DNA of 64,000 nucleotides from Candidatus Hydrogenedentota bacterium (GTDB lineage: Bacteria; Hydrogenedentota; Hydrogenedentia; Hydrogenedentales; JAEUWI01), in NCBI GenBank assembly GCA_016791475.1, contig JAEUWI010000011.1, forward strand, positions 1-64,000, read 5' to 3'. The notes below the pieces were generated by a model. It ran no database searches. It was not told where the DNA came from and worked only from the letters and a program-made list of their open reading frames with translations. The number at the start of each line of letters is the position of its first letter. The stretch's first letter is position 1. Positions 1-64,000 of the stretch are shown in pieces. Position numbers and translations under genes: made by a program.

Positions 1-1
1 G

Positions 2-331
2 GTGGTGCGGGACTACGTAAACTTCTTCATGCCCTCCATGAAGCTTCTGGAGAAGGTCCGGGACGGCGCCAAGGTCACCAAGCGCTATGACAAGGCCCAG
101 ACGCCGTACCAGCGCGTTCTGGCCTCTCCTCACGTCACCAGGGCCGTCAAGGAGCGGTTGCGCAAGCGCTACGCCGCCCTGAATCCGGCGGCCCTCAAAC
201 GGGAGATAGAGGCCACTCAGAAACGATTGGGCAAGCTGGCGGTCCGCCGGCGCAACGACACCGATACCCCGCCCGCTCCGTCTGCGGACCATCCATGGCG
301 CAAAAGCAACAAGAAAGAGAAAACGGGATAA
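2..331 (+). CDS. DDE transposase/integrase, C-terminal fragment (cut by window edge)
   Basis: Only the last ~109 residues are in the window; the reading frame is open to the left edge, so the GTG at base 2 is not claimed as a true start. The run YVNFFMPSMKL followed by GAKVTKRYDKAQTPYQRVLASP is the C-terminal signature I know from integrase-core (IS481-like) transposases, where a LRLYVNFFQP-type stretch follows the last catalytic Glu. The tail is Lys/Arg-rich (KSNKKEKTG). The DDE residues would lie upstream of the window, so intactness cannot be judged. No clear terminal inverted repeat was found just downstream. Family call is from motif memory; the transposase assignment itself is fairly secure. 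Confidence 0.6.
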   Translation: MVRDYVNFFMPSMKLLEKVRDGAKVTKRYDKAQTPYQRVLASPHVTRAVKERLRKRYAALNPAALKREIEATQKRLGKLAVRRRNDTDTPPAPSADHPWRKSNKKEKTG

Positions 332-353
332 GCATTACAGTACTCGTACAGCA

Positions 354-379
354 GGCCCTCCCCCCATGGGGGGAGGGCC
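354..379. repeat. Perfect 26-bp palindrome
   Basis: The arms GGCCCTCCCCCCA and TGGGGGGAGGGCC match without a mismatch and have no loop. It lies 23 bp after the transposase stop codon. It could be a transcription terminator stem without a U-tract, or a mobile palindromic (REP-like) unit. No second copy was found in the window. Confidence 0.7.
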
Positions 380-504
380 GCCAGGGGCGGCAAGAAGAGC
401 CAGACAACCCAACAATCCCCAAGGCCCCGGGATACGTTCGAGTTGATTTACACATGAGGCAACGAAACACATTTGGAGTAGATTTTTACTTGAGGCAACA
501 GGAT

Positions 505-575
505 GATCGACAGGACGGATTCGACCGATAGGACTGATTTGAGCATATCGGTCCTATCGGTCGTATCCGTCCTAT
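505..575. repeat. Intergenic inverted repeat built from ~10-bp units
   Basis: The left arm (about 507-537) reads ACAGGACGGATTCGACCGAT plus AGGACTGAT. The reverse complement of the right arm (about 545-575) reads ATAGGACGGATACGACCGAT plus AGGACCGAT. Only a few of about 30 positions differ and the loop is about 8 nt. The motif GACCGATAGGAC repeats with roughly 10-bp periodicity. A diverged relative lies at 55690-55765. Confidence 0.75.
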
Positions 576-650
576 AAAGGTTGACAAGCGCCCCCTCGCG
601 TCGCCAGTATGCTCGGGCTGTCCACTTGCCGAAACCTCGAGGAATCCCTC

Positions 651-2906
651 ATGAAATACTTCGCCCTGCTCCTGCTTGCCGCCTTCCTCTCCCCCATCGC
701 CCTGGCCGCCGACAAGGCCGCGACATGGAAGCACCCGCTGATCAACTGGACCAAGCTGGACTCGCCCCTCGTGGAGACGACCCCCTTCGTCTTCAAAGAC
801 AAGCTCTATCTCATGGAGAGCTGGCAGGTGCAGTGGGAGACGCCCGGTGTCCCCGAGGGCAGCAGCATGCAGTACGATCAGGTGCGCATCCGCGATGTGG
901 CCGGTGACCGCATCGTCTCCACACCGCTGGTGGGACATGGCCTTGCCTTTACTTTCGTCTGGGAGGGGCGCGTCTATGTCTTCGGAAGCAACTGGGGCAC
1001 GGAGAAGAAGTGGCAGGTAAAGGACGTGAGCGTGACGTCGTCGGACGATCTGGTAAACTGGACTGAGCCAAAGGTGGTGCTGCACGCGAATGAGGACGAG
1101 AATTTCTTCAACGTCGCCGTTTGCCGGGGCGCGGACAAGTTCGTGTTGCTCGTGGAGACCAATGATCCCCGTTGGCCCGCCTTCACGTTCAAGTACTTCA
1201 CATCGGACGACCTGATGACGTGGACGCAGGTGCCGGAGGCCTACTACGGCACCAACAAGTACGTGGGCGGCCCGGCGCTTTATTTCGAAGGCGACCAGTA
1301 TTACACGCTCTATCTTGAGGCCCTCGGCAATGCCCACTATGAGACGCGTGTGGCGCGCTCCACGGATCTCGTCACCTGGGAAGACGCGCCGGAAGATCGT
1401 CCTTTTGTGACCTACCAGCCCGAGCTCAAGGTCCACGCCCTGCGCCCGCACTACATCCGCGAGCAGAACGCCTCGGACGCGGAGCTGGTTTACTTCGGCG
1501 GCAAGACCATCGTTTACTACACCGGCGGTGACCAGCAGATCTGCGGCGATCTGCAGCGCGCCGAATTCATGGGCACGCCCCGGGAACTGCTGGAGCACTT
1601 CTTCACGCCCGAGGGCGCGCTGGTGCCCTCGCCGCGCCAGGCCCGCTACCAGGAAAGTCAGTTGGGCGCTTTCGTCCACTATGGCCCGGCGGCCTACACC
1701 GAAAACAGCGACATGTTTGCCACGCCGCCCGCGGATACCTTCAACCCCGCCCAGCTTGACACCGATCAGTGGGCGCGCACGGCGAAGGCCTTTGGCGCGA
1801 AGCATATCGTGCTGACGGCGAAGCACCACAATGGCTACTGCCTGTGGCCAACCAGCACCACGGACTATTCCATCAAGCAATCGCCGTGGAAGAACGGTCA
1901 GGGCGATGTGGTGCGCGAGTTTGTCGATTCCGCCCGGAAACACGGCCTTTCCCCCGGTCTCTATCTGTCCGCCGGCGACAAACACGAAGGCGTCACCAGC
2001 ACGCCCGACCCCATCGGCAAGCGCAAGCTCATCGGCGATCTCAACGCCTATTTCCCTAGGTTCATGGAGCAGGCCCGCGAGCTGCTCACGAACTACGGCC
2101 CCCTGGAAGTGGTGTGGCTCGATGAAGCCTTCAGCCCCATCGGGTCAGATGTGCTGGATGCCAACGGAAAGGCCATTGGCGCGCGCTATGGGGACGCCGT
2201 GGTCGATCTCATTCGGCGACTCCAGCCCGACGCGGTGATCATGGGCGGCACCCAGCAGGACCTCCGCTGGTCCGGAAGTGAACAGGGCCTGGCGGACTAC
2301 CCCTTGTGGAACGTGGTAAACCCCGGCGAAGGCACGAAGAACTGGGTGCGTCACGACGCCGAGGGATGGTTCATCCCCGAGGCCAACATCTTCACCCGAT
2401 CCCACTGGTTCTGGTCTCCCGATTCGGATGGAAGCCTGAAAACGATAGATCAGATGATGGACGTTTATGGCAAATCCATCGGCCATGGCGCCAACCTGCT
2501 CATCAATATGACCCCGGACACCTCGGGGCAGATTCCCCTTGCGGAAGTCGCGATGCTGGAAGGCTTCGGCGCGGCCGTGGCGGCGCGCTACGCCACACCG
2601 GTGCGGCGCACCGACGGGCCATTGCCCGTTGAGTCCGGCACGACCTGGGAACTGGCTCTCGACGCGCCTGTCTTACTGCGTGAACTCGTGCTGGAGGAGG
2701 ACTTGAGTCACGGTCAGCGCATCACTGGATACACCGTCGAGGCGCGGGTCGGAGGACACTGGGAAGCGGTGGCCCGGGGTGAGACCGTCGGACGCAAGCG
2801 CATTCAGGCCCTGAAGGCCGTGACAGCCGATGCCCTCAGGTTCACCTTCGAGGGGAACCCGTCCGACCTCCACCTGCGCGATGTGACCCTCTTCAGCGCC
2901 CGCTGA
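651..2906 (+). CDS. Secreted GH29-family alpha-L-fucosidase with N-terminal propeller-like domain
   Basis: Predicted 751-residue exported glycoside hydrolase releasing alpha-L-fucose from glycans. The start is placed at ATG 651 because it opens a clear signal peptide (MKYFALLLLAAFLSPIALAA) with GAGGAA just upstream; 14 extra in-frame residues upstream look non-coding. Residues ~25-310 contain W-x-W and D-D-L-x-x-W blade motifs typical of GH32/GH43-like five-bladed propellers. Residues ~325-640 are GH29-like: LGAFVHYGP, HIVLTAKHHNGYCLWPT, GLYLSAGD, and EVVWLDEAF, in which Asp491 fits the catalytic nucleophile. The last ~100 residues resemble a beta-sandwich accessory domain. It stands alone, with the kinase gene starting 144 bp later. 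Whether the propeller is catalytic or only sugar-binding cannot be told. Confidence 0.85.
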   Translation: MKYFALLLLAAFLSPIALAADKAATWKHPLINWTKLDSPLVETTPFVFKDKLYLMESWQVQWETPGVPEGSSMQYDQVRIRDVAGDRIVSTPLVGHGLAFTFVWEGRVYVFGSNWGTEKKWQVKDVSVTSSDDLVNWTEPKVVLHANEDENFFNVAVCRGADKFVLLVETNDPRWPAFTFKYFTSDDLMTWTQVPEAYYGTNKYVGGPALYFEGDQYYTLYLEALGNAHYETRVARSTDLVTWEDAPEDRPFVTYQPELKVHALRPHYIREQNASDAELVYFGGKTIVYYTGGDQQICGDLQRAEFMGTPRELLEHFFTPEGALVPSPRQARYQESQLGAFVHYGPAAYTENSDMFATPPADTFNPAQLDTDQWARTAKAFGAKHIVLTAKHHNGYCLWPTSTTDYSIKQSPWKNGQGDVVREFVDSARKHGLSPGLYLSAGDKHEGVTSTPDPIGKRKLIGDLNAYFPRFMEQARELLTNYGPLEVVWLDEAFSPIGSDVLDANGKAIGARYGDAVVDLIRRLQPDAVIMGGTQQDLRWSGSEQGLADYPLWNVVNPGEGTKNWVRHDAEGWFIPEANIFTRSHWFWSPDSDGSLKTIDQMMDVYGKSIGHGANLLINMTPDTSGQIPLAEVAMLEGFGAAVAARYATPVRRTDGPLPVESGTTWELALDAPVLLRELVLEEDLSHGQRITGYTVEARVGGHWEAVARGETVGRKRIQALKAVTADALRFTFEGNPSDLHLRDVTLFSAR

Positions 2907-3050
2907 GCCCGCGTGCGGCGCTGGCAATTTTGACGAGGGTGAGCTACACTCATGTCACAGTTGATTCCCGCCCGGCCCCGCTCACGGGGGCGGCCTGCCG
3001 GGGTGGGGCTACGTGGCATCGGGCGGGAAAAACGCACGGGACAGGGAGTT

Positions 3051-6000
3051 ATGAAAAGCGTTGCGGACGTCCTGATATCGCTGGGCCAGAACATGGCTCT
3101 CGTCCTCGCCCTGCTCTTCATTTATCAGTGGATGGAGTCCCGCGCCAAACGATTGGGATTGCGCGGGGAACGCATCGGCTTCGGTCTTCTTTTTGGCCTG
3201 GCCGCTTGCGGGGGTATGCTGGTTCCCGTGGAGTTGACCCCCGGTGTACTCATGGACAGCCGGGGCATTCTGGTGGCCCTGGCCGCCTTGTTTGGCGGCG
3301 TGCTCTCCGGGGTCACCGCCGCCCTGCCCCCCTGCGCGCTTCGTCTCTATCTCGGCGGAGACGGCGCCTGGCCGGGAACCCTGGCCACGCTGTGCGCGCT
3401 GCTCGCGGGGCTGCTCTTTGCCCGCCTGGTCTGCCCCGTCCCGGAGCAGGTGAAGCGCCGCCATCTTCTGGCCCTGGGCCTCGTCGTCGGAGCCCTTTTT
3501 CTCCTTTGGACCCTCGTCCTGCCGGGGCTTTCCGGCTTGGAGAATTTCCGCCGATTTCTTCTCCCGTTGAGCGTGATTTATCCCGTCGGAGCGGTCGCCA
3601 TCGGCAGCCTGATCCTCTCGGAGATCCGTCGGCGGCTGGCCGAAACCGCCCGTGACCGTGGAACCGCGCTTTTCCGGCAAGCATCTCAGGCAACGCGGAT
3701 CGGTGTCTGGGAGCTCGATCCGGTCTCCGGCAAATTCGATTGGTCGGAGAATGTCGAACCCCTACTCGGCTTGCCTTCGGGCACGTTCAAGGGGACGTAC
3801 CGCCATTTCCTCAAGCAGGTGCACCGGGAGGATCGGCCCCAGGTGCTGGCCAAAGTCCGGGAGGCCCTTTCCGGGCCGGACATCTTCGGCACCGAGTTTC
3901 GCATGCAATGGGATGACGGGACCACCCACTGGTACGCCGCCAACGGTACCGTGCAGCGAAATGGCGGGCGGGGCGCCGGCAAGCTAATCGGTGTGCTCAC
4001 CGACATCTCAGAGCGCAAGCACGCACAGCGCGACTTGCAGGCCAGTGAAGCCCGCCTGGCGGAGTCCCAGCGCATCGCCCGGATCGGCTCATGGATTTGG
4101 CACCCGAAGGGCGGCTTTGTCTGGTGCTCCGACGAGATGCTCAATCTGCTCGGCGCAACACGCAGCGAACTGGATTCCACCTTCGATGCCTTCCTGAACC
4201 GCGTGCATCCCCCCGATCGCATGGCGCTGAGCGAACAGGCCAGGCGCCTGGTACGGGATCACGCGACGGTGCGGGTTGAGTGGCGGCTGCTCCACCCCGA
4301 CGGCACGCTCCACCACATGCTCGCCATCGCCCGGCCCAATCTCGGGGCGGATGGCGGCATCATTGACTTCCGGGGTATCTGCCAGGACATCAGCACCCAG
4401 AAACTGGCCGAACTCGGGGTGCGCGAACGGGAGGACCGCTACAGGCGCCTGGTGGCGGGGCTTCCCATCTGTATTCACGAGATCGACCGTGAAGGCTATG
4501 TGGTCGCCATCAACAAGGCGGGCCTCGGGATGGTCTGCGCCTCCCAGCCCTCGGAGATCTGCGGTCGGAAGTACCTGGACATCATGGCGCCTTGTGATCG
4601 CGAACGGATCGCCGGACTGTTTGATCGCGCCCTGGCGGGCGAGCCTTCGGAGTTCGAAGTCACGCCCGTGGTCGCCGGCGCCACGCGGATCTTCAGCTCG
4701 AGCTTCATTCCCCTGATGGACGACGACGGCAAAGTCTATCGTATCATGGGGCACACCATCGACCTCACCCACGAGCGGGCCCGCGAGGCGGATCTCCACC
4801 GGCTCGGCACCGCCATCGAGCAGGCCGTGGAATCCATCGTAATCACCGATCCGGAAGCCGTTATCGAGTATGTAAACCCCGCCTACGAGAAGATCACCGG
4901 TTTCACCCGGGCGGAGTCCATCGGCAAGCGCATCTCCATCGTGAAAAGCGGGATCCACGACGAAGACTTCTACACCAGCGTCTGGAATACAATCTCCAGC
5001 GGGCAGACGTGGCAGGGCGAGTTCCTGAACCGGCGCAAGAATGGCGAACTGTTCCACCAGCGCGCCACCATCTCCCCCATCTTCGGGCCCGACGGCGCCA
5101 TCGTAAACTATGTCAGCGTCCAGCACGATATCACCCACGAAGTGGAGCTGGAGAAACAGCTCCGCCAGGCCCAGAAAATGGAGGCCCTGGGCACGCTCGC
5201 CGGGGGAATCGCCCACGATTTCAACAATATTCTCCACTCCATGCTGGGCTTCTGCCATATTGCCCGCGAATCGGGGACCCAGGATCCCGCCGCACTCGAT
5301 CACAACCTCCGCGAGATCGAGCAGGGGGCCCTCCGGGCCGCATCGCTGGTCGAGCAGATCCTGATTTTCAGCCGCACTTCCGATGTTCGCTTCATCTCCC
5401 TCAGCCTCGTCAAGGAGGTGGAAGACGCCCTGCGCTTCCTCCGGGGCTCCCTGCCGCCGTCCGTCAACATCCAGTTTGGCTCAGGGACCCATGGGGCCAA
5501 CGTTTTTGGCGACCCCACCCAGATTCACCAACTCGTCACCAACCTCTGCACCAACGCCGTCCACGCGATGGAGGATCGGGGCGGTACGCTCCGGGTAAGC
5601 GTGGATGTGGAGCAACTGGCCGCGCCCCGCCAGACCCTAAGCGGGCACCTGCCAGCCGGAAGCTACTGCGTGTTGCGGGTGCGCGACGACGGTGTCGGAA
5701 TCGATCCGGCCAGCTTCGACAAACTTTTCGACCCCTTCTACACCACAAAGAAGGTGGGGAAGGGCACCGGACTCGGACTCTCCATGGTCCACGGCATCGC
5801 GACCCGGATGGATGGCGCCGTCGAGATTGAAAGTGAGTTGAACCGCGGCACCTGCGTCACCGTCTTCCTGCCGCTCAGCCAGCAGCCCGCCCGCGAGGAC
5901 CACAGACTGGACCCCATCTCCCTTCCGCCCGCGCGCGGTTCAGGGCGGGTGCTCCTGGTGGATGACGACGTGTCCATTACCAACATGGTCTCCATCGTCC

Positions 6001-6299
6001 TGCGCAGACAGGGTTTCGAGGTGACGGCCTTCAACGACCCCGCCGACGCGCTGGAGGCGCTCCGGGCTTCAGACACCCCCTTCGATGTCGTCATCTGCGA
6101 TTTGACCATGCCCCGAATGAACGGCATTGAGCTCTCCCGCGCTATTCGCACCCTTCGCCCCAATCTTCCGATTCTACTGGCGACCGGAATCATCGATGAC
6201 GAAAAGCTCGACGACGTCCAGGAAAGCGGCATCCGCGAGATCTTGCGAAAGCCCTTCCACATCAACGACTTGATTACCGCGATCAATCGCTGTGTGTGA
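3051..6299 (+). CDS. Hybrid sensor histidine kinase: 5TM-LYT, multiple PAS, HisKA, HATPase, receiver
   Basis: Predicted 1082-residue membrane sensor. Residues 1-~170 form several hydrophobic helices resembling the LytS/YhcK-type 5TM receptor ([32 protein letters not shown]). Four PAS/PAC units follow to ~700 (for example [55 protein letters not shown]). The dimerisation/phosphoacceptor box is GGIAHDFNN with His722. ATPase boxes are [18 protein letters not shown] and GTGLGLSMV. The C-terminal receiver has VDDD, acceptor Asp1017 (VVICDLTMP) and RKPF. Start: ATG 3051 with AGGGAG close upstream is preferred to ATG 2952, which adds 33 Arg/Gly-rich residues that look non-coding. No dedicated response regulator is adjacent; a free Hpt protein at 40271 could serve this class of kinase. 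The ligand is unknown. Confidence 0.88.
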
Positions 6300-6444
6300 T
6301 CGCCTCGGCGTTGCAGAAACTTTCCAAGCCGCGGAAGGAGAATAGTCCGCGCCGTGTCAGTGCGGCTCTGTGGGAGCGTGCCTGGTTGCGGAAGGGAGCT
6401 TCGCTGAGACATTCGGGATGAAATATTTATTTCGGGGGGACCGG

Positions 6445-6473
6445 TTGAATGACATCTTTTGGTTTAGTATAAT
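6445..6473 (+). promoter_or_regulatory. Sigma-70-type promoter for the PepSY membrane gene
   Basis: TTGAAT at 6445-6450 and a consensus TATAAT at 6468-6473 are separated by 17 bp, in a locally AT-rich patch that contrasts with the GC-rich surroundings. It points to the gene starting at 6564, leaving a leader of about 85 nt. Confidence 0.65.
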
Positions 6474-6563
6474 AAACAAAAGAATTAATGCCAACCCTCT
6501 GGCTTTTACAATTTACCAAACGATCATGCAACCTCCCAATCGTCGAAGGATAGTCCAAGCGCC

Positions 6564-7820
6564 ATGACGCCTCGCACCACCCGCTGGATTCACGCCATTC
6601 ACAAGTGGACCGGCCTGATCATTGGTATCAACGTCCTCATTTTCAGCATGACCGCCACCTATCTGCTGGTGGACGAGATGGTCCACCAGTACCTCCATCA
6701 CGGAAACCAAGGCGAAACCGTCCTACTCGATCCCGCAAAACGACTGCCTGTTCAGCCGGCTATCGACGCGATAGAAGCGCACTTTGCACCGGTCCAGGGG
6801 GTCGTGGGTCGGGTCGCCCCCGGACATTTCGACGGCGACGTGGATCAATTCCTGGTGGTTGCGGCGGGCGGCTTTCTCGGCTTTGAGCGCGATCCCTACA
6901 CGGGGGTGCTCACCCTCACACGGGGTACACTGCCCGAGGGCATCCCGCCCATGGGCGAGGCCGGCGCGGCTAACGCCGCGAAAGGCGCCTCCATCGCCGA
7001 GCGGGTAAGCCAGTTCATGCTGGAGCTTCACGCCGACCTGCTTATTGAATTCTGGGGAACCATTCTTGTGGGCGCCCTGGGCGTCATATTCCTCATATCC
7101 ACCCTCACGGGCTGGATAATCTATGGTCCGTTCATGAAGGCCATGGCCTTCGGCTTTATCCGCCGGGGCAGGGCTCTTCATATGCCCATGGCGGACCTCC
7201 ACAAGCTGGTCGGCATTGCCGCGCTGGCCTTCAATCTGTTGATGGCGGTTACCGGCATCGGTTTGACCTTTGGCGTTTTCGGCATCCAGTACCAGGTACG
7301 GGCCGATCTCCAGAAGAGCGAGGCCACGCTCGGGCGCTTCGAGAAGGCCGATCCGCTGCCCCCCTTTGAAACGGTGTGGGCCGAGGCACAGAAGCTCTAC
7401 CCCGATCAGTACGTTTCCCGTATCGATTTTCCCGTGGAGGGCGCCATCCAGGGCACCCGCGTTTACAGCAGCTTCTCCGAACCCGACCCCCGCGACCCCG
7501 GGCTGCTCCCGAGCATCGGGATCGTGACCGCCGAGACTACGCCCCGCGCCCAGCCCTATCCCCTCGCCTGGTGGATGAAGGCCATCCTCGTGGGTGCGCG
7601 GCTGCACACCGGCGCGCTCGGCGGGAATCTCGTTCTGCTCGCCTACCTGTTTCTAAGCCTGAGCTCCGGGCTCCTCTCGGTCTCCGGTTACCTCATGTAC
7701 ATCGCCAAGTGGCGAAAGGCCCGGCGGGCCGCGTCGCAGCGGGGGGAGTCGGCGACATCGGAAGGGGACGCGCGGGCGCTCCCCGGAAGCGCCGCCGCGT
7801 TCTCGGTTGAACGGCGCTGA
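6564..7820 (+). CDS. PepSY-associated transmembrane protein (PiuB-like)
   Basis: Predicted 418-residue inner-membrane protein of the PepSY_TM family, often linked to iron or siderophore utilisation; the exact reaction is unsettled for the family. The N-terminus has the family hallmark W-I-H-A-I-H-K-W-T-G-L followed by a first helix (~17-37). Further helices are near 165-190, 213-240 and 345-375, with large extracytoplasmic loops between them and an L-H-x-D-L (LHADLL) motif at ~153, as usual in this family. A strong promoter lies upstream. A 61-codon membrane ORF follows 13 bp later, a likely operon partner. No Fur-box-like sequence was recognised, so iron control is unproven. Confidence 0.75.
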   Translation: MTPRTTRWIHAIHKWTGLIIGINVLIFSMTATYLLVDEMVHQYLHHGNQGETVLLDPAKRLPVQPAIDAIEAHFAPVQGVVGRVAPGHFDGDVDQFLVVAAGGFLGFERDPYTGVLTLTRGTLPEGIPPMGEAGAANAAKGASIAERVSQFMLELHADLLIEFWGTILVGALGVIFLISTLTGWIIYGPFMKAMAFGFIRRGRALHMPMADLHKLVGIAALAFNLLMAVTGIGLTFGVFGIQYQVRADLQKSEATLGRFEKADPLPPFETVWAEAQKLYPDQYVSRIDFPVEGAIQGTRVYSSFSEPDPRDPGLLPSIGIVTAETTPRAQPYPLAWWMKAILVGARLHTGALGGNLVLLAYLFLSLSSGLLSVSGYLMYIAKWRKARRAASQRGESATSEGDARALPGSAAAFSVERR

Positions 7821-7833
7821 GGAGCATCGAACC

Positions 7834-8019
7834 ATGAATCTCCACGAACGACCCAACTTCTGGCCCTGGATCTGCGGCCTCGCGACCCTGATTGCCATGA
7901 CCCTCGGACTGGCCGCCGACGGCCCCGCCGATGGCATCGCGGCGCTCCTCCTCTGTGTGCCCCCGGTGGTGGTCATTCGCGGCCTCCTGCGCTCCCGACG
8001 ATCCGGCGAGGGCAACTGA
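7834..8019 (+). CDS. Small hypothetical membrane protein (61 aa)
   Basis: I do not recognise a family. The ORF starts at ATG 7834 with GAGGAG about 9 nt upstream, 13 bp after the PepSY gene, and encodes two hydrophobic stretches (WPWICGLATLIAMTLGL and IAALLLCVPPVVVI) separated by a short polar turn, ending in a basic tail (RGLLRSRRSGEGN). This is a typical two-helix inner-membrane hairpin. Size and context resemble the short membrane partners that accompany PepSY_TM proteins, but that role is inferred. The stop lies 18 bp from the end of the convergent acr3 gene. Confidence 0.55.
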   Translation: MNLHERPNFWPWICGLATLIAMTLGLAADGPADGIAALLLCVPPVVVIRGLLRSRRSGEGN

Positions 8020-8037
8020 CCGGGGGCTACGCGTCGG

Positions 8038-9243
8038 TCAGGCGGATTCCTGGGGGGCTCGCGCGCTGGCGAACCAACCCTCGGTACGCGTGCAGAAGCG
8101 CACCAGCGCCAGCATGAGGGGCACCTCGATCAGCACGCCGACGACCGTGGCCAGTGCCGCGCCGGACGAGAGGCCGAAGAGCATCACCGCCGTGGCGATG
8201 GCCACTTCGAAGTGATTGGAGGCTCCGATGAGGGCCGAGGGCGCGGCATCGCGGTAGTTGAAGCCCAGCACCTTCGCGAGGAAGTAGGTGATCATGAAGA
8301 TCAGAACCGTCTGGATGGTCAGGGGTATGGCAATCCAGAGAATGGTGAGGGGATTCGCCAGGATGACCGCACCTTTGAATGAGAAAAGCAGCACAAGCGT
8401 CACCAGGAGCGCCGTGATGGTGAAGGGGGTCAGGACGTGGAGGAATTTCTCCTTGAACCAGACCTCGCCCTTCGCGCGAAGGATCAACTTTCGGCTGGCG
8501 TAGCCGCAGACCAGGGGCAGGGCCACATAGATGGCGATGGAGAGGAGCAGGGCTTCCCAGGGGACCGGCAGCTTGCCGACGCCGAGGAGAAACCCTCCGA
8601 TCAGTCCGTAAAGCACCAGCATGGCCAGAGAGTTCACGGAGACCATGACCAGGGTGTGGCCGTCGTTGCCCCGGGCCAGATAGCCCCACACGAGCACCAT
8701 CGCCGTGCAGGGCGCGACACCCAGGAGAATGCATCCCGCGAGGTAACTGCGCCACAGGGGTACTTCGAGCATCAGACCGCCGGCCGTCTCCACCACGGTG
8801 CCCGCGCCGTAGGTCGCGCCGGCCGCGAGATCGAGGCCCAGGGGCAGTTTCACCAAGTCCACGGCCCCCGCACCGATGAAGCCGTTCAGAATTCCGCCGA
8901 GAAAGAGCACCGCGATACCGTACATGGTGAAGGGCTTCACGGCCCAGTTGATGAAGAGCGTCAAAAGCATCGGCTTTGTGCTCTTTCCCGCCTGGACCAC
9001 TTCACCGAAGTCGATCTTCACCATGATGGGGTACATCATGAAGAAGAGGCAAATCGCGATGGGGATCGAGACCACGGGCGCGTCGTTGATTTTGATCGAC
9101 ATGGCGTCGAGCGCCTGGGCGACGCCGGGCGCGATGGAGCCCAACGCGATGCCGCCGACCATGCACATACCCACCCAGACGGTAAGATAGCGCTCGAACA
9201 GGCTCATGGATGATTTCGAATCGGGACGGGCGGGCTTGTTCAT
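8038..9243 (-). CDS. acr3: Arsenite efflux permease, ACR3 family
   Basis: Predicted 401-residue, ten-helix inner-membrane carrier that expels arsenite. Family features seen: [18 protein letters not shown] near the N-terminus, the loop [11 protein letters not shown], the Cys-bearing helix [21 protein letters not shown] (in ACR3 a conserved Cys in TM4 is essential) and the ending [17 protein letters not shown]. The start is ATG 9243, with GGAG seven bases upstream; 42 further in-frame codons upstream overlap a putative operator and look non-coding. It lies 150 bp downstream of arsC, with its own promoter/operator candidate in the gap, so it can be transcribed with or separately from arsR-arsC. 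Confidence 0.92.
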
Positions 9244-9313
9244 GGGGCAACTCCGTTGGAACTGTGTTTTCAGATTGGTGAAGGTTGATCCGCGTCTGGC
9301 GCGACCATTCAGG

Positions 9314-9342
9314 GATAAACTTTCATATGAAAAGTCATTCAA
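9314..9342 (-). promoter_or_regulatory. Candidate acr3 promoter with CATATG-centred operator
   Basis: On the minus strand TTGAAT (9337-9342) is followed after 17 bp by TTTATC (9314-9319), a weak -10. The spacer contains the perfect 12-bp palindrome TTTCATATGAAA (9321-9332). The CATATG core matches that of the palindrome at the arsR promoter, which suggests both bind ArsR; no experimental basis. Confidence 0.4.
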
Positions 9343-9393
9343 AATACAAAGCGCCGACGCAGGGGTCAACCGGATACCACACCCGGTCCAGCC

Positions 9394-9837
9394 CTACGGC
9401 GTCAAGGACTCGGGCAGGGTCTCCACGTAGGCGCGAATCTCGTCTCGTACACGGCGATAGTGGTTCAGCCCCTCCTCTTCCGTGGCCGCTTCCCGCGCGA
9501 GTTTGGGCGGATCGTCAAAGCCGTGGTGCACCACTTTCGTGGGGCCGGGAAAAATCGGACAGTTCTCGTCCGCATGGCCGCAGACCGTAATCACGTAGTC
9601 CAGCGGGACGTCCTTGAACTCGTCAATATGCCGGGACCGATGGCCGGAGATATCGACCCCGGCCTCGGCCATGACCTTCACTGCGTTGGGGTTCAGGCCG
9701 TGGGTTTCGATACCGGCGGAAAAAAAATCGACCCGATCATCTTTCAAGTGGCGACCCCAGCCCTCGGCCATCTGGCTGCGGCAGGAATTTCCCGTGCAGA
9801 GAAAGAGAATTTTCAGCCTTTGTGCTGCATCTGACAT
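9394..9837 (-). CDS. arsC: Arsenate reductase, thioredoxin-coupled LMW-phosphatase type
   Basis: Predicted 147-residue cytoplasmic enzyme reducing arsenate to arsenite for export by Acr3. The P-loop CTGNSCRS (Cys14-x5-Arg20) is the low-molecular-weight tyrosine-phosphatase active site. The segment VCGHADENCP carries the two redox cysteines of the thioredoxin-dependent (pI258-type) ArsC class. The start is ATG 9837; 82 extra in-frame codons upstream lie in another frame of arsR and are discarded. The first 25 bp overlap the end of arsR, indicating translational coupling. Confidence 0.92.
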   Translation of the reverse strand: MSDAAQRLKILFLCTGNSCRSQMAEGWGRHLKDDRVDFFSAGIETHGLNPNAVKVMAEAGVDISGHRSRHIDEFKDVPLDYVITVCGHADENCPIFPGPTKVVHHGFDDPPKLAREAATEEEGLNHYRRVRDEIRAYVETLPESLTP

Positions 9838-10172
9838 AAAATCGCGGGGTCCTGTTTGAGAATAAGCCTGAGCTTCTTCTGGTCGTCCCGGTGGGCGGTT
9901 GATCGCGCCAACTGGCCGTAAAGCCATTCGAGGGTCTCGACCACTTCCGTGGGGGCGTCTGCGCGCTGAAAGTAGATCCAGCGCCCTTCTTTTTTCGACG
10001 TCACGAGTCCGGCCTGCCGCAGTATCGCGAGATGTTTGGATACCGTGGAGGGCGCCAGGCCCAGCAGTTCGATGATCTGGCATACGCAGAGCGGCTGGTG
10101 CTGAAGTGCGCCGAGGGCCCGCACCCGGTTTTCATCGGCCAGGGCCTTTGTGATGTTGACGATAGACCGCAT
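9813..10172 (-). CDS. arsR: ArsR-family metalloregulator
   Basis: Predicted 119-residue winged-helix repressor. The recognition helix region is LGLAPSTVSKHLAILRQAGLV. The metal-sensing motif is PLCVCQI (Cys29, Cys31), equivalent to the ELCVCDL box of classical ArsR in helix alpha-3, which binds As(III)/Sb(III) and releases DNA. ATG 10172 has AAGGAAG six bases upstream. It leads the arsR-arsC-acr3 block. The palindrome at 10186-10201 overlapping its own promoter indicates autoregulation. Confidence 0.92.
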   Translation of the reverse strand: MRSIVNITKALADENRVRALGALQHQPLCVCQIIELLGLAPSTVSKHLAILRQAGLVTSKKEGRWIYFQRADAPTEVVETLEWLYGQLARSTAHRDDQKKLRLILKQDPAILCQMQHKG

Positions 10173-10185
10173 ATTACTTCCTTAA

Positions 10186-10201
10186 TTCGCCATATGACGA
10201 A
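10186..10201. promoter_or_regulatory. Putative ArsR operator
   Basis: TTCGCCATATGACGAA is a 16-bp palindrome with one mismatched pair, lying between the arsR -10 box and start codon. Its CATATG centre is shared with the palindrome at 9321-9332 before acr3. Position over the transcription start fits a repressor site. Confidence 0.5.
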
Positions 10202-10229
10202 GTATAGCATGGCGCGACCGGGGGCGCAA
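10201..10229 (-). promoter_or_regulatory. arsR promoter
   Basis: On the minus strand TTGCGC (10224-10229) precedes an extended -10, TGC-TATACT (TATACT at 10201-10206), by 17 bp. The start codon of arsR is about 30 nt further on, so the leader is very short and covered by the palindromic operator. Confidence 0.55.
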
Positions 10230-10270
10230 CTTCGACCGTTCCGTATGGGCGTCAAGACACCGAAACATGA

Positions 10271-10305
10271 CTTCCCCCGCCTCCACAGGGCGGAGACGGG
10301 GGAAG
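10271..10305 (-). terminator. Imperfect GC-rich stem between arsR promoter and PEP-CTERM gene
   Basis: CTTCCCCCGCCTCC and GGAGACGGGGGAAG can pair around a short loop. It lies about 50 bp after the PEP-CTERM gene stop on the minus strand. There is no U-run, so factor-independent termination is uncertain. Confidence 0.4.
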
Positions 10306-10357
10306 AGAAGGAGAGGAGGGTGTTTTTCACGCACGATCTTGCAGGGCGCAATCGGGC

Positions 10358-11326
10358 TTACGCCTTGCGCGTGCGGCGCCTCTCGCGCAAGGCAAGAAAT
10401 GCGCCGCCCAGACCGAGCAATGCGAGGGTGGTCGGCTCGGGAATGGGTGCCGTGACGTTGCCGGAAGCGAGGGAATAGAAGATCACGCCTTCATTTTCTC
10501 CGACGAGGGACCAGGTGCTCGTCTCAAGGTCGAACAATCCAATGGCGCCTCGGGCGCTGCTCGTCTGCGTATTGAAATCGTAGTAGTAGTTCGCGATTCC
10601 GTACAGGGCGTCGTTGAAGCCGTCGCCATCCGTGTCCGCACCGGTCAATCCCGCAAATCCGCTCCAGTAGCCGTCCGCAGTTTCCATGCGGGCCGCATCG
10701 AAGTCGCCTTTGGCCTCGGCGTCGCCGGTGTCCGGGTCAATTTCTATGAGGGTATTGGTTTCGAGGTCCATGCCATAGAGATAATTGCCAACACTCCCCA
10801 GGGAAATGACAAACGGCCCGTAGGTCATGTCCCGGTTCGGAAAAGCGAGGTCGATGGCGTCCAATAAGGACGTGGCGCTGCCCACGGGAACCTGCGCTCC
10901 GGTCGCCAGGTCCAGCGTGTGGAGTTGGTTCGTCTCGAAATCCGCATTGAAGGGCAGCACAAAGGCCCGACCGTCGGGCATGATTTCCAGACTTGTCGCA
11001 CTGCCGGATGGCGCACTGCCGATCAGGTTGAGGGCCGCGTTCGATCGGTCCACAGTGTAGAGACTGAGACCGCTGCGGCCGTAGAGCGTACCGTCCGGCG
11101 CCATCCCCAGTCCCGAAATGCCACTGGCGATGGGCGCGATTTGCGTCGCCTCGCCGTTGGTAATGTCAATGGACCAAAGATAGTTGCCCGTGTCGTGACC
11201 ATGACCGGGCGCAAAGGCCTGGCCCACGGCATAGAGTACCGTCGTGGCGTGGGCAGCCGTTCCGAGCGCAACCACCAACAGGGTGGCCCCCAGGCGCAGT
11301 GCCCGGGTTGTGAACTTCGTTCTCAT
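10358..11326 (-). CDS. PEP-CTERM surface/exported protein with propeller-like repeats
   Basis: Predicted 322-residue exported protein. Start ATG 11326 has a perfect AGGAGG eight bases upstream and opens a signal peptide ending near ALGTAAHAT. The C-terminus is a textbook PEP-CTERM tag: IPEPTTLALLGLGGAFLAL followed by RERRRTRKA, recognised by exosortase for sorting to the envelope or extracellular matrix. The body has repeats such as LYAVGQ, NYLWSIDITNGEATQIAPI, DGTLYGRSG and LHTLDLATGAQVPVGSA, suggesting a WD/PQQ-like beta-propeller; ligand unknown. It is monocistronic with its own strong promoter. No exosortase gene lies in the window, so sorting is inferred from the tag. Confidence 0.8.
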   Translation of the reverse strand: MRTKFTTRALRLGATLLVVALGTAAHATTVLYAVGQAFAPGHGHDTGNYLWSIDITNGEATQIAPIASGISGLGMAPDGTLYGRSGLSLYTVDRSNAALNLIGSAPSGSATSLEIMPDGRAFVLPFNADFETNQLHTLDLATGAQVPVGSATSLLDAIDLAFPNRDMTYGPFVISLGSVGNYLYGMDLETNTLIEIDPDTGDAEAKGDFDAARMETADGYWSGFAGLTGADTDGDGFNDALYGIANYYYDFNTQTSSARGAIGLFDLETSTWSLVGENEGVIFYSLASGNVTAPIPEPTTLALLGLGGAFLALRERRRTRKA

Positions 11327-11420
11327 GATGGGAACCTCCTTACGCCATGCGTACATGGCGGAACATAACCCGCCGCCCCTGGGGCTCCGCAGCCATACGG
11401 AACAGGGGTCGGTCTCCATC

Positions 11421-11449
11421 ATTATATGATAATGAATTCTTAATATCAA
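11421..11449 (-). promoter_or_regulatory. Sigma-70-type promoter for the PEP-CTERM gene
   Basis: On the minus strand TTGATA (11444-11449) and consensus TATAAT (11421-11426) are 17 bp apart within an AT-rich island, leaving a leader of about 88 nt to ATG 11326. Confidence 0.7.
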
Positions 11450-11511
11450 TACTGACGCAGGGCTTTATTCTGAGGAGAGAAAGGGTTCAGGGGGGTGTGG
11501 CCCGGCGCGCC

Positions 11512-12765
11512 TCAACCGCCGCCGAGGACGCGCACCGAAAAGCCGGCCTCGCGCCAGTCCGCGTGGCACAGGACATTGCGCGTGTCGTAGACCATTCGGC
11601 CCCGCATCAATCGTGCGGCCTGGGCCGGGCCGAGGTGGCGATACTCGTCGTGATCGGTCAGCACCAGCAGGCAGTCGGCGCCCTGGAGCGCGTTCTCCAG
11701 CGTTTCTCGGGGCACCGGCGCGTTGCGCACGAAGGGATCGTGTGCGACGACCTCGATGCCTTCGGTTAGCAATCGCCGGATAACCGCCACGGCGGGGCTC
11801 TCGCGGGTATCGTCGATATTGCCCTTGTAGGCCAGACCGAGCGCGGCGACCCGGGGGTCTTGAAGGCCCGCGAGCAGTTCGAGGACGGTATCGGCCACAT
11901 GGGCGGGCATGCCATCGTTGCGCAAGCGGGCCAGGCGGATGAGACGGGCCTTTTCGGGAAAGCGGTCGACGAGGAACCAGGGATCGACGGAGATGCAGTG
12001 CCCGCCCACGCCCGGCCCGGCCTGATGGACATTGACGCGGGGGTGTCGGTTGGCCAGTCGGGCCGCCTCGGAAAATTGAATACCGAGCCCCTCGCAGAAG
12101 AGAGCGGCCTCGTTGGCCAGGGCGATATTCACGTCGCGATAGGTGTTTTCAAGCACCTTCACGAATTCGGCGGTGGTGAGATCGGTCAGATGCATGGGAC
12201 CGTCGACAAACGTGGCGTAAAGATCGCGGGCCTTCTCGGCGGCGACGGAATCGAAGCCGCCAATAATCCGATCATTGCTGATGAGTTCGCGGAGGATATG
12301 CCCCGGCAATACACGCTCGGGACAGTGGGCGAGGTGAATATCCGGGCCGACGTTGAGTCCAGAGGATTCGAGGATGGGCACGAGCATGTCGAGGCAGGTG
12401 CCCGGCGGCGAGGTGGACTCCAGGATGACGAGCGCGCCCCGGCGCAGATACGGCACGATGGCCTCCGCGGTGGCGCGCACATGGCTCATGTCCGGACGAT
12501 TGCCATCGGTGAGGGGTGTGGGCACGGCCAGTATATACGCATCGGCCGGTGCGGGCTTCAGGGCGGCCTTGAGGTTTCCCGACTGAATGGCCGCGCGCAC
12601 CACGGTGTGGAGTCCGGGCTCCTCAATGTGGATGTCGCCCTGATTCACCGTGGCGACCACGGCGGCGTCGATATCCACACCGAGGACGTGGAACCCGCTT
12701 GTGGCGAGGATGCTGGCCGTGGGCAGGCCGATGTAGCCCAGCCCGATCACGCAGACACACTTCAT
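11512..12765 (-). CDS. wecC: UDP-N-acetyl-D-mannosamine dehydrogenase (nucleotide-sugar dehydrogenase)
   Basis: Predicted 417-residue cytosolic NAD-dependent enzyme oxidising UDP-ManNAc to UDP-ManNAcA, a surface polysaccharide precursor. N-terminal Rossmann motif is VIGLGYIGLPTA. Other family motifs are AVPTPLT, ILESTSPPGT, AHCPERVLPG, AEFVKVLENTYRDVNIALANE, and GPGVGGHCISVDPWFL, whose Cys is the catalytic nucleophile. GLAYKGNIDDTRESPA marks the C-terminal domain. The ATG overlaps the stop of wecB (ATGA), and pairing with the 2-epimerase favours ManNAc over glucose or GlcNAc as substrate. Length is normal. Confidence 0.88.
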   Translation of the reverse strand: MKCVCVIGLGYIGLPTASILATSGFHVLGVDIDAAVVATVNQGDIHIEEPGLHTVVRAAIQSGNLKAALKPAPADAYILAVPTPLTDGNRPDMSHVRATAEAIVPYLRRGALVILESTSPPGTCLDMLVPILESSGLNVGPDIHLAHCPERVLPGHILRELISNDRIIGGFDSVAAEKARDLYATFVDGPMHLTDLTTAEFVKVLENTYRDVNIALANEAALFCEGLGIQFSEAARLANRHPRVNVHQAGPGVGGHCISVDPWFLVDRFPEKARLIRLARLRNDGMPAHVADTVLELLAGLQDPRVAALGLAYKGNIDDTRESPAVAVIRRLLTEGIEVVAHDPFVRNAPVPRETLENALQGADCLLVLTDHDEYRHLGPAQAARLMRGRMVYDTRNVLCHADWREAGFSVRVLGGG

Positions 12766-13880
12766 GGTGTACCCTCCCGCCCCTGCATGAGGAATGTTGC
12801 TATTCGCTCACCGGCCTTGCCATCGCCGAAGGGATTTCCGTTTTGAATCATACCGGTTCGGGCACCCGTGTCCTCGAGCAGTTCATCGGCCGCCGCGACA
12901 ATAGTGTCGTGGTGCGTTCCCACGAGCCGCGCGGTTCCCGCCGCCAGGGCTTCGGGGCGCTCCGTGACGTCGCGAAGAACGAGAACGGGTACGCCGAAGG
13001 TGGGGGCCTCTTCCTGGATGCCGCCCGAGTCCGTGAGAACGAGCCGGGCGCGTTTCATGAGGTGGACAAAGGGCAGGTATTCCACCGGATCGAGCAGGTG
13101 AATGCGATCATGTCCGCCGAGGAGCTTTCGCGCGGCATCGAATACGCGGGGATTCGGATGAACCGGAAAAGCGATTTCCGCGCCGGGATGCCGGTCCGCG
13201 ATCGTCCGCAGGGCGCGACAGATCTCAAAGAAGGGCGCGCCGAAGCTTTCCCGGCGGTGCGCCGTGACGAGAATCAAGTCCCGCTCCCGACCGAGGTTCT
13301 CCAGGCGCGGATCGCCGGATGGGCAGGGCAGGGCCGCGGCGAAGATCAGTGCGTCCACAACGGTATTTCCGGTCACCAGAATCCGCGATGGGTCTATATT
13401 CTCCCGCAGCAGGTTCTCCCGGGCGTCCTCGGTCGGCGCGAAATGATGGAAGGCCAGGGCGTCCGTCATCCGGCGGTTGAGCTCCTCGGGAAAAGGCTGC
13501 GCCGGATGGTGGCTGCGGAGTCCCGCCTCCACGTGCCCCACGGGAATCTGGTGATAGAAGGCGGACAGGGCCGCGGTGAAAGAAGTGGTGGTGTCTCCGT
13601 GCACCAGCACGAGATCGGGTCGCTCCGAAGCCAGAATGGGTTCCAGGCCCGTGAGGACCGCGCCCGTCAGGCCCGAGAGGGACTGGTCGGGCCGCATGAG
13701 ATTGAGGTCATAGTCCACCGGCAGCTCGAACAGGGCAAGGGCCTGATCGAGCAGATCGCGATGCTGGGCGGTGAGACATAGGGACACGGAAGGTTTTGCG
13801 GTATGTGCGCGCAGAGCCCGAATAACCGGGGCCATTTTTATCGCCTCCGGACGCGTGCCCAGTACCACCAGTATGTTCAT
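12762..13880 (-). CDS. wecB: UDP-N-acetylglucosamine 2-epimerase, non-hydrolysing
   Basis: Predicted 372-residue cytosolic enzyme interconverting UDP-GlcNAc and UDP-ManNAc. The start GTRPEAIKMAPVI is the family signature; further motifs are VHGDTTTSFTAALSAFY, VGHVEAGLRS, PFPEELNRR, VTGNTVVDAL, VTAHRRESFG and LTDSGGIQEEAP. GGGGAG lies six bases before ATG 13880. It is the first gene of a two-gene operon with wecC, feeding UDP-ManNAcA to envelope polysaccharide assembly; the Wzm/Wzt exporter at 50.9-53 kb may use the product, but they are not linked. Confidence 0.92.
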   Translation of the reverse strand: MNILVVLGTRPEAIKMAPVIRALRAHTAKPSVSLCLTAQHRDLLDQALALFELPVDYDLNLMRPDQSLSGLTGAVLTGLEPILASERPDLVLVHGDTTTSFTAALSAFYHQIPVGHVEAGLRSHHPAQPFPEELNRRMTDALAFHHFAPTEDARENLLRENIDPSRILVTGNTVVDALIFAAALPCPSGDPRLENLGRERDLILVTAHRRESFGAPFFEICRALRTIADRHPGAEIAFPVHPNPRVFDAARKLLGGHDRIHLLDPVEYLPFVHLMKRARLVLTDSGGIQEEAPTFGVPVLVLRDVTERPEALAAGTARLVGTHHDTIVAAADELLEDTGARTGMIQNGNPFGDGKAGERIATFLMQGREGTP

Positions 13881-14127
13881 CCCATCTCCCCTGCTCGCAC
13901 GACCGCGAAGTCGCGTCTCCTCGGATACCTTAGCGACTATGCGGGAACAGGTTCAAGCTGGAGTTGATAGCGCGTCACGACCCATAAGACCCATACTTCA
14001 GCCGCCCATCCCGGACCGTCCAATTTCATGATACAATTCTGTCAAAGAATGTGACTGGACGCACGCATCGCCCAGCCCGCCATTCGAGGTGTGTATTACG
14101 ACACGACCAGCGAAGGAGGGCCACGCC
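13881..14127. other. Divergent intergenic region wecB / pilT
   Basis: No gene supported. It contains a short piece of the decamer repeat seen elsewhere (GACCCATAAGACCCATA at about 13979-13996). A TACAAT hexamer lies near 14032-14037 but has no convincing -35 box for pilT. Confidence 0.4.
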
Positions 14128-15306
14128 ATGACCACCACCACGACCACCACCCCGCACCCCCTTTCCACCGATCTCGCCCTGCACAAGATTGTGGGCTACG
14201 CGCTGAAAAATCGCGCCTCCGACATCCACTTGAAAGTGGGACGCCCCCCCGCTGTGCGGATTGACAGCGTGCTTCGATTCGTCCCAACCGAAGACCTGAG
14301 CGAAGAGCAGTTTCTGGGCTTCCTCCACGAGATCATGGATGAGCAGCGCATTGTGGAATTTCTCGAGACAGGAGACGCCGACATGGCGGTCAGCTTTCCC
14401 GGCCAGGGCCGGTTTCGGGCCAACATCTACCGGCAGCGCGGCGCCATGGCCATGATCCTGCGCCACGTGCGCACGGAGATTCCCGATTTCAAGCAGCTCA
14501 ACCTGCCCGAGAAGGCGATGGAGAAGATCGCGAACCTTCCCCGGGGCCTCGTGCTGGTCACCGGCACCACGAGCAGCGGCAAGTCCACCACACTGGCCGC
14601 CATCATCGGCCGGATCAACCAGATTCGCCATGGTCATATTGTGACGCTGGAAGATCCCATCGAGTATGTGCACCACGACAATCAATGCAGCGTGAGCCAG
14701 CGCGAAGTGGGTATCGACACCAAGGATTTTCGCAGCGGGCTGCGCGCCATCATGCGCGAGGATCCGAATGTCATCCTCATCGGCGAAATGCGTGATGTGG
14801 ACACCTTTTACACCTGCCTGGGCGCCGCGGAGACGGGTCACCTCGTTTTCAGCACGCTCCACACCACAAACGTCATGATGACGATTGACCGCATACTGGA
14901 CATGTTCCCCTCGTCGCAGCAAGCCCAGATTCGCTCCCAGCTCGCGCTCCAGCTCAAGGCGGTGGTTTCCCAGCGGCTCCTGCCCAATGCGAGCGGGAGC
15001 GGGCGTGTCCCGGCGGTGGAAATCATGTTCGCCACGCCGGGCATCATTTCCCTCATCCGTGAAGACGAGATCGGCCGCATACCCCAGGTAATCGCCGACG
15101 GATCGGAAGAGGGTATGCAGACCTTCAACATGCACCTGATCCAGATGGTCAAGGCGGGCACGATCTCCATGGAGGATGCGGAATTCGCATCCGACAACGC
15201 CGACGCCCTCAAGGCGAACCTTTCGGGTATCTTCGGGTCGCGGGATCGCGGGGGCATTACGAAGCACCGTCCGGTGCGCTTCGAGCAGGCGCATCCGTAT
15301 GGATGA
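14128..15306 (+). CDS. pilT: Type IV pilus retraction ATPase PilT
   Basis: Predicted 392-residue hexameric secretion-type ATPase on the cytoplasmic face of the pilus machine, driving retraction and twitching. Start ATG 14128 follows AAGGAGGG by seven bases. Motifs: ASDIHLKVG (N-terminal domain), Walker A GTTSSGKST, Asp box TLEDPIEYVH, Walker B VILIGEMRD, and His box AAETGHLVFSTLHTTN. The C-terminal EIMFATPGIISLIRE is the PilT AIRNLIRE-type motif. Other pilus genes are absent nearby; the candidate major pilin is 18 kb away at 32022, so the system is scattered. Confidence 0.93.
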   Translation: MTTTTTTTPHPLSTDLALHKIVGYALKNRASDIHLKVGRPPAVRIDSVLRFVPTEDLSEEQFLGFLHEIMDEQRIVEFLETGDADMAVSFPGQGRFRANIYRQRGAMAMILRHVRTEIPDFKQLNLPEKAMEKIANLPRGLVLVTGTTSSGKSTTLAAIIGRINQIRHGHIVTLEDPIEYVHHDNQCSVSQREVGIDTKDFRSGLRAIMREDPNVILIGEMRDVDTFYTCLGAAETGHLVFSTLHTTNVMMTIDRILDMFPSSQQAQIRSQLALQLKAVVSQRLLPNASGSGRVPAVEIMFATPGIISLIREDEIGRIPQVIADGSEEGMQTFNMHLIQMVKAGTISMEDAEFASDNADALKANLSGIFGSRDRGGITKHRPVRFEQAHPYG

Positions 15307-15334
15307 TGCGCCCTGGTGGTCGGGCGCAAGTAAA

Positions 15335-15364
15335 GAACCCGCAGTGATGCGTCACTGCGGGTTC
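15335..15364. terminator. Bidirectional intrinsic terminator between pilT and the respiratory operon
   Basis: GAACCCGCAGTGA and TCACTGCGGGTTC form a perfect 13-bp stem with a 4-nt loop, followed on the plus strand by GTTATTTTCT. It separates convergent genes. Confidence 0.85.
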
Positions 15365-15421
15365 GTTATTTTCTCTGATCGTCCAGCCCGGTAGCGCCGG
15401 TGAACGATCAGCTTTCTACGG

Positions 15422-16861
15422 CTACTGGGCGGCCACCTGGGTCTTCTCCCCATCCGCGGGGCCGTGAGCCATCTCGGTGAGATAGGCCGCCAGGGCCGCG
15501 ATCTCCTCCGGTGTTCCCACCAACGGCGGCATGTACGCGCGATAGGGCGAGTCGGCCTCGGGCTTGTGCAACATGGCCAGAATGTTGTCTATGGCCTGTC
15601 TATCCCGTGTGGCCAGGAAACTCCGCATGCTGCGGTAGCCCGATTCCGTGTGGCAGGCCAGGCACTGGCCCTGGAACATGAGCTTGCCTCGCTCCAGTTG
15701 GTCGGTTGCCGGTGTCATGTCCGCCGCCGGCTGAACCCCGGGCGCGGCACTCCAGCGTCCGCGCTCCTCCGGTGTGACCCAGATCGATTTCGCCAGGTAG
15801 CCTTCGGCGTTCATGCGCTCAACGTCGGAGCGGCGGATGCCGTTGGAATACATGTGATCGACGACCACATAGGGCTTGCGGATCATCTCGCGGGCCTGCT
15901 CGGTGGATGCCGTTGCCGCCAGTGCGAGAAAGAGCACCGCCAGCGCGTGGCCGAAGGTGAAGTCCTTCGGATTGCGCCAGGCGAGGAAGTATACGACGAC
16001 GGCAATGGTGGCCGAAGTCATGACAATCACCAGGGCCGCGCGGGTAACCTGGGTGAAGGCGCCGGAGCCGATGGTGTTGATGCCGATGCGCAGCAGCTCC
16101 ATGCGCCCTTCGGGCATCATGTAGAGATACCAGAGGAAACACACGGGGAGCAGCAGGAAGGACGGTATCAGCCATTTGACGGACCAGCGAATGACTTCCG
16201 CCTTCAGCCGGGGCTCAGCGTTGCCGTCGATGCGGCTACCGGTAATCAGCGCCCACACGCCCGCCAGCGAGATGCAGATGAGGGTGCGAAGGCAGAGACT
16301 CGGCCAGTAGGTGGGGTTGAAGAAGGCGTTCCAGAACCGCGACGCCTCGTTGCCCGTGCCGGCGACCTCCAGCCACGAAGAGCCGGGCGTAAGCATGAAG
16401 GTGAGGATACCGTTGATGATGACCAGGCTCGCCCACGCGGAGATGGCGTAGACCCAGCCCACCTTAAGGTGCGTCTCGTTGTCGATGCGGCCCCAGGTGT
16501 AGTAGTAGACCATGGCCGCCGTGATTTCGACGATGAAGAAGGTCCACTCGATGGCCCAGCCGAATACGAAGTTGTGGATGAGCGTGCTGGTGCCTTCCGG
16601 GTTCGCCAGGCCGATGGCAAACCAGATCCCCACGCCGCTCACCGCGCCAAACACTGCCGTGAGGATCATGAAGAACTTGGAGTGCCGGTGCACGGCCTGA
16701 AGCCAGTCTTCGCGGCCTTCCCGCAGGGCCTTGCGTTCGGCCATGGGCAGATAAAAACCACCGCCGACGGCGAAATGGGAGATCATGACATGGAAGATGG
16801 CGATACCGCCGATCACCCATCCACTCCCGATGTGGGGTACGTCCCAAACTGGGTAATTCAT
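15422..16861 (-). CDS. Cytochrome bd-like oxidase subunit I with C-terminal heme c domain
   Basis: Predicted 479-residue polytopic membrane protein. The first ~330 residues resemble CydA-type subunit I: FHVMISHFAVGGGFYLP (His24, His29) in the first helix, WAIEWTFFIVEITAAMVYYY (acidic residues as in the CydA proton path) and NGILTFMLTPG. The quinol loop GRQPW is absent, and the position expected to carry the b558 axial His reads NPTYWPSLCLRT. Residues ~385-470 are a cytochrome c domain with one heme site, CLACH (Cys400, Cys403, His404), and a downstream MPPLVGTPEEIAALAAYL. It is the last gene of the operon, 27 bp after cytochrome b. The arrangement suggests electrons arrive through heme c rather than directly from quinol; whether it reduces oxygen is not proven. 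Confidence 0.7.
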   Translation of the reverse strand: MNYPVWDVPHIGSGWVIGGIAIFHVMISHFAVGGGFYLPMAERKALREGREDWLQAVHRHSKFFMILTAVFGAVSGVGIWFAIGLANPEGTSTLIHNFVFGWAIEWTFFIVEITAAMVYYYTWGRIDNETHLKVGWVYAISAWASLVIINGILTFMLTPGSSWLEVAGTGNEASRFWNAFFNPTYWPSLCLRTLICISLAGVWALITGSRIDGNAEPRLKAEVIRWSVKWLIPSFLLLPVCFLWYLYMMPEGRMELLRIGINTIGSGAFTQVTRAALVIVMTSATIAVVVYFLAWRNPKDFTFGHALAVLFLALAATASTEQAREMIRKPYVVVDHMYSNGIRRSDVERMNAEGYLAKSIWVTPEERGRWSAAPGVQPAADMTPATDQLERGKLMFQGQCLACHTESGYRSMRSFLATRDRQAIDNILAMLHKPEADSPYRAYMPPLVGTPEEIAALAAYLTEMAHGPADGEKTQVAAQ

Positions 16862-16888
16862 AATTCGTTCTCCTTTTCGGGGCGCGGC

Positions 16889-18016
16889 TCAGCCGTGGGA
16901 GCCCGCGCTCCAGACGTCGGCATAGCCGAGGATGGTCAAAATGATCATGGCCAGCAACACCGCCAGGCCAAACCAGGTGGCGTTACGCGCGCGCTTGCCG
17001 CGGGCCGTCTTTACGTCGTACAGCGGAATCAGGGTCCACATCAGCGTGGCCAGGCCGAAGAGCCCGATGCCCAGATATTCGCCCAACGCGCCGGGGAACC
17101 ACTGCCCGAGCACCTTGAGCAACTGGAACTGGCTCATGAAGTACCACTCGGGGTGAATTCCCAGGGGCGCGGGGGCCAGGGGATCGGCCGGCGGCCCGAG
17201 GGACCAGGGAAACATGCTCGCCAGAATCGCCACGATATTGAGGGCGATGAGCCAGAGGGCAAAATCCTTCATGAGGAAGTTCGGGAAGAAGGGCACGCTC
17301 TTGCGCTCTTCGGCGGGCAGGGCCTCGATGGAGGGGGGCGAAGCGTTGCCGTGCTTCTGGACCAGCCAGAGGTGGAAGGCGAGCATCATGATAAAGGCCA
17401 GCGGCAGCACCACCGCGTGCATGGCGAAGAACCGCTGAATCGTGATGCTGGTGACTTCCGGACCGCCCTGCACGATGTTCACGATGACCGGTCCGAGGCC
17501 GGGAATGGCCTGGGGAATTTCAAGGCCCACCTTCGTCGCGAAGTAGGCCAGGTCATCCATCGGCAGCAGGTAGCCGCTGAAGCCGAAAACCAGGGTGATG
17601 ATGAACAGCGCCATGCCGCTCCACCAGCCGAATTCCCGGGGTTTGCGGTAGGCCTTCATGAAGAAAACCGAGAACATGTGCACCACCACGGCCACCACCA
17701 TGAGGTTGGCGGACCAGGAGTGAGCCGAGCGCACCAGCCAGCCGAAATCGATTTCATAGGTAATCTGGCGCACCGAGTCGTAGGCCTCGGGGCCGGGCTT
17801 GTAATACACCAGCAGCAGAATGCCGGTGAGCAATTGCACCAGGAAAAAGAAGAGCGACAGGCCGCCCCAGTAGTACCAGAAAGAGTGCTTGTGCTCGGGC
17901 ACCTGCTTCTTTTTCGCAAAGGCCATGAGCTCCTCCAGGTCGAGGCGCTCGTTGACCCAGCCGTAGAGGCCGGGGATCTTTGCGGGCTCAGGCCCGGCGG
18001 ATGATGACGTTTTCAT
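16889..18016 (-). CDS. Cytochrome b of a bc-type quinol oxidoreductase
   Basis: Predicted 375-residue membrane protein combining the cytochrome b N-terminal four-helix domain with the C-terminal subunit-IV-like part. Bis-His heme ligands appear as His99/His113 (SAHSWSANLM...VVVHMF) and His200/His215 (FAMHAVVLPLAF...AFHLW); the second pair is spaced by 14 residues, as in b6f-type and many bacterial proteins. The quinol-site motif is HPEWYF. Its start overlaps the end of the Rieske gene by 29 bp. With the Rieske protein it forms the redox core of Complex III. Confidence 0.88.
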   Translation of the reverse strand: MKTSSSAGPEPAKIPGLYGWVNERLDLEELMAFAKKKQVPEHKHSFWYYWGGLSLFFFLVQLLTGILLLVYYKPGPEAYDSVRQITYEIDFGWLVRSAHSWSANLMVVAVVVHMFSVFFMKAYRKPREFGWWSGMALFIITLVFGFSGYLLPMDDLAYFATKVGLEIPQAIPGLGPVIVNIVQGGPEVTSITIQRFFAMHAVVLPLAFIMMLAFHLWLVQKHGNASPPSIEALPAEERKSVPFFPNFLMKDFALWLIALNIVAILASMFPWSLGPPADPLAPAPLGIHPEWYFMSQFQLLKVLGQWFPGALGEYLGIGLFGLATLMWTLIPLYDVKTARGKRARNATWFGLAVLLAMIILTILGYADVWSAGSHG

Positions 18017-18482
18017 CGTTCACCTCCACAGTGTAGGACTTCAGGGGCTTCGGCGGCGGCCCGGCCACATTGGCGCCGGTGCGCATGTCGTACTGGCCGC
18101 CGTGGCATGCGCAGAAGATGCGCCCCTCCTCAGGCTGGAACTGGACCGTGCACGCGAGGTGCGTGCAAATAGCGTCGAAGCAGACCATGCTGCCATCCGA
18201 GTGATGGATGAGCAGCGCTGGTTTCGTGCCGAAGCGAAACATGAGCGCCGCACCGGGTTCCGGGATATCGCCCTTCGGCAGTGCGACTTCCGACACCGCG
18301 GCCAGCGAGGCCGCCTCGCGGGCCGGCGTGGCCAGATAACGATAGACGGGGTAGCCGATTGCCGTCAGGTAGCAGGCCCCGACGCCCGCGACCGCGGTGC
18401 GGGTGAATTCCCGCCTGCCGAGGATCTCGTCGAACTCGTGTTCGGACGGAGCCTCTTCCACTTTCTTGTGTTTCTTAGCCAT
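17988..18482 (-). CDS. Rieske iron-sulfur protein
   Basis: Predicted 164-residue membrane-anchored [2Fe-2S] subunit. Box I CTHLAC (ligands Cys106, His108) and box II CACHGG (Cys124, His127) are complete; Cys111 and Cys126 fit the stabilising disulfide. A twin-Arg-like sequence (GRREFTRTAVAGVGACYL) precedes a hydrophobic anchor, consistent with Tat export of the folded cluster domain. It overlaps the upstream membrane gene by 8 bp and cytochrome b by 29 bp, so the four genes are tightly coupled. Confidence 0.93.
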   Translation of the reverse strand: MAKKHKKVEEAPSEHEFDEILGRREFTRTAVAGVGACYLTAIGYPVYRYLATPAREAASLAAVSEVALPKGDIPEPGAALMFRFGTKPALLIHHSDGSMVCFDAICTHLACTVQFQPEEGRIFCACHGGQYDMRTGANVAGPPPKPLKSYTVEVNDENVIIRRA

Positions 18483-19587
18483 ATGACGCCGATTCTCCTT
18501 TCGCCAGAAAGACCACGCGGGTCAGCCAGCCGATGGCCACGCCCGCCGCCACGAAGAGGAGCAGGAACAGTCCAACGGTCAGCCAGTTCGTATTCACTTC
18601 GCGGCTCCACACGTCGTAGCCCTTGAGGGACAGCGTGATGTCGCGGATGCCATCGCGGAAGGCCGCCATTGCCAGGATATTGACCAGGCTGACGGTGCCG
18701 GCCCCCGCGGCCAGGATCCATCGGGGCGACGCGCTCGCGCGCGCGGCCAGCAGGCCGAGCACGACCAGCAGCACCGCGGTCAGCGCCCAGACGGCGGTGA
18801 GGGTCAGGTAGTAGGGCGAACCGCTCAGGCCGGCCCGCACGGGTTCGTCCTGGGCACGGTACACCACGAATCCCATAATCGCCTGCACCACCGTAAACAG
18901 GGCCAGAAAGCGCCCGCCCTGGCGCGTGAGGAATCTGCCGGTTTCAGGGGTGACGTTCGTATGAATTCCCAGCAGGAGAAAGCCGATCCCGCTGACACCA
19001 AGGGAGCCTATCATCATGTAGGCCCATCGCGGCAAGGCCGCCGGCCCCGTCGCCAGAGCGCTTCCCAACGGATTGTCCCGGTACATCGCGTTCCACGATT
19101 CCGGCGCGAGCATCAGGGTCATGTTGGCGCTGTAGATGTAGCCCACTTTCAGCACCGCGATGATGGCGACCAACCCCACCCAGGCAAAGGCGCGGCTGGA
19201 TTCGGCACGCTTCGCGATCATGTAGAGCAGGTAGTAGGCGAACATCACCAGAAACACCACGGAAAGCCAGTACACGCCGATCAGCACGCTGGAGGTGTAG
19301 AGCGCGCGGCCGTAGAGCACCTGGGCGAAGAGCAGGGGCGGTATCCCCAGGTTCACAACGTAGGCCATGACCACCGGCAGGCGGTAGCCCGTCACCCGGG
19401 ACGCGTCCACCATGGCGGCGTCGTTGCGGCGCTGCCCGAGGAAGCCCCACAGGGTGGCAAAGAAAAGGCCCCCCACAAGCAGGTGCACCGCACCAAAGTG
19501 GAGGGCCAGCGTGACCGTGTGCAGCAGCTTGAACAGCCACACCGGCGCCGGCAGGGGAATGGGATCTAAGGCGGGAAAAAGTTCCAT
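18475..19587 (-). CDS. Polytopic membrane subunit, distant bd-oxidase-like (CydA'-like), of the respiratory operon
   Basis: Predicted 370-residue protein with about nine membrane helices. I do not recognise a named family with certainty. Its first helix, LLHTVTLALHFGAVHLLVGG (His23, His30, His35), resembles the first helix of the heme-c gene in this operon (FHVMISHFAVGGG), suggesting a diverged paralogue acting as the second membrane subunit. AAGGAAT lies seven bases before ATG 19587. It is the first gene of the operon, overlapping the Rieske gene. Heme binding is unverified; alternatively it may be a structural quinol-side subunit. Confidence 0.5.
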   Translation of the reverse strand: MELFPALDPIPLPAPVWLFKLLHTVTLALHFGAVHLLVGGLFFATLWGFLGQRRNDAAMVDASRVTGYRLPVVMAYVVNLGIPPLLFAQVLYGRALYTSSVLIGVYWLSVVFLVMFAYYLLYMIAKRAESSRAFAWVGLVAIIAVLKVGYIYSANMTLMLAPESWNAMYRDNPLGSALATGPAALPRWAYMMIGSLGVSGIGFLLLGIHTNVTPETGRFLTRQGGRFLALFTVVQAIMGFVVYRAQDEPVRAGLSGSPYYLTLTAVWALTAVLLVVLGLLAARASASPRWILAAGAGTVSLVNILAMAAFRDGIRDITLSLKGYDVWSREVNTNWLTVGLFLLLFVAAGVAIGWLTRVVFLAKGESASYG

Positions 19588-19590
19588 GGG

Positions 19591-19665
19591 TTATTCCTTC
19601 AACGTTGCGGGGCGCTCGACCACGGGGCCGACGCCCCAGAACTTAATATCGAAAGATTGGGACAT
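19591..19665 (-). CDS. Possible 24-codon upstream ORF
   Basis: ATG 19665 opens a short frame (it begins MSQSFDIKFW and ends with ERPATLKE) whose TAA lies three bases before ATG 19587. Its stop falls inside the ribosome site of the respiratory operon, so translation of one would affect the other. The ribosome site for this ORF is weak. Could be chance. Confidence 0.2.
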   Translation of the reverse strand: MSQSFDIKFWGVGPVVERPATLKE

Positions 19666-19957
19666 AACGATCTTATTGACAAAAAAAGGGGGGCGGGATA
19701 CTGGATGGAAAATAGAAAAAAGCATGACGCGCGGCGCGCCCAACGGGGGGCGGCGTCGCGGCAGGAGAGATCTCTGGAGACCGCGTGCGACATGCTTCAA
19801 GTGGTTCCAAGCCGCCAGGCGGCCCGTTTGTCTCCATCCCCGACCGCGCCGACACAAGGGGCCTCGGCGGCGCGTCCACCCGTGGCACAGGTTCCGGGAG
19901 ACATGAAAACCTGTGGAAGCGACCGACTGATGAGCACCGGCACGCTCTTTTCGGGAT

Positions 19958-19985
19958 TTTATATGGTGCTATTCCGATATGTCAA
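19958..19985 (-). promoter_or_regulatory. Candidate promoter of the respiratory operon
   Basis: On the minus strand a consensus TTGACA (19980-19985) precedes TATAAA (19958-19963) by 16 bp. It is the only good sigma-70-like pair between the operon and the next gene. Confidence 0.5.
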
Positions 19986-20018
19986 TTTATGCCCCCTCAA
20001 TTTAGAAACCGAATCCCA

Positions 20019-20264
20019 TTACTTGTTTAGACAAGCACAATTGTCCGCCGGGAGGTTGCAGCGCTGGCATATGGAGACGAAGCGTTCCACCGGCTTGAAA
20101 CCCTTTCTTTCCCGCAGTACGAAGCGGAGGAGCTGCTCTTCCGCGCCCTCGATACCCCGCTCCGCGCGATTCGCCCAGAGCTGATCCAGTTCGGCCTCGC
20201 TCAGCGTGTCGTAGTAGGCCCGACCCCGTCTGGGTTCCTCGGACTTGGTTGTCTTCCTGGTCAT
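20019..20264 (-). CDS. Small hypothetical protein with C-terminal cysteine cluster
   Basis: Not a family I recognise. The preferred start, ATG 20264, gives 81 residues: a basic N-terminus (MTRKTTKSEEPRRG), a helical charged middle (TLSEAELDQLWANRAERG and similar) and the ending CQRCNLPADNCACLNK, four cysteines arranged C-x2-C-x6-C-x-C that could bind a metal. An upstream in-frame start adds 38 residues with no ribosome site. The cysteine pattern suggests a zinc-ribbon-like fold. It is isolated between the respiratory operon leader and the phosphatase gene. Confidence 0.45.
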   Translation of the reverse strand: MTRKTTKSEEPRRGRAYYDTLSEAELDQLWANRAERGIEGAEEQLLRFVLRERKGFKPVERFVSICQRCNLPADNCACLNK

Positions 20265-20452
20265 TGTGCTCTTCTCAATGCTCCGGCCCTGTTCAGGGGA
20301 GAATGGTGTTTCGTGTATCGGCAAGAAACTCTTGCGAATAGGACATTTGCCCGCCCGCGCGCCCGCCTCGCTCTTCATTGTAATGCATACCGCAATGGAG
20401 CCGCATCTGCGTGAACCCCTCGTATAAGGGCGCCGGGACGCAATCGGGCGGA

Positions 20453-22093
20453 TCAGTTCCTGAATGTCCGCGTGCCGTCCCGCTCCATGTGCAGGCGCAC
20501 CTTGTCGCTATACTCGCGGCGCTCGAAGCCGGTCACCTTACCGGATTCGTCGTTCACCGGAAAGGTATGCACCGCCGTCAGGGTAATATCCCAGCCAGTT
20601 CCCTGTCGTGCGAGATCGATCTCCACGTGGCCATAGTGGCGCCCGCCCTGGACCAGTTGCCGGCCCTTCCACAATTCGGGGTCGTTCTTGTGGGCAATCC
20701 ACTGCTGCCATGGGTTGGCGCAGCGCGGATCCTTCACGTCCTCCGGTCCGGCGATACCGTCACCCGCCACGCCGGCGTCATAGAAGAGCACATCGCCCAC
20801 GCGGGAGCGCTCGAAGGTCTCGTTATGCCCGCAGAGCACCGCGGCCACACCATATTCCTGAAAGGACGGTGTGTAGGCGCGCATGGGCACGCCGGCCTGG
20901 CCGCTGCTGTCTTTCATGGACACGGGCAGAATATGCCCGCCGCTTGAATAGGGCACATGGTGGAATTGCACGAAGATCACCTGGCCCTTCCCACGGGCGT
21001 CCTGGAGTTGCTCCATGGTCCAGTTCCACTGATCCGAGCCCGGATTCAAATCCGGCTGGTCATCGCCGGGATAGGTCGCCATATCGATGTTTATGTTCGT
21101 GTCGAAATCCGTATCGTCGGGCACTCCGTTCGTCGAGTCCAGCGTCAGGATCGTGACGGGACCGTAGTCGGTCCGATAGTAGGCATTGTCATACTTCGGG
21201 TTGTTGTTTGGCGCGCCGTCGATGTGAGCCAGCGACTTCCGCCGGCTGGCATGGACGGCTTCCGGGGCATACTCGCCGTTGCGCGCGCCAAAGGTTTCCC
21301 AATTGCCCATCGCCAGCAGCAGGGGCGTGTGGGTCATCAGGGTGCCGAACTTCCCCGCGGTGTGAAAGAAGAATTCATCCCAGGCGCGCTGATAGCCGCC
21401 GCCCTGCACGATATCGCCCGCCAGCATCACCAGATCGGGCTGGCGCGCATCGATGACCTTCAGGTTTTCAATAAAGCCTTCCGTCTCCGTCACGAGGTAC
21501 TTTGTCACATCCGCAGGACGCCCCGTGCCGTCGGGGTGCTGAAAGGCGGGCTCCCACGAGCGGAACGTCACTCGCCCTTCCGGATCCGTCTCAGAGTCCG
21601 CGAACGCAATGATGCGCAGCCGCTCCGCCTGGTCCGGCGCGGGCGCGGTTCGAAACGTCGCGCTGAAGGTGCTTTCGCCCTGGCGCACCGAATACATGTA
21701 CTTCGTACCGGGTTGAAGTCCCTCCAGCAGGATCGAGTGCTTGAAGTTCGCATTGGCAAACATGTCTGAAAACTGCGGCCGCTCCGATTCCTCCAGTGCC
21801 GAATAGAGGGCCTCGGCCATGGGTACAGGCGTGCTCGTGATCTCCCGCACATCGCCGGCACCGCCCTCCGGCGACACCTGCAGGGTCCCAGGCTCCCCGA
21901 CGGTGGTGAACCAGTTGATCCGCATGCCCGTGCATGCCGGCTCCTGTAGATAGGGCAGAATGCGAAACGCCGCCAGACTCGGGTCGGCTTCGGGGGGCGT
22001 AAAGGCACGCACGTCCATCGCGAGCAAGACTGAAAACAGCAGAACAGGAAAATACAAGGGAAGCGCAAAGGTGCGGACTTTCAAGGTGCTCAT
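20453..22093 (-). CDS. Secreted purple-acid-phosphatase-like metallophosphoesterase
   Basis: Predicted 546-residue exported phosphatase. From ATG 22093 the protein opens with a hydrophobic signal (TFALPLYFPVLLFSVLLAM). Residues ~45-165 form an FN3-like N-terminal domain as in purple acid phosphatases (NWFTTVGEPGTLQVSPEG, GLQPGTKYMYSVRQG). The calcineurin-like core carries AFADSETDP, LVMLAGDIVQGG, LLLAMGNWET (equivalent of GNHE, with His replaced by Trp), FVQFHHVPYSS and AVLCGHNETFER. The GNWE change is notable, because GN[HD] normally binds a metal or phosphate. Substrate unknown. Transcribed divergently from the MFS gene. Confidence 0.75.
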   Translation of the reverse strand: MSTLKVRTFALPLYFPVLLFSVLLAMDVRAFTPPEADPSLAAFRILPYLQEPACTGMRINWFTTVGEPGTLQVSPEGGAGDVREITSTPVPMAEALYSALEESERPQFSDMFANANFKHSILLEGLQPGTKYMYSVRQGESTFSATFRTAPAPDQAERLRIIAFADSETDPEGRVTFRSWEPAFQHPDGTGRPADVTKYLVTETEGFIENLKVIDARQPDLVMLAGDIVQGGGYQRAWDEFFFHTAGKFGTLMTHTPLLLAMGNWETFGARNGEYAPEAVHASRRKSLAHIDGAPNNNPKYDNAYYRTDYGPVTILTLDSTNGVPDDTDFDTNINIDMATYPGDDQPDLNPGSDQWNWTMEQLQDARGKGQVIFVQFHHVPYSSGGHILPVSMKDSSGQAGVPMRAYTPSFQEYGVAAVLCGHNETFERSRVGDVLFYDAGVAGDGIAGPEDVKDPRCANPWQQWIAHKNDPELWKGRQLVQGGRHYGHVEIDLARQGTGWDITLTAVHTFPVNDESGKVTGFERREYSDKVRLHMERDGTRTFRN

Positions 22094-22280
22094 GAGAATT
22101 CCAACGGAGGTTCTTGCGACAGGGGCGGAGTAGAAAGCCCTATTCTCCCCCTTTCCGGCAAGTCGGGGCAAGTCCGAGTGCGCGGTCGATCTGTTACAAT
22201 AGCCGCCCTACCCATTCCCGATGCGCATAGCGCCCCTGATGGGCAGGCGGCAGCCCCTCAAACCAACCACGGAAGTACCC

Positions 22281-23531
22281 ATGAGCGATATTGCGGAAGA
22301 CGCGGTCTACGAAGAGATTGAACATGCCCAGGAAGCCGCCATCGCCGCGGCCTCCGCCACCGCCATGAGCGTCCTGGTGGCCCTGAGCCTGTCCCACATG
22401 CTCAACGACACGATTCAGGCCCTGATTCCCGCCATGTACCCCGTGTTCAAGGAAAGCTACCGGCTCACCTTCACCGAAATTGGCCTCATTACGCTTACGT
22501 TCCAACTGTCCTCCTCCCTGCTCCAGCCGCTGGTGGGGCTCTATACAGACCGCAACCCCAAGCCCTACTCCCTCGCGGCCGGCATGGGGATTACCCTCGT
22601 GGGGCTGCTCTTCATGTCCCGCGCGGCATCCTTTCATGCAATCCTCGTGGCGGCGGCCCTGATTGGCACCGGCTCGTCCATCTTCCACCCCGAAGCTTCG
22701 CGCCTCGCCCATATGGCCGCCGGAAAACGCCATGGTTTCGCCCAGAGCCTCTTTCAGGTCGGCGGTAACTTCGGGAGTTCGCTGGGTCCCCTCCTGGCCG
22801 CGTGGATCATCGTGCCCCGGGGACAGCACGCCGTCGCCTGGTTCTCCATCGTCGCCTGCATCGGCATCGTGCTCCTTTCCGCCGTGGGCCGCTGGTACGC
22901 CGCGCGACTCCACGCGGGCCGGGCCAAGTCGGGAGCGAAAGCAGCCCCGCGAAAGTTTCAGCTCAGCCGCAGCCGCACCATAGTGGCCCTCGGTGTACTG
23001 GTCATACTCATCATTTCGAAGTACTTCTACCTCATCAGCCTCACCAACTATTACACCTTCTACCTCATCCAGAAATTCGGGGTGTCGGTTCAGGCCTCCC
23101 AGGTCTACCTCTTCATCTTTCTGTTTGCCATCGCGGCCGGAACTATCGCTGGCGGCCCCCTGGGCGATCACTTCGGTCGCAAGGCGGTCATCTGGGTCTC
23201 CATACTCGGCGTGGCCCCCTTCTCTCTGGCCCTTCCTCACATGGGCCTCGCGGGAACGGTCATCCTGAGTATATTTGCCGGTCTCATACTTGCGTCGGCT
23301 TTCTCGGCTATTCTCGTCTTCGCCCAGGAGCTCGTACCCGGACGCGTCGGTCTCGTCGCGGGACTCTTCTTTGGATTCGCCTTCGGCGTCAGCGGCATCG
23401 CCTCCGCCGCCCTGGGCAAGCTCGCCGATTTGACCAGCATCGACTACGTGTTTCACGTGTGCGCCTGGCTGCCGCTACTGGGGCTATTGGCGGCCTTCCT
23501 GCCGGGAACGAGGAAGAGAGTTGATAGTTGA
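22281..23531 (+). CDS. MFS exporter, fosmidomycin-resistance (Fsr)-like
   Basis: Predicted 416-residue, twelve-helix proton-driven exporter. Family motifs: SLSHMLNDTIQALIPAMYPVFKE-type first helix, FTEIGLITLTFQLSSSLLQPLVG, GTGSSIFHPEASRLAH and GGPLGDHFGRKAVIW (MFS loop motif). Start ATG 22281 follows GGAAG; 20 codons upstream are excluded. The last three codons and the TGA stop lie inside the first copies of the AGTTGAT repeat array, so the natural C-terminus may have been replaced or trimmed by the repeat. Substrate cannot be inferred. Confidence 0.82.
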   Translation: MSDIAEDAVYEEIEHAQEAAIAAASATAMSVLVALSLSHMLNDTIQALIPAMYPVFKESYRLTFTEIGLITLTFQLSSSLLQPLVGLYTDRNPKPYSLAAGMGITLVGLLFMSRAASFHAILVAAALIGTGSSIFHPEASRLAHMAAGKRHGFAQSLFQVGGNFGSSLGPLLAAWIIVPRGQHAVAWFSIVACIGIVLLSAVGRWYAARLHAGRAKSGAKAAPRKFQLSRSRTIVALGVLVILIISKYFYLISLTNYYTFYLIQKFGVSVQASQVYLFIFLFAIAAGTIAGGPLGDHFGRKAVIWVSILGVAPFSLALPHMGLAGTVILSIFAGLILASAFSAILVFAQELVPGRVGLVAGLFFGFAFGVSGIASAALGKLADLTSIDYVFHVCAWLPLLGLLAAFLPGTRKRVDS

Positions 23532-23767
23532 TAGTTGATAGTTGATAGTTGATAGTTGATAGTTGATAGTTGATAGTTGATAGTTGATAGTTGATAGTTG
23601 ACAGTGGACGGTGGACAGTGGACAGTGGACGGTGGACGGTGGACGGTGGACAGTGGACAGCGAAGTAGGCTGGGACCTAGAAAGGTCTTGCCCACTACCT
23701 ATTGTCCATTGCCGATTGCCCATTGCCCATTGTCAACTGTCAACTGTCAACTGTCAACTGTCAACTG
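23519..23767. repeat. Heptamer tandem-repeat arrays facing each other
   Basis: Left arm 23519-23658 is exactly 20 heptamers: 11 copies of AGTTGAT, one AGTTGAC and eight of (A/G)GTGGAC. Right arm 23701-23767 is about 9.5 heptamers: ATTGTCC, ATTGCCG, two ATTGCCC, then five GTCAACT. The right arm is the reverse complement of the same consensus (AGTTGAC/AATGGGC), so the whole can fold into a long imperfect hairpin with a ~42-nt loop. The left arm starts inside the MFS gene and supplies its stop codon. Confidence 0.9.
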
Positions 23768-24004
23768 AAATTCGTAGTTCACCCCGTCTGGGTGTGATAC
23801 ACTGCCCGCGTTGCCCCGTCTGGGGCAGAACCTCCTTCCGGGCCTGCCGGTCTTCGCGCTACGCGAACCGGGCTTTCCCCAGGGCCTGAATTCGATCCGC
23901 TCTCGGTGCTTGTGCATCGCCCGCGTTCATGCGATACCCACGATTAGGGCCACCACGCCCGTCGGCCATTTCCCAATAGCCGTCAACCGCCGAGGTTCAC
24001 TTCA
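23768..24004. other. Intergenic region after heptamer array
   Basis: No gene, RNA or clear promoter recognised in these 237 bp. A CCCGTCTGGG motif occurs at about 23781-23790 and again in similar form near 23815-23825. Confidence 0.35.
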
Positions 24005-24202
24005 TTGGCCAAGCAAAACTTCAATTACGAGAAACGCCAGAAAGAAATGGCGAAGAAACAGAAGAAAGAGGAAAAGAGGCAGAAAAAACTCGACAAGGCG
24101 ACCGCTGGACTTGTATCTGCGGTTGCGGACGGCCTTGTCGCAGGCGCCGATGCGGAGCCCGATGAGAATTCCAGCAACGACGAGAATGGCGAGGAAGAAT
24201 AA
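24005..24202 (+). CDS. Small conserved-looking Lys/Glu-rich protein (65 aa)
   Basis: Starts at TTG 24005 (GAGG about 12 bases upstream). The N-terminal half is a charged helix (KRQKEMAKKQKKEEKRQKKL) of the kind found in many small bacterial proteins beginning MAK-x-x-F-x-K-R-x-K-E. A short hydrophobic stretch (TAGLVSAVADGLVAGADA) and an acidic tail ending ENGEEE follow. Function unknown; the charge segregation suggests nucleic-acid or ribosome association. A strong hairpin follows the stop by 24 bp, which supports a real transcription unit. Confidence 0.55.
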   Translation: MAKQNFNYEKRQKEMAKKQKKEEKRQKKLDKATAGLVSAVADGLVAGADAEPDENSSNDENGEEE

Positions 24203-24226
24203 GGCCCCGGGCCTCTGAAGCTATGA

Positions 24227-24268
24227 AAGCGCCCCATGCATGCCTGAGCAGGCCCGCATGGGGCGCTT
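24227..24268. terminator. Bidirectional terminator hairpin
   Basis: AAGCGCCCCATG and CATGGGGCGCTT form a perfect 12-bp stem around an 18-nt loop that itself has pairing potential. It lies between convergent genes (the 65-aa ORF and the dioxygenase-like gene). Confidence 0.7.
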
Positions 24269-24309
24269 CCGCTTGGTCACGATCAAGACCGGAAGGCGAT
24301 GCGAGGTGT

Positions 24310-25104
24310 TCACCCTCCGAAGAGGATCGGACAGCGTGAGGAATCGTCGATGAATTCGGCGAGCCCTTTCCGCTCGCCGTTTTTCGGCCTGGATTTCTCC
24401 GTGCGCAGGTGAATTGCCAGGCTGCAGCGCGGCATCCCGCTGCGGTTCGGCCCGCTCGCGTGGAGCGTGAGACTGTGGTGAAAGCTCACGCCGCCCGGCG
24501 GAAGCGCGCCCGATGCCTCCGACCACACCTTGCCGTCGGGCACGCGAATCCCGTGGGACTGGGCTTCGAGATCCTGCCCGTAGAAGTCGCCCTGCCCCAG
24601 CAGACCCCTTGTGTGGGATCCCGGAACAAAGTGCATACAGCCCGCCTCCTCCGTCACATCACTCAGGGCCAGCCAGGCGGTAAATACCTCGCTCCCCTCC
24701 TCCCAGCAATCCCAATACTGAAAATCCTGGTGCCAGCCCACGTTCGTCTTGAAATCACCCTCGGGCGCAACGGGAGGCTTGATCAGGAGCTGCACCCACC
24801 ACGCCTGAATCATCGAAGCGCCGGTGATACCTGCGGCCACCTCTCCCAGCCGCGGATTCGCAACCGCCGCCATGATTGCGCGATTGCACTGTTGGGCCAT
24901 CTCGATCTTGCAGAGCGTGCGCGGATCGTTGCCCGGCTTCCAGGGCGAGTCCTCCGGGGGAATGCCCGTCTCGTAGTGACCATCGCGCACCCGCTCCATC
25001 CCGCGGAGGGTGGCGTCAATCTCTCCGGGTGAAAGCACGGGCGCGGCATGGCAATAGTAGCCATGATCCCGATAATAGTCGGCGGCATCACGTGTGGCGT
25101 TCAT
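24310..25104 (-). CDS. Phytanoyl-CoA dioxygenase (PhyH)-family Fe(II)/2-oxoglutarate enzyme
   Basis: Predicted 264-residue cytoplasmic oxygenase. The iron site is visible as WHQDFQYWD (H-x-D) and a distal His in FHHSLTLHAS followed by GPNRSGMPRCSLAIHLRT, whose Arg would bind 2-oxoglutarate. GCMHFVPGSHTRG is the usual PhyH loop. The N-terminus, YYRDHGYYCHAAPVLSPGEID, also fits the family. Members hydroxylate very different small molecules, so the substrate cannot be told. Monocistronic; the next gene upstream ends 144 bp away. Confidence 0.85.
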   Translation of the reverse strand: MNATRDAADYYRDHGYYCHAAPVLSPGEIDATLRGMERVRDGHYETGIPPEDSPWKPGNDPRTLCKIEMAQQCNRAIMAAVANPRLGEVAAGITGASMIQAWWVQLLIKPPVAPEGDFKTNVGWHQDFQYWDCWEEGSEVFTAWLALSDVTEEAGCMHFVPGSHTRGLLGQGDFYGQDLEAQSHGIRVPDGKVWSEASGALPPGGVSFHHSLTLHASGPNRSGMPRCSLAIHLRTEKSRPKNGERKGLAEFIDDSSRCPILFGG

Positions 25105-25248
25105 CGCGGGCTCTCCATCGCGGTTTGGAAGTGCCCTGATTCTAACGACTGAAGCCCCGAAATAAAAATGTCGCGACGTCCGGGTCTCGACTCCCAGTAC
25201 TTGAGCAGTTTTCCAGCGCGGCCTGCCGCGCTCGGTCCTTTCTCGCCT

Positions 25249-26802
25249 TCAGCGCACAATCATCGTATACTCCAGCGCGATCTCCCGCTCCTCGCCGGGC
25301 GCCAGCGTAAGATTCCACGTGAGCCGCGTGCTCTGGTTTCGGCGACCGGGTCCCGCCGCCCCCACGACCGATTCCGGTTCGCCGTCGGCCCGTCGCAGGG
25401 CGCCGTCAATTTCCTCGTGGATGATCATGGCCACCGCTTCCGCGCGCTGATTGCGTACCCTAAGCTTTCCCTGGACTGTGCTCTGGATGACGGGGAAGCC
25501 CAGTTCCACGATCTCCCGGCGGGAAACTTCCTGCTCCTCATAGTCGCCGCGCACGCTCAGGGCCTTGCTGACATAGGCCAGGGCCGTTGCGCCCGGATGC
25601 GTCCAGCGGATTGTCTTTGAACCCAGAAAGCGCCCCTGGGATTCCACCATCGCCGGTCCCGTGGAAATGGGAAAGGGCAGGGGATTCTGGAAGCGCAACG
25701 CATCCCACATATCTTCCGCCGGCGCCTCCGTGTCCCCGCTCATCTGCCGCGTCCGATCCAGTGTCCACTCCACCACCCGCTCATAGGGCGCGTCGGCTTC
25801 CGCAGTCTTCAGCACCAGCGCGCCGCCGCGCTTCACCGATTGAGCCCCGATGGGCGCATAGTGAATGTCCGCGCCATCGTCCGGCGTAAAGGTGGGCGCA
25901 GCGAAAGATCCGGGCACAAACTGCGGCTCCACGTTGTTGCTGAGGATCTGCTGGGTCACCGCGGTGCTGAAGCGCTGGGGCTGTTGCACGAGTTGCGACA
26001 GAAAGGCGCTCCACGTGGCATCCGCAGCGAAAGGCGATGTCACCTGCAGAAACTCCACGTTGGGAAAGCCCGAGATTAGATCCAGCGCCACGCCCTCCAG
26101 ATCTTCCAGCTCGTTGCGAATCGCCGCCGACTGGCCGATACGCAGGGTGTCGCCGTCCACAAGGTCAATCCGATACGTTGGCGCCCAGGAGAGACCATGG
26201 GCCAGGTAGCGCACGCGGATGACCGAAGGACTCGGAGCCCCGTCCCCAACCTCCAGCACGAGCACCGACCGCTCTTCCGTCTCCGGCCCGAGGGCTTCCA
26301 GCGCCCTCACATAGGCAACCAGGTCCGCCGCAACGAAGCTGCGAAGTCCGTCGCGCTCGATCACATACGTGGACGGACCCACCGGGGCGGGCCGGACCGA
26401 GCGATAGGGATCCAGAATCTCCTGCGGGACTATCGGCGTTGCGATAAGCACCCCCGTGAACGGATCGGCCCCTTCCAGCCGGAGCCCGATCTCCACCTGC
26501 TTGCCCACCAGCAGGTTCGCGGACCCCGCCGTCGCGGTGGCTCCGGACGCTACTTCCACCGTCTCGCTCCCGGATCGCGCCACGACCGCCGCCGCGCTCT
26601 CCACCCAGAGCGTGCCGTGAACCGGACTGCCGAGCGAGGCAAAGGTATAGGTGCCCGGCCCCGGCACGGTGTACTCCCGGGTAATGACCGCCAGCCCGTT
26701 CTTGAAAAGCCCCGCGGCAACGGTCTTCTCCTGCGGCGCAGCGAGAACCGCGCTCGAAGTAAGCGCGGCGCAAATAATGAACAGCAAGAGTCGTATACGC
26801 AT
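25249..26802 (-). CDS. Exported DUF4139-domain protein
   Basis: Predicted 517-residue secreted protein of unknown function. From ATG 26802 (GGAG nine bases upstream) it begins with a signal peptide, MRIRLLLFIICAALTSSAVLA, then VAAGLFKNGLAVITREYTVPGPGTYTF, the start of the DUF4140/DUF4139 architecture. LSWAPTYRIDL is the central DUF4139 motif, and the C-terminal half is beta-rich (LRVRNQRAEAVAMIIHEEI, TWNLTLAPGEEREIALEYTMIV). The ending TL-x-PGE-x-x-x-x-x-x-Y matches the family's closing motif. Usual members are 500-600 residues, so length is normal. No neighbour suggests a pathway. Confidence 0.7.
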   Translation of the reverse strand: MRIRLLLFIICAALTSSAVLAAPQEKTVAAGLFKNGLAVITREYTVPGPGTYTFASLGSPVHGTLWVESAAAVVARSGSETVEVASGATATAGSANLLVGKQVEIGLRLEGADPFTGVLIATPIVPQEILDPYRSVRPAPVGPSTYVIERDGLRSFVAADLVAYVRALEALGPETEERSVLVLEVGDGAPSPSVIRVRYLAHGLSWAPTYRIDLVDGDTLRIGQSAAIRNELEDLEGVALDLISGFPNVEFLQVTSPFAADATWSAFLSQLVQQPQRFSTAVTQQILSNNVEPQFVPGSFAAPTFTPDDGADIHYAPIGAQSVKRGGALVLKTAEADAPYERVVEWTLDRTRQMSGDTEAPAEDMWDALRFQNPLPFPISTGPAMVESQGRFLGSKTIRWTHPGATALAYVSKALSVRGDYEEQEVSRREIVELGFPVIQSTVQGKLRVRNQRAEAVAMIIHEEIDGALRRADGEPESVVGAAGPGRRNQSTRLTWNLTLAPGEEREIALEYTMIVR

Positions 26803-27035
26803 GGTGGTATCTCCAATCGTTTGTTTCAACTGGTCATAGTAACGAAACCAGGATAGCGAGCGGCGACACGAATGGACGTAACAAAGCGGTAACAATCCGG
26901 AGTGCCCGGCCTCCGCTACGCGCTGTTTTCGCACCCCCTGGCGCTTTTGTGGTACTATTCGGGATTAACGTTCAGGTCAATAGTGCTCCAAAATGGAATG
27001 TTGTCCCCCACGTTTCCAGCCAGGTAAAACCAGTC

Positions 27036-27881
27036 ATGATTCACGCCCTCCAGCACACCGTCGCCGCCGCGCTGGCCGAAGATATCGGTCAGGGCGACCT
27101 CACGTCCCGCGCCCTGGTGCCTGTCGGGGACCGCTGCACGGTCACCCTGCTGGCCAAGCAGGCGGGGGTGCTGAGCGGCATGGCGGCCTACCGCTACGCC
27201 TTTGACCACTGCGGGGCGGCTGTGGATGACTGGACGGGGCTGGACGACGGCGCCCCATTTGCCTCGGGCGAGGTCGTTGCGCGCTTTACCGGAGCGACGA
27301 GGGCCGTGCTGACCGCGGAGCGGACCGGCCTGAATTTCGTGCAGCGCCTGTCGGGCGTCGCCACAATCACCTCACACTTTGTCGCGGCGGTCGAGGGGTT
27401 GCAATGCCGGATCTGCGATACCCGCAAGACAACCCCCCTGCTGCGCCATTTGGAGAAGGAAGCGGTGCGCCATGGCGGCGGCGCCAATCACCGTTACAAT
27501 CTTGCCGACGGGATTCTGATCAAAGAGAACCACATTGCCGCGGCGGGGGGCATCGCCACGGCGGTGGCCCGCGCGCGCGCCGGGGCCCACCACCTTATGC
27601 GGGTGGAGATCGAAGTCACCAATCTGGCGGAACTGGGCGAGGCCCTGGAGGCGGGGGCCGATGTGGTAATGCTGGACAACATGGATAACGAAACCATGGC
27701 GGAGGCGGTGCGGATAAGCCGGGCGCACAACGGGGGGCGGGTCCTGCTGGAAGCCAGCGGAAACGTGAACCTGGCGCGGGTGCGCGCCATGGCGGAAACG
27801 GGGGTGGATCTCATCTCGGTCGGCGCGCTGACTCACTCCGCGCCGGCGATCGATCTTTCACTGCTTATCAAACCGCTGTAA
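27036..27881 (+). CDS. nadC: Quinolinate phosphoribosyltransferase (decarboxylating)
   Basis: Predicted 281-residue cytosolic enzyme of de novo NAD synthesis: quinolinate plus PRPP to nicotinate mononucleotide and CO2. Motifs: ALAEDIGQGDLTSRAL, TAERTGLNFVQRLSGVAT, DTRKTTPLLRHLEKEAVRHGGG with NHRYNLADGILIKENH, VEIEVTNLAELGEAL, DNMDNETMAEAV, and LLEASGNVNL with TGVDLISVGALTHSAPAIDLSL. Start ATG 27036 matches the family's beginning; earlier in-frame codons are not conserved. A TGGTACTAT (extended -10) occurs near 26950-26958. coaX follows 75 bp later. Confidence 0.95.
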   Translation: MIHALQHTVAAALAEDIGQGDLTSRALVPVGDRCTVTLLAKQAGVLSGMAAYRYAFDHCGAAVDDWTGLDDGAPFASGEVVARFTGATRAVLTAERTGLNFVQRLSGVATITSHFVAAVEGLQCRICDTRKTTPLLRHLEKEAVRHGGGANHRYNLADGILIKENHIAAAGGIATAVARARAGAHHLMRVEIEVTNLAELGEALEAGADVVMLDNMDNETMAEAVRISRAHNGGRVLLEASGNVNLARVRAMAETGVDLISVGALTHSAPAIDLSLLIKPL

Positions 27882-27956
27882 ACCGAGGCGCGGAACCCGA
27901 CCGGTCAACGTACTAAATATCTCCATTCCAAATTCGTCTACACGGATCAAGAGGCC

Positions 27957-28733
27957 ATGCTGTTAGTCATAGATGTTGGAAATTCCAATACCGTGCTGGG
28001 TTTGTACCAGGGCGACACCTTGCAGGGTCACTGGCGCGTGAGCACCGGCAATTACCGCACGGGCGATGAACTGCGTATTCTGTTCACCATGCTGCTTCAC
28101 AACGACGGCGTGGACCCGAAGTCTATCGAAGGCTGCTGCATCTCCAGCGTAGTCCCCCAGTTGAACATGGCATTGACCGAGGTGAGCAAGACCGCCTTTG
28201 GCGTGGAACCCCTCATGGTCGGCCCGGGCGTCAAGACCGGCCTCCAGTTGCAGTGCGATAACCCGAAGGAAGTGGGCGCGGACCGTATCGTGAACGCCGT
28301 GGGGGCCATCGAAGAGCACGAAGGCGCTCTGATCATCATCGATTTTGGAACCGCGACCACCTTCGACGCCGTCACCGCGAAAGCGGAGTGGCGCGGCGGC
28401 GCCATCGTACCGGGCATCCAACTGTCCGCCGAGGCCCTGTTCGAACATTGCGCGAAACTGCCACGCGTCGAAATTACGAAGCCGGAGTTCGCCATTGGCC
28501 GCGACACCGTCACCAACATCCGCTCCGGCCTGACCTATGGCTACGCCGATCTGGTGGACGGCATGGTGCGCCGATTTGGCGAGGAAATGGGTGGCAAGCC
28601 CCGGGTCATCGCCACGGGCGGTCTGGCCCATGTGATGGCGGAGGTGGGCAAGTCGATTGACGTGGTGGATCCGTACCTGACGCTGAAGGGCCTCAAGGCG
28701 GTATACCACAAGAACCCGAGGCCAAGCCTGTGA
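27957..28733 (+). CDS. coaX: Type III pantothenate kinase
   Basis: Predicted 258-residue cytosolic kinase, first step of coenzyme A synthesis. Phosphate-binding motif DVGNSNTVLGLY, central VGADRIVNAVGAI, IIDFGTATTFDAV and PGIQLSAEALFEHCAKLP are all diagnostic; the ending GGLAHVMAEV with DPYLTLKGL is typical. It sits between nadC and the lpt genes. Its TGA overlaps the GTG start of the next gene by four bases (GTGA), so coaX and the lptC-like gene are translationally coupled. Confidence 0.95.
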   Translation: MLLVIDVGNSNTVLGLYQGDTLQGHWRVSTGNYRTGDELRILFTMLLHNDGVDPKSIEGCCISSVVPQLNMALTEVSKTAFGVEPLMVGPGVKTGLQLQCDNPKEVGADRIVNAVGAIEEHEGALIIIDFGTATTFDAVTAKAEWRGGAIVPGIQLSAEALFEHCAKLPRVEITKPEFAIGRDTVTNIRSGLTYGYADLVDGMVRRFGEEMGGKPRVIATGGLAHVMAEVGKSIDVVDPYLTLKGLKAVYHKNPRPSL

Positions 28734-29338
28734 AATACTGGATTGTTGTAGTCTTCCCGGCGCTGACCCTGGCCGCCTGTGGAAACGGTGCGCCGCCGGC
28801 CGCGCCACCGGCCCAGCCCGACGCGGAAAGCGCTTCCGCGGAAGTACCGGAAAACGCCATGGACATGACCAATATCGAAATGCATCTCTGGCCCTCCAGC
28901 GAAGCGCCCGGCCAGGAGGAGAAGCCCCTGCTTTCCATTCGCGCCCAGCGCGTAACGGGCAATATGGACGGAAGCGGTGCGGAGCTTTCCTTCGAGGGCG
29001 CTCAGGCCGTCGTGCCGCAACAGAAGCCGGAAGACTCTCAAATTCACTTCGAAGCCGCAAGCGGAACCTTCCAGGAAAATCAGCGCGCGGTCCTGAAGGG
29101 CGGCGTGAAAGCCCAGATCGACGATATGGCCATCGCCCTTGAGGAGATTACCTGGGAAATTGCACCCCGGGAAGGCGAAGACAGCGGCACCGGTATGGCC
29201 TTCAGCGACAAGCCCCTTACGATTACCAGCCCCACACAAAAGCTTGAGGCGGCTCGACTGCGCCTTTACCCTGATTCAAATTCCATGGAATTGTATGAAG
29301 TATCGGGTGTTATCACCTTTACGGGAGAAAAACCATGA
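28730..29338 (+). CDS. LptC-like lipoprotein of LPS transport
   Basis: Predicted 202 residues with a GTG start and a lipobox (ALTLAAC, Cys17). The Pro/Ala-rich stretch after the Cys is a typical periplasmic linker. Residues ~50-200 show beta-strand repeats of the LptC/OstA type (FEAASGTFQENQRAVLKGGVKAQIDD, KLEAARLRLYPDSNSMELYEVSGVI). The call rests mainly on context: it overlaps the LptA-like gene by ATGA, and lptB is next. E. coli LptC is anchored by a helix, but lipoprotein or atypical versions are known outside Proteobacteria. Sequence similarity alone would not name it. Confidence 0.6.
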   Translation: MKYWIVVVFPALTLAACGNGAPPAAPPAQPDAESASAEVPENAMDMTNIEMHLWPSSEAPGQEEKPLLSIRAQRVTGNMDGSGAELSFEGAQAVVPQQKPEDSQIHFEAASGTFQENQRAVLKGGVKAQIDDMAIALEEITWEIAPREGEDSGTGMAFSDKPLTITSPTQKLEAARLRLYPDSNSMELYEVSGVITFTGEKP

Positions 29339-30237
29339 GGCGGATTGCCGCATTCTTACTCGGGGCGATGCTGATCGCCGCACCGGCCCTCGCCCAGGGC
29401 GGCGCCGATGGCTACAACTCCATGTCGGTCAAGGCGGGCATGATGAAGGGCAATATCCAGACCGGTAAACTGGACTCGCTCACGGGGGGCGTATTCATCG
29501 AACTGCTCTCCGATGATGCCGCAAAGCCGAGCTTGCCGATACGCGCCAACAACATCACCTTTGAGTGGAAAGAAGGATCCTCCATGCCGTCGAAGATCAA
29601 GATGGACGGCAATGTGGACATCAAACATCCCCAGGGACAGATCAAGGCGCAGCACGCCGACTGGAACCTGGAATCGGGCGATTTGGTTTTCACCGGCAAC
29701 CCCGTGATGGATTCCGACACCTTTAAGAATCTGGCCGCGGAGCGCATCATGATCAACATGGAGACGGGCGCCTTCTCCCTGGAGCAGACCTCCGTCGACA
29801 AGATGCCGCTGAAAGGCGCCGAGGGCGGCAGTGGCGCGGGTGGTGGCGGTGGCGGTGGCGCGCCCCTGCCCGGCGAACTGACGGAGGCGGATGTGACCGA
29901 TTTTGAAGGCCTGATCAATACCCTCAAGAGCCAGGCCAAAGCGAGCGGCGACAACCCCGGCAAGCAGGTCATGGCCCAGCTCAACGCGACCGTTCGCGAT
30001 ATGCTGGAAAGCCAGGAGACCTCGGTGCTCGTGGGCGCCAAGGCCGACGTAATCAAGCAGCTCAACGCGGTCATCCGGAAGCCCGGCATGTACAAGCGGG
30101 CCGCCTGGGACGGGATCGCCCTCAGCGACGAGGTGAAAGCCCTGATCGCCAAGAAGGACCAGACCCCGGAAGAACAGGCCCGACAGAACAGACTCTTGCT
30201 CAACGCGGCCTACCCCGCTATGATTAAGGGACTGTAA
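29335..30237 (+). CDS. LptA/OstA-like periplasmic protein with extra C-terminal domain
   Basis: Predicted 300 residues. Signal peptide MRRIAAFLLGAMLIAAPALA, then an OstA-like beta-jellyroll at ~30-160 (KIKMDGNVDIKHPQGQIKAQHADWNLESGDLVFTGNP, AAERIMINMETGAFSLEQTS). A glycine linker (GSGAGGGGGGGAPLP) joins this to a ~120-residue helical C-terminal region not expected in LptA, which is normally ~170-185 residues. In the Lpt system LptA bridges inner and outer membranes. The ATGA overlap with the gene before and lptB 219 bp downstream support the assignment. The added domain is unexplained. Confidence 0.65.
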   Translation: MRRIAAFLLGAMLIAAPALAQGGADGYNSMSVKAGMMKGNIQTGKLDSLTGGVFIELLSDDAAKPSLPIRANNITFEWKEGSSMPSKIKMDGNVDIKHPQGQIKAQHADWNLESGDLVFTGNPVMDSDTFKNLAAERIMINMETGAFSLEQTSVDKMPLKGAEGGSGAGGGGGGGAPLPGELTEADVTDFEGLINTLKSQAKASGDNPGKQVMAQLNATVRDMLESQETSVLVGAKADVIKQLNAVIRKPGMYKRAAWDGIALSDEVKALIAKKDQTPEEQARQNRLLLNAAYPAMIKGL

Positions 30238-30296
30238 GTCCCCGCTGGATAGCGGTGGTTTGTTCGTTGTTCCAGTATTCCTGGGAGGTATGGAGC

Positions 30297-30400
30297 GGGG
30301 GCTTTCCAGCCCCGAAGCCGAGCAACGAAGTTGGACGGCTACCCCGTAGATTGTTTCAAACGACTGCGTTGCATGAAATTGGGGGGCTGGAAAGCCCCCC
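30297..30400. repeat. Pair of GGGGCT-TTCC-AGCCCC hairpins in inverted orientation
   Basis: Copy one at 30297-30313 (GGGGGCTTTCCAGCCCC) and copy two at 30381-30400 (GGGGGGCTGGAAAGCCCCCC) are each self-complementary and also complementary to one another. They lie between the LptA-like gene and lptB. They could act as attenuators or be ends of a small non-autonomous element of ~104 bp. Confidence 0.6.
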
Positions 30401-30455
30401 TACATCGTTTCAAGTGCCTCTATGGGTGGTGAAGTAACGCGAGGAAAGTAGACAC

Positions 30456-31211
30456 GTGCCCAAAACCGATTCAGCCCTGCTCCACACGGAAAACCTGGAA
30501 AAGTCCTTCAAAAAGCGGAAGGTCGTCCGGGGCGTGTCCATTGCCGTGAATCCGGGCGAGATCGTGGGGCTCCTCGGCCCCAATGGCGCGGGAAAAACCA
30601 CCACCTTCACCATGACCGTGGGGCTGCTGCGCCCCGACTCGGGCAAGATCTTCTACGACGGCCATGACATCACAAAAATGCCCATGTACCTCCGGGCCAG
30701 GGCCGGCATGGCCTATCTGCCCCAGGAGCCATCGGTGTTTCGCCAACTCACCGTTCGCGAAAATATCCTCGCCATCCTGGAGTATCAGCCCCTGACCAAG
30801 GCGGAACGGGTCAAGCGGGCCGACGAACTCCTGGACGAACTGAACATCGCCCATCTTGCCAACAGCCCCGCCTACACCCTCTCCGGCGGCGAGCGACGCC
30901 GCACGGAAATCGCCCGGGCTCTCGTGACCAATCCGAAGGTCTTTCTTCTCGATGAACCCTTCGCGGGTATCGACCCCATCGCCGTGGCCGACCTGCAGGA
31001 CATGATGGGCCAATTGAAGAAGAAGGGCATCGGCGTGCTCATCACCGATCACAACGTGCGCGAAACACTCGGCATCTCCGATCGCGCCTATATTATCATC
31101 GAGGGCGAGGTGCGCGTCTCCGGCACGCCCGACGAAATCGCAAACGATCCGACCGCGCGCAAATACTACCTCGGCGAGCGATTCAGCCTGAGTGGCGCGA
31201 CCGCCGAGTAA
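30456..31211 (+). CDS. lptB: LPS export ABC transporter ATP-binding protein LptB
   Basis: Predicted 251-residue cytoplasmic ATPase powering LPS extraction through LptFGC. GTG 30456 is preceded by GAGGAAAG seven bases upstream. Walker [13 protein letters not shown]-loop [17 protein letters not shown], the LptB-specific signature [17 protein letters not shown], Walker [14 protein letters not shown] and switch His in [11 protein letters not shown] are all present. The ending [18 protein letters not shown] with [10 protein letters not shown] is characteristic of LptB rather than of LivF/LivG. The partner permeases LptF/LptG are not in the window. Confidence 0.95.
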
Positions 31212-31670
31212 TCACACCCCGTATTGCCGGAGGTGATGGGCCAGGTGGACTCCATGCACGCGGGACCAGCGGCGCAGGGAAATGTTTCCCAGAAGGGGAC
31301 TGAAGCCCTTCCGCTCCGGCGCGGTCTCCAGCGCTTCCACGAAACGCCACAGGGCCGCTACACACCGGGCCCGCTCTTCCTCCAGCATCGCATCGCCATC
31401 GGGGCAGAAGCTGTCCGGCGCTTTTATCTTCCCTTCGGGCCATCGGGTGAACCAGACGAAGAAAAGGTACCAGACCACGAAGCGCGGCAACGGGATAAAG
31501 ACCTTCTCCGCCCGTTGCTCGTTGAGGGAAGCTTCGAACACATAGTTCAGATGGCGCATGAGGGCGGCCGGGTCCAGCGTACCCCAGCGGCGCTGGTCGG
31601 ACGTGTTTATCGCGTCCAGACGTTGAACGAAGTCACCCGCCGAGGTCCGATTCAGGTCGATGGTGGCCAT
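31212..31670 (-). CDS. DUF1569 / DinB-superfamily-like protein
   Basis: Predicted 152 residues, probably cytoplasmic, four-helix bundle. The pattern of a first-helix His (ALMRHLNYVFEAS), a central aromatic segment (RFVVWYLFFVWFTRWPEGKIKAPDSF) and the ending RVHGVHLAHHLRQYGV, with H-x3-H-H, matches DUF1569 members of the DinB superfamily, which may bind a divalent metal through three His. Function is unknown. It converges on lptB with no spacing: its stop codon at 31212 directly abuts the lptB TAA at 31211. Confidence 0.65.
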   Translation of the reverse strand: MATIDLNRTSAGDFVQRLDAINTSDQRRWGTLDPAALMRHLNYVFEASLNEQRAEKVFIPLPRFVVWYLFFVWFTRWPEGKIKAPDSFCPDGDAMLEEERARCVAALWRFVEALETAPERKGFSPLLGNISLRRWSRVHGVHLAHHLRQYGV

Positions 31671-31865
31671 GGTTTTCTCCTGTGTCTCCGGGGAATGTAG
31701 CAGGGACGATGGTGGTCAATTCAAGTGCGATTTTTTACACTCCGCCTCATCCACCCCACCGGCAAGATCGCCAAAAATCCGTCGCCGCAACCACTTACAG
31801 CAAACGCAACCTGGGGAAATTTTCATGTTCTTTCTTGCAATCCGTGTACCGCGAACGTCGCCAGA

Positions 31866-31880
31866 CGACAAATTTTGTCG
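31866..31880. promoter_or_regulatory. Candidate enhancer palindrome upstream of pilin promoter
   Basis: CGACAAATTTTGTCG is a perfect palindrome around a single central base. Its position ~80-90 bp before the -24/-12 element is right for a PilR-like activator of sigma-54 promoters. The binding protein is not encoded nearby. Confidence 0.35.
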
Positions 31881-31957
31881 CGACCCGCAATCCCCGCAAG
31901 GTTGCCCGTTTTCCTCAAGTCAACTAATTACAGGAACTTAACACTGTCGTGGCACAT

Positions 31958-31973
31958 TGGCACATACTTTGCA
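31958..31973 (+). promoter_or_regulatory. Sigma-54 (RpoN) promoter of the pilin gene
   Basis: TGGCAC at 31958-31963, five bases, then TTGCA at 31969-31973 matches the -24/-12 consensus TGGCAC-N5-TTGC(A/T) exactly. The start codon is 49 bp downstream. Pilin genes in Pseudomonas, Geobacter and Myxococcus are RpoN-dependent, so the context agrees. Confidence 0.8.
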
Positions 31974-32021
31974 TCCTCTTGCTGTGCGCGAAGCAAAATG
32001 CCCAGTAAAGGAGAACCCGCT

Positions 32022-32456
32022 ATGAAAAACAACCAGGGATTCACGCTGATCGAGCTGATGATTGTTGTCGAAATCATCGCCATTATTGCCGCCATCGCCG
32101 TACCCAACTACATTCGGACCCGCATCCAGGCCAATGAAGCCTCCGCCATTGCCAGCCTGCGCGTAATCCTCGATGCGGAAACCAGCTACAACACCCAGCA
32201 CTATGAATATGCCGACGACATTACCGACCTGACCAGCGCATCACCCCCCTTCCTCGAAGGTGGCGACTGGACCGGACCGCGCAGCGGCTACCAATATCGC
32301 GTGGAGGGCGACGGTACCAGCTTCGTGGCCTATGCCACCCCCGTGGAATGGAACGTCACCGGCTGGAATGGCTTCCGAATCGATGTATCGGCGGCCATAC
32401 GCTACGAGCAGGGTGCCGAACCAGACGAGACCAGCGAGACGATCTCCGGAAACTGA
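32022..32456 (+). CDS. Type IV pilin (major pilin-like)
   Basis: Predicted 144-residue prepilin. ATG 32022 follows AAAGGAG by eight bases. The class III leader MKNNQG is cleaved before Phe in GFTLIELMIVV, with the essential Glu at +5, followed by the hydrophobic N-terminal helix (EIIAIIAAIAVPNYIRTRIQ). The rest is a small globular domain with Gly/Tyr-rich strands (GPRSGYQYRVEGDGTSFVAYATP) and no disulfide cysteines. The fused upstream reading frame is discarded because of the ribosome site and leader. Likely assembled by machinery containing the PilT at 14128; a pseudopilin of a type II system is the alternative. Confidence 0.88.
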   Translation: MKNNQGFTLIELMIVVEIIAIIAAIAVPNYIRTRIQANEASAIASLRVILDAETSYNTQHYEYADDITDLTSASPPFLEGGDWTGPRSGYQYRVEGDGTSFVAYATPVEWNVTGWNGFRIDVSAAIRYEQGAEPDETSETISGN

Positions 32457-32493
32457 TGGACTCGGTCGCAGCGGGCTCAAGCACGCCCTTCTT

Positions 32494-32540
32494 CGGGACA
32501 GCAGGGAATTCGCCACCTGCTGTCCCGTTTTCCATTTTTC
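32494..32540 (+). terminator. Intrinsic terminator of the pilin gene
   Basis: CGGGACAGCAGG (32494-32505) and CCTGCTGTCCCG (32516-32527) form a perfect 12-bp stem, followed by TTTTCCATTTTT. Confidence 0.88.
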
Positions 32541-32568
32541 CCCACGTCGGCACGCTCACCCTTGCGGG

Positions 32569-33465
32569 TCAGTCCACCACCGGATTCGGTTGCGTCCTGG
32601 GAACACCGTGATCGTCCAGATAGAGGTCGGTAAGCCGTCGGGTAAGATAATCATAGGCCTCGTCCACCGTGTCGCAGAAGGTGAAGAGCTTCAGGTCGTC
32701 CGGGCATACATAGCCGAGTTCCACGAGCGCCTCAAAATTGAAGACCCGCTCCCAGAATTCGCGGCCGAATAGCACAATGGGCATGTCCTTCGCCGTCTTG
32801 TGGGTCTGCACCAGGGTGAGCACTTCGAAGAGTTCATCCATGGTGCCGAAACCGCCGGGAAACACGATCAGCGCTTTGGCCAGGTAAACGAACCAGAACT
32901 TGCGCACGAAAAAGTAGTGGAACTCAAAGGCGAGCTCGGGCGTCTGGTAGGGGTTGCCCGCCTGCTCCATCGGCAGACTGATGTTGAGCGACACCGAGCG
33001 CCCACCCGCCTGCCGGGCGCCTCGATTTGCGGCTTCCATGATCCCGGGACCACCGCCGGAACAGACCACGAAGTGGTAACCCTGGTTTTTCAACTGCATG
33101 GACCAATGGGTGAGCCGCTCGGAAAGGGCCACGGCCTCGCCGTAGTACTTTGCATTGGCGGCGTCCCGTCGCGCCACGGCGAGTCGCCGGGCCTGCTCGG
33201 AATCGAGCGTCTCCAGCCCCGCCAACTCGGTCTCGATCTTTTCCAGCCGTTCGGCGGCCACTTCCGGGGCCAGGGTGCGGGCGGAACCGAAAAACACGAT
33301 GGTGTCGCGGACGCGGTACTTTCTGAAGCGGCTTTTCGGCTCGGCAAATTCGCACAGGACGCGGATCTGGCGCGCGTCGGGGGAGTTCAGGAAATCCAGA
33401 TTCTTATAGGCTTTTTCGGGTTTTGACAAGGAAAGATACCTCTCTCGCCCCGGAGGGCGGCTCAA
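32569..33465 (-). CDS. LOG-family protein (TIGR00730-like nucleotide phosphoribohydrolase)
   Basis: Predicted 298 residues, cytoplasmic. Core motifs: DTIVFFGSAR, VVCSGGGPGIMEAANRGA, and the LOG signature FPGGFGTMDELFEVLTLVQT (PGG-x-GT-x-x-E), which in LOG enzymes binds AMP and carries the catalytic Glu for releasing a free cytokinin-like base; many bacterial members act on 5'-monophosphates generally. ATG 33465 gives the longest form. A TTG near 33432 with GAGAGG upstream is an alternative start. It overlaps the 5' side of the divergent kinase region. The extra N-terminal ~50 residues place it with the longer LOG subgroup. Confidence 0.82.
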   Translation of the reverse strand: MSRPPGRERYLSLSKPEKAYKNLDFLNSPDARQIRVLCEFAEPKSRFRKYRVRDTIVFFGSARTLAPEVAAERLEKIETELAGLETLDSEQARRLAVARRDAANAKYYGEAVALSERLTHWSMQLKNQGYHFVVCSGGGPGIMEAANRGARQAGGRSVSLNISLPMEQAGNPYQTPELAFEFHYFFVRKFWFVYLAKALIVFPGGFGTMDELFEVLTLVQTHKTAKDMPIVLFGREFWERVFNFEALVELGYVCPDDLKLFTFCDTVDEAYDYLTRRLTDLYLDDHGVPRTQPNPVVD

Positions 33466-33602
33466 ATGGGGTGCGCCGGGCCCGCCGTGAAAACTTGCAT
33501 CGCGCGGCGCACATGGATCCTAATGTAGCGGGATTGCCCCCTTCCACACAATCCCGGACGGGAGAACTGCGTGCAGCTTGGCGTACAGGGCCAGAATTGT
33601 CC

Positions 33603-34526
33603 ATGAAGTACGAGAACCTTGAGGGCCTGCGTATATCCAACCGATACGCGGTGGGCCGGTTGCTCGGTTACGGCGGCATGGGCTCGGTGTATCTGGTCCA
33701 CGACGAGGCCAAACATCGCCAGGTGGCCCTCAAGGTACTCCACGAAAAGCACCGGGACCACGATTGGATCGTGGCCCGTTTCGCCCGGGAAGTGGAGGTG
33801 CTCCGCACCCTGCACCATCCGAATGTCGTCGATCTTTATGACGCAGGAAAAGACGGTCGCCGCCTCTATTACACCATGGAGTACATCAAGGGCTGCAACC
33901 TCCGGGAGTGGATGTTCCGCCATACCCCCATGGATTTCGCCTCGGCCGTTCACGTGATCTGCCTTGCTTCGCGCGGGCTCTACTATGTGCACCAGCGATA
34001 CATCCACCGGGACATCGCCCCGGAGAACATCATGCTGCGCAAGGATGGCGTGGTAAAGGTCATCGACTTCGGGCTGGCGCGCAAGAATCAGTGCAACGAG
34101 GGGCTCACCCTCTTCGGATCCAATCTCGGGCGCAATGAATACAACTCCCCCGAACAGAAACGTAACGCCGCCCTCGCGGATTTCCGGGCGGATCTCTATC
34201 CTCTGGGCGTCATGTTTTACGAGATGCTCACCGGCGAACTGCCGCCCGAGGGGGTCTCTCCAGAAATGCTGGGGAAAAATCTGCCCCGGGGCTGCGACGA
34301 ATTTCTCGCAAAAACGCTCGCCCAAGATCCTTTCGAACGCTATGCCAATGCAAAAGCTGCCGGTGCTGCACTGCTTGAAATCTACCAGCGCGCTCATCGC
34401 CGTGAAAAGGCCCAGCGATTTGCCATGGACGAGGTCGAGGCGAAGCCCTCGCGCTGGGAGAAGTTCCGCTCGGCCTTCCGCCGCATATTTCAGCGTCTAC
34501 ACGGAAGACTGCTCAGGCGCCGATAG
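33603..34526 (+). CDS. Serine/threonine protein kinase, catalytic loop lacking the usual Lys
   Basis: Predicted 307-residue Hanks-type kinase without an obvious membrane helix, so cytoplasmic. Gly loop LLGYGGMGSVYLV, VALKVL lysine, alpha-C Glu in REVEVLRTLHHPNV, hinge YTMEYIKGCNL, catalytic loop HRDIAPENIML, DFG segment VIDFGLAR and APE-like NEYNSPEQ are all present. In the loop the usual Lys of HRD-x-K-P-x-N is Ala. Such HRDIAPEN loops are met in some bacterial kinases, so activity is possible but altered. The C-terminal ~50 residues are very basic (KPSRWEKFRSAFRRIFQRL and RRR end), perhaps a membrane or nucleic-acid contact. Start ATG 33603 opens the conserved domain; the ribosome site is poor. 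Confidence 0.85.
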   Translation: MKYENLEGLRISNRYAVGRLLGYGGMGSVYLVHDEAKHRQVALKVLHEKHRDHDWIVARFAREVEVLRTLHHPNVVDLYDAGKDGRRLYYTMEYIKGCNLREWMFRHTPMDFASAVHVICLASRGLYYVHQRYIHRDIAPENIMLRKDGVVKVIDFGLARKNQCNEGLTLFGSNLGRNEYNSPEQKRNAALADFRADLYPLGVMFYEMLTGELPPEGVSPEMLGKNLPRGCDEFLAKTLAQDPFERYANAKAAGAALLEIYQRAHRREKAQRFAMDEVEAKPSRWEKFRSAFRRIFQRLHGRLLRRR

Positions 34527-34535
34527 TACCGCCGC

Positions 34536-35450
34536 CTAACGCTGAAGCGCGTGGAAATGATACGCGGCGCTTTCTCCGAGGGCCTGAAGATTGTAACCGC
34601 CCTCCAGCAGCGATATGACCCTCCCCCCCGCCACACCCTTGACCAGCTTCGTCATCTCGCCGTAAGTCTCCGATTCCAGCCGCTGGCTCGCCAGCGGATC
34701 GAGGCGATGGGCGTCGAAGCCGCAGGAAATGATGAGAAACTGGGGATCAAAACGCTCGAACTCCGGTAGAATCGTATCCGTGATTGCGCCCAGCCAGTCT
34801 TCAGGGCCTTTCCCATAGGACATGGTGATATTTAGATTCGTGTTGTTCTTCCCCCGCTCGGAGGGGTGCCCCGTTCCGGGATAGAGCGGGGCCTCATGGA
34901 TACTGGCGTAGTAGATGGAGTCGTCGTTGTAGGTGATGTCCTGGGTGCCGTTTCCGTGGTGCACGTCCCAGTCCAGGATCGCCACGCGATCGAGACCGCC
35001 TTCCGTACGAAGCCAGCGGGCGGCGATGGCGGCATTGTTAAACAGGCAGAAACCCATCACCCGGTTGCGCTCCGCGTGGTGTCCTGGCGGGCGCATGGCG
35101 CTGAAGGCGTTGTCACAGCGGCCTTCGAGCACCGCCCGCGCCGCTTCGATCGCACCGCCCGCGGCAAGCATGGCCGCCTCCCAGGAGCCGGGTCCCATCG
35201 CCGTGTCGGGGTCGTTGAACTCTTCCCCCGTGGTGCAATAGCGCTGCACGATGCCGATGTGGGCCTCGGCGTGGCATCGGGACAAGTCGTCCAGACGGGC
35301 CGGCTTTTTTTCCAGCAGCAGATCGGGCTTGAGACCCGCCGCCTGCATGGCGTTGCGGATGGCGCCCATGCGGCCCGGGGATTCCACATGGCCCGAGCCG
35401 GTATCGTGCTTCTCCGCTTCCTCACACTGAAAAAAGGCCGTTTTCGACAT
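34536..35450 (-). CDS. Histone-deacetylase-family zinc amidohydrolase
   Basis: Predicted 304-residue deacetylase (class II HDAC / acetoin-utilisation or acetylpolyamine amidohydrolase group). HVESPGRM near the N-terminus, the charge-relay pair RPPGHHAE, the metal site DWDVHHGNGTQ (Asp, His) and CGFDAHRLDPLA (Asp), and the final LLEGGYNLQALGESA complete the fold. All zinc ligands appear intact. Bacterial members deacetylate polyamines, small amides or proteins; the sequence does not decide among these. It converges on the kinase gene with a 9-bp gap, and its promoter side faces the gap before the ankyrin gene. Confidence 0.88.
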   Translation of the reverse strand: MSKTAFFQCEEAEKHDTGSGHVESPGRMGAIRNAMQAAGLKPDLLLEKKPARLDDLSRCHAEAHIGIVQRYCTTGEEFNDPDTAMGPGSWEAAMLAAGGAIEAARAVLEGRCDNAFSAMRPPGHHAERNRVMGFCLFNNAAIAARWLRTEGGLDRVAILDWDVHHGNGTQDITYNDDSIYYASIHEAPLYPGTGHPSERGKNNTNLNITMSYGKGPEDWLGAITDTILPEFERFDPQFLIISCGFDAHRLDPLASQRLESETYGEMTKLVKGVAGGRVISLLEGGYNLQALGESAAYHFHALQR

Positions 35451-35641
35451 GGTTGTACTGATCTCTCTCGTTAAAGGCGGGTGTCCGCGCTCCCCCGCGG
35501 AGCGGTGCCGGCTTCTTCGCCGGGCGCGCCCTTCGGGATGGTCGCTAATCGCGGAGACTGGAAAGGCGCTGCTCGAAATGGTCTCATATTCGGCAGCGGC
35601 TGGTCCACCAGAACAGGCACGGCACGCGGGTGCACGCGCCT

Positions 35642-38407
35642 TCAGCCGGACGGGGGCGGCGCGGGAGCGGGATTCCCCTCGCGTGCGGGCGGTGGAATGA
35701 TCGGTCCCAAATTGCGCTTGCCCGCGAGAACGGCGGCGCGAAACGCGCGTACGGGAAGGCGGGCATCGTCGAGCTGGGCAAGCCCCGGATCCCGTGCGCG
35801 GAGCAACTTCTCGGCGGGACCGCGATTGCCCAGGATGGCCCAGTGGATCGCGGACATACCATACTCGTTGTGCGTGTCCAGGCGCGCGCCCCGTGCGATG
35901 AGCACTTCCATGGCCCGGGTGTTGCCCAGAAACGCGGCCCAGTCCAGGGGGTGCATCCGGGCCTCGTCGTGAACCAGCTTATGAAAACTTGCGCGCTTCT
36001 CATGCGTCCCGACGGTCTTGCCTATTATATCGGTAAAGCGCTCGGTGAGGGCGTCGCTATGGTAGGCCATCCAGCGGCCGGGGTGCATGGGGTCCGCCCC
36101 GCGATCCAGAAGCAACTGGAGCAGGGCGGTGTTTCCCCGCCAGATGGCGTAGTACACCGCGCTGAAATCATTGATATCTCCGGCGTTCGGATCCGCGCCG
36201 CGCTCCAGGAGCCAGTGGGCCGTTTCGTAATCCCCGTGATATGCCGCCTTCAGCAGCGGCGTACCCCGGCGAATGAAGGATCGCCAGTCTTCCCGCGCGT
36301 TGATGTTTGCGCCGTGCCTAAGGAAGAATTCCGCAAGTTCCCGATTGTGCGCCCACAGAAAGGGCGTCGCGCCGTTGAGGTCCGCCGCGTCAACCGCCGC
36401 CCCCCGCGCCAGCAGCACGGTGGCCGCCGCCACGGAATCGACCAGGTGCAGGGGAACCACCCCCGCTTTGTTTCGGACATTCGGATCGGCCCCCCCGTCC
36501 ATCAGGGCCGCCAGTACGCCGGTATTCCCGAAGAGCGCGGCCAGATGGAGGGGACTGAGCCCCAGGGGGCCCGCTGTTTGGGGAGACAGGCCCGCCGCCA
36601 GCAGGGGGGGCACGACGGCGCCGTCCCCCTTTCCCAGCGTGGCCCAGTGCAGCGCCTGCGCGCCGTCGCGCGTGGTCGCGCCGGGGTCCGCGCCCTCGGC
36701 GATGAGGTGCCGCACCAGTTCCACATCGCCCTGGAGTGCGGCATAGTGCAGGAGGGTCGCCCCGTCGTCCCCACGCCAGGCCACCGGCGGCCCGGCCTGC
36801 AGGAGACGGTCGCGAACGCTCTCGGGATCGGTCGCGAGGGCGTGAAAGAGGCGCGCGTCGCGGGAGGTCCAGATCATGACCAGGACGGCGAGGGCGACGG
36901 CGGCAAGAACCGACAGGGCGACACGACGCGACAGGCGCGCCCGGGACGCCCAGAGGCGCCAGGGCGGCGTGTGGGCCGTGTCGGGCACTGCGGGATAGGC
37001 GACGTAGCACTGGTTGTACCAGTGCGGCCGCCCGCAGAGGGCCGCGGCGAGAATCACGGCGCGATCCCAGTAAAGCGCGGCCAATACACAGGGAAGCAGG
37101 TAGGCCGCCGCCTCGACGTAGCGCGCGATGGGCGGTTCCACGAGGATGACCAGCAGCATCTTGGTCAGAAAGAAGGTGCCCGAGAGGAAAAGGAGCACTG
37201 TCGCCGCACGGCTGAAGAAGGGACGGGAACCCTCGCCAAAGGCGCGCCGCTCCACGGGCCAGCTCAACAGCGCCAAAACGATCAGCGCCAGGAACACCAC
37301 AAGGGAATAGTCCGGGCCGAGACCAAAGCCCTCGTCGCGGCCACCGCCCAGCAGAAGGACGAGGGCCATTCGAAAACTCTCCACCGCGGCGCCCGCCAGC
37401 CAGTCGCCATACATGGGCCATTCAACGAGAAAGGTCTGGAGGCTCAGGCGGCTCATGGCCTGGTCCCGCTCGACATTGCCCGCGGCGCCTTCCACGGGCG
37501 GGAACTTCGCCTGCAGCGTGCGACCGATGCGGTTCACGTTTGCGGCGTAAATCGGTGCGATGTAGTTCCAGTCGTCGCGAAGCCCTTTTCTCGTAAGGAA
37601 CCGTGGATCGGGCCAGGCCTCGCGCCCTCGGGCAAAAACCTGCCCAAGGGGCCGTTCCCCGGCGGGAAGGCGCGATACGGTCTGGCTGTCGAGCATTTCG
37701 ATAGAAATGCCGATGGTATTCTGTCCGCCGAAAGATACGAGACCGAAGTGACCCACCAGGACGAGTCGCATTGCGCTGAAAAGCAGCAGGGGCAATACGC
37801 AGGCGGCCATGCACCGTGCGAACTGGCCCAGCCAGCGGACCTGATGGAGTCGGCCCCACCGGCGTGTATAGAGCAGAATCCACGCGGCAGGCACCCAGGC
37901 CACCAGAAAAAGGAAGGCTGGCCGCATCTGATAGGCCAGGAAAATGGAGAGCGCGAGGCCGATGCAGGGGAGCAACGTACGCGTGCCGGCGAACCAGAGG
38001 AGAAAACCCGCCGCCGCGATGGCGAAGCACTTCGCGGGCGTTTCGGGAATGACATGCGCCACCGGCACGATCCAGATCAGGGGCGAGGCGGCGACAAGCG
38101 CGGCCGGGCCCGTCAACCCGTAGGCGCGCAACCCCAGACCGAAGACAAGGACGCAGGGCAGAAGGAGCAGCATCTGGGCTTCGGGGTAGGCCGGCAAGCC
38201 ATGCCCCTGGCCGGCCACGAAGGCGTGGAAGAGTGGATACCCAAGGGTACGCAGGCCACTGAGGGCCTCGGACAGGGGCGACAGCGGCACCTGAAAATAG
38301 GAATCACCGAGCGGTGGCACGAAGGGCGCCAGAAGGCGGGCATACCAGAATGCGATACCGGCCTGAAGGACAAACAGCAGCAGCGCGGTGTAGTCACCTC
38401 GTTTCAT
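35642..38407 (-). CDS. Polytopic membrane protein fused to cytoplasmic-type ankyrin repeats
   Basis: Predicted 921 residues. Residues 1-~500 contain about ten membrane helices with a long loop (~225-330); the arrangement resembles GT-C-type or PMT-like membrane proteins, but no catalytic D-D/E motif was located with confidence. A helix at ~505-525 (VALSVLAAVALAVLVMIW) leads into an ankyrin domain, ~540-890, with at least nine repeats (for example DGATLLHYAALQGDVELVRHLIAEGADPG, LGLSPLHLAALFGNTGVLAALMDGGADPN, DFSAVYYAIWRGNTALLQLLLDRGADP). The tail is Pro-rich. GGAG is six bases before ATG 38407. Ankyrins usually bind proteins; here they would be tethered to a membrane carrier or transferase of unknown function. 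I do not know this fusion as a named family. Confidence 0.6.
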   Translation of the reverse strand: MKRGDYTALLLFVLQAGIAFWYARLLAPFVPPLGDSYFQVPLSPLSEALSGLRTLGYPLFHAFVAGQGHGLPAYPEAQMLLLLPCVLVFGLGLRAYGLTGPAALVAASPLIWIVPVAHVIPETPAKCFAIAAAGFLLWFAGTRTLLPCIGLALSIFLAYQMRPAFLFLVAWVPAAWILLYTRRWGRLHQVRWLGQFARCMAACVLPLLLFSAMRLVLVGHFGLVSFGGQNTIGISIEMLDSQTVSRLPAGERPLGQVFARGREAWPDPRFLTRKGLRDDWNYIAPIYAANVNRIGRTLQAKFPPVEGAAGNVERDQAMSRLSLQTFLVEWPMYGDWLAGAAVESFRMALVLLLGGGRDEGFGLGPDYSLVVFLALIVLALLSWPVERRAFGEGSRPFFSRAATVLLFLSGTFFLTKMLLVILVEPPIARYVEAAAYLLPCVLAALYWDRAVILAAALCGRPHWYNQCYVAYPAVPDTAHTPPWRLWASRARLSRRVALSVLAAVALAVLVMIWTSRDARLFHALATDPESVRDRLLQAGPPVAWRGDDGATLLHYAALQGDVELVRHLIAEGADPGATTRDGAQALHWATLGKGDGAVVPPLLAAGLSPQTAGPLGLSPLHLAALFGNTGVLAALMDGGADPNVRNKAGVVPLHLVDSVAAATVLLARGAAVDAADLNGATPFLWAHNRELAEFFLRHGANINAREDWRSFIRRGTPLLKAAYHGDYETAHWLLERGADPNAGDINDFSAVYYAIWRGNTALLQLLLDRGADPMHPGRWMAYHSDALTERFTDIIGKTVGTHEKRASFHKLVHDEARMHPLDWAAFLGNTRAMEVLIARGARLDTHNEYGMSAIHWAILGNRGPAEKLLRARDPGLAQLDDARLPVRAFRAAVLAGKRNLGPIIPPPAREGNPAPAPPPSG

Positions 38408-38429
38408 GGGTGCTCCGGGGATTTGGGGG

Positions 38430-38545
38430 TCTTATGGGTCTTATGGGTCTTATGGGTCTTATGGGTCGTATGGGTCGTATGGGTCTTATGGGTCGTGTGG
38501 GTAGGGCCTTATGGGCCCAAATGACTTCATTCGACCCATAAGACC
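38430..38545. repeat. Decamer tandem repeat with inverted copy
   Basis: From about 38430 to 38500 the unit TATGGGTCTT or TATGGGTCGT recurs about seven times with 10-bp periodicity, then GACCCATAAGACCCAT (38533-38548) gives the reverse complement. The two can form a hairpin. A shorter relative lies at 13979-13996 and a degenerate piece at about 45836-45851. Confidence 0.85.
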
Positions 38546-38555
38546 CATGTTCACA

Positions 38556-38646
38556 CTCCAGCCTCCAGCCTCCAGCCTTCAGCCTTCAGCCTTCAGCCTT
38601 CAGCCTTCAGCCTTCAGCCTCCAGACTCCAGACTCCAGACTACAGC
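38556..38646. repeat. Heptamer tandem repeat abutting the leuA-type stop codon
   Basis: Exactly 13 heptamers: three CTCCAGC, six CTTCAGC, three CTCCAGA and one CTACAGC. The next triplet, CTA, is the stop codon (TAG on the minus strand) of the adjacent gene, so the array ends flush with the coding region. Confidence 0.88.
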
Positions 38647-39801
38647 CTAAACCCGGCAGCCTACAAGCGCCCGCGCCACGAGGGCATCGAGATCACTGCC
38701 ATCCACCGCGCCGTGAACGGTGTCCGCAAAGCGTACAAACTCGGTGTAGATTCGGTCCCGATCGGATTCGGCCACAACATGGCCCCGGCTCTTTGCCACG
38801 TGAAACACGGCATTGCGGCCCGAACGGGCGGTGAGGATGAAATCGTGACCGTCCTTCCCAACCATTTCCGGCGCGACAAACTGGTAGTTCTCCGCCGCTT
38901 TCAAGATGCCGTCCTGATGGATACCCGAACTGTGAGTGAAGGCGTTGCGGCCGACGATGGCCCGGTTGGGCTGTACCGGCACACCCGTGGCCGCCGCCAC
39001 CATGGCACTGATCGCAGTGAGGCCGCCGAGCTGGATGCCGGTGTCGCCCGCGCCCTTCAGGGCCGCAATGACGGCTATCTCCTCCAACGCGGTGTTCCCC
39101 GCGCGCTCGCCGATGCCGTTTACCGTCACCTCGACCTGGCGCGCGCCGCCGCGAATCGCCGCGAAGGCGTTGGCCGTGGCCAGGCCCATGTCGTTGTGGC
39201 AGTGGGCCGACACGATGGTGGACGCGCCGAGAAACTGGACCATGTCGCGCACCATGGGGCCGAACTCGTCGGGTGTCATGCAGCCCACGGTATCGGCGAT
39301 ATTGATGCGCGACGCGCCCGCCTCCACGGCGGCTTCGGCACACTGGCGAAGGAATATCGGGTCGCTCCGGGTGGCGTCCTCCAGGCTGAACTGGACCGCC
39401 TCGGCCCACCGCCGCGCCTGGCGTACGCTCCGGTCTATGGCCGAAACCGCCTGGGCCCGGGTCATGTGCAACTTGTGGGCCAGGTGGATATCCGATGTGC
39501 CAATGACGAGATGCATGACCGGCGCGACAGCCGGACGCAACGCCTCCCCGGCGGCATCAATATCTCCCGGGACGCACCGGGACAAGGCCGCGACTTCGCA
39601 ACCCCCGATCAGCCCGGCGATAGCCCGCACGGCCCCGGCGTCGCCCGGAGACGACGCGGGGAAGCCCGCCTCAATGGTGGCCACGCCGAGGGCTTCGAGG
39701 GCCTCCGCAATGGCAGTTTTTTCGTGAACGTCCAAATGGACTCCGGGCGTCTGCTCGCCGTCCCGGAGGGTGGTGTCTAATACTCGAATCTGTTTCCGCA
39801 T
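38647..39801 (-). CDS. leuA: 2-isopropylmalate synthase-type enzyme, short form
   Basis: Predicted 384-residue TIM-barrel aldolase joining acetyl-CoA to a 2-oxo acid. Motifs: RVLDTTLRDGEQTPGV, IEAGFPASSPGD, FSLEDATRSD, INIADTVGCMTPDEF, HCHNDMGLATANAFAAIRGGARQVEVTVNGIGERAGNTALEE and HSSGIHQDGI. The start ATG 39801 opens RKQIRVLDTTLRDGE; 69 codons upstream belong to the leader. It lacks the C-terminal LeuA regulatory domain, as do homocitrate and (R)-citramalate synthases and short LeuA forms. The Leu-rich leader peptide and terminator upstream argue that the product is leucine-related, so 2-isopropylmalate synthase is preferred over homocitrate synthase. Feedback control would then act by attenuation instead of the missing allosteric domain. 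No other leu genes are near. Confidence 0.72.
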   Translation of the reverse strand: MRKQIRVLDTTLRDGEQTPGVHLDVHEKTAIAEALEALGVATIEAGFPASSPGDAGAVRAIAGLIGGCEVAALSRCVPGDIDAAGEALRPAVAPVMHLVIGTSDIHLAHKLHMTRAQAVSAIDRSVRQARRWAEAVQFSLEDATRSDPIFLRQCAEAAVEAGASRINIADTVGCMTPDEFGPMVRDMVQFLGASTIVSAHCHNDMGLATANAFAAIRGGARQVEVTVNGIGERAGNTALEEIAVIAALKGAGDTGIQLGGLTAISAMVAAATGVPVQPNRAIVGRNAFTHSSGIHQDGILKAAENYQFVAPEMVGKDGHDFILTARSGRNAVFHVAKSRGHVVAESDRDRIYTEFVRFADTVHGAVDGSDLDALVARALVGCRV

Positions 39802-39929
39802 GCGATTACGCGCTCCAGGTAGTTTTTCTTTCCAATCGAAAAAGTTCAACGCGAGCGTCGCAGCATGTGGATTCGGGCTATCGCAGTCCCAATTCCATTC
39901 CACTTCCCTCCTTTCCGAGTTGTCACCAC

Positions 39930-39960
39930 AAAAAAAAAGCCGCGGGCTCCAGCCCGCGGC
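39930..39960 (-). terminator. Leader terminator (attenuator) of the leuA-type gene
   Basis: On the minus strand GCCGCGGGCT-GG-AGCCCGCGGC (39939-39960) forms a 10-bp GC stem followed by nine T (39930-39938). It lies 22 nt after the leader-peptide stop and 129 nt before the structural gene, so it would stop transcription before leuA unless disrupted. Confidence 0.9.
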
Positions 39961-39982
39961 CTCAATCACCCTTTCGGGGAGA

Positions 39983-40081
39983 TTATCGAATAAGAATTCG
40001 AGGCACAACGGACCTGCGTTCCTCCAGCAGCTGGAGGAGTGGGAGTCGCAGTTCCAGATTATGCTTCGAATTAGAAAACAT
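39983..40081 (-). CDS. Leucine-rich attenuator leader peptide (32 aa)
   Basis: ATG 40081 has AGAGGA five bases upstream at the very start of the predicted transcript. Of 32 codons, eight are Leu, seven of them within codons 9-19 (CTG, CTG, CTC, CTC, CTC, CTG, CTG), and near the end Val-Val and Ile-Leu-Ile occur. The peptide starts MFSNSKHNLELRLPLLQLL. The stop TAA is followed by the attenuator hairpin. This is the classical organisation of the leu/ilv leader: ribosomes stalling for charged Leu-tRNA would change RNA folding. Too short for usual gene finding. Confidence 0.78.
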   Translation of the reverse strand: MFSNSKHNLELRLPLLQLLEERRSVVPRILIR

Positions 40082-40098
40082 GTTATTCCTCTGAGAGA

Positions 40099-40127
40099 AC
40101 TCTACCAGAGAATGGAATATTTTTCAA
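40099..40127 (-). promoter_or_regulatory. Promoter of the leu leader transcript
   Basis: On the minus strand TTGAAA (40122-40127), 17 bp, TAGAGT (40099-40104). The expected start near 40092 is just before the leader-peptide ribosome site. Confidence 0.62.
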
Positions 40128-40145
40128 CCGGCGGCAATTTACCGA

Positions 40146-40174
40146 TTGAAAAGCGCGGCAGGATCTACTACACT
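40146..40174 (+). promoter_or_regulatory. Promoter of the Hpt gene
   Basis: TTGAAA at 40146-40151, 17 bp, TACACT at 40169-40174. It is back-to-back with the leu leader promoter, with -35 boxes 18 bp apart. The leader to ATG 40271 is about 90 nt. Confidence 0.58.
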
Positions 40175-40270
40175 CACCTGAGCGGGTAATGGGAGCGCGG
40201 GCAGCGGTACTTTTAACCGCGTGGCGCGGATCCACAGCTCCAGCACCTGTCGAACGGAGAGCGAGACAAG

Positions 40271-40633
40271 ATGAACACCCCAGCAGCGGACGGACGGGCG
40301 GCAGTGGATTTCAGCCGTATCAAGGAAACCTCGGATGGCGATACGGACTTCGAGAAGGAATTGTTCGGGGTATTCCTGGAAGACTGCGAAGAGCGGCTCG
40401 AGCGGCTGAACGAGGCCCTGACCGCCGGGCGGCTCAGTGAAATTCAGCGCGAGGCCCACACCATCAAGGGCGCGGCCGCCAACGTGGGCACGACCCACCT
40501 GCAGGAAATCGCCATGCACCTGGAGGCGCTCGCCGACGCGGAAGCACCCGAGGGCAAGACCCTCGCCAGTCAACTAGCGGACGAGTTCGCCCGCGTAAAA
40601 TCCGCGATTCTCGACTACCTCTCCACCCTCTGA
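40271..40633 (+). CDS. Free-standing histidine phosphotransfer (Hpt) domain protein
   Basis: Predicted 120 residues, cytoplasmic four-helix bundle. The phosphorylatable His is in REAHTIKGAAANVG, preceded by the helix FEKELFGVFLEDCEERLERLNEAL; both fit the family. GGAGAG lies about nine bases before ATG 40271. Hpt proteins relay phosphate between a hybrid-kinase receiver and a final regulator. No kinase or regulator is adjacent, so the partner is unknown; the hybrid kinase at 3051 is one candidate in the window. Transcribed divergently from the leu leader and closed by a strong terminator. Confidence 0.9.
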   Translation: MNTPAADGRAAVDFSRIKETSDGDTDFEKELFGVFLEDCEERLERLNEALTAGRLSEIQREAHTIKGAAANVGTTHLQEIAMHLEALADAEAPEGKTLASQLADEFARVKSAILDYLSTL

Positions 40634-40677
40634 AATCACCCCGGCAACTCCGGCCAACGGAGTCCCCTCGATACTCA

Positions 40678-40716
40678 AAGCCCGCGCCCCGATTCATCGG
40701 GACGCGGGCTTTCTTT
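40678..40716. terminator. Terminator between the Hpt gene and the large surface-protein gene
   Basis: AAGCCCGCG and CGCGGGCTT close a stem extended by CCCGAT/ATCGGG, followed on the plus strand by TCTTTCTTCTT. It serves the Hpt gene and probably, in reverse, the convergent surface-protein gene. Confidence 0.85.
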
Positions 40717-40728
40717 CTTCTTCAGCGG

Positions 40729-43700
40729 CTACACGGTGCGCCGGCCTGTTCCCAGAAACCCGACCAGCGCCAGGAGCGAAAGCCCGAGGAGGAATACATC
40801 CCCGAGGGACTCGCCGAGCTTCGCGGTCAGATTGCAGCCCGAGGGCTCCTCGATCTGGGCCTCCAACTCCGCCAGGCTCAGGAAGCCATCGCTGTTCGCG
40901 TCGAGTTCTTCGAACTCATCCGTGCTCAGGGCTGGATAGGTCACCCGTGCCTCACTCAACGAGAGCCGGTTATCATCATTGGTATCGGTACCCGCAAAGG
41001 CATCGGCCAGTTGCTCGGCGATTTCGTCGAGAGTAAGTTCACCTTCACCTTCACCTTCACCTTCACCTTCACCTTCACCTTCTCCTTCTCCTTCTCCTTC
41101 TCCTTCTCCTTCGCTTTCGCCTTCGCCTTCGCCTTCTCCTTCGCCTTCTCCTTCGCCTTCGCCTTCACCTTCACCTTCACCTTCACCTTCACCTTCACCT
41201 TCACCTTCGCCTTCGCCCTCGCCCTCGCCTTCGCCTTCGCCCTCGCCCTCGCCTTCGCCTTCGCCTTCGCCTTCGCCTTCGCCTTCGCCCTCAGCGGAAC
41301 AATTGTCCAGTACGGTCACTGTCCGCGCAGCCATCGCCTCATTTCCACTTGAGTCGATTGCCCGGTAGTTTATCGTGTAGGTTCCCTGCACACGTGAATC
41401 CACGCTCCCTTCAACTATGACTTCAATAGGAGTCCCGGAATTGTCCTCGGCCGATGCGCCAAGCTCAATGTAGGTATCGGGTTGGCAGTCTATCTGGTTG
41501 AACTCAATCGTGTCGCTGTTGATGACGATTACCGGGGCCGTGGTATCCACAATTCGGACGGTTCTGCTCACCGTTGCTGAAGCGTTCCCAGCGGCGTCAC
41601 GAGCGGCATAGCGCAACGTAAAAACTGTGCCCACGGCGGCGTCATCGCCGATCACTGGCCCATCCGTTGTGGTCTCCACCGGCCCACCTCCCGAATCCTC
41701 AGCGTGGACACCTGGATCCTGCCACGGGGTTCCAACTTCATGATCCAGTGCTGCTTCACCTTCCAGCGTAATCACGGGATGCGTATTATCAATTTGGATT
41801 TGTACTACGGAGGCAACAGAGGGAGCCGCATTTCCCGCTTCATCCACAGCCGTCCCGGAAGCAATCGCAATGGAAATAGTTCCATCTCCGGTAATTTTAT
41901 GCACCACCGCCACGGGGGTGCTGGTGGTTCCCTGGCTGATCGCGACCTGGCCTGACGCGCTGCCCGTGGTCACCAGGCTGACCTGCTCGGGACTGAGACT
42001 GACGCGCTCCGCGTCTTCGTAGATCAAGAGAAAGGGCAGCGGGCCGGATGACGTGACCCGGGTACTTGGTTCGGTTATGGATAGGCCCGGCGCCGTGTTG
42101 TCCACCAGGACGGACGCGCTGGACCGGACCGCCGCACAGCGGTTCCCTGCGGCATCTTCCGCAGTACCCTCACTAAGCGCTATCCCCAGCGTGCCGTCGC
42201 CTTCAATAGCATCGATGGTCACGGTGGCGCGCCCCGCCGACTCGTGCTCAACACGCACCCGCCCGAGGGCGGTGCCTGTAGTCTCCAGCCCGATGTCGTC
42301 CGCTTCCAGCGACAGGACGCTTGCACCGGTGTAATTTACCTGAAATATGACCGGCCCCCCGGCGGTCAATACTGTTGAAGGGGGCCCCACTTCCACAGAG
42401 GGCGCGGTATTATCCACCAACACATCGACACTGGCCCGGACTTCGGGGGACAGGTTTCCGGCGGCATCCGCCACCGCTCCCGCCTGCAAGGCAATGCTCA
42501 GCGTTCCGTCACCCGTGGTCTTATCGATCCCTATCGAACTAGAATTCCCCGTACCTTCCGAGAAAGTCAGGTTTCCCGTGGCCGTGCCGGTCGCGACCAG
42601 CGCCACATCTTCTTCGGTCAATACAAAGGGAACGGCATCCTGCGCAGTCACGACAAACTCCACTGGACCGGTGTTTGTCAGGAGCGGCGACGGGGATTCA
42701 ATAATCGGCAGGGGGCTGGTATTGTCGACCACGAATGCGTCGCTCGATGGTGATGGGGTGGCGACATTGCCCGCCGTATCGGAAGCCGTCGCGGCCCCAA
42801 TCGAAATACTGAGCGTTCCGTCGCCTGTAATGTTGTCTACCGTGACCACGGGCGCGCTGGTCGTTCCGTCCGTAACAAAGAGCTCCCCGCTGGCGGTGCC
42901 GGTCGCCACGAGCGCGATCTTCTCCATCGTCAAAGCCACCGTGTCCGCGCCTGTGTAGTGCAGTGCATAGTGTACGGGGCCCACGTTCGTAAGCGAGGTG
43001 CTCGGCGCTTCGACCGTCAAGATCGGCGGGCTCTGGTCGAATACGACGGGCGCACTGAAGACGGTCGCGGCGAGCGGGTTGCCCGCCCGATCCACGATGT
43101 CCGACTCCAGGTTTATGCCGAGTTCGAGGCTCCCGTCACCGGCGACATCGGCCAGCGCAACCGTGAACGCCATCGGTCCACCGCTAATGACGGCGTCGGA
43201 GAAGTTCAGACTGGCCTGCCGGAATACCAGATCCGCCGCACTTTCAAAATTTTCCACATACTCGCTGAAACGCACGGTGAACTCGATGCCGCGCAGCCGG
43301 GTGGGGCCAGTTAGCGACGGAATTATGGAAAGCACATGGGGCGGCGTATCCAGAAAGGAGATTCGTCCCGCAAAGATGTCCGTACCGCCGGCACTCGGCT
43401 GCGCCTGGCCCGTCGGGCCAAGGTCAAAATCGGCTTCGTCGGAGTAGATGCCAACGGCTTGAACACCGCCGGAACCATCCACGACCAAATCCCGGATGGC
43501 ATCATTTTCATTGCCGCCGGTCTCAAACGCCGCGATAAGTGCCCCGCTCGAATCGAGCTTCGACAAGAACAGGTCCGAGGAGTAATAGCGCGATTCCGAC
43601 ACGAGCGGGAAGTAGGCATCGCCCGGATCGGCGTCCAGCGCCCCGTGGAAGCCGCCCGCCAGGTAGATGTTGGACGATGCATCGGTGGTCAGACAGCTCC

Positions 43701-44844
43701 CTCCGGACATCAGCGCGCCGTAGAACCCGCGAACCCACTTGAATTGCCCGTCGGTCCCGAACTTGTGGAGAAAACTGCCGCTCGAGTCGGACCAGGGGGC
43801 CGTCAATCGTGATATGCCTGAGCTGGGATCAAAATCCACCGTTCCCGTAAAACTACCGGCGGTCAGGACATCCCCCGACGGATCCACGGTCAGATCATAG
43901 AGCTGGTTTGCCCCCGCGCTTCCGAGCTGCCTGACCCAGACAAATTCGCCTGCGGAACTCCACTTGAGGATAAAGATATCGTATTCGCCAACCAGATTCA
44001 GCGTTCCGGTACAGGTTCGATAGACCGCTCCCGGACCGGGATCGAAGTCCGCTATTCCGGAGAAAATCCCCGCCGCATAAACGTTACCCACCGCATCAAC
44101 CTCGACGTCATAGCCAGAAACATTAAGCGTGCCCCCCGCAGTGCGCGCCCAGAGAAGTTGTCCGTCCGGATTCAGTTTCTGTATGAACAGATCTTCCGCC
44201 CCGGGTGCCCCCTGGAGTTGCACACCCGGTCCAAAGTCAAAATCCATGAACCCGTCAAAGCGCCCCGACGTGTAGATAGCGCCGTCGCCGCTGATGACAA
44301 TGTCGGCGCCGATATCCATGCTTACGGATCCCATCGCGCCACCCCAGAGAAAGGCGCCATCGGCGTCCAGTTTCACGACAAATATATCCCGGCTTCCGGC
44401 GGCGATTGCCAACGATTCTCCAGGTCCGGGATCGAGATCAACGGTTTCCTGGAAAGTTCCGATCGTGTAACTGTTTCCTGAATCGTCAACCGCGATAGCG
44501 GTCCCGACATCATAGCTCGCGCCGCCCAATGACCGGGCCCATACGAGATTGCCATTGGCGTCCAGCTTTTGAATGAATGCATCGTCACTGCCCTGGCTCG
44601 CCGTGAGCGCCGTGGCCAAACTCGGATCGAAGTCCACCGTTCCTTCAAACTGGCCGGTAAGGTAGAGATTACCATCGAAATCGGACGCAACGCCGTTGCC
44701 ATAGTCGTTGCCCGGTCCGCCCACGGTCGATACACCATCAAACCGGGCATTCTGTCCGTGGGCCATACCCGACAGAACAATGCCGACCGTCGCGCTGAGG
44801 CGCTTCAACGTATCCAATGAAGATACCTGTGCTCTGAGAAACAC
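40729..44844 (-). CDS. Large exported surface protein: SBBP propeller repeats, Ig-like repeats, Glu-Gly run, EF-hands, C-terminal anchor
   Basis: Predicted 1371 residues. GTG 44844 is chosen as start: GGGGAG lies six bases upstream and the following sequence ([21 protein letters not shown]) is a signal peptide; 64 codons further upstream look non-coding. Order: ~35-500 SBBP-type propeller repeats ([20 protein letters not shown] pattern, roughly seven); ~540-1000 four to five Ig-like repeats bounded by VDNTAPS with TGDGTLSIA; ~1040-1180 two DUF5011-like units ([38 protein letters not shown]); then ~42 Glu-Gly dipeptides (41038-41293), an EF-hand pair ([24 protein letters not shown]), SGC, and [17 protein letters not shown] with a basic end. 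Probably calcium-binding and envelope-anchored. The same end module recurs at 63505-63849. Confidence 0.75.
41038..41293. repeat. Hexanucleotide repeat encoding poly(Glu-Gly)
   Basis: About 42 tandem six-base units of the form TTC(A/G/T)C(C/T) on the plus strand, read on the minus strand as GA(A/G)GG(T/C). A run of TTCTCC and one TCGCTTTC interruption (Glu-Ser) show sub-clusters of identical units, as expected from slippage or unequal crossing-over. Relatives at 63151-63503 are on the plus strand. Confidence 0.9.
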
Positions 44845-44978
44845 GGTTGACTCCCCTGGGTGGAGTTTTTCCACCCCATTGACCAGCGGACAGTTTCCGC
44901 CGGTGCCCACCCTCGCCCTCTCCCTGAACATTATAAAGCCGCTGACACCTTGAGACACTCCCGTCGCCGTCTGAAATG

Positions 44979-45007
44979 AGTATATATTCGATAAAGAAAG
45001 CTGACAA
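44979..45007 (-). promoter_or_regulatory. Promoter of the large surface-protein gene
   Basis: On the minus strand TTGTCA (45002-45007), 17 bp, TATACT (44979-44984), each five of six to consensus. Leader to GTG 44844 is about 130 nt. Confidence 0.65.
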
Positions 45008-45063
45008 TGCGCCATTGCAGCGTTCCTAAAATACACTTCGCAACATAATACAACCTGCTGCCC

Positions 45064-45786
45064 CTACCGCAAAAACTTCTCCAGCCACATGCCCAGGTGG
45101 ATGATGGGGTCGGAGTAGGCGATACCCATGGGAATATGCTCCACCTTGAACTCGTTCGGGTGGCTCCCGGGCCCCAGCACGCGCTTTTCCTTGCCGGAAA
45201 CGATCATGCCGAGGATCTCGCCGGTGTCGGGGTCGAAAACGGGACTGCCGCTGCTGCCAGGCCCGGCGCTGATGTCGAGGATGAGGCGGCTGCCCATCTC
45301 TATGGGGCCGATGCGGATGTTGGTGGCGGCGCTGACCACGCCGGTGGTGAGGAGGCCGTTGAGCCCGGTGAAGGAGCCCACTTTGTATTTCACGCCCTGA
45401 TCGTAATAGCCATACTGGGCGATGGGCTCGCCGCGCCGAAACTGGAGCTTGGGCGAAAGTGCGACGGTCGGGAAGGTCTTCCGGGGGGCCCGCACCTGGA
45501 GCACGCCGATGTCCCACTCGTGTTTCATGCGGGGGTCGTCTTTTTCTTTGTTGATGGTGAGTTGTTCCACCACCACATCGCATTCGAGGAGCATGGCGTC
45601 GTAGAGCACCCACTTGTGCTCCAGCCGGGCCACATGGGCCGCCGTGGCGAGGCAGCCGCGCTCGTGTATAAAAAAGCCCGTGCCGCAGATCATGAGCTTC
45701 TGCGGGGCCTCCGGAAAAAGCGCCAGGATGGGCACCACGGCGTGGGCGATCTTTTCGGTATTATCGATGAGAAACTCGTAATTCAT
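45064..45786 (-). CDS. Trypsin-like serine peptidase, apparently without signal peptide
   Basis: Predicted 240 residues with the S1 fold. Triad candidates: His in GCLATAAHVARL, Asp in MKHEWDIGVLQV, and Ser in SAGPGSSGSPVFDPDTGEILGMI (G-x-S-G-S-P with oxyanion Gly). Start ATG 45786 opens MNYEFLIDNTEK; no signal peptide is visible, so it is either cytoplasmic or uses another route, unlike DegP. The long open frame upstream of the ATG has no ribosome site and composition typical of a shadow, so it is excluded. The ribosome site at 45786 is also weak. No PDZ domain. Role unknown. Confidence 0.72.
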   Translation of the reverse strand: MNYEFLIDNTEKIAHAVVPILALFPEAPQKLMICGTGFFIHERGCLATAAHVARLEHKWVLYDAMLLECDVVVEQLTINKEKDDPRMKHEWDIGVLQVRAPRKTFPTVALSPKLQFRRGEPIAQYGYYDQGVKYKVGSFTGLNGLLTTGVVSAATNIRIGPIEMGSRLILDISAGPGSSGSPVFDPDTGEILGMIVSGKEKRVLGPGSHPNEFKVEHIPMGIAYSDPIIHLGMWLEKFLR

Positions 45787-46062
45787 TGGCCGTTGTGCTC
45801 GAAAGTGACTGAAAAGGGGACTCTTGAGTCTCGGGGACCCATACGACCCTTCAGCCCAGTATAGGCGCCCGGTTGTGATCTTTTCCAAGGGGGCTATATA
45901 CTGCCGGAAAGGCATTGAGCGCCTTCGGCCCGCGGCGAAGGGCGATACGACCCACCCGGAGGAGTACCTGTAAATGCACCGTGCGGAACGCAGCACTTTC
46001 CTCCCGGGGGGCCCGGCGAGCACGGGCCGCCCCGCCCGCCCCTTCACGGGGGAGCACGCCTC

Positions 46063-47724
46063 ATGGTAACGCGCGCGAAGCGGAGAAACCTGCAGAACGA
46101 GCTTTCCGCGCTGCTGGCCTGGCCCATGCTCGAACAGATGCCCCGCCTGTTGAGCCAGGTGGATCGCAACATGCACTCGCCGACCTATGGCTGCGCCTGC
46201 CGCAATCACTGGCACTACCGAACCGAAGATATTGCCAACAGCCCCATGCAGGAACTGGTGCTGAGCCTGGCCCTGGCGTGGAAGCTGGAGATCCCCGACA
46301 ATCCCTACTATCGCTCGCCCCTCCTGCTGGACTGGATCGAGGCCATGCTCGATTTCACCATGCGGATCCAGCGCCCGAACGGCAGCTTCGATGCCGTCTT
46401 TCGCGGCCGGGACGCCTACGCGGCCACGGCGCTTGTGACCTTCCATGTTTCCGAGACCATCCTCCAATTGGAACGCCACCTGAGCTCCGGCATCCGCAAT
46501 GACGCGAAGGACATGCTGAACCGCGCCGCCCAGTGGCTCTCCCGCGGGGGCGAAGCGGGGCCGGGCCACCAGATCGCGGGCGCGGCCGCGGCGTTCATGA
46601 ACCTGGCCGCGCTCGACCCCGGCCTCGGCTGCGAGGAGGAACTGGAGCGCCTGCTGGCGCACCTGGAGGGGTTGCAATCGCCCGAAGGCTGGTTTCCCGA
46701 GGAGGGGGGCGCCGACATCGGGTGCGCGTCGCTGACCTACGGCTTTCTGGCCCTCATCGCAAAGCGCACGGGCGCGCGGCGGGCGACCGCCCTATCGGCC
46801 CGGTGCGCCGAGTTTCTTCAGCATTTTCTCCATCGGGACGGCACGGTCGGCGGGGTCTATGGCAGCCGCAATACGGAATACTTCATCCCCCTGGGCGCGG
46901 TGCTTCAGGCCCGCAGAAGCGACGCGGCGGCCCGCATGGTGAAGCACCTGGAGCACCATCTGGACGTGGGACGCCATGTGCTGATCACGCGGTGCGTGGA
47001 TGATCGCCACCTGGCCCGCCTGAGTCCTTTTTATCTGCTGTCGGCCCAGGCCGCAATCGAAGCGGGGAGCGGCGCGCCGGAGAACCCGGGCCCTCCGCCC
47101 CGGGCGACCTGGTTTGAAGAAGCCGGGCTATGGTCGGTGGACACCCCGGGTCTCAAACTCGTGGCCAACCTCCGCAAGGGGGGCGTATTCCATCTGGACC
47201 TGGGAGGCCACGCCTTTGTGGATTGCGGCTACTTCGCCGAGGTGCCGGACGGCCCCGTGGTCACGACGCAATTCCTCCAGGAAAAGCCGGATATCGCGGT
47301 GGACGGGCTGAATGCCCGAATGTCCGCGCGCCTCGTGGTGCTCAGGCCGGTCACCGCCGGTCCCTGGAAGAACCTGCTTGCTCGGGCCTTCAACCTGTTG
47401 ACGCCCCCCGCCCTTCGCCGCCCCCTGACGGAGTTCCGCCGTCGGCGCGCGTCGGCCGGCGTCGACAGCGTGGGCAGTGTCCACCGGAACATCGTCATAA
47501 GCGACGAGGCGGTGGACGTGACGGACTTCATCGAGGTGACCGAGCCGGTGGTCCGCATGATCCTCCAGCTCGACACGGAGCGGGCGGCCTCCTTCGGGGC
47601 GACGGGCTTCTATCAGCCGCAGGAGTTGAACCGCGATGGCGGCATCCTGCCGGTGGACCTGGAAGCGGGAAAGGTTATCGTCCAACGGCGCTACGACGGC
47701 GACGGACTTACGGTCTTTTCATGA
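46063..47724 (+). CDS. Uncharacterised protein with alpha/alpha-toroid-like repeats
   Basis: Predicted 553 residues, soluble, no signal peptide. I do not recognise the family. Residues ~50-330 are helix-rich with recurring spacing (LLLDWIEAMLDFTMRIQRPNGSFDAV, LERLLAHLEGLQSPEGWFPEEGGADIGCASLTYGFLALI) reminiscent of (alpha/alpha)6 toroids in polyprenyl cyclases, glycan lyases or unsaturated glucuronyl hydrolases; the phrases QRPNGSFDAV and QSPEGWFPEEGGADIG look like the Q-W-style turns. The last ~170 residues are beta-rich, as in heparinase II/III C-terminal domains. ATG 46063 follows GGGGGAG. It opens a colinear block with the TPR protein, methyltransferase and polysaccharide exporter, so a role in surface glycan synthesis or trimming is an inference from context. 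Confidence 0.5.
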   Translation: MVTRAKRRNLQNELSALLAWPMLEQMPRLLSQVDRNMHSPTYGCACRNHWHYRTEDIANSPMQELVLSLALAWKLEIPDNPYYRSPLLLDWIEAMLDFTMRIQRPNGSFDAVFRGRDAYAATALVTFHVSETILQLERHLSSGIRNDAKDMLNRAAQWLSRGGEAGPGHQIAGAAAAFMNLAALDPGLGCEEELERLLAHLEGLQSPEGWFPEEGGADIGCASLTYGFLALIAKRTGARRATALSARCAEFLQHFLHRDGTVGGVYGSRNTEYFIPLGAVLQARRSDAAARMVKHLEHHLDVGRHVLITRCVDDRHLARLSPFYLLSAQAAIEAGSGAPENPGPPPRATWFEEAGLWSVDTPGLKLVANLRKGGVFHLDLGGHAFVDCGYFAEVPDGPVVTTQFLQEKPDIAVDGLNARMSARLVVLRPVTAGPWKNLLARAFNLLTPPALRRPLTEFRRRRASAGVDSVGSVHRNIVISDEAVDVTDFIEVTEPVVRMILQLDTERAASFGATGFYQPQELNRDGGILPVDLEAGKVIVQRRYDGDGLTVFS

Positions 47725-47849
47725 GCGATACCGCACGGCCGCCCATTTCCCGCCGTCCCCGGACAGCGGGTATACTGTCACGGTGCCTGGTTGGCCCGGA
47801 GTATACGCGGCGGACCGGCAGACTTAACCATTCATAGGATTCTTACTGC

Positions 47850-49856
47850 ATGCGCGTTTACATTCGTTTTCTGCCGCGCACCGGTGCGGCGACGCTTTGC
47901 CTCGTGGCGTTGGCGTTGAGCCCCGGGCTCGTGGTCCCCAGCGCCCTCGCCCAGCCCACCGCGCCAGAACCGACATCTGCGCCGACACCTGGGCCGAGTC
48001 CCGCGCCGACACCCGCACCGACACCCGCGCCGACACCCGCGCCGACACCCGCGCCGACACCCGCGCCGACACCCGCGCCGACACCCGCGCCGACACCCGC
48101 GCCGACACCCGCACCCGCACCCGCGCCGACACCCGCGCCGACACCCGCACCCGCGCCTGCACCGACGCCCGTGCTTCCCGGTGCGCCCATGGAAAAACTG
48201 CGGGCCATGGCCCAGGACACCGCCGCCACGCCCGATCTGGCGGAGGCCGCACTGTACGCCGCGCAACTGATCCAGCCGACCAGCGACCCGGCGGTCTATC
48301 TCAAGAAGCTGAGCGACCTGGCCCAGCGGCTACGGGAGCGGGTGGCCACCGCGCCGACCCCCATGGACGCGGCCGCAGCCATGGCCAACTTCTTTTACGT
48401 GGAGGAGGGCTACGCCAACAGCACGGTTCAGACGGCCGATGTTTTCGTGGGGCTCGATCAGGTGCTGGACAAAAAGCAATGGAACTGCGTGGGTATGACG
48501 CTGCTCTACTGCGCGGTGGGAAAGCGCCTGGGCTACCCCATCCAACTGGTGGCGGGCCGGGGCCACGTCTTTGCGACGTGGAACAGCGACCCCGCCTTCT
48601 TCATTGAAACGACGGCCCAGGGCGGCCTCCAACCCAGCCGGGATTACCTGCTGCAATACCTCCCTTTTCCCTGCGTCTCGCCCAACGGCTACACCGTGCT
48701 GGACGAACGGAGCGCTATCGCCATGACCCTGTCGCAGATGGGCCTGGCGATGCAAAAGCTACAGCGCACCCAACTCGCGGGGGCCCTTTTTGACCTGGCG
48801 ATCCAGTTCTCCGAAACCTATGCGGAATCATATGCCGGCCGCGGCTTTCTTCGCGCGGAAAGCGGCGATACGGATGGCGCCATCGCCGATTTCCGCAAGA
48901 CCCTCGATCTGGATCCCACGTTCCGCGAGGCCTACGCGGGCCTCGGCACGGCCTTTCGCGCCCAGGGGAGCCTGGCGCAGGCGGTGGAAGCCTATCGGGC
49001 GCTCGTGTACCAGTGTCCCGACGACAGCGCGGCGGTTTTCAACGCGGGTCAGTTGCTCTACGAGTCGGGGGATCTGGAGGGGTCGGTCTATGCCTACCGG
49101 CGCTATATCGAACTCGAACCGCGGGACCCGGAGGGCTACATGCGCATTGCCTATCCCCTGGAGGACGGTGGAGATCTGCAAGGGGCGGCGATGGCCTACC
49201 AGGAAGTATTGCGCCTTGCGCCCAATACACCGGACGCGCTGGTGAATCTCGGCTATATCTTTGAGAAGATGAACAACCTGGAGGGGTCCATCCAGGCCTA
49301 CCGTCAGGCCCTGGTGGCGCAGCCCGGCAACGCACTGGCCATGGGCGGCGTGGGGCGGGTCCTGGGCAAGGCCAATCGCTATGACGAGGCGCTGCGCACC
49401 TTTCGCCAGGCCCTCCAGCTCTATCCGAAAGACGTGACCCTGTGGCTGGACCTCGGCCAGCTTTTCGAAGACTATGGCGAACTGAGGCAGGCCGCGGGCG
49501 CCTACCAGGAGGCCACGCTGGCCGATCCGGGTAGCGCCGATGCCTACTATGCGCTGGCCCGCGTGTTGCGGCAGGCGGGACTGCCGCAGGACGCCCAGCG
49601 CGCCCTGGCCCAGGCGCAGGCCATTGAAAGAGCCCAAACCAGCCCCGCGGCGGGTACCTCCGGCACGCCGCCGGGCGGCGAGACGACCGAAAGCCTCTTC
49701 AACCAAAGCCCGGAAGTAACGGCGGCACCGCTCGAAGATCCCGCACCCCCGTCGGAAACGCCGATGAAGGTGGAGGACTCCACGACGGAGGCACCCGCGC
49801 CGTCAACGGTCGCGCCCCCGGTCGAGACGCCGACTTCCGGCGAGGGCACGGAGTGA
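47850..49856 (+). CDS. Exported transglutaminase-like (SirB1-type) and TPR protein with Pro-Ala-Thr linker
   Basis: Predicted 668 residues. Signal peptide to ~33 ([11 protein letters not shown]), then a low-complexity linker of repeated Ala-Pro-Thr-Pro (~45-108) encoded by 12-bp repeats. Residues ~115-290 contain a cysteine-peptidase/transglutaminase-like core: [20 protein letters not shown] (Cys), [12 protein letters not shown] (His), plus a following Asp-rich strand, as in SirB1-like proteins. Residues ~300-590 are about eight TPR units ([52 protein letters not shown]). The C-terminal ~75 residues are Ser/Pro/Thr-rich. Probably periplasmic scaffold; enzyme activity unproven. Downstream at 49909-49926 lies a perfect 18-bp palindrome. 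Confidence 0.68.
47985..48172 (+). repeat. 12-bp tandem repeat encoding Ala-Pro-Thr-Pro
   Basis: The unit GCGCCGACACCC recurs about a dozen times with small variations (GCACCC, GCGCCT). It makes a flexible linker in the transglutaminase/TPR protein and is likely to vary in length between strains. Confidence 0.85.
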
Positions 49857-49908
49857 AGCGCCGGTCGCCGAGGAACAGCATCGCCTGATATCGTTCAACG
49901 CGCGGTGT

Positions 49909-49926
49909 GCCGGAGCGCGCTCCGGC
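49909..49926. repeat. Perfect 18-bp palindrome
   Basis: GCCGGAGCG-CGCTCCGGC lies 53 bp after the TPR gene stop. It may be a terminator stem, though no U-run follows. Confidence 0.5.
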
Positions 49927-49978
49927 CCGAACACCCGCACAACACCCCCGGCTCCCAACTCTCCCCAGGACACGACGC

Positions 49979-50782
49979 GTGGATCTCAGACCGCACAATC
50001 CGACTCCCGAACAGGTCGGCGCACTCAAGGGCCTCATCGGCTATCAGCCCTTCATTCTTAACGACGACGTCCAGACCGGTATCGCCGATATCTGGATTCA
50101 CAAGTCGGACATTAAATCGATTCGCCGCAGCGAGGTTTCCCCGGAAACGTGGACGCGCTTCTGCGCATCGAACGCCCGGCTTCGCGCCATGTATGACGGC
50201 TGGATCGACGCCATCGCGGCGGCCACCGGCCCGCTGGAGGGCAAAACCGTGGCGGATACGGCGTCCAACGCGGGCTTTTTCCTTTACCGCTTTCTGGAAA
50301 AGGGGGCGGCGCGCTGCACCGGTTACGATATGAATCCGAAGCTGGCCGCCGTCTATCCCCTGCTCAACGAAATCACGGGACTGAATGTGGAGTTCGTCAA
50401 CACGACCTACGATCAGATGACCCACCAGATGCCGGGCTGCGCGCCCGCGGATATCGTGATCTCCTCGGCCATCATGTGCCACATCAGCGATCCCCTCTAT
50501 TACCTGAACTATCTCGGGTCCATCACGCGCGAAACGCTCTTTCTCTTCACCTGTATCGACGATGACAAGCGATTGCGCATTACCTACGACGAGCCCCGGC
50601 GCTTCTATCCGGATTATGATTTCCCCATTTGCTTCGACAACATGACCACCGTGTCCCGACCCCTCATCGATCTGGGCCTGCGCGAGCTCGGCTTTCGCAA
50701 GGTCATCGAAGTTCCCCACCAGCCGGACTGGATGCCGCTGAAATGGTACAACCGTTTCAAGGCCTTGATCGCCCTGCGCTAG
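49979..50782 (+). CDS. SAM-dependent methyltransferase, class I
   Basis: Predicted 267 residues, cytoplasmic. GTG 49979 with AGGA eight bases upstream is chosen, because the 24 codons before it are Arg/Pro-rich and look non-coding. The glycine loop is VADTASNAGFFLYRFLEKGA, followed by the acidic residue after strand 2 (CTGYDMNPK) and the strand-4 motif ADIVISSAIMCHISDPLYYLNYLG. These match methyltransferase_23/31-type small-molecule or glycan enzymes. It stands 92 bp upstream of wzm, suggesting a role in modifying or capping the exported polysaccharide, for which methyltransferases are well known; this is inference. Confidence 0.72.
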   Translation: MDLRPHNPTPEQVGALKGLIGYQPFILNDDVQTGIADIWIHKSDIKSIRRSEVSPETWTRFCASNARLRAMYDGWIDAIAAATGPLEGKTVADTASNAGFFLYRFLEKGAARCTGYDMNPKLAAVYPLLNEITGLNVEFVNTTYDQMTHQMPGCAPADIVISSAIMCHISDPLYYLNYLGSITRETLFLFTCIDDDKRLRITYDEPRRFYPDYDFPICFDNMTTVSRPLIDLGLRELGFRKVIEVPHQPDWMPLKWYNRFKALIALR

Positions 50783-50873
50783 CAATCCCGGCGCGGGCCG
50801 CGCTATCATGCGCCCCCGGCGGCATGCGCCCGCCGCAGGCCGCAACACAGCCACCCCGAAGCGAGCCAACGCC

Positions 50874-51704
50874 ATGAGCAAACCTGTCGCTATTTACTCC
50901 GCCGAATCCCGCGCGCGAGAGAGCGGCGCCATTTTTCGCGCCATGGCCCGGGGCCTGCTTGATGGGCGCTACGCGGCCTTCCGCCTCGCCCTGCGCGATG
51001 TGAAAGGCGGCTACGCCAGGACCATGTTCGGCCTCTTCTGGGACCTCGCCGATCCCCTCGTGTTTGGGGCGATCTTCTATGGGCTGATGCTCGCCGGGAT
51101 CGTGAGTCCCGGCAAGCTCGCCATCCCCTATCCCCTTTTCGTGACGTATGGCATGCTGCTTTATCTCACCATCACCGAAGGCTGGCTCGCCGCCCTTCGC
51201 CTCTTCCAGAGCTCCCGCGTCGTGCTGGCCCAGGTGAAGGTTCCGCCGGAGGCGCTCATCCTTTCGGTGGCCTTTCGCGTCGCCTTCAACAGTAGTTTCC
51301 GCATCCTGGTGCTGCTCGTGTTTTCAATCGCCATGGGGGCCTTCTCGCCGGCCGGCTTCTTGAAGTTTCTCGCCTGTTATCCACTTCTCATTCTCGCGGG
51401 CATGGCCCTGGGCCTGGGCCTGGCCCCCTTCAACGCCATCTACAACGACGTGGAGCGCGCCGTGCGCCTTTTCATCCTGCCCTTGCGCTTTGCCAGCCCC
51501 GTCTTCTTCGTCATCGCCTCCGAGCGGCTCGCCCGCGCCAACCCCATCGCCGTGCTGCTCGACAACCTTCGCGGCCTGGCCACGGCCAATCAGTTTACCG
51601 ATCCCGGCGCGCTGGCCCTATGGAGCGCGGCCTTCGCCCTGATGTTCTTCTGCGGATGGTACCTCTTTCACCTGGCTGTGCCGGTACTCGCGGAGCGCGC
51701 GTGA
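50874..51704 (+). CDS. wzm: Polysaccharide ABC exporter, permease (Wzm-like)
   Basis: Predicted 276-residue ABC-2-type membrane subunit with six helices. Motifs: LALRDVKGGYARTMFGLFWDLADPLVF (the RD-x-K-x-x-Y-x-x-S-x-L-G-x-x-W region of O-antigen permeases), FVTYGMLLYLTITEG, QVKVPPEALILSVAFR, and LGLGLAPFNAIYNDVERAVRLFILPLRFASPVFF, which is close to the family's conserved D-[IV] segment. The ATG at 50874 follows the methyltransferase by 92 bp. Its stop is 2 bp before the ATPase start. Together they export an undecaprenyl-linked glycan made inside the cell. Confidence 0.88.
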   Translation: MSKPVAIYSAESRARESGAIFRAMARGLLDGRYAAFRLALRDVKGGYARTMFGLFWDLADPLVFGAIFYGLMLAGIVSPGKLAIPYPLFVTYGMLLYLTITEGWLAALRLFQSSRVVLAQVKVPPEALILSVAFRVAFNSSFRILVLLVFSIAMGAFSPAGFLKFLACYPLLILAGMALGLGLAPFNAIYNDVERAVRLFILPLRFASPVFFVIASERLARANPIAVLLDNLRGLATANQFTDPGALALWSAAFALMFFCGWYLFHLAVPVLAERA

Positions 51705-51706
51705 TC

Positions 51707-52966
51707 ATGCCCCCCGCGATCCAGGTGGAAGGCGTTTCCAAACGCTATTCGCGCAACGCACAGACCCATCTTTCCTATGGCGTGACCGATTTGATGCGCG
51801 AGATATTCGGAGGCGCGGCCCCCTCCGAACTGCGCAAAGACGAATTCTGGGCCCTTCGCGATGTCTCCTTCGAGATGGCCCCCGGCGAGTCCATGGCCTT
51901 CATCGGACGCAACGGCGCGGGCAAGAGCACGCTGCTGAAACTGATGTGCGGCCTTACCAAGCCCGACGCCGGGCGCATCCGCATCGAGGGCAATGTACGC
52001 GCCCTGATCAACCTCGGCGCGGGCTTCAACCCCACGTTGTCGGGGCTGGAGAATATCTACAACGCCGCCTCCTTTGCCGGATTCCAGCGCCGGGAAGTGC
52101 GCGCCGCCGTGGACGCGATCGTGGCCTTTGCGGAGCTGGAAGAGGCCATCGACAGCCCGGTGCAAACCTACAGCTCGGGCATGAAAGCGCGCCTGGGCTT
52201 CGCCGTGGCCGTGCATGCCCGCCCGGACATCCTGTTCATTGACGAGGTGCTCGCCGTCGGCGATTTCGCCTTCCAGAACAAGTGTTTCCTGCGCATGGAG
52301 CAGCTCAAGCAATCCGGGGTCACGATCGTTTACGTTTCCCACAGCCATAATATGGCCATCAAGCTCTGCGAGCGGGCGCTATGGCTCCACCGGGGCCGTG
52401 TCATGGCGGCGGGATCGTCGGTGGAGACGGTGCGGGCGTACCTGGCCTTTCTTGAAGAGGAAGAGCGCGCAAAGAACCCGGCGACGATTGCCGGTCCCGG
52501 GGCGGAGTCCCGCCCCGCCGCCGCAACGAAGGGACTTTACGGCCCTGTCGTCTCGACGCTGGAGCACGTATGCGATATTGAGTGCGGCCTCCAGGTGGGC
52601 GGTGAAGCCGTTGCGGCCATCCCCGTGCACAGCGAGGTCGTGATTCGATTCGGGTTCACGCTGAAGCGACGCGTGGAGGGCCTCAATATAACGCTGAATT
52701 TCTTCCGGGACGACGGTCTATTGATGGGCATCGTGACTTCGCTGTATGAGGGGCGCCTGGACCACCTCCATGAAGGCCGCGTGCAATGCGAGGTTCGCAT
52801 CGCCGATCTCGATTTCGCTCCCGGGGCCTATGCCATTGTAATGCCTATCTCGGAAGGGCAGGGTTACCTCTGGCGCGACATCGCGGCCCGCTTCCATGTC
52901 ACGGGCGGAGGCCGAATAGCCGCCGGCGTGAAGCACATCGCCCACGAATTCCGCATTCTGGAATGA
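51707..52966 (+). CDS. wzt: Polysaccharide ABC exporter, ATPase with Wzt C-terminal domain
   Basis: Predicted 419 residues. N-terminal ATPase to ~260: VEGVSKRY, Walker A FIGRNGAGKST, ALINLGAGFNPTLSGLENIY (typical of the O-antigen class), signature TYSSGMKARLGFAVAVH, Walker B ILFIDEVLAVGDFAFQ and His switch YVSHSHNM. Residues ~290-415 are a beta-sandwich (IPVHSEVVIRFGFTLKRRVEGLNITLNFFRDDG) matching the Wzt carbohydrate-binding domain, which recognises a terminal modification of the glycan. This agrees with a nearby methyltransferase providing such a cap. Confidence 0.9.
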   Translation: MPPAIQVEGVSKRYSRNAQTHLSYGVTDLMREIFGGAAPSELRKDEFWALRDVSFEMAPGESMAFIGRNGAGKSTLLKLMCGLTKPDAGRIRIEGNVRALINLGAGFNPTLSGLENIYNAASFAGFQRREVRAAVDAIVAFAELEEAIDSPVQTYSSGMKARLGFAVAVHARPDILFIDEVLAVGDFAFQNKCFLRMEQLKQSGVTIVYVSHSHNMAIKLCERALWLHRGRVMAAGSSVETVRAYLAFLEEEERAKNPATIAGPGAESRPAAATKGLYGPVVSTLEHVCDIECGLQVGGEAVAAIPVHSEVVIRFGFTLKRRVEGLNITLNFFRDDGLLMGIVTSLYEGRLDHLHEGRVQCEVRIADLDFAPGAYAIVMPISEGQGYLWRDIAARFHVTGGGRIAAGVKHIAHEFRILE

Positions 52967-53057
52967 ACGCCCACGGCGCAACCCACTTGACGGCCCGCGC
53001 CGCCACTGCTATCGTAGCGACAACATCGCCAACCTCAGTCTCCCGGAGCACGCCCCC

Positions 53058-53978
53058 ATGAAACGCCTTCTTGTTTTCTCGTTGCTGCTGCTTTCCAGTT
53101 CGTTCCTTCCCGCCCTCGCCGAGGCTCCCGCGGCCCCGCCGGTTGTTGGCGAGGAGGCCCATAAACTCCTTGTTCGCATGTACGACTACGACGCGACCAT
53201 CCCCCTGGAAGCGCGCGTGGTCCAGCGGGAGACGAAGGAAGGCACCACCCGCGACAAGGTGGTCTTCCGCAGTACCCGCAGCTTTATGGTGCCCGGCTAC
53301 TTTGAAGTCTCCGAAACGGCCAAGGCACCCTACCCCTGTGTCGTCCTCATGCACGGCTGGTCCGGCAGCAAAGAGCATTGGTGGAAGGACGGCGGCTATC
53401 TCCACGGCGGGGAGGTGCGCAAGGCCCTGCTGGCGGCCGGATTCGCCGTCTTCGCACTGGATGCACAGGGCCATGGCGATCGCATCGCGGAGAACGATTA
53501 CCACGTGGTGAATCTCTTCGAAGAGCCCGGCGCGCCGCCGCGCAAGAACTATTTCACCCTGCGCGACGTCATCACCCAGACCGTCCTCGATTACCGCCGG
53601 GGCATCGACTACCTCGCCACGCGGGGCGACGTGGACATGACCCGAATCGGCGCCATGGGCTACAGCATGGGCGGCTTCCACGCCGTGTCGCTCACGGCCG
53701 TCGAGCCGCGCATCAAAGCCGCGGTCGGTTGCGTGGTGCCCGTCTCCTGGCGCGAGGACCCCATTCTCGATCCGGCCAACTACCTGCGCGGCATCGGTGA
53801 GCGCCCCTTCATGATGGTCCAGGGCAAGACCGACGAACTCTGCAACGAGGCCCAGGCCCTGGAGCTCTACAAGCACCTCGAAGGACCCAACACGAAGCTG
53901 GAGATTTTCGACAGTGGCCACAAGCTGCCGGGTGAATATGTGGGCGTCGCGGTGCCGTGGTTGATCGCGCGAATTTGA
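53058..53978 (+). CDS. Exported alpha/beta hydrolase (dienelactone hydrolase/acetyl-esterase type)
   Basis: Predicted 306 residues with a signal peptide (MKRLLVFSLLLLSSSFLPALA). Oxyanion motif VLMHGWSGSKEHW, nucleophile elbow GYSMGGF (Ser near 205), acid candidate in MMVQGKTDELCN, and His in IFDSGHKLPGEYV form a complete triad. The lid contains a QGHGDR-type segment (LDAQGHGDRIAEN). This is the architecture of secreted carbohydrate esterases and dienelactone-type hydrolases. Substrate unknown. It lies 91 bp downstream of wzt, so it could act on the exported glycan or be unrelated. Confidence 0.82.
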   Translation: MKRLLVFSLLLLSSSFLPALAEAPAAPPVVGEEAHKLLVRMYDYDATIPLEARVVQRETKEGTTRDKVVFRSTRSFMVPGYFEVSETAKAPYPCVVLMHGWSGSKEHWWKDGGYLHGGEVRKALLAAGFAVFALDAQGHGDRIAENDYHVVNLFEEPGAPPRKNYFTLRDVITQTVLDYRRGIDYLATRGDVDMTRIGAMGYSMGGFHAVSLTAVEPRIKAAVGCVVPVSWREDPILDPANYLRGIGERPFMMVQGKTDELCNEAQALELYKHLEGPNTKLEIFDSGHKLPGEYVGVAVPWLIARI

Positions 53979-54029
53979 GGCGGAAGACAGGTCGGATTCG
54001 ACCAATAAGGCAAAAGAAAGGAATTCTCA

Positions 54030-54815
54030 ATGAGCAAGGGGGAAGCGAAGCAGAAAAGCGAGGGTCTCGCCACGCGCGACTTGATTGTGTTGGTCCTCTC
54101 GGTCTTTGTGCTCATCTTGCTGGCGATAGATGTCTTTCTTCCAGTGGATGATGCAACACGAGACATTCTCTATGTCGCGGACACTATCGTATGCGTTTTC
54201 TTTATTTCGGATTTCTTCATCGGACTCTATCGCACCAAGCACAAACGGAGCTATCTCAAGCGCAATTGGATCGATCTCGTTTCCAGTATCCCCATGGTGC
54301 CATTTGTACGTATAGGCCGTCTTTTTCGAGTATTGCGGCTTTTCCGACTTCTTCGGGCCTATCGTTCCTCACATCGGCTTATGCAGTACTTGCTCGTTCA
54401 CCGACAGTCCTCGACCTTCGTAGCTGCCATGGCGCTCACGTTTATGGTGGTGGTGCTTTCGAGCGTTTCCGTGTTGGAGGTGGAGAAACTTGCCGAGAGC
54501 AATATCAAGACGGCGGGTGATGCGGTCTGGTGGTCATTGACCACGATGACGACGGTTGGGTATGGGGACAAATTTCCAGTTTCGACCCCCGGTCGCATTA
54601 TTGCCCTCTTTCCCATGCTCTGCGGAATCGGAATCTTCGGCCTGATCACCAGCGTGATTGCCGCGTGGTTCTTGAAGCCTGCAGAAGAAGAGCAATCACG
54701 AGAAATGGAAGAAGTCCTAGTCAGGCTTGAAAGAATGGAGAGACTTCTCGAATCTCTGACTCGCACGACGCATCAGCCCGATCCTTCTAACCCAATCCCC
54801 CGCAACCTCGGATAA
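54030..54815 (+). CDS. Kv-type voltage-gated potassium channel
   Basis: Predicted 261-residue six-helix channel. AAGGAA precedes ATG 54030. S1-S3 span ~17-90. The voltage sensor S4 reads RIGRLFRVLRLFRLLRAYR with six Arg at three-residue spacing. The pore helix and filter are TTMTTVGYGD (residues 171-180), followed by S6. The C-terminal ~40 residues are a charged helix (EEEQSREMEEVLVRLERMERLLESL), probably a tetramerisation coiled coil. Selective for K+. The final 43 bp overlap the convergent DUF72 gene. Confidence 0.93.
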   Translation: MSKGEAKQKSEGLATRDLIVLVLSVFVLILLAIDVFLPVDDATRDILYVADTIVCVFFISDFFIGLYRTKHKRSYLKRNWIDLVSSIPMVPFVRIGRLFRVLRLFRLLRAYRSSHRLMQYLLVHRQSSTFVAAMALTFMVVVLSSVSVLEVEKLAESNIKTAGDAVWWSLTTMTTVGYGDKFPVSTPGRIIALFPMLCGIGIFGLITSVIAAWFLKPAEEEQSREMEEVLVRLERMERLLESLTRTTHQPDPSNPIPRNLG

Positions 54816-55648
54816 ACCGCCAGCAGGTGCTCGGGTAGTTGAAATCGTCCGCCGCCCAGCGCCGCCTGGATCTCCAGGGCATTGGCCACGGCCTGCCCGT
54901 GAAAGTGGTTGTTGGTGACCACGTACACATTCTTCGCCTTGGCCTGCATGGACTGAATTAGTCCCAGCCACGGCCGGAGTTCATCCTCGCTGTAGAGATA
55001 GTCGTAGCGCTCGTTCTGGCTCACGCCCTCCTTGAACCAGTTGGCCTTGTTGCGTCCGTGAAAGCGCACGTAGCCCATTGATGCGGTGACGTGGTCGGAT
55101 GGCGCGATAGAATCCTGAAACATTGGCTGATCGATATTGCAGAAAGCGATCTCACGCGCGCGGAGTCCATCAAACACTTCCGGCGTGTTCCACGATTCGT
55201 GGCGCACTTCCACCACCAGGGGGTAGCCTTCAAAGCATTCGGCGATACGCCCGAGCCACACCCGGTTCTGCGGCGTGCGCCGAAAGCTCCAGGGAAACTG
55301 TACCAGCAGGGCGCCCAGCCGGCCAGCCTCGGCCAGCGGCGCGACACCATCTTTGTACTGCGCGATTTCATGCGACGTGGGCCACGAATCCCGATGGTGC
55401 GTAAAGCGCTCCCACAACTTCGCGGCGAACCGAAAATCCTCCACCTCTTCCACCAATTTCACCCAGGTCGCCGCATGCTTCGATTGCGGGGGATGGTAGA
55501 AACTGGAATTAATCTCCACGCAGTTGAACCATTGCGCCAGCCAGCGCAAGGGATGAAAATCCCTGGCGCGGGCCTCGGGATACACGATCCCGTTCCAGTC
55601 CGCGTAGGACCAGCCGGCGGTGCCGATGTAGAGTTTGCCTGATGTCAC
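54773..55648 (-). CDS. DUF72-family protein (YecE-like)
   Basis: Predicted 291 residues, cytoplasmic, TIM-barrel-like. Family hallmarks: IGTAGWSYADWNGIVYP at the N-terminus, FNCVEINSSFYHPP, FRFAAKLWERFTH, LGALLVQFPWSFRRT, VVEVRHESWN, YVRFHGRN and YVVTNNHFHGQAVANALEI. All are well conserved, so the gene is probably intact. Biochemical function is unsettled for the family. It is convergent with the potassium channel and overlaps it by 43 bp; its promoter side contains a decamer inverted repeat (55690-55765). Confidence 0.92.
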   Translation of the reverse strand: MTSGKLYIGTAGWSYADWNGIVYPEARARDFHPLRWLAQWFNCVEINSSFYHPPQSKHAATWVKLVEEVEDFRFAAKLWERFTHHRDSWPTSHEIAQYKDGVAPLAEAGRLGALLVQFPWSFRRTPQNRVWLGRIAECFEGYPLVVEVRHESWNTPEVFDGLRAREIAFCNIDQPMFQDSIAPSDHVTASMGYVRFHGRNKANWFKEGVSQNERYDYLYSEDELRPWLGLIQSMQAKAKNVYVVTNNHFHGQAVANALEIQAALGGGRFQLPEHLLAVYPRLRGIGLEGSG

Positions 55649-55929
55649 GGGGCGCCTTTCGATTTGAGAAGAGTATAGCGTGAAATGTCCGGCAGATAGG
55701 ACAGATTGGACTGATACGACCGATTGAAGATATCCGTCCTATCGGTCGAATCCGTCCTATCCCCAGAAATTTAACCCTTCCCTAACATTGGCCGTACATT
55801 CACCCGGTATGATTCCGACAACTAGAGAACGTAGAAAAATAACCAACACACGGCGCCCCCCCAACAACCCACCCGGTCGCCAACGCGCGGGCCACGCAGT
55901 ATCCGCCCGCGCAGGAAAGGAATACCCCC
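55649..55929. other. Divergent intergenic region DUF72 / HAD phosphatase
   Basis: Besides the decamer inverted repeat there is only an AT-richer stretch (55766-55840) that may carry promoters; no convincing pair was found. Confidence 0.35.
55690..55765. repeat. Decamer-type inverted repeat, second copy
   Basis: Left arm GATAGGACAGATTGGACTGA plus TACGACCGATT, right arm (reverse complement) GATAGGACGGATTCGACCGA plus TAGGACGG. Same consensus as 505-575 but with a one-base difference in the period, showing drift between copies. Confidence 0.72.
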
Positions 55930-56715
55930 ATGAAACAAGGCTTTCTCATCGACATGGACGGCGTGATCTACCGCGGCAATGAAATGATTCAGGGCGCGGT
56001 CGAGTTTGTCGCCGCCCTGCGCGCCCGGAAGATCCCCTTCCTCTTCCTCACCAACAACAGCCAGCGCACCCGCCGCGACATGGCCACCAAGCTCCAGCGC
56101 CGGGACTTCGACGTGGAAGAGAAGCACATCTTCACCTGCGCCATGGCTACGGCCCAGTTTCTCGCTCACCAGAAGCCCGGCGGCACCGCTTTCGTCATCG
56201 GCGAGGGCGGTCTACTGAATTCCCTGCACGATCACGGCTACGCCATCGTGGATCACGATCCGGACTATGTGGTGGTCGGCGAAGGGCGCACGCTGAACCT
56301 GGAACTTATCGAGGCTGCGGTCAACTTTATCCAGGGCGGCGCGAAACTTATCGCCACCAACCTGGACCCGAGCTGCCCCACGCCCAACGGCATCCGCCCC
56401 GGCTGCGGCGCCACCATCGCCATGCTGGAAGCGGCCACGGGCGTGAAGGCCTTCAGCGTGGGCAAGCCCAGCCCCATCATGATGCGCGCCGCCCGCAAGG
56501 AACTTGGCCTGAGCGCGGACGAAACCACCATGATCGGCGACACCATGGAGACCGACATCCTCGGCGGCGTGAACATGGGCTATCGCACGATCCTGGTGCT
56601 CTCCGGCGGCACGCGCGAGGAGGACCTGAAGCACTATGGCTACCGGCCCGACCTCGTGGTCAACTCCGTGGCCGATTTGTACAGCCAGGATTTCCTTCGC
56701 GATTCCGCAGCCTGA
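55930..56715 (+). CDS. HAD-superfamily IIA phosphatase (NagD/AraL-like)
   Basis: Predicted 261-residue cytosolic phosphatase. Motif I FLIDMDGVIYRG (D-x-D), motif II FLTNNS, cap typical of class IIA (YVVVGEGRTLNLELIEAAVNFIQ), motif III FSVGKPSPIMM (Lys), motif IV MIGDTMETDILGG. All catalytic residues are intact. Members dephosphorylate small sugar or nucleotide phosphates; substrate cannot be chosen from sequence. ATG 55930 follows AGGAA by about nine bases. Convergent with the M32 peptidase gene. Confidence 0.92.
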   Translation: MKQGFLIDMDGVIYRGNEMIQGAVEFVAALRARKIPFLFLTNNSQRTRRDMATKLQRRDFDVEEKHIFTCAMATAQFLAHQKPGGTAFVIGEGGLLNSLHDHGYAIVDHDPDYVVVGEGRTLNLELIEAAVNFIQGGAKLIATNLDPSCPTPNGIRPGCGATIAMLEAATGVKAFSVGKPSPIMMRAARKELGLSADETTMIGDTMETDILGGVNMGYRTILVLSGGTREEDLKHYGYRPDLVVNSVADLYSQDFLRDSAA

Positions 56716-56891
56716 ATCTCTCGTTGACGGGCAAATCGGGGACCGACGCGCGCGGGCACTCCAGCGACGCCAATTCATCTTCCAGCGTAGGCGCACGTTG
56801 TCCGATTCACCGCCCCTTTACAGGGGCGTGATACATGGACCCCGTGTGCTCGGGCCGGGACGGGTCGCAGGTGCGCGTCCGCGTCAGTCCC

Positions 56892-58394
56892 TCATGCCAA
56901 CCCGTATAGCGGCAGGTATTTCTTTTCGAGGTACTTCATGAAGGGCTCGGCGGAGGGGGCCTTGCCGGTGACGTGGGTAATGAGTTCAGACGCGGTCATA
57001 CGGCGGCCAACCTGGTGGATGTTGGTTCGGAGCCAGGCGAGGAGGGGGGCGAAGCGTCCGGCCTCGATGTCGCTCCACAGACCAGGCAGCGCCGCTTCGA
57101 TGGCTTCAAGGAACTGGGCGCCGTAAAGGTTGCCCAGGGCATAGGTGGGGAAGTAGCCGATGCTGCCGTGGGACCAGTGGATGTCCTGGAGGCAGCCCAT
57201 GGCGTCGCTAGGCACGTCGAGGCCGAGGTATTGCTTCACCTTTGCGTTCCAGGCCTCGGGCACTTCGGAAACCTTCATCTGGCCTTCGATGAGCGCGCGC
57301 TCGATTTCGTAGCGCAGAATCACGTGGAGGTTGTAGGTGCATTCATCGGCCTCCACGCGGATGAAGCTGGGCTGAACGCGATTCACGGCGCGATACAGAT
57401 CTTCCGGGGTCTTGCCGTCGAGCTGGCCGGGATAGGCCTTTTGCAGGCGCGCGGTCTGGCGCTTCCAGAAGGGCAGACTCTGGCCGACGATGTTTTCCCA
57501 CGTGAGGGATTGGGATTCGTGGATGCCGAGAGAGATGGACTGGCCCAGGGGGGTGCGGCGATCACTTTCGCGGAGGCCCTGCTCGTAAAGGGCGTGGCCC
57601 CCTTCGTGCATGGAGCCCATAAGACCGGAGAACAGGTCGCGCGGATTGATACGCGTGGTTATGCGCACGTCGGTAATGTCGAAGTTGGTGCTGAAAGGAT
57701 GGACGGACTTGTCCTGGCGCCCGGCCTCGAAGTCGTAGCCCATTTCCTTGAGGATCTTGACGCTGAGCTTCCACTGCGCGTCGGGATCCCATTCCTGATC
57801 GAGCCAGGCGAGGTCGGGCTGATTGGGCGCATTCACGATCCGCTCAACCAGGGCGCTCTGGCGCGGGGCGAGATCGCCGAAGAGCCCGCCAAGATAGTCG
57901 GCGGTCATGCCGCGCTCGTATTCGTCCAGAAGCGCGTCGTAGGGCGAATTCTCATAGCCGAGGTGATCGGCCTTTTCCAGCATGAGATCGACCATGCCCT
58001 GGAGGTGGGGCTGAAAGTCTGCGAAGGACGAAGCCTCGCGGGCCTTTACCCAGGCTTCATAGGCGCTGCTCTGGGCGATGGCGAGCTTCTGGACGAAGCT
58101 CTCGGGCAGTTTCGTGGCTACCGTGTAGTCGTGGAGGCCCTCAGAAACCATCTTGGCATCATCCCCCGTCAGGGTGCCGCTTTCGTGGAGATCCCGGAGC
58201 AGGTCGCCGATTTCGGGCGACGTAAAAAGTCGATGGGCGAGTCCGGAGAGGGTGGCGAGTTGCTGCCCGCGACCCGGTGCGGCCTTGGGCGGCATCATGA
58301 CTTCCTGATCCCAGTGGAGGAGAGAAATGGCGCTGTGGATGTCGCTGACTTCGCCCAGAAGGGTCTTGAGGGTTTCCAACTTTTCCGAGGACAT
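56892..58394 (-). CDS. Metallocarboxypeptidase, M32 (Taq) family
   Basis: Predicted 500 residues, cytosolic. Active site HEGGHALYEQG with the downstream zinc ligand Glu in GIHESQSLTWEN. Other family blocks: ISLLHWDQEVMMPPKAAPGRGQQLATLSGLAH at the N-terminus, HPFSTNFDITDVRITTRI and VQPSFIRVEADECTYNLHVILRYEIERALI, and DIHWSHGSIGYFPTYALGNLYGAQF near the end. Length equals the family norm. Removes C-terminal residues from peptides. Monocistronic. Confidence 0.95.
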   Translation of the reverse strand: MSSEKLETLKTLLGEVSDIHSAISLLHWDQEVMMPPKAAPGRGQQLATLSGLAHRLFTSPEIGDLLRDLHESGTLTGDDAKMVSEGLHDYTVATKLPESFVQKLAIAQSSAYEAWVKAREASSFADFQPHLQGMVDLMLEKADHLGYENSPYDALLDEYERGMTADYLGGLFGDLAPRQSALVERIVNAPNQPDLAWLDQEWDPDAQWKLSVKILKEMGYDFEAGRQDKSVHPFSTNFDITDVRITTRINPRDLFSGLMGSMHEGGHALYEQGLRESDRRTPLGQSISLGIHESQSLTWENIVGQSLPFWKRQTARLQKAYPGQLDGKTPEDLYRAVNRVQPSFIRVEADECTYNLHVILRYEIERALIEGQMKVSEVPEAWNAKVKQYLGLDVPSDAMGCLQDIHWSHGSIGYFPTYALGNLYGAQFLEAIEAALPGLWSDIEAGRFAPLLAWLRTNIHQVGRRMTASELITHVTGKAPSAEPFMKYLEKKYLPLYGLA

Positions 58395-58525
58395 GGAGAG
58401 GCTCCTGATGTTATTGGGATTCTGCTATACTGCGCCGTCGATCGCGAATGGCGATCCTGGCACCTGGCGCTTTCGGGCCGCCAGCCGATTAAGAACGCGC
58501 GCCGCCCGGGCGCGCTGGAGCAGTA

Positions 58526-58639
58526 CATGCAGATCTTGCTGGTGGTCTATTTGCTGGTACGGGATACGCTTTTCTTCGTGCTGAATTTTGTTACCGAGGG
58601 GATATCGGCGTTGAGTCTGCTGCTGGGCAGTTTGCTGTA
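58526..58639 (+). CDS. Possible 37-aa hydrophobic peptide
   Basis: ATG 58526 has GGAG seven bases upstream. The product begins MQILLVVYLLVRDTLFF and continues through a second hydrophobic stretch (ISALSLLLGSLL), a plausible small membrane protein. An extended -10 box about 95 bp upstream could drive it. No homology is known to me, and short hydrophobic ORFs occur by chance, so this is tentative. Confidence 0.28.
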
Positions 58640-58654
58640 GGGCTTTTACGGACC

Positions 58655-58756
58655 AGGGACCTAAAGGACTCAAAAGACTTAAAGGACCTTTGAAACTTCA
58701 GGCGCCATGAACACGTTTTGTCCTTTAAGCCCTTTCTGTCGCTTAAGTCTTTTGTC
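58655..58756. repeat. Nonamer-type inverted repeat
   Basis: The left half has units GGACCTAAA, GGACTCAAA, AGACTTAAA, GGACC. The right half, reversed, gives AAAAGACTTAA and CTTAAAGGAC again. It lies immediately before the stop codon side of the isomerase-like gene. Confidence 0.7.
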
Positions 58757-58758
58757 TC

Positions 58759-59583
58759 TCAGACGTGTTTCAGGTACGCATTTTTGATCCGCTTGAGCAG
58801 ACGCTCCTGATCCATGGCCCAGAGGTCGTCGGAGAAGATCTCCACTTCGATGAAGCCTTTGAAGCCCGCCTTCTCCACCCAGCCTCGAATCTCGTTGATG
58901 CGGATGCAGCCGTCGCCCATCATGGCGCGGTCGGTGAGGAGGTTGCGCGTGGGCACACGCCAGTCGCAGACGTGGAAGGCGAAGATCGTGCCCGTGGCGC
59001 GCTCGATTTCGGCCTTGAGGAAGTGGTCCCACCAGACGTGGTACACGTCAATCGCGATGCCCACCTGCTCGCTGCCGAGCATGAGGATCATGTTGTTGGC
59101 CTGGTCCATGGTGCTGACGGCGGAGCGGTCCGCGGCATACATGGGGTGGAGGGGCTCGATGGCGAGGCGCACACCGGCGGCTTTCGCGTGGGGCACGATG
59201 GCGTGGATGCCTTCGGCGATCTGCTGGCGCTGCGTCTGCAAGTCCAGATCGGGGATCGCCCCGCACACCAGCACCACGACCGGCGCACCGATCTCGGCGG
59301 CTTCGTCGATGATTTTCCGGTTGTCTGTGCGCGCCTGCTCGCGGGCCATGCCGGCGGTGGCGGGGAAGAAGCCCCCCCGGCAAAGGCTGACCACTTCCAG
59401 GCCGGAATCGCGAAGCATCTTGCCAGCTTCTTTTGCGCCATAGGGCTCGATGTGGTCGCGCCACACGGTGATGCCCTTCACGCCGGCGGCTTCATACGCG
59501 GGCAGGGCCTCCTTGAGGGAGAGGGGCTTCGTAGTCATGGTGTGCACGCAGAGGCGCGAGGTGTCGGTAAGCTGGTCGGGCAT
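58759..59583 (-). CDS. Sugar phosphate isomerase/epimerase-like TIM-barrel protein
   Basis: Predicted 274 residues, cytosolic. The xylose-isomerase-like/AP-endonuclease-2 fold is indicated by KGITVWRDHIEPYG, RLAIEPLHPMYAADRSAVSTMDQANNMI, VGIAIDVYHVWWD, IFAFHVCDWRVP and GFIEVEIFSDDLW; the Glu-Asp-His-Glu set (EPLH, DVYH, FHVCD, EVEIF) would bind a divalent metal. Members isomerise or epimerise keto sugars or cyclitols; substrate unknown. The start MPDQLTDTSRL is plausible; a later Met (MTTKPLSLKEAL) is also possible. The stop directly adjoins the nonamer repeat. Confidence 0.82.
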   Translation of the reverse strand: MPDQLTDTSRLCVHTMTTKPLSLKEALPAYEAAGVKGITVWRDHIEPYGAKEAGKMLRDSGLEVVSLCRGGFFPATAGMAREQARTDNRKIIDEAAEIGAPVVVLVCGAIPDLDLQTQRQQIAEGIHAIVPHAKAAGVRLAIEPLHPMYAADRSAVSTMDQANNMILMLGSEQVGIAIDVYHVWWDHFLKAEIERATGTIFAFHVCDWRVPTRNLLTDRAMMGDGCIRINEIRGWVEKAGFKGFIEVEIFSDDLWAMDQERLLKRIKNAYLKHV

Positions 59584-59656
59584 GAGAAATCCTACTTGGG
59601 CCTGATGGCGCGGTTATTTAGTGCTCAATCACAACAGGCGGCATGCAGCCGCTATT

Positions 59657-60094
59657 CTATTCGCTGTATCGCCCGTAAGCGGCCTTCACGGATTCACGGC
59701 TCAAAACAACAATGGTGAGAATCCCGAGAACGGTTCCGATGGGAACGCTCGTACACACTATACAGGCGAGCACAAAGCTGAACATGTAGCCCGTCCTCCG
59801 TGTCAGATGACGGCCCGACACGATCATGGCAATCGAGATGCACTCGCTCAACGTAAACAGGAAAACGCCCATCGCAACTTCGATAAATCCCGATGTCGGC
59901 GAGACCCACGGCCTCTCCGGGTCGCCCGCCACACTCTTAATGCCCTCCCAAACAAGGTCAAGGTAGAAGACGGAAACGAGAGCATAGATGCCGCCGAGGA
60001 CATAGTAAGCAATGCTCAAGCCGCGCAGATGGGATCGGTCATCGGGTGTAAGATAAACGTCATCATCCTGGTATTCCGTGTATTCCATACTCAT
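59657..60094 (-). CDS. Four-helix hypothetical membrane protein
   Basis: Predicted 145 residues. An acidic N-terminus (YTEYQDDDVYLTPDD) is followed by helices near 28-48 (AYYVLGGIYALVSVFYLDL), 67-88 (FIEVAMGVFLFTLSECISIAMIV), 100-115 and 115-130 (SVPIGTVLGILTIVVLS). The last motif, GTVLGILTIVVL, is common in small DUF-type four-helix proteins of Planctomycetes and relatives. No function known. ATG 60094 or 60088 could be the start. Confidence 0.6.
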   Translation of the reverse strand: MSMEYTEYQDDDVYLTPDDRSHLRGLSIAYYVLGGIYALVSVFYLDLVWEGIKSVAGDPERPWVSPTSGFIEVAMGVFLFTLSECISIAMIVSGRHLTRRTGYMFSFVLACIVCTSVPIGTVLGILTIVVLSRESVKAAYGRYSE

Positions 60095-60351
60095 GGATTG
60101 AGCCTCTTATGGAGATTGGCCATGAAAGCTTTCATAACATGCTCATTGTCGAGCCAGTCAGGCAACTAATTTATTGCGACAGATGGGGCGCCCGTACCTG
60201 TCCAAGGGCGATGCGAGGGCGTGCTGCTGCCATGGGAATTCCTTCGTGCGATGCGGATGTTGCGGTGTACAGGCGGGATTATAGCAGGCGGAAGGTGCCC
60301 GCATCATATGCAGACGCCCCTCAAGCTTGATAGCGCTGAGCGATGCTCTTG
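60095..60351. other. Intergenic region
   Basis: I see no supported gene, repeat or promoter in these 257 bp. An open frame on the plus strand (73 codons) has no ribosome site or family resemblance. Confidence 0.4.
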
Positions 60352-60652
60352 TTATTCATCCGGAAGGGCCGGACGAAGAACCGCCAGGCTCCCCGGCGCT
60401 TCAAGAACCACAAGGTTTTGACGTAAGCCATTTGTCGCCGCATGGATTCGAGGATGAGCACATCGGTCCTGACCATCTTCCGGCATGATCTCGACAAGTT
60501 CGATGGCGTTCAGCAAGCCATCTGGACCCCACATTTTTTTGAAGCGATTTTACAAGGGTCGAATTGATGGCGGAAAGCATTCGGACCAGGATCGCGCCCA
60601 CTCCAAGGAGAAAAAGTCCGAACAGTACGCTGAGAACGCCGAGTAGCCACAT
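60352..60652 (-). pseudogene. Small membrane-anchored protein split by a frameshift at an A7 tract
   Basis: ATG 60652 has a consensus AGGAGG eight bases upstream and encodes a clear membrane helix (MWLLGVLSVLFGLFLLGVGA) and a helix ending KSLQKN. At the seven-A run (60534-60540 on the plus strand as T) the frame turns into an unconvincing tail, whereas a one-base shift continues as MWGPDGLLNAIELVEIMPED and ends with ALPDE. The joined product would be about 99 residues. It may be a real frameshift mutation, transcriptional slippage on A7, or a sequencing error. Confidence 0.45.
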
Positions 60653-60957
60653 CGCCCATCCTCCTGATGGGTTTCGGTCTCGGAAAGGTCGCTGCAGTAC
60701 AGCCGTGATTCCAGTCGTTCGCCGAGGGGCCGATCGGTACTTGTTTATATTGGAGTGGGCCCTCGTTTTATTTGGCCAAGACTGTCAGAAAACTGGCGTC
60801 AACGGCCTGATTGGGGCCGAAGCGCGACCCCACCGAGAACAACGATAGTATATAAAACGGCTATTGCGCATTTTCCTCTTTCGTGTTACTGTGATCTCCG
60901 CGTTCATTTCGGAGTGTTTGTCGCAGCCAATGCACCCATACTGGAGGAGTCACCGTT
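60653..60957. other. Intergenic region between divergent genes
   Basis: No gene. AT-rich tracts at 60845-60860 (GTATATAAAAC) and 60865-60895 could hold the promoter of the surface-protein gene at 60958, but no good -35/-10 pair is present. Confidence 0.35.
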
Positions 60958-63849
<2,892 letters not shown>

Positions 63850-63878
63850 TCAACGGCGAGGGCGTGTAGAATTGAATC

Positions 63879-63919
63879 GACGGCGGTCGGGCAGGCATCG
63901 AAGCCTCCCCGCCGCCGTC
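63879..63919. terminator. Terminator-like hairpin after the CHRD gene
   Basis: GACGGCGG and CCGCCGTC close a stem continued by GGG/CCC and AGGC/GCCT around a small loop, followed by ATTCGTTTCG. The U-tract is weak. Confidence 0.6.
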
Positions 63920-63955
63920 ATTCGTTTCGTGGACGCAAAATGCACATGCTCTCGC

Positions 63956-64000
63956 TCAACTTGCCGAGCTCAGCCGCGCGATGAGGGCCTCCACGGTGGC
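63956..64000 (-). CDS. Possible 3' end of a minus-strand gene (cut by window edge)
   Basis: The minus strand is open from the edge to TGA at 63956-63958, giving a helical-looking tail ATVEALIARLSSAS. It lies convergent to the CHRD gene behind the hairpin at 63879-63919. Too short to identify. Confidence 0.25.
   Translation of the reverse strand, partial: ATVEALIARLSSAS

Follow-up and report, generated by a model that had tools for sequence, protein, structure and literature searches.

G-rich heptamer arrays that begin at stop codons in a Candidatus Hydrogenedentota genome

Introduction

Why should a tandem array of heptamers run right up to the end of a gene? The question is raised by a 64,000-nucleotide stretch of a Candidatus Hydrogenedentota genome (contig JAEUWI010000011.1; hereafter, the window), in which one such array adjoins the stop codon of a leuA-type gene, and a second array, with different units, meets the end of a gene for an MFS transporter. 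Bacterial heptamer repeats have been recorded for many years, but without a mechanism to account for them. Here, we describe the two sites, place them within a census of short-period arrays from the same genome, measure the position and direction of the arrays relative to genes, and weigh the processes that could have put them there.

Results

At the leuA-type gene, a reading of the sequence alone (hereafter, the sequence-only reading) had described 13 heptamers filling positions 38556-38646 exactly, and they do: on the plus strand, CTCCAGC occurs 3 times, CTTCAGC 6 times, CTCCAGA 3 times and CTACAGC once, followed at 38647-38649 by CTA, i.e., the TAG stop of the minus-strand gene. That reading took the stop for a further, truncated unit. 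Instead, the stop lies inside the array as bases 1-3 of a complete TAGGCTG unit (38643-38649, minus strand) that is in register with the repeat, so that the minus strand reads ...CGGGTT TAGGCTG TAGTCTG GAGTCTG... across the gene end (Table 1). The encoded protein has nearly complete HMGL-like and HCS_D2 domains, and its nearest named orthologs come from Candidatus Hydrogenedentota. The heptamer units contain no GGG, which is present only in the adjoining nonamer GGGTCTTAT; the GGG tracts of the nonamer array (38427-38502) are spaced 6 nt apart, compatible with a G-quadruplex motif. We found no terminator-like site (a G+C-rich hairpin followed by a T run) between 38300 and 38750 and no Rfam match. 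As RNA, the gap that holds the leuA array folds somewhat better than shuffled versions of it (z -2.7).

At the MFS transporter gene, the TGA stop is itself supplied by the array (23519-23660). Thus, the proposal that the heptamer arrays of the window join coding ends through the stop codon holds for both genes. As a statement about two arrays out of two, it needs correction, in that each cluster includes a second array away from stops, namely, the nonamers at 38427-38502 and the opposed heptamers at 23708-23767. At an equal threshold, 3 period-7 arrays are detected in the real window and none in 30 first-order Markov copies of it. The gene order at both heptamer sites (22093-24309 and 38407-38646) differs from that in the congener G001. 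The window also contains period-6 and period-12 arrays at 41038-41289, 47970-48148 and 63154-63500, the first of which encodes a long Gly-Glu run followed by a C-terminal hydrophobic segment and a basic tail, possibly a sorting signal.

Table 1. Genes and tandem arrays at the two heptamer sites of the window
Feature	Position	Strand	Remarks
MFS transporter gene	22221..23531	+	TGA stop inside heptamer array; protein 2 aa longer than the G003 ortholog
Heptamer array, family H2 (AGTTGAT, then AGTGGAC)	23519..23660	+	Begins 13 nt before the end of the MFS stop codon
Opposed heptamer array (AGTTGAC on minus, TGTCAAC on plus)	23708..23767	-	Convergent partner of 23519-23660
Ankyrin-repeat protein gene	35642..38407	-	Start codon 19 nt from nonamer array
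Nonamer array N1 (GGGTCTTAT/GGGTCGTAT)	38427..38502	+	G-rich strand is plus; aimed at the heptamer array, forming a convergent pair
Inverted two-unit nonamer copy (CGACCCATAAGACCCAT)	38533..38549	-	Between nonamer and heptamer arrays
Heptamer array, family H1	38556..38649	-	G-rich strand is minus; first bases are the leuA-type stop
Minus-strand units of the H1 array			TAGGCTG TAGTCTG GAGTCTG GAGTCTG GAGGCTG AAGGCTG x6 GAGGCTG x2 GAG
TAG stop of leuA-type gene	38647..38649	-	Opening 3 bases of TAGGCTG, in repeat register
IPMS/homocitrate-synthase-like (leuA-type) gene	38647..39801	-	384 aa from ATG start

The census covered stretches totalling 1.62 Mb, about a fifth of the 7.7-Mb genome (529 contigs), with some stretches picked because arrays were there and with array edges set by a scoring rule that may place them a few nucleotides off. 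In this sample, all 29 arrays with a period of 7 and 29 of the 34 with a period of 9 are noncoding, periods 8, 10 and 11 together account for only 2 arrays, and all 20 arrays with a period of 6 are coding. The heptamers belong mainly to two families, H1 (AGGCTGA, TAGGCTG and variants) and H2 (AGTTGAC and variants), and the nonamers are mostly GGGTCTTAT/GGGTCGTAT. A pattern search retrieved 148 matches to H1 and 865 to the N1 nonamer, with no match to the control in either case (the reversed pattern for H1); for AGTTGAC, the reversed pattern is a rotation of the unit itself, which makes this control invalid. Amplification of the N1 nonamer is confined to this genome (815 matches vs 0-1 in congeners), family H2 is common to this genome and G001, and G001 carries nonamers of its own, such as AGCAGGGAC. 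On contig 2 of G001 (L226-L230), AGCAGGGAC and its relatives form nonamer families in same-direction runs. Several contigs start or end within heptamer or nonamer arrays (L041, L044, L046 and L047), so that the arrays break the assembly and are undercounted in it.

The two strands of the repeats differ in the stop codons they carry. On the G-rich strand, most heptamer units provide a stop in all three frames, and therefore the heptamers can abut or replace a stop, given that TGA or TAG turns up whichever frame is read. The C-rich strand has no stop in any frame in every heptamer unit tested; GAGGCTG, GAGTCTG and AGTGGAC have none in any frame on either strand, and the G-rich strand of the nonamers is likewise free of stops. 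Hence the idea that heptamers place a TAG or TGA in any frame is right for the G-rich strand of most units and wrong for the C-rich strand and for these three units altogether. From this content, we infer a fit to the distances described below, with heptamers lying at or over the stop and nonamers at least 6 nt downstream of it.

To describe placement, we considered the 26 heptamer arrays that have a gene on either side and measured how far each terminus of the G-rich strand lies from the gene end that it faces; the main statistics are based on gene calls from our own model trained on ORFs conserved with G001. The 5′ end faces a stop in 11 of the 26 arrays, and all 11 begin between -13 and +5 (-13, -13, -10, -9, -7, -4, -3, -2, +1, +2 and +5). 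Random placement in the same gaps yields 1.56 such stop-flush 5′ ends, about 7-fold fewer, and 0 of 5000 shuffles reached 11; the comparison of stop distances with a shuffled control that the sequence-only reading had proposed thus comes out in its favour in the 1.62-Mb sample. The 3′ ends behave differently: those that face a stop (8 arrays) all lie at least 44 nt away. The distances to start codons are broad (for the 5′ side, 10 to 359 nt) and seldom as short as 15 nt. A weaker bias is apparent in G001, where 4 stop-flush 5′ ends compare with 1.03 expected (P=0.007), no 3′ end lies within 15 nt of a stop, and 6 further stop-facing arrays are at least 169 nt away. In the stretches analysed of another genome, G047, the offsets are -1 and +9. 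Of the 12 nonamer arrays that face a stop, 9 begin between +6 and +25, and the excess within 15 nt of the stop is not significant (5 vs 3.4, P=0.23). Near stops, the G-rich strand is the coding strand in all 11 stop-facing heptamer arrays and in 9 of the 12 stop-facing nonamer arrays.

A coding sequence invaded by a stop-bearing strand terminates within 21 nt, and a truncated gene would therefore look flush as well. We therefore compared the gene ends with those of orthologs, for 5 of the 11 stop-flush genes, and all 5 end within about 3 aa of their congener orthologs: the leuA-type product is about 3 aa short, the MFS transporter exceeds its G003 ortholog by 2 aa, the KDPG aldolase and ABC-F proteins end within about 1 to 2 aa, and dnaB has the same final residue. 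Pfam domains reach or nearly reach the protein ends in most flanking genes; in a YetF-like protein, DUF421 is only half covered. Given the agreement with orthologs, the arrays that were compared sit at native gene ends, and the genes are not truncated.

Two orthologous gaps are free of arrays in related genomes. The ABC-F and metX-type genes are convergent; 6 nt separate their stops in G001, and in G003 the two stops overlap (TGATCA). Here, the gap measures 233 nt and comprises an H2 array followed by a short core, then a nonamer array and a further 25 nt. In G001, dnaB ends in ...PF TAA and is separated from dapA by 155 array-free nucleotides, whereas the dnaB end here reads ...PF TAG TCTG TAGTCTG, so that the array opens with the stop; a nonamer array follows farther on. 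In both gaps, gene order is kept across the array. Judged by parsimony, these comparisons indicate that the arrays were probably gained recently in this lineage. For the gap at C8 14705, the left gene has no match in the G001 and G002 loci examined.

Where two arrays occupy one gap, they usually converge: 11 of 12 such pairs do so under the conserved-ORF gene model and 12 of 13 with an initial gene caller. Beside single arrays, an opposed nonamer-like remnant lies on the 3′ side in 8 of 28 cases and a same-direction remnant in one. In G001, the two arrays of a pair always point the same way (6/6), which shows that convergence does not hold throughout the genus. Inspected by eye, the cores that separate the two arrays of a pair have no obvious sequence in common and, to that extent, give no sign of a single mobile unit. 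Within the arrays, there is no gradient of homogeneity, and the flanks resemble the first unit only weakly, so that the mode of growth is not visible.

Discussion

The same few unit families recur through this genome, are nearly confined to noncoding DNA and, in the case of heptamers whose 5′ end faces a stop codon, begin at that stop. With moderate confidence, we propose that the leuA array is one copy of a lineage-specific set of dispersed, intergenic G-rich arrays with periods of 7 and 9, shaped by seed insertion, slippage and selection. A short seed copied from another array, through template switching or array-to-array conversion, would be inserted at a gene end and would then lengthen by slippage, with selection presumably purging those copies that change proteins or promoters. 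The tight spacing would require, in addition, some bias towards the site of translation termination; the coding strand could, for example, be single-stranded in R-loops beginning where ribosomes leave the transcript. Several observations stand against this proposal. Selection alone permits arrays anywhere past the stop, yet all 11 begin at +5 or earlier. To the eye, the cores of the pairs give no sign of a single mobile unit, and the arrays themselves do not reveal how they grew. The convergent pairing, moreover, is unaccounted for, and all 6 G001 pairs run in the same direction.

Selection might also be the whole explanation of placement: arrays would be inserted at random and in both orientations, and the survivors would be those in the tolerated space between stop and promoter that do not extend a protein. 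Frames are ended only by the G-rich strand of the heptamers, the distances to start codons are broad and seldom 15 nt or less, and the same logic has been applied to other heptamers by MacGregor 2015 (PMC4679880). Nevertheless, about 1.6 stop-flush 5′ ends are expected in the same gaps, against the 11 found, so that the permutation weakens a filter acting alone, and 3′ ends just past a stop would be harmless, yet are absent. We consider this account unlikely. The sequence-only reading had likewise suggested that stops within the repeats explain why arrays are tolerated at gene ends. This does account for harmless overlaps with coding ends when the G-rich strand is the coding strand, but it leaves unexplained both the absence of stop-facing 5′ ends farther downstream, where they would be equally harmless, and the convergent pairs.

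Somewhat less probable again is a role of the arrays as functional 3′-end or intergenic regulatory elements, acting in RNA stability, termination or G-quadruplex formation, with position and strand under selection. Such a role would suit the fixed strand and distance to stops, the match of the nonamers to G-quadruplex spacing, the folding score of the leuA-array gap relative to shuffles (z -2.7) and the transcription, with the same strand preference, of similar repeats reported by Rehm et al. 2015 (PMC4692102). However, the examined sites are not common to congeners, the units vary between genomes, the flanking genes are diverse in function, and the searches gave neither a terminator-like site at the leuA gap nor an Rfam match.

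The convergent pairs would be explained if a gap suffered a break and each 3′ end were extended with G-rich repeats before the two were joined, yielding a head-to-head arrangement resembling fused telomeres. Of the 12 pairs, 11 are convergent, and the two members of a pair frequently belong to different unit families; opposed nonamer remnants accompany 8 of 28 single arrays (vs one in the same direction), and the genome has reverse transcriptase genes. Against such end addition, which we regard as distinctly improbable, are the non-convergent pairs of G001 and the two sites of conserved gene order (ABC-F/metX-type and dnaB-dapA), where there is no rearrangement; moreover, no polymerase is tied to the repeats, and the special role of stops is unexplained. 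A bolder version, in which gene borders are where some dedicated process extends DNA 3′ ends with G-rich repeats before joining them, with translation termination sites as preferred starts, strikes us as very doubtful. Least credible of all, in our view, is the notion that arrays mark rearrangement breakpoints between genes: the counts are suggestive, in that both heptamer clusters of the window lie where gene order differs from G001 and both neighbours are kept in 0 of 5 array gaps vs 38 of 99 array-free gaps (initial gene caller), but the numbers are small and the ABC-F/metX-type and dnaB-dapA gaps, with their retained gene order, contradict it.

Regardless of how the arrays arose, this genome offers a sharp, testable rule, namely, that the G-rich strand begins at the stop and runs in one direction. 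Together with the weaker replicate in a congener and the two array-free sites, this rule makes the origin of the arrays approachable by comparison of close strains.

Arrays of this kind are already known, similar ones, including overlaps with stops, having been published for Beggiatoaceae, Xanthomonas and Nostoc; the present case adds tight placement at the stop, the co-occurrence of two periods, convergence within pairs and orthologous sites that are empty. The closest counterparts seem to be the GGGAATC and GGGGA(C/T)T repeats of Xanthomonas and Nostoc, which are likewise dispersed, mostly noncoding G-rich heptamers (Rehm et al. 2015, PMC4692102). On the coding strand, they lie within 50 bp of a stop and may overlap it; on the non-coding strand, they are found upstream of starts. 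As here, the array is nearer to the ORF on its own 5′ side. Those repeats differ in their units, which contain GGG tracts that the leuA array lacks, and in a preference for four units, whereas placement is tighter here (-13 to +5); paired heptamer and nonamer arrays are not described for Xanthomonas or Nostoc in the sections of that paper considered here. The paper also cites tandem heptanucleotides of the cyanobacterium Calothrix, where three heptamer families coexist in one genome, a situation similar to the one described here.

The Borg tandem repeats (PMC9879509) share a strand-composition bias with the present arrays, but have longer, perfect units of many lengths, are A-rich and often lie inside ORFs; they are said to arise independently, unlike the dispersed families found here. 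The TAACTGA repeats of Beggiatoaceae, Cyanobacteria and Bacteroidetes (MacGregor 2015, PMC4679880) are dispersed heptamers as well. One of their strands carries a stop in every frame, an upstream gene has its stop overlapped in 13 sets and, in some genomes, longer arrays are mixed with other heptamers. Most TAACTGA sets, however, are located just upstream of starts, in two to six copies in the BOGUAY genome, whereas the AAGGCTG/TAGGCTG units described here are anchored at the stop of the upstream gene.
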